From Pseudomonadota bacterium (GTDB taxonomy: Bacteria > Pseudomonadota > Alphaproteobacteria > Sphingomonadales > Sphingomonadaceae), in contig JADDQD010000249.1 of assembly GCA_016781555.1 (NCBI GenBank), positions 23,105-57,321 on the forward strand: a DNA stretch of 34,217 nucleotides, written 5' to 3'. The notes below the pieces were generated by a model. That model was not told the origin of the DNA, made no database searches, and saw only the letters and a program-made list of their open reading frames with translations. The position numbers and the translations under genes are program-made. This document shows, one piece after another, positions 1 through 34,217 of the stretch. How positions within the stretch are numbered: the stretch's first letter is position 1; the number at the start of each line of letters is the position of its first letter.

Positions 1-189
1 ATGCAGAGGGTTCAATATTTCTCCCGCCGGGCCATCGCGCAGGTTCATGAAATACAGGGCCATAGTCGTCGTGTCCCATCTTTCCGCTCCAAGGCGGATG
101 GTTCCCTGTCGTCTGGGAGCCTGGCAATCCCCCCGCTGGTACCACTATGGACGCGCTAACAATCGGGCTGGGCAGTAACTCAGCATAAG

Positions 190-366
190 TCAGGCTGCGA
201 GTTGAACGGTCGACAATGCCTGCTCTACGCCAAGTACTTCGAGCTTCTTTGAATATGCTTCAGCCAGTTTTCGGTGGCACTGCTCCGCCGCCGCAGAAGG
301 GGAGTTGTCAGCAGCGAACAGTTCTTCCGCCATTCTGTAGCGGTAGTATTCGACGTCGGCTGCCAT
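190..366 (-). CDS. small conserved hypothetical protein (MAADVEYYRYRMAEELFAADNS...)
   Basis: ORF track 190..381; internal Met at 366 gives MAADVEYYRYRMAEEL, a composition typical of small sphingomonad hypothetical proteins. No domain recognised with certainty. Confidence 0.5.
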   Translation of the reverse strand: MAADVEYYRYRMAEELFAADNSPSAAAEQCHRKLAEAYSKKLEVLGVEQALSTVQLAA

Positions 367-910
367 GGTTGTGACCCCCATCTGTGACGTGCGTGAGACT
401 GGACGCTACGCTCGCCCTTGGAATACATTCTCCGCCGGCAAGTGCCGTCGCCGCCAAAAGTCTGGTTAAGCGGGGGATCAGCTCAAAGGAATCGCGCGCT
501 GTCGGCAGTTGCGGCAGACGATTCTGAAAATACGATAAGCTGAATGGCGGTGCCGCGATGTGCATGGTTAAACGCCAAAGCCGGACCAGAGCTAACCGTA
601 GAGCATCCAAATCACGTAAAGCACGCCACCACGAACACCGTCCAGTGCGGCCGCTGAACCCTCATCGAAGCCCTACGCCTGCAGGCCATGATCAGCCTCT
701 TGCCTTTAAACCGTCCGCCTGACCTGCTGCGCATGCCACACACCGCCGGACGGCGCCGGGACTCCTTGACGGTTAAGCCTAAGCGCAACCTCCCGATGCC
801 CGAGCCCACCCCAGGTGAGCGCTAAGCGTCAAGTCATTGGAACTAACCGTGGATTGGCCTGTTGATCTCCTCTGCATGCCGTGAAAGGCAGCGGCACAGG
901 GGGACGTCGC

Positions 911-1207
911 ATGGCGCATCTGCTCTCTAATGCGTTTTTTATAGGTCTTCTCGTCGGTCTCGCGATGTTGCTTAGACGCCTGTTCCGGCGCTATGGTCCT
1001 GCGATCCGTGCCGCCCTAATCGGTACGTGGATCGCCGCCGACCGGTTAGCCGAGACTGCATTAGGCCGCATCGGAACGTGCCTGCGCGCCAGCTTCCCGA
1101 CTGGAGAGCAGGAACCTCTCAGCGATGACCTGAGCCGCCTCGTGGACCAACTCTCCGAGCCTGATGTGTTCCCCGTCAGCACCTATGGCCCAGATTTGAG
1201 GTTGTGA
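911..1207 (+). CDS. hypothetical protein, hydrophobic N-terminus, probably 3'-truncated by the IS element
   Basis: ORF 881..1207, internal Met MAHLLSNAFFIGLLVGLAMLL. The last ~13 codons lie inside the inferred left IS end at 1167. Confidence 0.3.
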   Translation: MAHLLSNAFFIGLLVGLAMLLRRLFRRYGPAIRAALIGTWIAADRLAETALGRIGTCLRASFPTGEQEPLSDDLSRLVDQLSEPDVFPVSTYGPDLRL

Positions 1208-1251
1208 TTTAAGGAGGATTTGGGTCTCGTCGTAGTGACGAAGGAACGAAG

Positions 1252-1626
1252 ATGAGACCCAAATCCTCAAGCGCCAAGAAGCCTGCGGAGCAGGTGGTGA
1301 AGGACATTCGCCGGGCGACCCGGCGGCACTTCTCGGCGGAAGACAAGATCAGGATCGTGCTGGAAGGTCTGCGCGGTGACGACAGCATCGCCGAGCTGTG
1401 CCGCAAGGAAGGCATCGCCCAGAGCCTGTATTACACCTGGTCGAAGGAGTTCATGGAAGCCGGCAAGCGCCGTCTGGCTGGTGACACCGCCCGGGCCGCC
1501 ACCACCGACGAGGTGAAGGATCTGCGTCGGGAGGCCGGCGCCCTGAAGGAATGCGTTGCCGACCTGACACTCGAGAACCGCCTGCTGAAAAAAAGCATCA
1601 TCGCGGATGGGGGAGACCAAGAATGA
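1252..1626 (+). CDS. IS3-family transposase OrfA (HTH_Tnp_1-like, leucine-zipper C-terminus)
   Basis: MRPKSSSAKK...RRHFSAEDKIRIVLEGLRGDDSIAELCRKEGIAQSLYYTWSKEFMEAGKRRL: typical IS3 OrfA HTH. Confidence 0.9.
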   Translation: MRPKSSSAKKPAEQVVKDIRRATRRHFSAEDKIRIVLEGLRGDDSIAELCRKEGIAQSLYYTWSKEFMEAGKRRLAGDTARAATTDEVKDLRREAGALKECVADLTLENRLLKKSIIADGGDQE

Positions 1627-2603
1627 GGTATCCCGCATCCGAAAAGCTCGAGATCATCAGAATCGTCGAGCAGTCCCACCTGGCGGCACGGCGCACGCTG
1701 GAGCAGCTGGGCATCCCGCGCCGGACCTTCTGCCGCTGGTATGACCGCTATCTCAATGGCGGGCCGGACGCGCTGGCGGATCGGCCCTCGGCGCCGAGCC
1801 GGGTGTGGAACCGCATCCCGACGGACATCCATGACCATATCATCGAGCTGGCGCTGGAGCAGTCCGAGCTGAGCCCCCGGGAACTGGCGGTGCGGTTTAC
1901 CGATGAGAAGCGCTACTTCGTGTCCGAAGCCACGGTTTACCGCCTGTTGAAGGCCCACGACCTGATCACCAGTCCGGCTTTTGTCGTGATCAAGGCTGCG
2001 GATCGGTTCCATACCCCGACCACCCGACCGAACGAGATGTGGCAGACCGACTTCACCTACTTCAAGATCATCGGGTGGGGCTGGATGTATCTGTCGACCG
2101 TGCTCGACGACTTCTCGCGTTACATCATCGCCTCGAAGCTGTGCACAACCATGCGCGCTGAGGATGTCACCGACACGCTGGAACTGGCCCTTGCGGCGTC
2201 AGGATGCGATCAGGCCCATGTCCGCCACAAACCCCGGCTGCTCAGTGACAATGGCCCCAGCTACATCGCGGGCGAACTGGCGGAGTGGATCGAGGCGCAG
2301 AGCATGAGCCATGTGCGCGGCGCCCCGTTCCATCCGCAGACCCAGGGCAAGATCGAGCGCTGGCACCAGACCCTCAAGAACCGCATCTTGCTGGAAAACT
2401 ACTTCCTGCCCGGCGACCTTGAGGCCCAGATCGAGGCATTCATCAAGCACTACAATCACCAGCGCTACCATGAGAGCCTGGGCAACGTGACGCCCGCCGA
2501 TGCCTACTTCGGCAGGGCAGCGGCCATCATCAAACAGCGTGAAAGGATCAAGCGACAGACCCTCGAGCATCGGCGCTTGCAGCACCGCAAGCTCGCCGCC
2601 TAA
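1623..2603 (+). CDS. IS3-family transposase OrfB (rve/DDE integrase core)
   Basis: QTDFTYFKIIGWGWMYLSTVLDDFSRYIIASKL...LLSDNGPSYIAGELAEWIEAQSMSHVRGAPFHPQTQGKIERWHQTLKNRI: DDE motif. ATGA overlap with the orfA stop. The open frame extends back to 1551, giving a possible OrfAB fusion by -1 frameshift. Confidence 0.93.
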   Translation: MRYPASEKLEIIRIVEQSHLAARRTLEQLGIPRRTFCRWYDRYLNGGPDALADRPSAPSRVWNRIPTDIHDHIIELALEQSELSPRELAVRFTDEKRYFVSEATVYRLLKAHDLITSPAFVVIKAADRFHTPTTRPNEMWQTDFTYFKIIGWGWMYLSTVLDDFSRYIIASKLCTTMRAEDVTDTLELALAASGCDQAHVRHKPRLLSDNGPSYIAGELAEWIEAQSMSHVRGAPFHPQTQGKIERWHQTLKNRILLENYFLPGDLEAQIEAFIKHYNHQRYHESLGNVTPADAYFGRAAAIIKQRERIKRQTLEHRRLQHRKLAA

Positions 2604-2677
2604 TATCAACCCCCAGACGAGGCCGACACTCCGCTAATCTACGCCGCGAGTTGCGCCAAATGTTCTGACGACGGACA

Positions 2678-2893
2678 TTCCGCGATGGCGAGGGTATCCC
2701 AGACGACGAAGCCGTCGTCGATGAGGCAGGGCAGTTTGCCCGAAGGCGAGAAGCGGCGGAAGCCGCCCGCCTCCGCGCGGCTCCCAAGCGGCACAAGTTG
2801 CTCCTGGAATTCAATGCCGAGCGTGCGCATGAGCAACCAGGGTCTCAGTGACCAGGTCGAGTAGTTCTTGTTGGCGATGTAGAGGGTGTACAA
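2678..2893 (-). pseudogene. glutathione S-transferase, N-terminal fragment truncated by the IS
   Basis: Minus-strand MYTLYIANKNYSTWSLRPWLLMRTLGIEFQEQLVPLG...GKLPCLIDDGFVVWDTLAIAE is a GST thioredoxin-fold N-domain. The frame continues into IS sequence as CPSSEHLAQLAA and stops. No GST C-domain is found on the other side of the IS. Confidence 0.8.
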
Positions 2894-3380
2894 GCTCGTC
2901 TCCTATTGGATCCTGACGCCGGTGCTGGTGCTGTCAGGCTAACGGCAACTTGTCTCCAGCAGGCTGACGTGACCCCCCGTTTCTCATCCATCCGTGGCGA
3001 GAGTCAGCGCATGATCTAAGCCTTGTTGTTGGTACGTAGCAAGCGGCGCACGCGGAGCCCTCGCGTAGCGCAGCGTCCCCGCCGAACTCTCCGTAGAGAG
3101 CGAGCTGCCCCTTTGAGTGGTCCGTTGGCTAGCCACGCTGCTGCGGTTCAGGAAAAGCAACTCCCGCTCACCCCCTTCCGGGGCCGCTCAGCACCTGGCG
3201 CTCAGCGCGAGCGGGTTTGCGAGCTCTGAGGCGGCCTCCGTGCGGCGGCGCGGTCCGGCCTGAGGGCCAGCTACTCCCATCGCCCCCGGGTTCGTGATCG
3301 GCCGGCGCTTGCACAGTTCCCGCTCACGGCAAGCCGTAGGACCACTTGTACGCCCGAACTCCGTCGGCTCTACTGACAAG

Positions 3381-3575
3381 ATGGACCAGAATGATGTCCT
3401 CCGAGTCGCCAGAGATACGCTTTCGAATGCGCCTCAATGGGTGCGACACGAGTTGGGTTCTAAGGACGAGTTGGCCCGCAGGCGTGCCGAGGACACTCTG
3501 GCCGCGATGATCGCCGCTGCGCTGTTCCCCAATCCCATCGAGCAGTGCCCGTTCAAATGGCGGCCAGTCCATTGA
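3381..3575 (+). CDS. small hypothetical protein (DUF6771-like)
   Basis: MDQNDVLRVARDTLSNAPQWVRHELGSKDELARRRAEDTLAAMIAAALF: resembles small sphingomonad helical proteins. The family name is from memory and not verified. Confidence 0.5.
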   Translation: MDQNDVLRVARDTLSNAPQWVRHELGSKDELARRRAEDTLAAMIAAALFPNPIEQCPFKWRPVH

Positions 3576-3739
3576 GCCGATCGAAAAATAACCGGGCGGA
3601 GAGGGATGTTGGGATTGTGTCTTTGGGGATCCCGCCCGGTGCCCACGGGTGCTTTGCACACCGCTCAGCGACTCGGATTGTATCCCAAACCGGTAAATTG
3701 GACCAGCCTCGTCGTTTCACAAACCGCTCGATTCTCGGA

Positions 3740-4186
3740 TCACTGCGGGGGCTCGGAAAACAAAAACGCCCCGGCCATAAACAGCCGGGGCGCATCGAAA
3801 GAGCACTGAACGGCGAAGTCGCCGCCGTCCCTTACTTCGGGCCGAAGTTCTTGTCGGCAGGACCCTTGTAGCTCTCGCCCGGAGCATGCGCCGAGCTGCG
3901 TGCGATAACTCTCATACTTGATCTCGTGGATCCAGTCGTCGCCTTGAGGCGGCGCGGCGACCAGCGTCGGGAGCATCGGCTCCAGGAAGGCAAGTTCGAG
4001 CGGGATAGGATCGTGACCAGCTTCCTCGTGCCAGAGAACGTCGCCAAGCTGGGGTCGATCGACGGCCTGGCCGCAGGCCGGGCATTGATAGAAATGATCC
4101 ACCTCGCGCGTGAGGTCGGGTGCGGTGACCCGAAGCCGATTCAGTTCGGCTCGGGAAGGCTTCGGCTTGGTGGCTTTCCGAGACAC
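3740..4186 (-). pseudogene. chimeric ORF: zinc-ribbon-like N-terminus joined to a short ATP-dependent DNA ligase (LigD-like) fragment
   Basis: MSRKATKPKPSRAELNRL...YQCPACGQAVDRPQLGDVLWHEEAGHDPIPLE followed by FLEPMLPTLVAAPPQGDDWIHEIKYESYRTQ (about 3896-3985), which resembles the start of a LigD ligase domain. Similarity is lost afterwards. Confidence 0.5.
3757..3792 (-). terminator. Rho-independent terminator for minus-strand transcription
   Basis: Perfect 9-bp stem CGCCCCGGC (3767-3775)/GCCGGGGCG (3784-3792) with an 8-nt loop. On the minus strand it is followed by TTTTTGTTTT (plus 3757-3766 AAAACAAAAA). Confidence 0.8.
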
Positions 4187-4263
4187 GGGTCAGGAACACC
4201 ATGCTCGCCACCTGTGTTCCGAAGCGGAAATCTGAATCTCAGAGTGACACACGAGGAGGACGC

Positions 4264-4448
4264 ATGGCGGACGACAAGAGCAATGTTGGTGAGCCAGACC
4301 GCAGCCGGGTTTCAGGCAGCGGGCCTTACGAGGTCAGCTATCTTGCGGGAAGCACGGGATTTCGGCCGAGCAAGCGCGGGACCTCATCGCAAAGCATGGC
4401 AACAACCGGGAAATCCTGGACCGGGAGGCGGAGAAGCTGAAGCGCTGA
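4264..4448 (+). pseudogene. DUF3606-like small protein interrupted by a 1-nt frameshift
   Basis: Frame 1: MADDKSNVGEPDRSRVSGSGPYEVSYLAG. After a -1 shift the sequence continues KHGISAEQARDLIAKHGNNREILDREAEKLKR-stop (4446-4448). The joined product looks like a full DUF3606 protein. Confidence 0.7.
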
Positions 4449-4673
4449 AGGAGCGGATTGTCCAGGCGACCTCGCGTCAGCAGACACCGATCGCGTTTCG
4501 GGATGGAACAGCGAGCCTTATTCGAATACCAATTGGCTGCCGCGGCGTGGCTGCGGCGCGGTCGGCCGATGTATAGCGGGATGTATAGCCCGGTGGTATA
4601 GCGGCCGAGGTGAAGCCAATCGGGAATAGCGGATTTCTGCGGTTTACCGGACATGGCGGCCCCTCCCGTAGGG

Positions 4674-4717
4674 GTCACCAAAAGAAGGGCTGCGGGGCAG
4701 CGCTTCGTTTTGGTGAC
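4674..4717. repeat. long stem-loop / inverted repeat
   Basis: GTCACCAAAA (4674-4683) and TTTTGGTGAC (4708-4717) are perfect inverted repeats. The interior GAAG/CTTC and GCTGC/GCAGC also pair, giving a 44-nt hairpin. Confidence 0.8.
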
Positions 4718-4798
4718 AGCGAGCGCAGCGAAGACTGAGGCCCACCGCCTAAGGTTGATGAGGTGCGCTGTCGACGATCGAGGACCAAGGGCGATCTT

Positions 4799-5296
4799 CT
4801 ACGTCGATTTCATAACGAACAGCATTGCCAATCTTCGGGCGGTTTGACCAAGGTAGCTCGTCATCATTTCCTGAGTGCGATTGGTCGTCGAGACGGTCGC
4901 TCGTCTTCCGTCGACGTGATCTGGGCCCCTGATCAACAGCCCCTCTTTGACGAGCAGGTTTATCCAGCGGAGTGCTGTCGTCGCCGGTACGTTCGCGGCG
5001 ATGCAGGCACTAGAAATCGACACTGATCGACCTTCCATGCGAGCGGCGGTCAAATCGAGCAGAATGTCCCAAGCTGGATCGGAGAAGAGACCCGCAGGCG
5101 CGATGATCTCACGGCTCCGCCGCTGCCGGATCAGTTCTCTGATGTAGGCCGCGGACACCGCTGCCTCGTGCAAGGGCTCAGTATCGCCGGCACGATAACC
5201 TTTGGATTGTAAAAGCTCGTGCAGGGAGTCGAGGAAGGTCCTCTCTTTCCCGGTCAGGTTTCCGGAACCTGCTTTGGCGGATGCGTTGCCGGCCAT
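4799..5296 (-). CDS. winged-helix DNA-binding protein (MarR-like)
   Basis: AGLFSDPAWDILLDLTAARMEGRSVSISSACIAANVPATTALRWINLLVKEGLLIRGPDHVDGRRATVSTT: wHTH pattern with HTH and wing. Confidence 0.8.
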   Translation of the reverse strand: MAGNASAKAGSGNLTGKERTFLDSLHELLQSKGYRAGDTEPLHEAAVSAAYIRELIRQRRSREIIAPAGLFSDPAWDILLDLTAARMEGRSVSISSACIAANVPATTALRWINLLVKEGLLIRGPDHVDGRRATVSTTNRTQEMMTSYLGQTARRLAMLFVMKST

Positions 5297-5971
5297 CTAA
5301 GTGCCTGAACCCACTCTTGTGGCGGGCGCGGCAACATTGCTGGCGCCGGTAGTGGCGGAGCTATCCGCGGCGGCGGTCGGAAGCAGGCTCCTGACGTTAA
5401 GCGTCTCGGCCATGTGCGCGATCGCCGCAGTCGAAACCTCGATCTCGATAGCGATTCCGCTGCCGGTCCCGTATCCAATCGGAAGTCCCAGCGGCTTGAA
5501 GCGGTAGGCGCTGTTGATGAAGTAGGGGAGCAGCCGCACGTCGATGAAGTTCACGATCCGTCTAATGCCGGCATTCTGCGCCAGCTGAAGGATGGTGAGA
5601 CGCATCGCCGCGCGGATATCGTCGCGGGCGGCGACACGATATTTCGGTGTGACGAATCCTCGCGTCATTTCCCATGTTTTATCATCGATGATGCTGTCGG
5701 GACCGTCGGCGAGGGCGGAGCTAAAGATGTCCGTCAGCATCGATCCACGAAGCGTTGGCCGCATACGCTGGGAGTGAACCAGGTCGCCGTTGGCCTCGTA
5801 TTCGAGGATGTAGATCGCGTGCTCGTCGTCATACTGGTCGTACTCACGGCCGTTTGAGTGCGGCAGATCCCAGCCGTTCTCGTCGATGAAGACCTTTTTG
5901 CGCCAAATGTGCATCTCGTCGATCTTCGACGCGTGAAGCTGCCTGTCAGCGGCGGTGATCACGTAAAACAT
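5297..5971 (-). CDS. acyl-homoserine-lactone synthase (LuxI-type autoinducer synthase)
   Basis: RKKVFIDENGWDLP, E-Y-D-Q-Y-D-D, SQRMRPT and WEMTRGFV match the conserved R/F/W/E/D/D/R/E/R positions of LuxI-family enzymes. Confidence 0.92.
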   Translation of the reverse strand: MFYVITAADRQLHASKIDEMHIWRKKVFIDENGWDLPHSNGREYDQYDDEHAIYILEYEANGDLVHSQRMRPTLRGSMLTDIFSSALADGPDSIIDDKTWEMTRGFVTPKYRVAARDDIRAAMRLTILQLAQNAGIRRIVNFIDVRLLPYFINSAYRFKPLGLPIGYGTGSGIAIEIEVSTAAIAHMAETLNVRSLLPTAAADSSATTGASNVAAPATRVGSGT

Positions 5972-6018
5972 GCATCGGGCTCCCTATCGAGCTTCCAAGA
6001 TGCACGCCTACTTGGCCT

Positions 6019-6789
6019 CTAATGAATACGGCTTTTCCCGTAGGGGTCGTTCTCCTCGTCGAACCCTATAAGCCAGCCGTGTCTCCACGCTTCGAAGATC
6101 GCACTCGCCCGGTTGCTCGCTCCCAGCTTCGCACGAGCGTTGTCGATGTGCGTCCCAACCGTGCGCGGAGAGATCGAAAGTATGCGGCCTATCGCCCAGT
6201 CGGTCTTCCCCTGCGAGGCCCAGCTGAGACACTGGCATTCCCGGCTCGTCAGAGGTGTCGACGTGGGCTGATCCGCGCTGATCTCGAGCAGCGAGTTGCC
6301 GCAAGCCGCGTAGACGGTGGAGATGGCGGTCAGGGACGCGCGTTCGGCCCGATCGTGCTCAACCAGCGCATCGCTCGTCATGATGACGCCGACGACATCG
6401 CCATAGCTTCCCGTCACCGGGACCAGGAAGCCGCTGCGCAAGCCCGCCTTGCTCGCTTGGGTAAACACCTCCACCTCCTGAGGCCGCAACACGCCTGATT
6501 GCACGTCGGACCACGAGAACGATGAAGACCGCGCAAATATCTGACCCACGGTGGGATCGTGAAGGGCCAACTGCTCCTTGGTGTACCGCTTCACCCAGTC
6601 GCCACTGCTCCGTCCGAACAACATGCGGGGCTGGAATGGTCTGCCCGGTGAGGCGTAGTGCAAGCAGCCGAAGAAGGGGTAGCCGAACATGTCCAGCGTG
6701 GTCGCGAACATGTCGTTCAAGTGTCCTAGGCTCCTTGCCTCGGGACCCTCTTGAAGGAACCGAAAGGCGCTCTGCTCCCGGAGATTCAT
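6019..6789 (-). CDS. LuxR-type AHL-responsive transcriptional regulator
   Basis: Autoinducer-binding domain retains W...Y...DP...W (DWVKRYTKEQLALHDPTVGQIFARSSSFSWSDV). C-terminal LuxR HTH LTSRECQCLSWASQGKTDWAIGRILSISPRTVGTHIDNARAKLGASNRASAI. Start taken at MNLREQSAF; the ORF extends to 6873. Confidence 0.92.
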   Translation of the reverse strand: MNLREQSAFRFLQEGPEARSLGHLNDMFATTLDMFGYPFFGCLHYASPGRPFQPRMLFGRSSGDWVKRYTKEQLALHDPTVGQIFARSSSFSWSDVQSGVLRPQEVEVFTQASKAGLRSGFLVPVTGSYGDVVGVIMTSDALVEHDRAERASLTAISTVYAACGNSLLEISADQPTSTPLTSRECQCLSWASQGKTDWAIGRILSISPRTVGTHIDNARAKLGASNRASAIFEAWRHGWLIGFDEENDPYGKSRIH

Positions 6790-7014
6790 AGCGGACTTAT
6801 TACTTTTACCTCCTGAAAAGTTAAGGCTTAAAAAGCCTCCGGGGCCACGTGATGGTACTCTACCCTGGTTCATCGAGCGTGGCGGATGCGCCCAGGCAGA
6901 ATGGCTCGCTGCTGCGCCAAAATTTCGGTTTTTTCGGGGCGGTAGTTTGCTCAGCTTCGAAAGAGCCGCGTTCTAACGCGGAGTACCTGCGCTGCCCCTA
7001 ATCGCGATCGGGCC

Positions 7015-7236
7015 CTATACGAAGCGGTCCAGCTCGTGCCGGTGTAGGTTCCGAACTTCTTCCCATTGCGACTTGGTGAGGCATATGCGCTTGGCGTTCA
7101 GCCGAGTTCCGAGGGGCACTTTTTCCTGGCAGACGAGCTTCTGTTTGGGCTTGGCGCGCTCCGGCCCATCGGCCACTGCGAGCACCGGACTTCCACCGAG
7201 CGCGGCGGTGAGGAAGAACAGAAGCGCTTTGTGCAT
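7015..7236 (-). CDS. small secreted hypothetical protein with signal peptide
   Basis: MHKALLFFLTAALGGSPVLAVADG signal-like N-terminus, then QKLVCQEKVPLGTRLNAKRICLTKSQWEE, resembling a conserved small sphingomonad protein. Confidence 0.65.
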   Translation of the reverse strand: MHKALLFFLTAALGGSPVLAVADGPERAKPKQKLVCQEKVPLGTRLNAKRICLTKSQWEEVRNLHRHELDRFV

Positions 7237-7356
7237 AGCCCGACTCCTCGATTAGCTCGGATAAGTTGAGGGTGGGGCAAAAGCAATCAGTCTCCCCGCA
7301 CGGAGCGGGAGCCATTCAGCACTACACTTGGAGCCGTTCCAGCTACTGGTCTCCGC

Positions 7357-8910
7357 CTATCCCCGGGCCTCGCGATAGAGTGCCTGCAGTTCGCGCTTCA
7401 GGACCTTGCCGATCGCGCTCCGCGGCAGCTTGTCGACGATCTGCACGCCTGAGATGCGTTGCATCTTGCCGAGCTTCTCATTCGCCCAGGCGCGCAGCGC
7501 TTCCGGGTCGGCCTGCTGCTTTGCCTCCAAGCTTACAAAGGCGAATGGCGTCTCGCCCCACTGGTCGGAAGGGATCCCGATCACTGCCGCCTCCTTGACT
7601 GCCGGGTGGGCGGTCAGCGCCTCCTCTAGGTCGGCCGGATAGATGTTGATGCCACCCGAGATGATCATGTCCTTCTTGCGGCCGATCAGCGTCAGAAATC
7701 CATCCTCGTCGAACTGGCCGAGATCGCCCGTGCGAATGAAGCGCTCGCCCTCGGGGCTGTACCATTCCGCCTCCGCCGTCTGCTCGGGACGGTTGTGGTA
7801 GCCGGTCATGATCGATCGTGACCTGCCGACGATCTCGCCGACCTCGCCCGGCGCCGCACGGCGGCCGTCTTCGGCAATGACGCGTATGTCGTGCCCTGGG
7901 ATCGGCTGACCGACCGTGTGGAGCTTGTCAGGATGCTTGTGCGCGATGAGCATGCAGCTGCCGCCGCCCTCCGTGAGCCCATAATATTCGACCAGTCCGC
8001 CCGGCCACCGGCGCAGCGCTTCGGCCTTGAGTTCGGCGGGGAAAGGGGCGGACGTCGCAAACTTCATCTCGAAGCTCGACAGGTCGAACGAATCGAAATC
8101 CGGGACTTCGAGGATCCGGCGATACTGGACCGGCACCAGCATTGCGTGCGTCGCCCGGTGCCGCTCTGCGAGTTCGAGGAAATGCCGCGGGTCGAACTTC
8201 GGCATCAGCACCGCGGCCCCGCCACCCGCCAGCGTCGGGATCAGGCTGACCAGCGTCGTATTGGAATAAAGCGGCGTCGAGACGATGGTTACCGCGTCCG
8301 GGCCGAAGCCGGGGGGCTGTTTTGGGATGGTGTGCGGCCAGCGCATCGCGTGGGACTGGACGATGCCTTTCGGGGTGCCGGTGGTACCCGAGGAATAGAT
8401 GATGTTGAACGGCTGGTCCGGATCGATTTCAACGCGCTCTGGCTCTGCGCCGATGGGCGCCAGCCATTGCTCCATCGGCTCCCCCTCAGCACCGCCGTCG
8501 AGCGCGATCCGGCGCGCACCGATCCGGGAGGCGACGGGACCAAGAAGGTCGGAAGCGTATCGGTCGAGGAACAGGTGCGATGCGCCGCTATCCTCCAGCA
8601 TCGCCTGGAGCTGAGCGGGAGTTGCGGACGGCGACAGCGGCGAAATGGCTGCGCCCACCCTGAGTGTCCCGATCATCACGGCGACATAGTCGATCGCGCT
8701 TGCCGCGCAGATCGCCGCCACGTCACGGGGGCGTAGCCCATCGCGCTGATGCGCCGCAGCCACCCGGTCGACCCGTGCGTCTAATTCGCGGTAGGTGGCG
8801 GTGCGCTCGCCGCAGATCAGCGCCGCCGCGTCGGGCTTCGCTACGGCCTGGAGCGCGACCAGGTCGGAAAAGGTCCCAAAATCGCGCTCGACATACTTTT
8901 CTATGTTCAT
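7357..8910 (-). CDS. acyl-CoA synthetase (AMP-binding, ANL superfamily)
   Basis: IIYSSGTTGTPKGIVQSH, VEYYGLTEGGG, RTGDLGQFDEDGFLTLIGRKKDMIISGGINIYPADLE, and C-terminal SAIGKVLKREL. Confidence 0.94.
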   Translation of the reverse strand: MNIEKYVERDFGTFSDLVALQAVAKPDAAALICGERTATYRELDARVDRVAAAHQRDGLRPRDVAAICAASAIDYVAVMIGTLRVGAAISPLSPSATPAQLQAMLEDSGASHLFLDRYASDLLGPVASRIGARRIALDGGAEGEPMEQWLAPIGAEPERVEIDPDQPFNIIYSSGTTGTPKGIVQSHAMRWPHTIPKQPPGFGPDAVTIVSTPLYSNTTLVSLIPTLAGGGAAVLMPKFDPRHFLELAERHRATHAMLVPVQYRRILEVPDFDSFDLSSFEMKFATSAPFPAELKAEALRRWPGGLVEYYGLTEGGGSCMLIAHKHPDKLHTVGQPIPGHDIRVIAEDGRRAAPGEVGEIVGRSRSIMTGYHNRPEQTAEAEWYSPEGERFIRTGDLGQFDEDGFLTLIGRKKDMIISGGINIYPADLEEALTAHPAVKEAAVIGIPSDQWGETPFAFVSLEAKQQADPEALRAWANEKLGKMQRISGVQIVDKLPRSAIGKVLKRELQALYREARG

Positions 8911-9025
8911 TGTTCGGACCGGGCGCGGCTCGGGGCTAAGCGTGGAGGCTGAGGAGAGGCGACCATGATGAGCAAGAGAGGCACCGAAACAAAAGCCGCG
9001 TCAAGCAGCGCGGTCGGAATCGCTG

Positions 9026-9937
9026 CTAAGCATTGAAGGCCAGCTGGAGCCCCGGCCGTGGCCAGCGCGCCTTGTAAAGCTTGCCGGTCGAGGAAGCCGT
9101 GATCCAGGCGTCGCGCATGTCGGACCCGCCGAAGCAGATGTTGGTGCAGAGGAAATCCGGGAACGGAACATGCTCCACGCTGCCGTCAGGGTCGAATGCG
9201 GTGATGCCGCCGTTGATGATGGTGGCGACGCACACCTTTCCGCCCGCCTCTACGGCAAGGCTGTCGAGCAGCTGGTAGCCCTGGAGCGCTGCCACGACCC
9301 GGCCGGGCCCGCGCCGCGGAGGGGGCGCAAGCTCGCCCGGGGCTTCAAGGTCGAAAGCCCAGAGCCGCGCATGGTGCGTGTCCGCAACGTAGACCATTTG
9401 CTGGTCCGGCGACAGTCCAACGCCGTTTGGTGAGAGTAGCTGGTGCCGCTGACGGACTATCCCGGAACCGTCCGCCTTGGCGTAGTAAAGTGCGCCGAAG
9501 CGGCGTCCGTCCGAGGTGGTGCAGCCGTGATCGGTGAACCAGAAGCCGCCTTCGGCGTCGAACACCAGATCGTTCGGGCTGATCAGGCGCTTGCCGTCGC
9601 AAGCTTCGTAGATCGTGCTGATTTGGCAGGTCGCAAAGTCGTACCGCTGGATGGATCCACCTTGATGGCTGGCCGGGGTCGGACCAGGGATCGTCAAGCC
9701 ACGCTGCTCGTGCCAAGTGAAGGCACCGCCATTGTTGGTGATCCAGAGCGCGCCATCGGGGCCGATCGCCGCGCCGTTGGGGCCGCCGCCGGTCTCAACC
9801 AGCATTTCCTTTCGCCCGTCCGGCCAGACTCGCGTGATGCGCGCCGCCTTGATCTCGGTGAGGAGAATGGACCCGTCCGCCATTGCCACCGGTCCTTCCG
9901 GGAATTCCAGCGCTTCGGCGACGAGCTCGATCTCCAT
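9026..9937 (-). CDS. SMP-30/gluconolactonase/LRE family protein
   Basis: LEFPEGPVAMADGSILLTEI, GGGPNGAAIGPDGALWITNNGG, ISPNDLVFDAEGGFWFTDHG, LLSPNGVGLSPDQQMVYVADT: SMP-30 beta-propeller repeats. Confidence 0.92.
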   Translation of the reverse strand: MEIELVAEALEFPEGPVAMADGSILLTEIKAARITRVWPDGRKEMLVETGGGPNGAAIGPDGALWITNNGGAFTWHEQRGLTIPGPTPASHQGGSIQRYDFATCQISTIYEACDGKRLISPNDLVFDAEGGFWFTDHGCTTSDGRRFGALYYAKADGSGIVRQRHQLLSPNGVGLSPDQQMVYVADTHHARLWAFDLEAPGELAPPPRRGPGRVVAALQGYQLLDSLAVEAGGKVCVATIINGGITAFDPDGSVEHVPFPDFLCTNICFGGSDMRDAWITASSTGKLYKARWPRPGLQLAFNA

Positions 9938-10074
9938 CAGGCAGGACCTCCAAAAAGCGTTCGGTTGCTTTCTTCAAGCCCATGGCCGCTCAAAGAGGCA
10001 AGGAACATTGTCTAGCACCAAGTCTGCTGCGTGGACTAAGGACACGGGCACCAAGGCTTCGGAATCGGAAAATC

Positions 10075-11043
10075 ATGGCTCATCACAAGGCAGGCGTGAT
10101 GAAGGTCGCAGTCAGTGCTTACCTCAAGAACGTGCTGCGGGAGCGATTGCCACCAGATCTGGAGGTCGCCTGGTTCGGGAGTGCGGAGGAAGCGGACGAT
10201 GCCGTCGCTGGTGCCGAGGCGGTGCTTCTCGATCTTCTGAACGGCCCGGCCCGCTTGGGCCAAATCATCCAACGCGGCGACAGCCTGAAGTGGGTTTCCT
10301 CCAGCTTTGCCGGAATAGACCGCTACCCTCTCGACCTCATCGCTCGGCGTGGGCTCCTGTTCACGCACGGCGGCGGAATCAATGCAGTCGCCGTGGCCGA
10401 ATGGGCCGTGATGAGCATATTCGTGCTGGCAAAGGGCTTCCATCAGGTCGTGTTGATGCACGAGCGGGCGGAATGGGGAACGCAGGCTTTTGGAACGACC
10501 CAGGTTGCAGGATCGAAGGTCCTTCTCGTCGGATACGGTTACATCGGAAAGGAGATACAGCGCCAGCTTTCGGGCATCGGTGCCGACGTCACGGTGGTCC
10601 GCTCGAAAGCTGAGCCGGCCCGCGGCGTGCTTGGACCGGAGAGTTGGAAAGCCCGGCTGCCGGAGTTCGACTTCGTCATCCTGAGCGCCCCCGCAACCCC
10701 CGATACACGCCACATGATCGGCGCCGAGGAGCTGCAGGGAATGAAGAAGACAGCCGGCCTCATCAATATCGCGCGAGGCTCGCTCATTGACCAGGACGCG
10801 CTTGTGGCGGCGGTCCGATCGGGTGAGATCGCCGGGGCCGTTCTCGACCCGACGGTTCCCGAACCGTTGCCGAGCGAGCATCCGCTTTGGCACACGCCGG
10901 GGATCACGGTAACCGCCCACCTCGCCGGACGCTCGACGGCAACACACCGCGAGCGCGCGGCCGATCTGTTCCTGGAGAATCTGCGGCGCTATCGAGCCGG
11001 GGAGGAGATGATCAACCTCGTCGATCCAGAAAAAGGCTATTGA
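10075..11043 (+). CDS. NAD(P)-dependent D-2-hydroxyacid dehydrogenase family protein
   Basis: VLLVGYGYIGKEIQRQLSGIGADVTVVRS Rossmann fold; GLINIARGSLIDQDALVAAVRSGEIAGAVLDPTVPEPLPSEHPLWHTPGITVTAHLAG. Alternative Met start at 10099. Confidence 0.92.
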   Translation: MAHHKAGVMKVAVSAYLKNVLRERLPPDLEVAWFGSAEEADDAVAGAEAVLLDLLNGPARLGQIIQRGDSLKWVSSSFAGIDRYPLDLIARRGLLFTHGGGINAVAVAEWAVMSIFVLAKGFHQVVLMHERAEWGTQAFGTTQVAGSKVLLVGYGYIGKEIQRQLSGIGADVTVVRSKAEPARGVLGPESWKARLPEFDFVILSAPATPDTRHMIGAEELQGMKKTAGLINIARGSLIDQDALVAAVRSGEIAGAVLDPTVPEPLPSEHPLWHTPGITVTAHLAGRSTATHRERAADLFLENLRRYRAGEEMINLVDPEKGY

Positions 11044-11139
11044 AGCCGGTCGCGCCTCGGGCGCTCACGGCGCTCCCGCGCTGTTTCTTGGGAGGCCGAG
11101 CGGGGGTCTAGGGAAGCGCTGGGCTCACGGAGATGCCGT

Positions 11140-12057
11140 TCACCGGCCGATCGTGAAGCCGATCCGCGGAAAGTGGACGACGACGTCTCCCAAGCGTGAG
11201 TCCTTGCGCTGGATGGCGACGTGGTAAGCGGAACAGCCAATGAGGGTGCCGCGCACGACGTCGCGCCCGTAATCATCGGCGGCAACCTTGATCTCCTCGC
11301 CAGCGAGTTCGGCCAGCTCGTCGATCGGATCGATGCTCCCGGGGAGCGGCGTCGAGGATCGTGCAATGTCGAGAGCCTCCTCGCGGCTCGCGTCCGACCT
11401 CATACCATGGCGAATCCCGCGCACGCGGTCCGCCCATCCCCGTACCGCTTCATTGTTCTCGAAGATGCTGGCAGCCGGCGGATAGGCTGATCGCAAGAAC
11501 CAGAGGTTGTAATAGCCATTTGCATCGGCGAGTCCGGGCGCCTCGCCGGTGAGGAATGGGCGTCCGTCGCTGAGCTGCTCGGCAAGCAGCGCCACCTGCG
11601 CCCTTAGCTGCGAGCTTGCGTGCGGAATGGCCCTTCGCATGGCGGCCGTGTCGAATGGCTGTCCCCGCAGTGCCTCGCGGTCCTTGATGAAGGCCTGTGG
11701 GACCCTGTCGCCGAGACTGCCAAAGATCAAAGCAACCGTCGCCTGGAAGAAGCTGCGGTCGGTCCACAGCGCGAGCGCAGCTGCAAGCCCCCGGTCGCCG
11801 GCGGGAAACAGGCTGGGGGAGGGATGAAGCCGCTCGAGTTCGCGCACGATCAGCTGGGTGTCGCAGTAGATGTCGGCGCCGATCTGCATGACGGGAGTTC
11901 GGCGGTAGCCGCCGGTCAGTGCCAGAAGCTCGGGCTTTGGCATGATGACCGGCTGGTCGACCGCGCGCCAGGCGAGCCCCTTGATGCCGAAGCAGACGCG
12001 CACCTTCTCGGAAAAAGGGGAGCTGTCATATTGGTGGAAGAGGATTTCCTGCATCAT
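11140..12057 (-). CDS. glutathione S-transferase family protein
   Basis: ILFHQYDSSPFSEKVRVCFGIKGLAWRAVDQPVIMPKPELLALTGGYRRTPVMQIGADIYCDTQLIVREL: GST N-domain; about 305 aa in total. Confidence 0.88.
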   Translation of the reverse strand: MMQEILFHQYDSSPFSEKVRVCFGIKGLAWRAVDQPVIMPKPELLALTGGYRRTPVMQIGADIYCDTQLIVRELERLHPSPSLFPAGDRGLAAALALWTDRSFFQATVALIFGSLGDRVPQAFIKDREALRGQPFDTAAMRRAIPHASSQLRAQVALLAEQLSDGRPFLTGEAPGLADANGYYNLWFLRSAYPPAASIFENNEAVRGWADRVRGIRHGMRSDASREEALDIARSSTPLPGSIDPIDELAELAGEEIKVAADDYGRDVVRGTLIGCSAYHVAIQRKDSRLGDVVVHFPRIGFTIGR

Positions 12058-12096
12058 CTGCTCCAGGGTTGCCGCTCCGCCTCTTGCCCTATGCCT

Positions 12097-13746
12097 TCAG
12101 CTGAAGCGATTCGTCCCGTTGCGGATGCTCAACCTGTGCGTTTGCGCGATCGCGCTGGATCGGTTCTTTACCGTGTCCAGGAACAGCCACTCGCTGGTGG
12201 CGCGCTCGGGGCTGAGTTCGACTGTCATGTAGCCTCGGCGGCTGGTCTGGGCCCATTTGAGCTGCGGGCTTGCTCTGACGATCGCCTCCGCCAGGTCTTC
12301 CGAACTGACGCGGGGCAGGTAATATTCGTAGCCTGGTGAGCTGACGCTTTGCACCGCGAGGTCGACGCCTGCCGGGGCTCCATCGAGGTCAAGATTGAAC
12401 GCCCAGGCATTGTGGCTGTCTCCGGACAGAACGACGAGGTTCGCGTCGGCATCTAGCGCTGATCGGAGCAGCCGGCGCCGCGCGGCGGGATAGCCGTCCC
12501 ACATGTCGAAGTTGAACGGCAGCCCCACCCGGGAGGATGCAAGCGATCGCGCGAGGCGCTGCTTCACCGAGGCGGAGGCGGTGGGCTCCAGCCAGGAGGC
12601 GACCTCGGGTGCAAAGCCGATCGAGCCCATGATCACTTGCTGCCCCAGTATCTGCCACCGCGTCCGGGCTGTAACGGAGCGTTTCAGCGCTTGCGCAAGC
12701 CACGCCTCCTGAGCGTCGCCCAGCATCGTGCGACTTGGATCGAGCCACGGGCCGTCGCGGAACTTGACCAGCGCGGCGGCAAGGTCGGGCGCGTCCGCAA
12801 CCGCTTCCCGCAGGTTCAGGGGCTGCGTGCGGCCGGTAAGCCGCGTTTCGGGGCGGAACAGCGTGGCGAGATCGCCGATCTGGTAGCTATCCCAAGGATT
12901 GTCAGAAACGGGGAGCCATTCCCGGAAGGCGCGTACCGCGGCGGTCTTGCGCAGGTCCCAGTCGCCCTCCGTCTCGGGCTGGTGGTTTTCCGCGCCGCCT
13001 CTCCAGCTGTCATTGGCGCTTTCATGATCGTCCCACATCGCCACCATCGGAAACAATTGATGAAGCCGCTGGAGATCCGGGTCGGCGCGATAGGCGGCGT
13101 GGCGAAGGCGGTAATCGGCGAGGCTTACCGTCTCGCCCGGAGGCTGCACCGGTCGTGCCGAGAGCGCCTGCGCTGCCGCCGGATATTCCTCCTGCGAATA
13201 TTCGTAGAGATAATCGCCAAGGTGAAGGACCAGGTCGATGTCCTGTCGGGCAGCCGCATGCGCATAGGCGTTGAACCAGCCGAAACGGAGGTTCGCGCAG
13301 GAGAAGACCGCGATCTTGAAGCTGCCGAGCGGGCCCTCCGGAAGCGTCCGGGTCCGGCCGACGGGCGAGGAGCGCCCGTTGCGGTCGATGAAGCGATAGA
13401 AATACCACGCGCCTGGTGCCAGTCCTTCGGCAACTGCTCGGGCACAATGATCCCGGTCAGGCTCCGCAGATGCGGTGCCGCCGCTGACGATCCGCTTGAA
13501 ATCGGCGCTCGCCGACACTTGGTATTCCAGCTCCGCAAGGCTTGCCTCCGCGGGCACGTAGCGGGTCCATAACATCACAGAGCGGCTCTTCGGTTCGCCG
13601 CTGGCGACACCGTGGGTGAAGCCGGAGGTGCCAAGCATCTGCGCCGCACCAGGCGCGGACAGGCCGGCAAGGCCGAGCACGCCCGCTTGCAGGAGCAGAC
13701 GTCGGCTGACGCTGGGCGGCATCGCAGAAGGTGGCTCAGGCGGCAT
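12097..13746 (-). CDS. phoD: alkaline phosphatase D (PhoD-like) family protein with Tat-type signal
   Basis: SRRLLLQAGVLGLAGLSAPGAAQ twin-arginine-like leader; FTHGVASGEPKSRSVMLWTRYVP, FSCANLRFGWFNAYAHAAARQDIDLVLHLGDYLYEY, MVAMWDDHESANDSW, VVLSGDSHNAWAFNL. Confidence 0.92.
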   Translation of the reverse strand: MPPEPPSAMPPSVSRRLLLQAGVLGLAGLSAPGAAQMLGTSGFTHGVASGEPKSRSVMLWTRYVPAEASLAELEYQVSASADFKRIVSGGTASAEPDRDHCARAVAEGLAPGAWYFYRFIDRNGRSSPVGRTRTLPEGPLGSFKIAVFSCANLRFGWFNAYAHAAARQDIDLVLHLGDYLYEYSQEEYPAAAQALSARPVQPPGETVSLADYRLRHAAYRADPDLQRLHQLFPMVAMWDDHESANDSWRGGAENHQPETEGDWDLRKTAAVRAFREWLPVSDNPWDSYQIGDLATLFRPETRLTGRTQPLNLREAVADAPDLAAALVKFRDGPWLDPSRTMLGDAQEAWLAQALKRSVTARTRWQILGQQVIMGSIGFAPEVASWLEPTASASVKQRLARSLASSRVGLPFNFDMWDGYPAARRRLLRSALDADANLVVLSGDSHNAWAFNLDLDGAPAGVDLAVQSVSSPGYEYYLPRVSSEDLAEAIVRASPQLKWAQTSRRGYMTVELSPERATSEWLFLDTVKNRSSAIAQTHRLSIRNGTNRFS

Positions 13747-13832
13747 GGTCGTCCTCCTCCATACCGGATACTCGAATCCTTGTGTTTGTCGATAGAATTG
13801 GGCACCCCGCTTCCACTGCGGGGAGTATAAGA

Positions 13833-14753
13833 ATGAACGGATCTGCGCCGACACCAGCCGAGGGGGAGAAGCCGCGGCCGCTCCCCACACCGGAAAAGCT
13901 GGTGGAACGCCTGACACGTCTCCTCGACGTCGAGGAGATCGACGCGAACCTCTATCGGGGCCCGCAACAGCCCGGTGGACGGGGGCGCGTGTTCGGCGGG
14001 CAAGTGATAGCCCAGGCGCTGGTCGCGGCGACGCGGACTGTGGGTGCCGAGCGGCCGGCGCATTCGCTCCATGCCTATTTCATGCGGCCCGGTGATGAAG
14101 ACTATCCAATCGTCTACCAGGTCTTCCGCGACTATGACGGCCGAAGCTTCGCCACCCGGCGAATCATGGCAATCCAGAAGGGGCAGCCGATCCTCAATAT
14201 GGCGGCTTCCTTCCAGGTGCGGGAGGAGGGGCTCTCGCACCGCGCGGAGATGCCAAAGGTGCCGCAGCCCGAAGACCTCACCACCGAGACGGAACAGCTC
14301 CGGCAGAGCAAGGAGGACTTGCCCGAGCAGTTCCTGCGCTGGGCGACGCGGCCGCGCCCAATCGAGATCCGCCCGGTTGAGCCTCGGATGGTGCTGAAAC
14401 CTGAAAAGCGCGCTCCGCAGCATTATAGCTGGTTCCGCGCCGCAGCCCCGATCGGCGACGATCCGGGCCTCCACCGCGCCATCCTCGCCTTCGCCTCCGA
14501 CATGGCGCTGCTCGGCACGTGCATGCTTCCGCACGGGGTGAACTGGATGACGCCGAGCATCCAGACGGCGAGCCTCGACCATGCCGTCTGGATGCACGAG
14601 GATTTTAGGGCCGATGAATGGCTGCTCTACGCGACCGACAGCCCCTGGTCGGGCCACGCCCGAGGTTTCAATCGGGGGCTCGTCTTCACGCGCGACGGCC
14701 GGCTGGTCGCGAGCACGGCCCAAGAGGGACTCGTGCGTTTGCGCCAGCGCTGA
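13833..14753 (+). CDS. tesB: acyl-CoA thioesterase II (TesB)
   Basis: LLDVEEIDANLYRGPQQPGGRGRVFGGQVIAQALVAATRTV...HSLHAYFMRPGDEDYPIVYQV..., double hot-dog architecture. Confidence 0.93.
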   Translation: MNGSAPTPAEGEKPRPLPTPEKLVERLTRLLDVEEIDANLYRGPQQPGGRGRVFGGQVIAQALVAATRTVGAERPAHSLHAYFMRPGDEDYPIVYQVFRDYDGRSFATRRIMAIQKGQPILNMAASFQVREEGLSHRAEMPKVPQPEDLTTETEQLRQSKEDLPEQFLRWATRPRPIEIRPVEPRMVLKPEKRAPQHYSWFRAAAPIGDDPGLHRAILAFASDMALLGTCMLPHGVNWMTPSIQTASLDHAVWMHEDFRADEWLLYATDSPWSGHARGFNRGLVFTRDGRLVASTAQEGLVRLRQR

Positions 14754-14839
14754 ACGTTTAAATTCCTGGTGCGGCGGCCGCCTCTTGCCGGTTTTCAAAA
14801 GCCGGGTATGGTGACGGCAGCAGTCGGACGAGGAGACGC

Positions 14840-16156
14840 TTGGTGGCGTGGGATTTTGAGACAGAGCCCGAGTTTGCCGAGAAGCTCGAGTGGATGGACC
14901 AGTTCGTCGCCGAAAAGGTGGAGCCGCTTTCATTGCTCGGGATCCACCCGTCGGACGCCAAGAATCCAAGGCGCAACCAGCTCGTTCGCCCCCTCCAGGA
15001 AGCGGTAAAAGCACGAGGCCTGTGGGCGAGCCACCTCGGGCCTGAGCTGGGCGGTCAGGGCTACGGCCAGGTGAAGCTCGGCCTCATGAACGAGATCCTC
15101 GGACGGTCGAGCTTTGCGCCGTCCGTGTTCGGCTGCCAGGCTCCCGACACCGGGAATGCGGAGATCATCGCCCACTATGGAACCGAGGAGCAGAAGAAGC
15201 GGTATCTCGCGCCGTTGCTCAACAACGAGATGGTTTCCGCCTTCTCGATGACCGAGCCGCAGGGCGGATCGGATCCGCTGCTCTTCACCACCTCGGCGGT
15301 GCTTGACGGGGACGAGTGGGTGATCAAGGGCGAGAAGTGGTTCTCGACCAACGCCAAATGGTCGGAATTCCTGATCGTGATGGCGGTTACCGATCCTGAG
15401 GCGCCGCCTTACCAGCGGATGTCGATGTTCATTGTCCCGACCGACACTCCCGGCGTCGAGATCTTGCGAAACGTCGCGGTCTACGGCCAAGCCGAGGGCA
15501 GCGAAGGCTATGTCCGCTATACGGACGCCCGCGTACCCAAGGACCACCTGCTCGGCGAGCGCGGAGGAGCCTTCGTCATTTCGCAGACCCGGCTCGGCGG
15601 TGGCCGCATCCACCATGCCATGCGCACCGTCGGCGCCTGCAAGCGGGCGCTCGACCTGATGTGCCGACGGGCGGTCAGTCGCAAGACCCGCGACGGCGTG
15701 ATCGCCGACAAACAGGCGGTCCAGATGCAGATTGCCGACAGCTACATCGAGCTCGAGCAGTTCCGACTGTTTGTGCTGAAAACGGCTTGGATGATCGACA
15801 AGCACAAGGACTACAAGAAGGTCCGAAAAGACATTGCGGCGATCAAGGCGCTGATGCCGAAGGTCTATCACGACATCGCCGCGCGCGCGCTCCATATTCA
15901 CGGCTCACTCGGCGTTTCTGCGGAAATGCCGTTCGCCGGGCAGGTGATTGGCGCATTCGTTATGGGTATCGCGGACGGGCCGACCGAGGTCCACAAGGTG
16001 ACCGTCGCCCGCCAGCACCTGCGTGCCTATAATGACGTCGAAGATCCGATTTTCCCCGAATATTCTATTCCTTCCCTCCGCGCTGCGGCGCTCGAGCGCT
16101 ACGGGGATCCGACCGACACGCTGGTGACGATAGCAGAGGCAGCGGAAGCGGCCTGA
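14840..16156 (+). CDS. acyl-CoA dehydrogenase, ACAD10/11-like type
   Basis: FSMTEPQGGSDPLLFTTSAVLDGDEWVIKGEKWFSTNA; C-terminal GIADGPTEVHKVTVARQHL motif typical of ACAD10/11-like enzymes. Start TTG 14840 or GTG 14843. Confidence 0.92.
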   Translation: MVAWDFETEPEFAEKLEWMDQFVAEKVEPLSLLGIHPSDAKNPRRNQLVRPLQEAVKARGLWASHLGPELGGQGYGQVKLGLMNEILGRSSFAPSVFGCQAPDTGNAEIIAHYGTEEQKKRYLAPLLNNEMVSAFSMTEPQGGSDPLLFTTSAVLDGDEWVIKGEKWFSTNAKWSEFLIVMAVTDPEAPPYQRMSMFIVPTDTPGVEILRNVAVYGQAEGSEGYVRYTDARVPKDHLLGERGGAFVISQTRLGGGRIHHAMRTVGACKRALDLMCRRAVSRKTRDGVIADKQAVQMQIADSYIELEQFRLFVLKTAWMIDKHKDYKKVRKDIAAIKALMPKVYHDIAARALHIHGSLGVSAEMPFAGQVIGAFVMGIADGPTEVHKVTVARQHLRAYNDVEDPIFPEYSIPSLRAAALERYGDPTDTLVTIAEAAEAA

Positions 16157-16206
16157 GGGCGGGCGCGTGGATCGGCAAAGCGCCAGGCGAAGCGGAGGTC
16201 TCGAGC

Positions 16207-17760
16207 ATGGCTGAAGCGAAAGTGCTGCCCCAAGCGCAAGCGTGGACGGCTGGAGAGGTTGCGAGAACCGAGGCCCTCCGGGCAGCCTCCGCCCCACCGC
16301 TCGGGATGGGGACTCGCCTGAGCTACGGCTTTGGCGTCATTGCCTTCGGCATTAAGAACAGCGCCTTCGGCAGCTATTTGCTGCTTTACTACAATCAGGT
16401 GCTGGGCGTGCCGGCGGCAATCGTCTCGACCGCCCTTGCCGCCACCTTGATCATAGATGCGCTGGTCGATCCGCTGCTCGGCCGCTGGTCCGACGTGACC
16501 CGGACTCGCTGGGGCCGGCGCCATCCCTTCATCTATGCGGCGGCGCTGCCGACCGCTTTGTTCTTCCTGCTTGCGTGGTGGCCCCCGTCCGGCATGACCA
16601 ACCTTCAGACCGGCGTTTGGATATTCGCGACGGCGGCGCTGACGCGCGTCTCGATCAGCGCTTTCGAGATCAACACGTCGTCCATGGTCCCCGAACTCAC
16701 GAACAACTATTCCGAGCGCACCGCATTGTTCTCGCTGCGTTACTGGTTCGGCTATGCCGGGGCGTACGGTTTCGCCGCCTTCTCCCTTGCCTTCTTCTTT
16801 GTGGAAACGCCGGAATATCCGCGCGGCCAACTCAATCCCCCCGGCTATGTCAGCTTCTCGATCGCTGGCGCTCTGCTGATCTTCCTTGCCATCCTGGTCT
16901 GCGGCCTCGGCACGCACAATCGGATCCCCTTCCTTCGGCAGGCGGACGCGCGCGGCGAGCGCACTTCCGTCGCGACACACCTGAAAGAGATGTTCGCTGC
17001 GTTCCGGAATCGCGGCTTCCTGGCGATCTTCGGCTTTGGAGTGTGCAAATATTCGGCCATCGGGCTCTACAGCGCGATGACGCTTTACTTCATGACCTAT
17101 CTGTTCCGGCTGAATTCAATGCAGCTCGCATTGCTCGTCTTCGACAGTCTCGTGGCAGCGACGCTCGCGGCGCCGCTTGCACCATATTTCTCACGCAAGC
17201 TCGGCAAGCGGGCGAGTTCAATGATCTTCGCGGTCCTTGGCATCGTCATCGGCCTCAGCCCATTGTTGCTCAGCCTGTTGGACATGTTTTTCCGCCCCGG
17301 GGATCCCCGGCTGGTGCCGACACTGTTCATCATCGGCGCAGTCTACGGTTCAATGGTCGCAGTGTCGCTGATCAACACTTCGGCAATGCTCGCCGACGTC
17401 GTCGACGACAGCGCTGTCGAGACTGGCCGTCACAGCGCCGCGACCTTCTTTTCGGCGAGCAGCTTCATGCAGCAATGCTCGACTGGAGTCGGGATTCTGC
17501 TCGCCGGCCTGATCCTCAGCTGGTCGGAATTTCCGGAGCGCGCCGATCCTGCCGCTGTTCCCGAGGCAGCGATCGACAGCCTGCTCATCCACTACATCCC
17601 GACGATTCTGGGTCTGTGGTCGATCGGCGCGCTGTTTCTGCTTTTCTATCCGATCGACCGCGCGCGGCACCAGCGGAACCTCGAGGTACTGCAGGCTCGT
17701 CAGGCGGAGGCGATGGGCGTTGCCGCAGTGGATGCGCCGACTGGAGCTCCGTTACCATGA
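16207..17760 (+). CDS. MFS transporter, GPH (glycoside-pentoside-hexuronide):cation symporter-like
   Basis: LSYGFGVIAFGIKNSAFGSYLLLYYNQVLG...IIDALVDPLLGRWSDVTRTRWGRRHPFIYAAALP and about 12 hydrophobic segments. Confidence 0.88.
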   Translation: MAEAKVLPQAQAWTAGEVARTEALRAASAPPLGMGTRLSYGFGVIAFGIKNSAFGSYLLLYYNQVLGVPAAIVSTALAATLIIDALVDPLLGRWSDVTRTRWGRRHPFIYAAALPTALFFLLAWWPPSGMTNLQTGVWIFATAALTRVSISAFEINTSSMVPELTNNYSERTALFSLRYWFGYAGAYGFAAFSLAFFFVETPEYPRGQLNPPGYVSFSIAGALLIFLAILVCGLGTHNRIPFLRQADARGERTSVATHLKEMFAAFRNRGFLAIFGFGVCKYSAIGLYSAMTLYFMTYLFRLNSMQLALLVFDSLVAATLAAPLAPYFSRKLGKRASSMIFAVLGIVIGLSPLLLSLLDMFFRPGDPRLVPTLFIIGAVYGSMVAVSLINTSAMLADVVDDSAVETGRHSAATFFSASSFMQQCSTGVGILLAGLILSWSEFPERADPAAVPEAAIDSLLIHYIPTILGLWSIGALFLLFYPIDRARHQRNLEVLQARQAEAMGVAAVDAPTGAPLP

Positions 17761-17803
17761 CGCGCCATGAAGGATGCAGCAGGTTCCACTTTGGAAGCTG
17801 GGC

Positions 17804-18958
17804 ATGACCATCCGTGACAGGGCGTACATAGCGGGCGCGTTCGAACACCCGACGCGCCACGCCCCCGACAAGTCGACGCCGCAGCTTCATGCCGAGTGCG
17901 CGGCAGGGGCTCTCGCGGATTCGGGGCTGAGCCTTTCCGATGTCGACGGCTATTTCTGCGCCGGGGACGCGCCCGGGTTCGGCGGGATGTCGATGATCGA
18001 CTATCTCGGCCTCAACGTGCGGCACGTTGATTCCACCGAAACCGGCGGCTCGTCCTACATCCTCCATGTGTCGCACGCAGCGCAGGCGATCGCCGCCGGC
18101 AAATGTTCGGTCGCTCTGATCACGCTTGCGGGCCGTCCTCGCTCCGAGCCATTCGGACGCACGCCGGGCACGGCTCCTGAAGCTCCGTTCGAGAGTTGGT
18201 GCGGCGTGACAACGCACAACAGCTACGGCATGTGTGCGGCGCGCCACTCCCATGAATATGGTACGCGCCCTGAGCAGCTCGCCTGGATCAAGGTCGCGGC
18301 TTCGACGCACGCCCAGCACAACCCCCATGCAATGCTGCGCGACCTGGTGACGGTCGAGGATGTGCTCGCCTCGCCCATGATCTCGGACCCGCTGCGGCGG
18401 CTGGACTGCTGTGTGGTTTCGGATGGGGGAGGAGCGCTGCTGGTCGTCGCTCCCGAAGTCGCGAAGTCCCTGGATCGGCCGTTGGTGTCTGTTCGCGGGG
18501 CGGGCGAGGCTGTGAAGGGGCCGATGGGCGGCCGTAATCTCGACCTCACCACATCGGCTGCGGCTCGCTCCGGACCCGCCGCCTTTGAGGAAGCTGGCGT
18601 GTCGCCGTCTGACATCAAATATGCCTCCATCTACGACAGTTTCACGATCACCGTGCTCATCCAGCTCGAAGACCTCGGATTTTGCGCAAAAGGCGAGGGC
18701 GGGCGCTTCGTTGCTGACGGAAACCTGATCTCCGGCGCCGGACGGCTTCCGTTCAACACGGACGGCGGCGGCCTCTGCAACAATCATCCCACCAATCGCG
18801 GCGGCATCACCAAGGTTATCGAGGCGGTCCGGCAGCTTCGAGGGGAGGCTCACCCCGCGGTGCAGGTTGCGAACTGCGACCTCGCCCTTGCCACCGGCAT
18901 TGGCGGGTCGCTCGGAACCCGACACGGCGCCGCCACTTTGATCCTGGAAAGACAGTGA
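17804..18958 (+). CDS. thiolase-like / lipid-transfer protein (SCP2-thiolase, Ltp2-like aldolase candidate)
   Basis: MTIRDRAYIAGAFEHPTRHAPDKSTPQLHAECAAGALADSGLSLSDVDGYFCAGDAPG...; thiolase fold ends GGLCNNHPTNRGGITKVIEAVRQL and ATGIGGSLGTRHGAATLIL. The nucleophile region reads DSTETGGSSYILH with no Cys. Confidence 0.88.
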   Translation: MTIRDRAYIAGAFEHPTRHAPDKSTPQLHAECAAGALADSGLSLSDVDGYFCAGDAPGFGGMSMIDYLGLNVRHVDSTETGGSSYILHVSHAAQAIAAGKCSVALITLAGRPRSEPFGRTPGTAPEAPFESWCGVTTHNSYGMCAARHSHEYGTRPEQLAWIKVAASTHAQHNPHAMLRDLVTVEDVLASPMISDPLRRLDCCVVSDGGGALLVVAPEVAKSLDRPLVSVRGAGEAVKGPMGGRNLDLTTSAAARSGPAAFEEAGVSPSDIKYASIYDSFTITVLIQLEDLGFCAKGEGGRFVADGNLISGAGRLPFNTDGGGLCNNHPTNRGGITKVIEAVRQLRGEAHPAVQVANCDLALATGIGGSLGTRHGAATLILERQ

Positions 18959-19362
18959 TGACTGACAGCAGTTCCCGAAAGCCGCCCTCGCCGGCACCCA
19001 CGCCCGAGAACGAGCCTTTCTGGGCAGCGGCAGCGGAAGGAACTTTGCTCATCAAGCGCTGCCGTTCCTGCGGCAACGCGCATTATTATCCGCGGGCGAT
19101 CTGCCCCTACTGCTTTTCCACCGACACGGCTTGGCAAGCATCGAAGGGCGAGGGCGAGATCTACAGCGTGTCGGTGATGCGTCGGGGAGCGAATGCGCCG
19201 TATGCGCTCGCTTATGTGACATTGGACGAGGGGCCCAGCATGCTCACCAACATCACCGGCTGCGATTTCGATGCCTTGCGTATCGGTCAGCGAGTCGCGG
19301 TCCGCTTCCTATCCACGGATGCGGGGCCTCCCCTACCCATGTTTGCGCCGATTGGAGATTGA
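18958..19362 (+). CDS. Zn-ribbon / OB-fold DUF35 protein
   Basis: LLIKRCRSCGNAHYYPRAICPYCFSTDTAWQASKGEGEIYSVSVMRRG...YALAYVTLDEGPSMLTNITGCD: rubredoxin-like CxxC...CPYC plus OB fold. Start overlaps the upstream stop (TGATG). Confidence 0.92.
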   Translation: MTDSSSRKPPSPAPTPENEPFWAAAAEGTLLIKRCRSCGNAHYYPRAICPYCFSTDTAWQASKGEGEIYSVSVMRRGANAPYALAYVTLDEGPSMLTNITGCDFDALRIGQRVAVRFLSTDAGPPLPMFAPIGD

Positions 19363-19363
19363 T

Positions 19364-20572
19364 ATGGCAACCGCCCTGGACACCCCAACCGAAAAGCCGC
19401 TCGACGCCTTCCGTGAAGAGGCGCGCGCCTGGCTCGAAACGAATTTCCCGAAGTCCCTCGAGGGGAAGGAGAACGCTTTCCTGAGCATCGACGCGCCAGC
19501 TCAGACGTCGCCGGACTATCTGGCGTGGAAGCAGGCGATGGCCGACAAAGGCTGGGGCGTGCCGACCTGGCCGAAGCAATATGGCGGCGGCAGTCTCAGC
19601 CGCGCCGAAGCCAGAATGCTCGCCGAAGAAATGGCGCGGATCGGCGCCTGGAACCCGATCGGCGGCATGGGCGTGATGATGTTCGGCCCGACGCTTCTTG
19701 AATATGGCAGCGAGGAGCAGAAGCAGCGGCACATTCCGCCCATCGCACGCGGCGAAATTCGATGGTGCCAGGGCTATTCCGAACCGGGCGCGGGATCGGA
19801 CCTCGCCGCGCTGCAAACGCGCGCAGAGGACAAAGGCGATCACTTCCTTGTCAACGGCCAGAAGACCTGGACCAGCGGCGGTCAATGGGCCGACTGGTGC
19901 TTTGCGCTGGTGCGTACCGACTCCACCCGCAAGCACGAGGGCATTAGCTTTCTCCTCATCGACATGAAGTCGCCCGGGGTGGATGTGCGGCCGATCCGGC
20001 TGATCTCCGGCAGTTCCCCTTTCTGCGAGACCTTCTTCACCGATGTCGAAGTGCCGAAGGAGAATCTCGTCGGCCCGCTGGGCGGCGGCTGGACGATCGG
20101 CAAGCGGCTGCTCCAGCACGAGCGGACCAACCTCTCCGGCGGGGGCCGTCTTGCTGCGGCGATGGGACGCTCGCTGGTGGACATCGCCAAGCATTATGTC
20201 GGTACGGACAACGAGGGCCGGATCGCCGATGCTGACCTGAGGCAGCGGATCATCCGCTATGAGATGGAGATGCGCGCCTTCACCATGACCGCGCGCCGCG
20301 TCATGGAGGAGGCCAAAGGCGGAGGTGTCTCGACCGCGAGTTCGATCCTCAAGAATGTCGGCGCGAAACTGACCCAGGAGCGGGCCGAACTCACGATCGA
20401 AATCATGGGAATGAGCGGCCTTGGGTGGGAAGGCGAAATGTTCAGCGAAAGCGAACTCAGCGCCACGCGCAGCTGGCTGTGGGGCAAGGCAGTGACGATT
20501 TACGGCGGTTCGACCGAGATCCAGAACAACGTCATCGCCAAGCGCATCCTTGGCATGCTCGATCACCAATAA
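19364..20572 (+). CDS. acyl-CoA dehydrogenase (candidate alpha subunit of a heteromeric ACAD)
   Basis: WCQGYSEPGAGSDLAALQTRAEDKGDHFLVNGQKTWTSGGQWADWCFALVRTD; C-terminal AVTIYGGSTEIQNNVIAKRILGM. Confidence 0.93.
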   Translation: MATALDTPTEKPLDAFREEARAWLETNFPKSLEGKENAFLSIDAPAQTSPDYLAWKQAMADKGWGVPTWPKQYGGGSLSRAEARMLAEEMARIGAWNPIGGMGVMMFGPTLLEYGSEEQKQRHIPPIARGEIRWCQGYSEPGAGSDLAALQTRAEDKGDHFLVNGQKTWTSGGQWADWCFALVRTDSTRKHEGISFLLIDMKSPGVDVRPIRLISGSSPFCETFFTDVEVPKENLVGPLGGGWTIGKRLLQHERTNLSGGGRLAAAMGRSLVDIAKHYVGTDNEGRIADADLRQRIIRYEMEMRAFTMTARRVMEEAKGGGVSTASSILKNVGAKLTQERAELTIEIMGMSGLGWEGEMFSESELSATRSWLWGKAVTIYGGSTEIQNNVIAKRILGMLDHQ

Positions 20573-20599
20573 CTCCACTCGAAGAAGGAACGGCCCATA

Positions 20600-21715
20600 A
20601 TGGCGGCGCTCAACGACGAACAGATCATGCTTCGCGACATGGCCCGCGAGTGGGTGCAGAATGAAGCCCCGGTGAGCGCATTCCGGAAGGTGCGGGATTC
20701 CGGCACCAAGCTTGGTTATGACCCCGAGGCCTACGCTGCCATGGCCGCGATGGGCTGGGTCGGGATCGTCATTCCCGAAGCTTATGGCGGCTCCGATTTC
20801 GGCTATCTGAGCTTGGGTCTCGTCCTCGAGGAAACCGGCCGCACGCTGGTTGCAAGCCCTCTCGCCTCGAGCGGGCTGGCTGCTGCCAGCGCGCTCGTGC
20901 TTGGCGGAACCGAAAGCCAGAAGCAGGCGTGGCTGTCAGGGATTGCCTCTGGCGAGGTGGTGGCCGGCTTGGCCGTCGACGAGGGGCCGCGCCACGAGCC
21001 GACCAAGATCGAGACACGCGCCGAGCGGAGCCAGGACGGCTGGCGGATCAGCGGAACCAAGTCCTTCGTTGCCGAGGGCGATGGCGCGAGCTTGTTCATT
21101 GTCGCTGCCCGGACGGACGCGGGCGTGGGTCTCTTCCTGGTTCCCGGCGAGGTTGAAGGCCTGACTCGCGCTACGCGCAGGATGGCCGACTCACGAAGCC
21201 ATGCCGACATACGCTTGGCGGGGGTCCAGCTGGGCGAAGAAGCACTTCTCGGGAGCGAGGATGGGGCGGCGCTCCTCGATCAGGTTTTGGACCGAGCGCG
21301 GGTCGGTACCGCGGCCGAGATGCTGGGCATGGCAGAACAGGCGTTCCAGACGACGCTCGACTTTCTGAAGAGCCGCGTCCAGTTCGGACAAACGCTCGCC
21401 ACCTTCCAGGCGCTGCAGCACCGGATGGCGAAGCTTTATACCGACATGGAGCTGATGCGCTCAGTCGTTGAAGCGGCGCTCGAGGCGGTAGATGCCGGGC
21501 GCTCGGACCTGCCGGTGCTTGCCTCGCTCGCGAAGGCCACCGCGAACGAGACGCTCCACCTGATGAGCCGGGAAATGATCCAGCTCCATGGCGGCATCGG
21601 CATGACCGACGAGCATGAGGCGGGCTTCTACATCAAGCGCGCGCGAGTTCTCGAAAACATGTGGGGGAATGCAAGCTTCCACCGCGAGCGCTTTGCGCGC
21701 CTCTCCGGCTTTTAG
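20600..21715 (+). CDS. acyl-CoA dehydrogenase (candidate beta subunit of a heteromeric ACAD)
   Basis: GWVGIVIPEAYGGSDFGYLSLGLVLEETGRTL; SRVQFGQTLATFQALQHRMAKLYTDME; IQLHGGIGMTDEHEAGFYIKRARVLENMWGNASFHRERFA. Confidence 0.92.
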   Translation: MAALNDEQIMLRDMAREWVQNEAPVSAFRKVRDSGTKLGYDPEAYAAMAAMGWVGIVIPEAYGGSDFGYLSLGLVLEETGRTLVASPLASSGLAAASALVLGGTESQKQAWLSGIASGEVVAGLAVDEGPRHEPTKIETRAERSQDGWRISGTKSFVAEGDGASLFIVAARTDAGVGLFLVPGEVEGLTRATRRMADSRSHADIRLAGVQLGEEALLGSEDGAALLDQVLDRARVGTAAEMLGMAEQAFQTTLDFLKSRVQFGQTLATFQALQHRMAKLYTDMELMRSVVEAALEAVDAGRSDLPVLASLAKATANETLHLMSREMIQLHGGIGMTDEHEAGFYIKRARVLENMWGNASFHRERFARLSGF

Positions 21716-21721
21716 AAGGTT

Positions 21722-23014
21722 GTGGCGGACAGCCCGGCCGATGAAGCAGCAGTGCGGGCAGGCCGCGAGGCTGAGTTCGAGACTTTCGTTGAAGAGCACC
21801 TGAAGCGAAACTATCGGGCAAGCTTCGTCCACGGCATGCTGGGCCTGACCGGCTTCCGCCTGATTTACGCCCCCACAATCATCCCGGCCTACCTCCACCT
21901 TCTCACCGGCTCCGCGGCGATGGTGGGAATGGGCCAGGCGCTGCTCCAGCTTGGGGCGGTCCTCTCGCCGATCGTCGGCGCGGCGCGGATCGAGCATCGC
22001 CAGCGCATTCTTCCGTACGCGATCAGGGTCGGCACGTTGATGCGCGTCCAGATCCTCGGGCTGGCGCTGGCCGGCTGGTTTCTCGTCGGGCTGCCTCTCC
22101 TGGTCGCGACCATGACCTTCTTCTTCCTGCTCGGCATTTTCACGGGCACGCAGCGCGTTGCCTTTCAGATGCTGGTGGCGAAGGTCATTCCGATCAAGCG
22201 GCGGGGGCGGCTTCAAGCATGGCGCAACCTTACTGGCGGCCTGATTGCCGCCGCCCTCGCCTACGTCGCCGGTCGGTACTTCATCGAGGGCGATGTGCTT
22301 GGCAACGGCTATGCCACCACCTTCTTCCTTGCCTTCGTCCTGACGAGCCTGGGCCTCCTCGTCCTGCAGTTGCTGCTTGTTGAGCCCGAACTGCCGGAGG
22401 TTCGCGCGCAAATGCCGCTCGCCGAGCGGATGCGGGAATTTCCGCAGCTTCTTGCCGACCGCGACTTTCGCTGGTTCATGGTCGCTCAAGCCCTGACGGT
22501 GGCGGGACGCGCCGCCAGTCCCTTCTACATCCTTTATGCAGGCCAGCACCTGAAGCTCGACGGGAGCACCATCGGTCTCCTCTCCTTCGCCTTTCTCGGC
22601 GCCGATACGGTTTCCAACCTGCTGTGGGGCTATCTGGGCGATCGCTTTGGCTTCAGGCTGAGCTTCCTCACCGCGATCCTCGTCTGGATCGTTGCTGTCG
22701 TGACGCTCCTCTTCGCTGACACCCAGACCGGCTTCCTGATCAGCTTCATTGGCCTGGGAGCGGCGGCATCGGGATATATGATGAGCGCCATGACGATGGT
22801 GCTCGAATTCGGCTCGCGCGAAGATATTCCGATGCGGCTGGCACTGTCCGCCACCGTGGAGGGAGCCATTGCGGCTTCCGGGCCATTGGCCGCGGGGGTT
22901 TTAGCTGTAACGCTCGGATACAGCGCGCTGATCGTCGTCACGCTTGCGTTCCTCGCTTGCGCGTTCGTTGTCCTCCTGTTTCGGGTACGTGAGCCAAGGA
23001 CCCGCGCCAGCTAG
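21722..23014 (+). CDS. MFS transporter
   Basis: About 12 hydrophobic helices (FVHGMLGLTGFRLIYAPTIIPAYLHLLTGSAAMVGMGQALLQLGAVLSPIVGAARIEHR...); GTG start 7 nt after the ACAD stop. Confidence 0.85.
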   Translation: MADSPADEAAVRAGREAEFETFVEEHLKRNYRASFVHGMLGLTGFRLIYAPTIIPAYLHLLTGSAAMVGMGQALLQLGAVLSPIVGAARIEHRQRILPYAIRVGTLMRVQILGLALAGWFLVGLPLLVATMTFFFLLGIFTGTQRVAFQMLVAKVIPIKRRGRLQAWRNLTGGLIAAALAYVAGRYFIEGDVLGNGYATTFFLAFVLTSLGLLVLQLLLVEPELPEVRAQMPLAERMREFPQLLADRDFRWFMVAQALTVAGRAASPFYILYAGQHLKLDGSTIGLLSFAFLGADTVSNLLWGYLGDRFGFRLSFLTAILVWIVAVVTLLFADTQTGFLISFIGLGAAASGYMMSAMTMVLEFGSREDIPMRLALSATVEGAIAASGPLAAGVLAVTLGYSALIVVTLAFLACAFVVLLFRVREPRTRAS

Positions 23015-23059
23015 GCCGCGCACGTAATCTCTGCAGCAAAAACCGTTGTCGATCAAAGA

Positions 23060-23082
23060 GCTTCGCGGCCCGGGCGCGAAGC
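23060..23082. terminator. stem-loop downstream of the MFS gene
   Basis: 8-bp perfect stem GCTTCGCG (23060-23067)/CGCGAAGC (23075-23082), loop GCCCGGG. No U-tract, so terminator function is uncertain. Confidence 0.4.
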
Positions 23083-23182
23083 CCACTCAGTTCTTGACCC
23101 TCAGCACGAACTCCGGTTTATTCGAATGCTTGGTATTGCAACGTGGACTTCAAAAGGAGCCGCCGCCGCCTGGGGAGGAATC

Positions 23183-26155
23183 ATGAAACAGAAGATTGGG
23201 TTCAAAACTCAAAGCGCGCTCGGCGTGCTCGCGGCTGGGTTGATGATGGGACTCGCTGCGCCGGCCGCTGCCCAGGTCGCGCAGTCTTCTGCGCCTGACG
23301 CGGAAAACAATCCCCAGACGGCCGAAGAGCCCACCCAGGTCCCGGAGATCGTCGTCACCGGCACGCTCATTCGAGGAACCTCCGAACTCGCAGCGCTGCC
23401 GGTCGACGTGGTAAGCGCGGAAGAGATCGCCAACCAGGGCTCGCCGAGCATTCTCGAGCTCATGAAGCGCCTTCCGGTGGCGAGCGGCGTCCTTGGTGAG
23501 CAGAATCAGTTCGATGCCCGTGCCCAAGGCTCCGAAGGCGTGGTGTCCGTAAACCTGCGCGGCCTTGGGCCTGGCCGCACGCTGGTGCTGCTCAACGGCC
23601 GCCGCCTCGCCCTGGCGCCGATCGGCATTCCGTCGGTCGACGTCAGCTTGCTCCCCATCGCCGCGCTCGGCCGCCTCGAAGTGCTTAGGGACGGCGGAGC
23701 GGCGACTTACGGGTCGGACGCGCTCGCCGGCGTGGTCAACTTCATCACCAACAGCCGCTTGCAGGGTTTCGTCGTCGGCGGCGATTACAAATATTACGAA
23801 GGGTCCGACGGAGAATATAGCGCGTCGCTTACCTTCGGTCACAACAACCGGAACGGCTTCCGCTTTCTGGGCTCGGTTGCGTATCAGCACCGCTCACCTC
23901 TGCCGGTGCTGGAGCGTGAATTCACCCAGCAGCCCTTCTCCGTCAATCCCGCCGGCGGCTTCACCCTCGGCGGCAATCCGAGCGTATTCCTCCCATTCCG
24001 CATCGGAGCTCCGGGCACAGGCGTGACCGCCGGCTTGCAGCTCGACCGTGGCTGCCAACCACTCGGGGGCACAGTCACGGTCGTCTCCGGGGCGCAGCGG
24101 TGCGCGAACCAATTTACGCCCTTCGACCTACTGGTGGAGGACGAAGATCGGATACAGGCTTATCTCGAAACCGGCATCGAAATCGCCGAGGGAATGGAAC
24201 TGACGCTGACCGGCCTTATGGGCCACAGCCACGTCCGCTCCAACACATCGCCGACATTCCTCCTGCTGAACACGCCGTCGCGGCTTGCCAATCCAATTGG
24301 CGCCCAGTTCTTCGTCCCTGCCAACAACCCGGGCCTCGCCGCCTATCGTGCGGCAAACCCGGATCAGTTTCCCGGCGGCGCAACCAATGCTTTGCTTGCC
24401 GCCGGCACCTTCCGCACCGCCCTGCTCGGCGGGAACCCCTTGTTCTCCAACGTGAATGGAATCCCCGGTGCCGGGCCCGTCCAACGCTGGTCGGAGTCGG
24501 CGCGCTTTTCGGCGGTGCTCGGCGGGGAATTCACTGACGCGCTCAACTATGAGCTCGGCGTCACCTATCACGAATATACCCGCCGAAGCACGCAGCTCGA
24601 TACAATCGTGGATCGGCTGCAGCTCGCGCTTCGTGGGCTCGGCGGAGAGAATTGCAACCGCGCAGCCAACACGCCCGGCCGGAATGGCTGCCTCTTCTAC
24701 AATCCGTTCTCGAATGCCATTCAGCGCAATCCGCTCACGGGTCAGGTCAACCCGGGCTTCAATGCAGCGGTGGCGAATTCAAACGAGGTCTTCGAATATT
24801 TCCTGAAGCCGAGCTTCTCGCGCCTGACCAACGAAATTCTCGTCGCTGACGCCCTAGTGAGCGGCCAGACCGGCATCACCCTGGGCGGCGGAGCCGTCGG
24901 CTTTGCCGTCGGCGCGCAATATCGCAAGGAGAAGGCGAGAGGCAGGTACGGCTTTTTCAACAACCGAGACATCAATCCTTGCCCATCTTCGTTGGATTTC
25001 GGCGTGAACACCTGTACGCAGCCGACCGGATTGTTCGGCTTCCTCGGCGCCAGCTCCGACTATGACACAAGCGGCGACGTCAAGGCGACCTTTGCCGAGT
25101 TGCAGATCCCGGTCCTCGACACCATCAACGTCCAGCTCGCTGCGCGCTATGAGGATTTCGGCGGGCGGGTCGGATCGACGTTCGACACGCAGGCGCGCGC
25201 GCGCTGGCAGGTAACGCCATGGCTGGCGCTTCGCGGCGGCATCGGCACCACCTTCCGAGCGCCGCCGATCACGATCATCCAGCCGAACGATTTCGTCACA
25301 TCGCTCCAGTTCGTCGGCGGTTCGTTCCGCGCCGTGGTGGTGCAGGACAACCCCAATCTGACGCCGGAGAAGGCGCTCAACTACAGCGCCGGCGTGGTGC
25401 TCGAGGCTGGGGGCTTCCGCGGCACGGTCGATTACTACCGCTACGAACTCGAGGACCAACTGGTCGCTGAACCGGTGTCTGGCCTGCGCCGCGCGGTGTT
25501 CGGTGGAACCGATGCGCCCTCTGCTCTAGCGAACTGCTCCAGCCCATTCATCGGCAGGTTCACGCTCAACCAGCCTTGTGTGCAGGGCACCACCAACCTC
25601 GGCAATGTCACTCGCATCACGACGAGCTTTATCAACGGTCCGGAGCTGCAGAATTCGGGCGTGGACGTCCTCGCTGACTACTCGTTCGAAGTGGGGTCGG
25701 CGCGGATGATGGTCGGCGGCACCGGCACCTATATCTTGGATTATAAGAACGGCGACCTTTTGACGGACGGCATTCTGCTGCAGCCCGGCTTCAACGCGGT
25801 CGGAAAGCTGAACTTCCAGACGACCGCTTACCCGCTGCCGCGGATCAGGGGCCAGGCCTATGTCCAGGGCGAAATGGGGCCCCACCACCTGCGCGCGACC
25901 GTGAACTACGTTCACCGCTACAAGGACCAGCGTTTCGAATCCACGCCTGATGTGCCTGGGTTTCGGATTAGCTCCTTCACGACCGTGGATCTGGTGTACC
26001 GTCTCAATCTGTTCGAAACGACTGACATCACGCTCGCCGCCTTCAACATCTTCGACGAGGAACCGCCGTTCGCGCGGCTCGACTTCAACTACGACCCATT
26101 CACGGCGAGCCCGGTGGGCCGTCAGCTGAAGGTCGGCATCTCAACGCGCTTCTGA
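23183..26155 (+). CDS. TonB-dependent outer-membrane receptor
   Basis: Signal peptide MKQKIGFKTQSALGVLAAGLMMGLAAPAAAQ; TonB-box/plug region PEIVVTGTLIRG...SVNLRGLGPGRTLVLLNGRRLA...RDGGAATYGSDALAGVVNFIT; C-terminal ...GRQLKVGISTRF ending in Phe. Confidence 0.95.
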   Translation: MKQKIGFKTQSALGVLAAGLMMGLAAPAAAQVAQSSAPDAENNPQTAEEPTQVPEIVVTGTLIRGTSELAALPVDVVSAEEIANQGSPSILELMKRLPVASGVLGEQNQFDARAQGSEGVVSVNLRGLGPGRTLVLLNGRRLALAPIGIPSVDVSLLPIAALGRLEVLRDGGAATYGSDALAGVVNFITNSRLQGFVVGGDYKYYEGSDGEYSASLTFGHNNRNGFRFLGSVAYQHRSPLPVLEREFTQQPFSVNPAGGFTLGGNPSVFLPFRIGAPGTGVTAGLQLDRGCQPLGGTVTVVSGAQRCANQFTPFDLLVEDEDRIQAYLETGIEIAEGMELTLTGLMGHSHVRSNTSPTFLLLNTPSRLANPIGAQFFVPANNPGLAAYRAANPDQFPGGATNALLAAGTFRTALLGGNPLFSNVNGIPGAGPVQRWSESARFSAVLGGEFTDALNYELGVTYHEYTRRSTQLDTIVDRLQLALRGLGGENCNRAANTPGRNGCLFYNPFSNAIQRNPLTGQVNPGFNAAVANSNEVFEYFLKPSFSRLTNEILVADALVSGQTGITLGGGAVGFAVGAQYRKEKARGRYGFFNNRDINPCPSSLDFGVNTCTQPTGLFGFLGASSDYDTSGDVKATFAELQIPVLDTINVQLAARYEDFGGRVGSTFDTQARARWQVTPWLALRGGIGTTFRAPPITIIQPNDFVTSLQFVGGSFRAVVVQDNPNLTPEKALNYSAGVVLEAGGFRGTVDYYRYELEDQLVAEPVSGLRRAVFGGTDAPSALANCSSPFIGRFTLNQPCVQGTTNLGNVTRITTSFINGPELQNSGVDVLADYSFEVGSARMMVGGTGTYILDYKNGDLLTDGILLQPGFNAVGKLNFQTTAYPLPRIRGQAYVQGEMGPHHLRATVNYVHRYKDQRFESTPDVPGFRISSFTTVDLVYRLNLFETTDITLAAFNIFDEEPPFARLDFNYDPFTASPVGRQLKVGISTRF

Positions 26156-26204
26156 TCGCGACCATGTGGAGGGCGCGCGCGAAAGCGCGGCCCTTTCGCC
26201 TTAC

Positions 26205-26261
26205 GGCCTGATCGGTTGAGGTGAAGCGCTACGCGCTTCAGCCGAAGGCGTGAATCAGGCC
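26205..26261. terminator. nested stem-loops between convergent genes (possible bidirectional terminator)
   Basis: Outer GGCCTGAT (26205-26212)/ATCAGGCC (26254-26261); inner TGAAGCGC (26222-26229)/GCGCTTCA (26233-26240), loop TAC. Confidence 0.55.
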
Positions 26262-26272
26262 CTTTCACATGG

Positions 26273-27490
26273 CTAGCGAGGTGGATCGGCAAACAAGCCG
26301 TAGGCAATCGTGGAGGCATAATCGGCGACCGCCCGATCAGGCTCGGTTCTGTGCGCCCATTTTTGAAGATCCACCGCAGCGTTCAGCATCGCCATAATAG
26401 CTTGGCTGGCTACCAGCGGATCTATCGCTCGCATCGAACCCTCGGTGATCCCGTCGATCATGGTGCCCGCGAACCGCCGCGCCATTCGGTTCGAACGGTC
26501 GACGACCTGATTGCGAAGATCCCCCGGTAGGGCTTGCAAGGCCGTCGTGCGAAGCAGCGGATGATCTCCGAAGAACTGGAAGTGAAGCAAGGTCACGATC
26601 GCCGAGGTGAGGCGCTGCCAGTAGCTTCCGCCGGTCTCATCCGCGGCAGCCTGCACCAGCGAGACGCGCTCGTAGCTTCGGCGAAAGCATTGGACGACCA
26701 GGTCGTCCTTCGCCTCGAGATGGTGATAGAAGCTGCCCTTGGTCACGTTGAGTTCCGAGGCGATCCGCTCGACGGAAGCGCCGCGGTAGCCCCGGACGTT
26801 GATCAGCCGGATTGCGGCCCTCAGGAACTTCTCCTGGGCTGGGTCCTCACCGGGTTGGCCGATCGTTAGCAGCAGTGGCTCCCAGGGCGCTCCCTTGGCA
26901 CCGATGCCCCCATCGAAAATCTCGAACAGGCGGTGGCGAACCCGTTCGAAATCGGCTGTCGAGTAGCGCGTCAGCCATGCCGGCAGCCAAAACGTGTTTT
27001 CGATGAGCACATTCGCGCGCGCAGTGTTGAGGCGTTTTTGATCGTCCCCTTCCGCGGGTCCGAAAAAGTCCCGCACCTTGCGGAAGATCGCGGACCATTT
27101 CTCCGCCAGTTCATTCCGGAGCGGCTCTTCCAGCGCGCGCATGTCGGACAGCACCGTTACCGCTCGCTCCTCGCGGCGGCGAATCCGCGCCCGCATGTCG
27201 AAATGGAGCTTTAGATACGCCGCGACGCGGGCCCGCGGATCGGCCTCAGACCCGGCCTCTTCCACCTGTTCTTCCAGCCGGCTGAGCGAATGTTCGAGAG
27301 CGGCCGCGGCGAGCAGCTCCTTGCGTTTGAAATAGTAGGTGACGCTCGTGGTGTTGAGGTTCACCATGTCGGCCACGTCCACGAACGTCATGCCCCTAAC
27401 GCCGTTCTGGTTGATCAGCGCGGACGCGGCGTCCAAAATCGCTTCGCGCTTTTGCTGGAATCGGCTGGTCTGGTCCGGCTGCGTGCTCAT
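26273..27490 (-). CDS. tandem double-TetR transcriptional regulator
   Basis: First TetR_N: KREAILDAASALINQNGVRGMTFVDVADMVNLNTTSVTYYFKRKELLAAAALEHSL. Second TetR_N: AQEKFLRAAIRLINVRGYRGASVERIASELNVTKGSFYHHLEAKDDLVVQCFRRSY. Both in one 405-aa ORF. Confidence 0.93.
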   Translation of the reverse strand: MSTQPDQTSRFQQKREAILDAASALINQNGVRGMTFVDVADMVNLNTTSVTYYFKRKELLAAAALEHSLSRLEEQVEEAGSEADPRARVAAYLKLHFDMRARIRRREERAVTVLSDMRALEEPLRNELAEKWSAIFRKVRDFFGPAEGDDQKRLNTARANVLIENTFWLPAWLTRYSTADFERVRHRLFEIFDGGIGAKGAPWEPLLLTIGQPGEDPAQEKFLRAAIRLINVRGYRGASVERIASELNVTKGSFYHHLEAKDDLVVQCFRRSYERVSLVQAAADETGGSYWQRLTSAIVTLLHFQFFGDHPLLRTTALQALPGDLRNQVVDRSNRMARRFAGTMIDGITEGSMRAIDPLVASQAIMAMLNAAVDLQKWAHRTEPDRAVADYASTIAYGLFADPPR

Positions 27491-27575
27491 GGTGTCTCGT
27501 TTTACCCAAAAGCGGGCGGCATCGCACCCGCTGCGTCGTTAGCATAGTATGTTTCGAGGGCAGCTCCTGTTCAAT

Positions 27576-27616
27576 GCTGTCCACCGGTGGCAGCGCTATT
27601 TACCGTAGTTGCGGTA
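27576..27616. promoter_or_regulatory. two candidate operator dyads in the divergent tetR / APH promoter region
   Basis: GCTG-T-CCACCGGTGG-CAGC (27576-27594, perfect 10-bp core palindrome) and TACCG-tagttg-CGGTA (27601-27616). Confidence 0.4.
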
Positions 27617-27678
27617 TGCCCTAGCTGCGGGGGAGAAGTGTTAATCGGCTTCGTGAGGATGAGAGGCTTGGGCGAGGA

Positions 27679-28737
27679 ATGACCACGGCTTCATCGGCTT
27701 TGACTGGATCGGCGGAAGATCTGGATCGCGCAAGCCTCGAGCGCTGGCTGGCGGCGAACATTCCGGGCATTGCAGGACCGATCGAGGTCAGCAAGTTTCC
27801 GGGAGGTCAGTCCAACCCGACGTACCGGGTCTATGCGAGCTCGGGCAAATATGTGCTGCGGCGAAAGCCATTCGGCCCGATCCTTGCTTCCGCTCACGCC
27901 GTGGAGCGTGAATTCCGGCTGATTTCCGCGCTTCACCCGGCCGGGTTTCCCGTCGCGGAGCCATACGCGCTTTGCGAGGATCCGCAGGTGATCGGCGTCC
28001 CGTTTTACGTCATGTCGCTGGTCCAAGGCAGGACCTTTTGGGACGGCAAGCTGCCGGGGGAGACGCCGGAGACCCGCAGGGCGGTTTACGAGGCGATGAT
28101 CCGAACGCTTGCGGACCTTCATTCGCTCGATCCCGCGCGGCTCGGCCTTGCCGACTACGGCCCACCGGGCAATTATTTCGAGCGCCAGGTGCGCCGCTGG
28201 ACCAAACAATATCGGGCGGCGCAGACGGACGACCTGGAGACCGTCGAAAAGCTGATCGAGTTCCTGTCCCGCACGGTTCCCGAGCAAACGCGCACGTCGA
28301 TCATCCACGGTGACTACCGGATCGACAACATGATCTTCGCGCCGGGCAAGCCCGAGATCCTGGCCGTGCTTGACTGGGAGCTTTCGACTCTCGGCGATCC
28401 CCTTGCCGACTTTGCCTATCTGGCAATGCAGTGGGAGATGCCCTCCGAAGGTGAGGGCGCGGGCCTCAAAGGCGTCGACTTCGCTGCCACCGGTATCCCG
28501 ACACTGGAGGAGGCGGTGACGCTTTATTGCGGACTAACGGGGCGGGATGGAGTCCCAGACCTCCAATGGTATTTCTCGTATAACCTGTTTCGCCTGCTTG
28601 GCATCGTGCAGGGCATCCGCAAGCGCTTCCTGGACGGCAATGCCTCCAGCGACAATGCGGAGGCGGCAGGCTCGCGCGTTCCCATGCTTGCCGCTGCCGC
28701 GTGGGAATTCGCCCGGAAGGCCGGCGCACCAGCCTGA
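27679..28737 (+). CDS. phosphotransferase (APH) family protein, ACAD10/11 APH-domain-like
   Basis: VSKFPGGQSNPTYRVYASSGKYVLRRKPFGPILASAHAVEREFRLISAL; TSIIHGDYRIDNMIFAPGKPEILAVLDWELSTLGDPLADFAYL: kinase-like HGDxRxDN and DWE motifs. Confidence 0.93.
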   Translation: MTTASSALTGSAEDLDRASLERWLAANIPGIAGPIEVSKFPGGQSNPTYRVYASSGKYVLRRKPFGPILASAHAVEREFRLISALHPAGFPVAEPYALCEDPQVIGVPFYVMSLVQGRTFWDGKLPGETPETRRAVYEAMIRTLADLHSLDPARLGLADYGPPGNYFERQVRRWTKQYRAAQTDDLETVEKLIEFLSRTVPEQTRTSIIHGDYRIDNMIFAPGKPEILAVLDWELSTLGDPLADFAYLAMQWEMPSEGEGAGLKGVDFAATGIPTLEEAVTLYCGLTGRDGVPDLQWYFSYNLFRLLGIVQGIRKRFLDGNASSDNAEAAGSRVPMLAAAAWEFARKAGAPA

Positions 28738-28828
28738 GGAGATTTCGATGGCCCTTTTTCTTGCCTCCCCGGCGGCGGCTTCTGTCAACCGCCAGACGGT
28801 GGTGCTGGACGCAGGATCGACGGCGTGA
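28715..28828 (+). pseudogene. 3' remnant of a short-chain dehydrogenase/reductase gene
   Basis: Frame reads GRPAHQPEEISMALFLASPAAASVNRQTVVLDAGSTA-stop, resembling SDR C-termini (G-R-x-x-x-PEEIA...FLASxxAsxvxGQxxxvDGG). It starts inside the end of the APH gene in a different frame. Confidence 0.6.
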
Positions 28829-29634
28829 GCGCGGCCCAGGCGGAGGAGGCTGCGCCGAGGACAAGCCTTGCCGACATCATCGGCAGCGCCGACCGGGCAG
28901 ACGAACGCTTTCGCGTGGTGGTTCCCGATGCCTGGATGCAGGGGCGCACTGCCTATGGCGGGTTGACGGCGGCGCTGGCCCTTCAAGGTGCGATCGAACG
29001 CACGCCCGACCTGCCGCCGCTCCGGTCAGCGCAAATCGCGTTCATCGGGCCCCTTGCCGGCACGATCGAGGTCAAGACTGAAACCCTCCGGCGTGGACGG
29101 CTCGCCTCATACGTTCAGGCGGATGTGCATTCCGACGCTGGGCTGGGCCTTCGCGCTACATTCCTGTTCATGAATGCATTTCAGTCGTCGGTCGACTATA
29201 ATCAAGGCTCGGCGCCCCCGGTCCCGAGCCCCGACGAAGCCGCGCCCGCCGTGCGGCGGAACGGCAACTTCTTCACCAGCAACTTCGAATATCGTCATGC
29301 GCTACCGATCAGCGAGCGGGGGACCCCGGCATTCCTGCGCTGGACCCGCCTCGAGGAGCGGGATGGTCTCCACCCGATGGTGGAGATCTTGGCCGTGGGC
29401 GATGCGTTGCCGCCTGCCGCCATGCCGCTGTTCGAGAAGCCGGGGCCGGTGAGTTCGCTCACATGGCTGGTGAACCTGCTGACCGACAAGCCGGCCACGC
29501 GTGACGGCTGGTGGCTGCTGCGTTCCGGATCAGATTACGCGCGCCACGGCTGCAGCAGCCAGACCATGCTGATCTGGAACGCGGATGGCGAGCCGGTAGC
29601 AAGCGGAATGCAGAGCGTAGCCTTGTTCGGCTGA
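28825..29634 (+). CDS. thioesterase family protein (acyl-CoA thioesterase-like, double hot-dog)
   Basis: FRVVVPDAWMQGRTAYGGLTAALALQGAIERTPDLPPLRSAQIAFIGPLAGTIEVKTETLRRGRLASYVQADVHSD...; GTG start. Confidence 0.87.
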   Translation: MSAAQAEEAAPRTSLADIIGSADRADERFRVVVPDAWMQGRTAYGGLTAALALQGAIERTPDLPPLRSAQIAFIGPLAGTIEVKTETLRRGRLASYVQADVHSDAGLGLRATFLFMNAFQSSVDYNQGSAPPVPSPDEAAPAVRRNGNFFTSNFEYRHALPISERGTPAFLRWTRLEERDGLHPMVEILAVGDALPPAAMPLFEKPGPVSSLTWLVNLLTDKPATRDGWWLLRSGSDYARHGCSSQTMLIWNADGEPVASGMQSVALFG

Positions 29635-29655
29635 GCGCTACGCCCGAGCGCGAGT

Positions 29656-29699
29656 GTGCTTTGTAGTCAGGCGGAATCACCTGACGGCTCGGAAAGCAC
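29656..29699. repeat. nested inverted repeat 3' of the thioesterase gene
   Basis: Outer GTGCTTT (29656-29662)/AAAGCAC (29693-29699); inner GTCAGG (29666-29671)/CCTGAC (29680-29685). Confidence 0.6.
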
Positions 29700-29739
29700 G
29701 GCAATCAAAGGTCAAGTGCAAGGTGCGTTAAGTGTAAAT

Positions 29740-29832
29740 CGTCACCCCGGACTTGATCCGGGGTCTACCTTTTCAGACCGGACCCACCTGACAGAAGAAC
29801 AGGTGGATGCCGGATCAAGTCCGGCATGACGA
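29740..29832. repeat. REP/BIME-like composite palindromic element
   Basis: CCCCGGACTTGATCCGGGG hairpin near 29745-29763 and ATGCCGGATCAAGTCCGGCAT hairpin near 29807-29827. They are mutually inverted (CGTCA...CCGGACTTGATCCGG versus CCGGATCAAGTCCGG...TGACG) and flank CCACCTG/CAGGTGG (29784-29790/29800-29806). Confidence 0.8.
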
Positions 29833-29859
29833 AGTTGGTCCGATTTCGCGCAGCTTGCT

Positions 29860-31002
29860 CTAGCGCTGAAACCGTTTCTTGGCTGCGGCAGCCTGGCTGC
29901 GGACAAGACCGGTAAGATCGCCCTGCGCGATGCTGACGTCGATGAGGTGCAAGCCCCATTCCTTGAGAACCGCACCGCTGGCGATGACGTCGCCGACGAT
30001 CGCGTCGGTCCTGGGATCGGCCGGATTCCCGTTCACCGTAACTTCCAGGTAGCTGCCCGAGCTGTTCGCGACGCATCGTCCTGAAAGGAGCCCCGGCACC
30101 TTCACGAACGGCGTCTCGATCTTCGCTCCGCCCCTGATCCAGGGCGGCGGCGCCGCTGCCGAAAATCCCGCGCCTCCGGTGCCGAGATAAGCCTCGAGCG
30201 GGACCTTCTCCCCGCCCTGAAGCGCGGCGGGGTTGGTGCAGGCGATCTGCTGCCCGCGATCCTGGCTGCGCCCGAAGCGGCTATTCTCCGGCGGCGGCAG
30301 ATCGTGTCGGAAACTGACGTAGGAGACGACGCAACCGGTCTGTTGCGATGAGCGGCAGAGCGGCACCGATTTGAATGCGCCGCCGACGTCCGCGCCGGAA
30401 GGAACCTGCAGGTTGAACCCGATCAGCATGGCCGAGAGCATCCGGCTCTGCAGTGGCTTGCCGTCAATCTCAGCCTGCACCAGCTCCTGCAGCATCCGCG
30501 CACCCTGGCTGTGGCCGACCAGGACGAACGGTCGGCCCCCATTGTCATTCTCGATATAGTGCCGGAAGGCCGCCAGCACATCGCGATAGCCAAGCGTTCG
30601 GTCAGCCTCCATGGGCTTGCCGGCCATGGCGGACCGAAGCGCGGTTAGCGTCACCTGCCGGTAGAGGGGAGCGAAGGTGCGACACACGGATCCGAAGCGC
30701 GCGAATTGGCTCGCAACCACGCGCCTTTCATCCTCGCCCGCGACAAGGTCGCTATTCGGTCCTGGATCGGTCGAGACGGTGGGATAGACGTAGAAGCAAT
30801 CAACCGAAGGCGATCGCGCCCGCTTGAAACGCTCGATCCTCGTCTTGCCGTTTGGCGCGATCACCGTGGCGTCGAGATCGGTCGCGCAGAAGTCACTGCG
30901 TCCGGGCCGGCAGAGCCAGTTCTGCTGCTCGTTGTAGTCAGCCGGGGGGGCTGCGGTTTGCGCGTTGGCAGCCGCGGTCAGGAGCAAGGACGTAAGCAGC
31001 AT
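29860..31002 (-). CDS. DUF3089 (alpha/beta-hydrolase-like) secreted protein
   Basis: Signal peptide MLLTSLLLTAAANAQ; DCFYVYPTVSTDPGPNSDL, VGHSQGARMLQELVQ (GxSxG-type nucleophile elbow). Confidence 0.88.
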   Translation of the reverse strand: MLLTSLLLTAAANAQTAAPPADYNEQQNWLCRPGRSDFCATDLDATVIAPNGKTRIERFKRARSPSVDCFYVYPTVSTDPGPNSDLVAGEDERRVVASQFARFGSVCRTFAPLYRQVTLTALRSAMAGKPMEADRTLGYRDVLAAFRHYIENDNGGRPFVLVGHSQGARMLQELVQAEIDGKPLQSRMLSAMLIGFNLQVPSGADVGGAFKSVPLCRSSQQTGCVVSYVSFRHDLPPPENSRFGRSQDRGQQIACTNPAALQGGEKVPLEAYLGTGGAGFSAAAPPPWIRGGAKIETPFVKVPGLLSGRCVANSSGSYLEVTVNGNPADPRTDAIVGDVIASGAVLKEWGLHLIDVSIAQGDLTGLVRSQAAAAKKRFQR

Positions 31003-31033
31003 CGATTTCCTCCTGAGCTTGGGATCCGAGCGG

Positions 31034-32791
31034 TCAGGCGTCGGCGGGGAGGCGCGCCGGCTGCTCTTCGAACAGCTTCCTCAGCTCCCTTTTCATGATC
31101 TTGCCGTTCGCGTTCCGCGGCAAGGTTTCCTCGGAAAAGATGATGCGGACCGGCACCTTGAAAGATGCGAGCCGCGCGCGAACCCATTCCTTCAGCTCTT
31201 CCTCGCTCGCTGTGGTGCCCGGTGCAAGGTGCACCACCGCAGCCGGCTCTTCGCCCAATGTCCGGTGCGGGATTCCGACCAATGCGGCATCAGTGACGGC
31301 AGGGTGGTCGTAGAGAATGTTCTCCACTTCCGAAGAATAGATGTTTTCGCCGCCCCGGATCACAATGTCCTTCGCCCGGTCGACAATGTAGCAAAAGCCT
31401 TCCTCGTCGAGGCGCGCGAGATCGCCCGTTCTGACCCATCCGTCCACGAAGGTCGCGGCGGTCGCTTCGGGGTCGTTCCAATAGCCTCTGACGATCTGCG
31501 GTCCTCGCGCCCACAACTCCCCGACTTCCCCTACGGCAAGCTCACGGCTCGCATCCTCGCTCATGATCTTGAGGTCCGAGACGGGAACGGGCGGCCCGCA
31601 GCTGTCGGGTCGGTTGAGATAGTCTTCAGACCCGTGGCTGGTGACCGTAGCGGACGTTTCGGTCATTCCCCACCCGTTCCCGGGCAGCGCACCCAATTCT
31701 TTCTTGATCCTGCGCACCAGATCAGGCGCCGAGGGCGCACCGCCATATGCGATCGCTTCCAGCGAACTCAGGTCGTATTTGTCCCGATCGGGATGCTCCA
31801 GCAGCTGCCATGCGATGGTCGGAACGCCGCCGGTCGTGCTCACCCGCTCCCGTTGGATGATCTCGAAAGCAGTCACCGTGTCCCATCTGCGCATGAAGAT
31901 CGTGGTGTTGCCGGCCGCAACGGTTCCCATAAGCCCTGAGCAGCAGGCGGTAACGTGGAATAGCGGAATCACGGTGAGCGCCACCTTGGGCTGCGGCGCC
32001 GGAGGAGTCTCGCCGCGGCGGAGCACGGACCGCATCGCCGAATAGCCGGTCGACAAGATGGCCGAAAGGATGTTCCGGTGCGTGCCGATCGCGCCCTTCG
32101 GTTTTCCGGTGGTTCCGCTCGTATAGAAGATGGTCGCATCATCGTCCGGATGAATGTCGATGGTGGGCAGGTCGACATCCGGCAGCTTGCCGTAATCGTG
32201 CGGCGATCCGATCACGTCCTCGAGCGGCCGTGCGCAGTCCGTCAGCCCGCCACGGCTGCGGCTCACCAGCGCCAGCTCAAGCTCCGGGAGCGTGCCCAGC
32301 TGCGGCTCGATCCGATCCCATCTTTCCGCATCGCAGATCAAAAGCTTCGTACCGGAATGCGACAGCGCGTATTGGAGCTCCCCGCCCGTCCACCAGGCGT
32401 TGAGCGGTACGACGATCGCGCCGACCGCGGCCACAGCGAAGAAGGCGACGGGCCATTCCGGCAGGTTCCGCATCGCCAACGCGACGCGATCCCTTTTCCT
32501 GACGCCGAGCCGCTGCAGTTCCAGCGCGAGCGCTGCAGTGGCGCGGAACCAGGCTTCGTAGGTGACCCGCTCGTCCTCGTAGATGGTGAAGATGCGGCTG
32601 CCATAAGCCGCCCGGGCGATGCGGGCGAGCGCAGGGAGGCTCGGGGGCGTGTTCTTCCACGTGCGGGTCGGCACGCCGCGGATCACCACGGTCTCCATTT
32701 CGAACCGTTCGCCCGGCGCGCACAGTCTTGCCTCGATCTCCTTGAGGGAAGCGGCGGGCCAAGGCCGCTCCCCCTGCGTCATCGCCGTCAT
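31034..32791 (-). CDS. acyl-CoA synthetase / AMP-dependent ligase
   Basis: IFYTSGTTGKPKGAIGTHRN, NGWGMTETSATVTSHG, VRTGDLARLDEEGFCYIVDRAKDIVIRGGENIYSSEVE, LPRNANGKIMKRELR. Confidence 0.94.
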   Translation of the reverse strand: MTAMTQGERPWPAASLKEIEARLCAPGERFEMETVVIRGVPTRTWKNTPPSLPALARIARAAYGSRIFTIYEDERVTYEAWFRATAALALELQRLGVRKRDRVALAMRNLPEWPVAFFAVAAVGAIVVPLNAWWTGGELQYALSHSGTKLLICDAERWDRIEPQLGTLPELELALVSRSRGGLTDCARPLEDVIGSPHDYGKLPDVDLPTIDIHPDDDATIFYTSGTTGKPKGAIGTHRNILSAILSTGYSAMRSVLRRGETPPAPQPKVALTVIPLFHVTACCSGLMGTVAAGNTTIFMRRWDTVTAFEIIQRERVSTTGGVPTIAWQLLEHPDRDKYDLSSLEAIAYGGAPSAPDLVRRIKKELGALPGNGWGMTETSATVTSHGSEDYLNRPDSCGPPVPVSDLKIMSEDASRELAVGEVGELWARGPQIVRGYWNDPEATAATFVDGWVRTGDLARLDEEGFCYIVDRAKDIVIRGGENIYSSEVENILYDHPAVTDAALVGIPHRTLGEEPAAVVHLAPGTTASEEELKEWVRARLASFKVPVRIIFSEETLPRNANGKIMKRELRKLFEEQPARLPADA

Positions 32792-32937
32792 CCTGTCCGA
32801 TCCTAAATAGGGTTTGCTGCTTATGACTGGCGGAAACGATATTGCCGAATCGGGAAACCCTCAAGAGTTGCTGGAGAATTTGACCCTTGCTGTGCAACGG
32901 GCCATGGAGAAGTGTCGAAGACAGGGTATGGAGTGAT

Positions 32938-34167
32938 ATGAACAAGGCGGGCTCGCAGCCGCATGGCTTTGACACTGGGCGCCTGGCGCGGCTCGATGCG
33001 CACTTGCAAGAAAGGTACCTGACCCCAGGACGGCTTCCTCACACCCAGCTTCTGGTCGCGCGGGAGGGGGAGGTGGTTCATTTCTCCTCGCTCGGCGCCG
33101 CGCGCGCCGATGGCCGTCCGCTTCAGGACGACGCGATTTTCCGCATCGCCTCGATGACCAAGCCGATTACCTCCGTCGCCTACATGATGCTGCTCGAGGA
33201 GGGGAAGACCGCCCTGGACGACCCGGTTTCCCGCGTGATCCCCGAATTTTCCGATGTCGGCGTCTATGCCGGCGGCGGCGCTGGGGTTCCGTTCGTCACC
33301 CGCCGCTCCTCGGCGATGCGGATGGTGGATCTGCTTCGCCACACCGCGGGGCTCACCTACAGCTTCCAGAACCGCACCAACGTCGACGCCGCCTATCGCG
33401 AGGCCAGACTGGACTCGCTGCGGACCGCGCACGACAACGACCAGTTCATTGCGACGCTCGCCGGAATCCCGCTGGAGTTCGAGCCTGGAGAGGCATGGAA
33501 CTATTCGGTTGCAACCGACGTGCTCGGGGTGGTGGTGGCGCGGCTTTCAGGAATGAGCCTTGGCGAGTTCTTCCGCACCCGCATCTTCGAGCCGCTCAAG
33601 ATGGTGGATACGGCCTTTCATTGCCCGGCCGAAAAGCTGGACCGTCTCAGCGACGCTTATGTGAAGCATCCTAAGAACGGGCGCGTGCTCAACGACCCCG
33701 CCGAGAAGAGCGCCTGGAGTACGCCGCCTAGCTTCCAGTCGGGTGGGGGCGGCCTTGTCTCGACGATCGCCGACTATCATCGTTTCTGCACCATGCTGGT
33801 GAACGGCGGGGAGCTGGATGGCGCGCGCATCGTCAGCCCGAAGACGATCCAGCTGATGACCGCCAACCACCTGCCCGGCGGGGCTGACCTGACGCAGATG
33901 TCCCGGTCGCTGTTCAGCGAAGCGGCCAATGCGGGGGCAGGCTTCGGCCTCGGCTTCGCCGTCAACGTAGATCCGCCGCGGACGATGGTGCCGGGCTCCA
34001 GGGGCGAGTTCTACTGGGGCGGCATGTACTCGACGGCCTTCTTCGTCGATCCGGTGGAGCGGCTCACGATGGTTTTCATGACCCAGCTGATGCCGTCGAG
34101 CAGCTACCCGATACGACGGGAGCTGAAAACGCTCATCTATTCGGCGCTCACGCGCTCCTATTGCTGA
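32938..34167 (+). CDS. serine hydrolase (class C beta-lactamase / EstB-like esterase family)
   Basis: IFRIASMTKPITSVAYMMLLEEGKTALDDPVSRVIPEF (SxxK), LLRHTAGLTYSF, WNYSVATDVLGVVVARLSGMSLGEFF. Confidence 0.93.
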   Translation: MNKAGSQPHGFDTGRLARLDAHLQERYLTPGRLPHTQLLVAREGEVVHFSSLGAARADGRPLQDDAIFRIASMTKPITSVAYMMLLEEGKTALDDPVSRVIPEFSDVGVYAGGGAGVPFVTRRSSAMRMVDLLRHTAGLTYSFQNRTNVDAAYREARLDSLRTAHDNDQFIATLAGIPLEFEPGEAWNYSVATDVLGVVVARLSGMSLGEFFRTRIFEPLKMVDTAFHCPAEKLDRLSDAYVKHPKNGRVLNDPAEKSAWSTPPSFQSGGGGLVSTIADYHRFCTMLVNGGELDGARIVSPKTIQLMTANHLPGGADLTQMSRSLFSEAANAGAGFGLGFAVNVDPPRTMVPGSRGEFYWGGMYSTAFFVDPVERLTMVFMTQLMPSSSYPIRRELKTLIYSALTRSYC

Positions 34168-34184
34168 ACCGGAGAGACCGCGCG

Positions 34185-34217
34185 ATGACTCCTCCAGCAG
34201 AAACACTTGTCCCTCAG
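34185..34217 (+). CDS. start of a further ORF, truncated by the window end (MTPPAETLVPQ...)
   Basis: ATG at 34185, open to the window end, preceded by a purine-rich GGAGAG. Confidence 0.3.
   Translation, partial: MTPPAETLVPQ

Follow-up and report, generated by a model that had tools for sequence, protein, structure and literature searches.

Thiolase-fold enzymes with a DUF35 partner

Two-subunit acyl-CoA aldolases built on the thiolase fold are the nearest characterized systems to the gene pair described here. Two of them are Ltp2–ChsH2 of Thermomonospora curvata (6OK1) and Sal–Shy of Comamonas testosteroni (9MYR). In both, the thiolase-fold chain lacks the nucleophilic Cys of thiolases, carries a tyrosine in a YDxF/Y motif and is joined by a DUF35 protein. 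Mutants have led to Tyr294 of Ltp2 and Tyr302 of Sal being reported as essential, and Gly89 of Sal is described as the equivalent of the thiolase Cys (PMC12329534). Residue counts along the PDB chains recover positions 294/344 and 302/352, the latter once a uniform shift of 24, due to a tag on the Sal chain, is allowed for. A third system, IpfD/IpfE, is found on the ibuprofen plasmid pIBU218 of Rhizorhabdus wittichii, where the IpfD gene was assigned by its place between dioxygenase and CoA-ligase genes. Retro-aldol release of propionyl-CoA from ibuprofen dihydrodiol is reported for this pathway (PMC9195938). DUF35 proteins also serve Cys-dependent enzymes: the benzoylsuccinyl-CoA thiolase BbsAB, the archaeal thiolase/HMG-CoA synthase complex and PhlABC. 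For PRK08142, PRK06158 or the 'thiolase' structure 4U4E of Sphaerobacter thermophilus, no relevant open-access paper on function was found.

The window, that is, the whole stretch of 34,217 nt that was analysed, comes from a draft genome with a completeness of 82%. It contains a run of + strand genes (14840–26155) with intergenic gaps of −1 to 111 nt, a cluster that is also present in Maricaulis and, partially, in Sphingomonadaceae:

14840..16156, + strand, ACAD11-like acyl-CoA dehydrogenase, first gene of the cluster
16207..17760, + strand, GPH-type MFS transporter of the conserved cluster, 43 nt upstream of the thiolase-like gene
17804..18958, + strand, thiolase-fold protein of the PRK08142 family, 384 aa, probable acyl-CoA retro-aldolase subunit
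18958..19362, + strand, DUF35 partner of the ChsH2 type, zinc ribbon and OB fold, 134 aa, stand-alone
19364..20572, + strand, acyl-CoA dehydrogenase subunit, best PDB matches Tcur3483 and ChsE4 (4X28)
20600..21715, + strand, acyl-CoA dehydrogenase, probable partner subunit, best PDB match Tcur3481
21722..23014, + strand, MFS transporter, 6 nt downstream of the second acyl-CoA dehydrogenase gene
23126..26155, + strand, TonB-dependent receptor at the end of the run

The 384-residue protein is a full-length match to NF006010 (PRK08142), scoring 717.5 bits (curated cut-off 462 bits; E 3e-216) over profile positions 1–388 of 388, and includes the Pfam domain Thiolase_C_1 (E 8e-50). Its nearest relatives are found in Sphingomonadaceae (86–88% identity) and Maricaulis (79–81%), which makes a sphingomonad-like source probable. 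The preliminary description of this DNA had reported a thiolase-like gene and a DUF35 gene overlapping at TGATG; both open reading frames are present, and the stop TGA (18956–18958) indeed shares this pentamer with the DUF35 start ATG (18958–18960). A promoter and terminator scan gave nothing better than shuffled sequences. The 134-residue partner contains OB_ChsH2_C (E 2e-19) and zf-ChsH2 (E 9e-15), both above the Pfam cut-offs, with a zinc ribbon of the form C35-x2-C38-x10-C49-x2-C52, and its best PDB match is chain B of 6OK1. Wherever the contig extends far enough, the DUF35 gene lies directly downstream (78 of 78 relatives), so the two genes form a unit in close relatives. One more distant, plasmid-borne relative (L118, 71%) has its DUF35-type gene several kilobases from the thiolase-like gene. 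Adjacency to DUF35 was rejected as proof of aldolase chemistry, because Cys-dependent enzymes of the same branch, BbsAB and PhlABC among them, are paired with such a protein too.

Active site and phylogenetic position

Alignment places the following elements in the thiolase-like gene:

18029..18067, + strand, DSTETGGSSYILH, residues 76–88, the loop that holds the nucleophilic Cys in thiolases
18047–18049, + strand, codon of Gly82, the thiolase nucleophile column
18632..18643, + strand, Y277-D-S279-F, aldolase-type Tyr motif
18764..18793, + strand, GGGLCNNHPT, residues 321–330, with the conserved His328-Pro329

The claim that the nucleophile loop is free of Cys is borne out, with residue numbers that had been off by one. 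The Gly82 column holds the catalytic Cys of Pyrococcus furiosus thiolase 7YVY and Gly89 of CtSal. Among 84 relatives with at least 70% identity, Gly81, Gly82, Tyr277, Asp278, Ser279, Phe280, His328 and Pro329 are invariant. Residue 83 is Ser or Cys across this set (Cys in 29 of 84); Cys83 was dismissed as a hidden nucleophile, lying one residue off the column and being Ser in most relatives. The second catalytic thiolase Cys, that of CxG or of HDCF, is likewise absent, the corresponding segments reading ATGIGG, without Cys, and YDSF, with Ser279. A catalytic Cys/His pair had been named beforehand as the result that would count against a non-thiolytic enzyme. By alignment, only half of it is found: the His of the thiolase HxP motif is retained as His328 in 84/84 relatives, and the catalytic Cys is missing.

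Tyr277 shares its column with Ltp2 Tyr294 and Sal Tyr302, where thiolases have an Asn or His oxyanion residue. The motif reads YDSF in the query, YDHF in Ltp2, YDCY in Sal and YDAF in IpfD, in contrast to NEAF or HDCF in thiolases. In 193 distinct thiolase-fold proteins drawn from about 260 loci, Tyr occupies this position in every one of the 137 Cys-less proteins and in none of the 56 Cys-bearing ones. A wider alignment, with sequences as low as 28% identity, shows Tyr277 in all of its rows. The sequence comparison favours an aldolase-type active site in the query. The His328 column corresponds to Tyr344 of Ltp2 and Gln352 of Sal, so that inspection of the active-site tyrosines, as the preliminary description had proposed, recovered the aldolase Tyr and found Ltp2's second catalytic Tyr replaced by His.

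Each known system is matched in part. The query resembles Ltp2–ChsH2 (35% identity) in its fold, Cys-less loop, YDxF tyrosine and C4-zinc DUF35 partner; it differs in YDSF for YDHF, His328 for Tyr344 and its clade. It is not an Ltp2 orthologue, having His328 for one catalytic Tyr and Ser279 for the His of YDHF. Sal–Shy (36% identity) shares the fold, Gly at the Cys position, the Tyr base and DUF35, whereas the query has Ser279 for the catalytic Cys304, His328 for Gln352, and a free-standing DUF35 protein with a C4 ribbon in place of Shy, which is fused to MaoC and has a C3H1 ribbon. IpfD/IpfE is likewise Cys-less, with YDxF and an adjoining OB-fold DUF35-type gene. IpfD has YDAF, however, and a Tyr at the His328 position (equivalent to Ltp2 Tyr344), and its substrate is a ring dihydrodiol that a dioxygenase produces; the window's cluster was found to contain no such dioxygenase gene. 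The best fold match, 4U4E (47% identity), has YDSF, an HP motif and no Cys; it belongs to a sister subfamily with an HPGMYG loop. The SCP2-type and DUF35-linked thiolases (7YVY, BbsB 7PXP and 6ESQ) share the fold and the HxP His, and DUF35 accompanies BbsAB and the archaeal complex. Unlike the query, they possess the nucleophilic Cys, have His or Asn instead of Tyr, and fall apart from the Tyr clade. On these residue patterns, we read the PRK08142 branch as a putative third active-site variant, distinct from the Ltp2 and Sal types.

In a maximum-likelihood tree the Cys-less/Tyr proteins, including CtSal, TcLtp2, IpfD, 4U4E and the query, form one clade (support 100/96; 100/100 with the motif columns masked). 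Because the tree groups them all together, the 137/56 split goes back essentially to a single ancestral change that was strictly kept afterwards, rather than to repeated ones. Within the clade, PRK08142 forms a supported subclade (100/100), and together with PRK06158-like proteins and 4U4E makes up one branch of 23 rows (100/98 to 100/99). A position of the query nested inside the known aldolases was rejected, since Ltp2, Sal and IpfD form the sister group of its branch, with weak support (87/83). An AlphaFold2 model of the 384-residue protein (mean pLDDT 89.5, pTM 0.91) was ranked by Foldseek closest to 4U4E, then Sal, then Ltp2, then thiolases. Since the fold is common to all of them, this ranking is only a modest discriminator between aldolases and thiolases.

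Proposed reaction and alternatives

A retro-aldol, non-thiolytic role, suggested as plausible at the outset, holds up well: both thiolase Cys residues are missing, the Tyr is present, the protein falls in the aldolase clade, and Sal and Ltp2 are the nearest characterized folds. The pair is probably a two-subunit, DUF35-dependent acyl-CoA aldolase acting on a putatively hindered or branched beta-hydroxyacyl-CoA. A probability of about 0.62 is given to this reading, held at that level because the query stands beside, not among, the known aldolases. For the reaction, residue roles, complex formation and substrate we infer the following scheme. (i) A beta-hydroxyacyl-CoA, probably hindered or branched at the beta-carbon, would be bound by the thiolase-fold subunit. 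(ii) Tyr277 would act as the base that takes the proton off the beta-hydroxyl, as in Ltp2 and Sal. (iii) The alpha–beta C–C bond would then break to give a thioester enolate. (iv) His328, as acid or oxyanion residue, may help to stabilize and reprotonate the enolate. (v) Either acetyl-CoA or propionyl-CoA would be released, together with an aldehyde or a ketone. With Gly82 at the position of the thiolase Cys, the beta-oxygen would have space and could accept a hydrogen bond from the backbone NH. The DUF35 subunit would steady the core dimer and shape the substrate cleft, as in Ltp2–ChsH2 and Sal–Shy. By analogy with Sal, Ser279 is an unlikely enolate acid, because the C304S variant of that enzyme is inactive, Ser being no replacement for Cys304. 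A MaoC hydratase gene directly behind DUF35 in 23 relatives, and the resemblance of the next two genes of the window to heteromeric steroid side-chain acyl-CoA dehydrogenases, also count in favour of the aldolase reading. Several points weigh on the other side. A His as the acid residue, rather than Tyr or Cys, would be new, no hydratase gene was found in the window or on the contig, relatives in two phyla have a (3R)-hydroxyacyl-CoA dehydrogenase gene beside the pair, and the Cys-less/Tyr partition counts for less because it is essentially one evolutionary event.

The alternative that survives best is a Cys-independent retro-Claisen cleavage, in which a beta-ketoacyl-CoA would be cleaved by direct attack of hydroxide or CoA on its ketone, while Tyr277 polarizes the carbonyl and His328 serves as base. 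The retained thiolase His agrees with such a mechanism, and its strongest evidence is the short-chain dehydrogenase/reductase (SDR) genes beside the pair in relatives. A two-domain MaoC hydratase directly follows the DUF35 gene in 23 relatives, with an SDR next in most of them. Rhodococcus and Mycobacterium have an SDR gene that runs into the start of the thiolase-like gene, and in Bradyrhizobium-type genomes the pair adjoins an MFE-2-type (3R)-hydroxyacyl-CoA dehydrogenase. The neighbouring SDRs are similar to the portion of MFE-2 that acts as (3R)-hydroxyacyl-CoA dehydrogenase (best PDB 2ET6, 17beta-HSD4). The occurrence of such SDRs, together with hydratase-2/MaoC genes, in two unrelated lineages and two phyla suggests a beta-keto substrate, suited to retro-Claisen cleavage. 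Nevertheless, the members of the Cys-less/Tyr clade with a described function are retro-aldolases of steroids and ibuprofen, the dehydrogenase could serve another step, and no SDR was found in the window's cluster. To our knowledge, no thiolase-fold enzyme runs a Cys-independent retro-Claisen cleavage. Such a reaction is considered unlikely for this pair. Its extension to the whole PRK08142 branch as cysteine-free 'thiolases', in which Tyr and the retained His would cleave beta-ketoacyl-CoA by attack of CoA or water with no acyl-enzyme, appears decidedly unlikely.

Equally doubtful is a narrower form of the aldolase reading, that the pair does the job of Ltp2 or Sal proper and cleaves steroid side chains in the source organism. 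Sal and Ltp2 are its best characterized fold matches, and the neighbouring acyl-CoA dehydrogenases point the same way. For the first, Tcur3483/ChsE4 leads the other families by a clear margin (3e-43 against 3e-32); for the second, the lead of Tcur3481 over other PDB matches is only marginal. We take these three PDB entries to be steroid enzymes. The two genes suggest a heteromeric acyl-CoA dehydrogenase and a bulky substrate, with steroids not proven. The query, however, lies in a separate clade from Ltp2 and Sal, and the family's hosts include Bradyrhizobium, Cupriavidus and haloarchaea, with no sign of steroids as a common link. The 82% complete draft genome has no match to KshA_C, an absence that in a draft is weak evidence.

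Still less is to be said for a synthetic aldol condensation, or for a non-catalytic or CoA-decarboxylating protein like the trypanosome SLP. This last precedent is real: TbSLP shares the Tyr, lacks the Cys and has only trace malonyl-CoA decarboxylase activity (PMC12329534). However, the active-site residues are strictly conserved, and the surroundings are rich in CoA ligase, acyl-CoA dehydrogenase and uptake genes; both facts speak against these readings, which we regard as improbable. A conventional thiolase using another Cys, for example Cys325 in the LCNNHP motif peculiar to the family (kept in 83/84 relatives, three residues ahead of His328), is very hard to credit. Both canonical Cys positions are empty, Tyr takes the place of the Asn/His oxyanion residue, and at position 325 the sister family has Ser or Ala, and Ltp2/Sal have Gly or Ser.

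Distribution and gene surroundings

The pair is named 'thiolase' or 'acetyl-CoA acetyltransferase' in hundreds of genomes of Proteobacteria and Actinobacteria and on haloarchaeal plasmids. If the active-site reading is true, this name is wrong, and pathway reconstructions that let the pair complete beta-oxidation are wrong with it; the misnaming probably extends to the entire, widespread family. Such proteins can be re-annotated from a single alignment column, which has Tyr where the nucleophilic Cys is lost and Asn or His otherwise. How the acid role moves among Tyr, Cys and His within a single fold can be probed cleanly with the His328 variant. Because the clade members with a described function are steroid and ibuprofen aldolases, the PRK08142 branch could show that branched or bulky side chains are removed by retro-aldol cleavage from substrates far more varied than steroids.

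Several related loci were encountered. A Halomarina plasmid carries a PRK08142–DUF35 pair (61% identity) amid acyl-CoA dehydrogenases, which suggests transfer between domains of life. On pIBU218, about 11 kb from IpfD, lies a second Cys-less pair (L121:939-2503), Ltp2-like with YDHF and its own OB-fold partner, and adjoined by an enoyl-CoA hydratase gene. One large alphaproteobacterial genome (G234; loci L122, L136, L142 and L235) has Cys-less/Tyr paralogues with YDSF (twice), YDAF and YENF, hinting at several substrates, and an HDCF thiolase beside them.

Further genes of the window are of separate interest. An APH-family kinase (27679–28737) belongs to the same conserved cluster as the ACAD11-like gene, an arrangement like a split animal ACAD10/11; the animal proteins phosphorylate 4-hydroxyacyl-CoAs for entry into beta-oxidation (PMC11342911, PMC12440821). 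A 405-residue regulator (26273–27490, − strand) has two TetR DNA-binding domains per chain and is conserved in the Maricaulis clusters. Towards the start of the window, a LuxI-like autoinducer synthase gene and a LuxR-type regulator gene lie side by side (5297–6873, − strand), and an insertion sequence transposase pair (1252–2603, + strand) comprises HTH_Tnp_1 and an rve integrase core.
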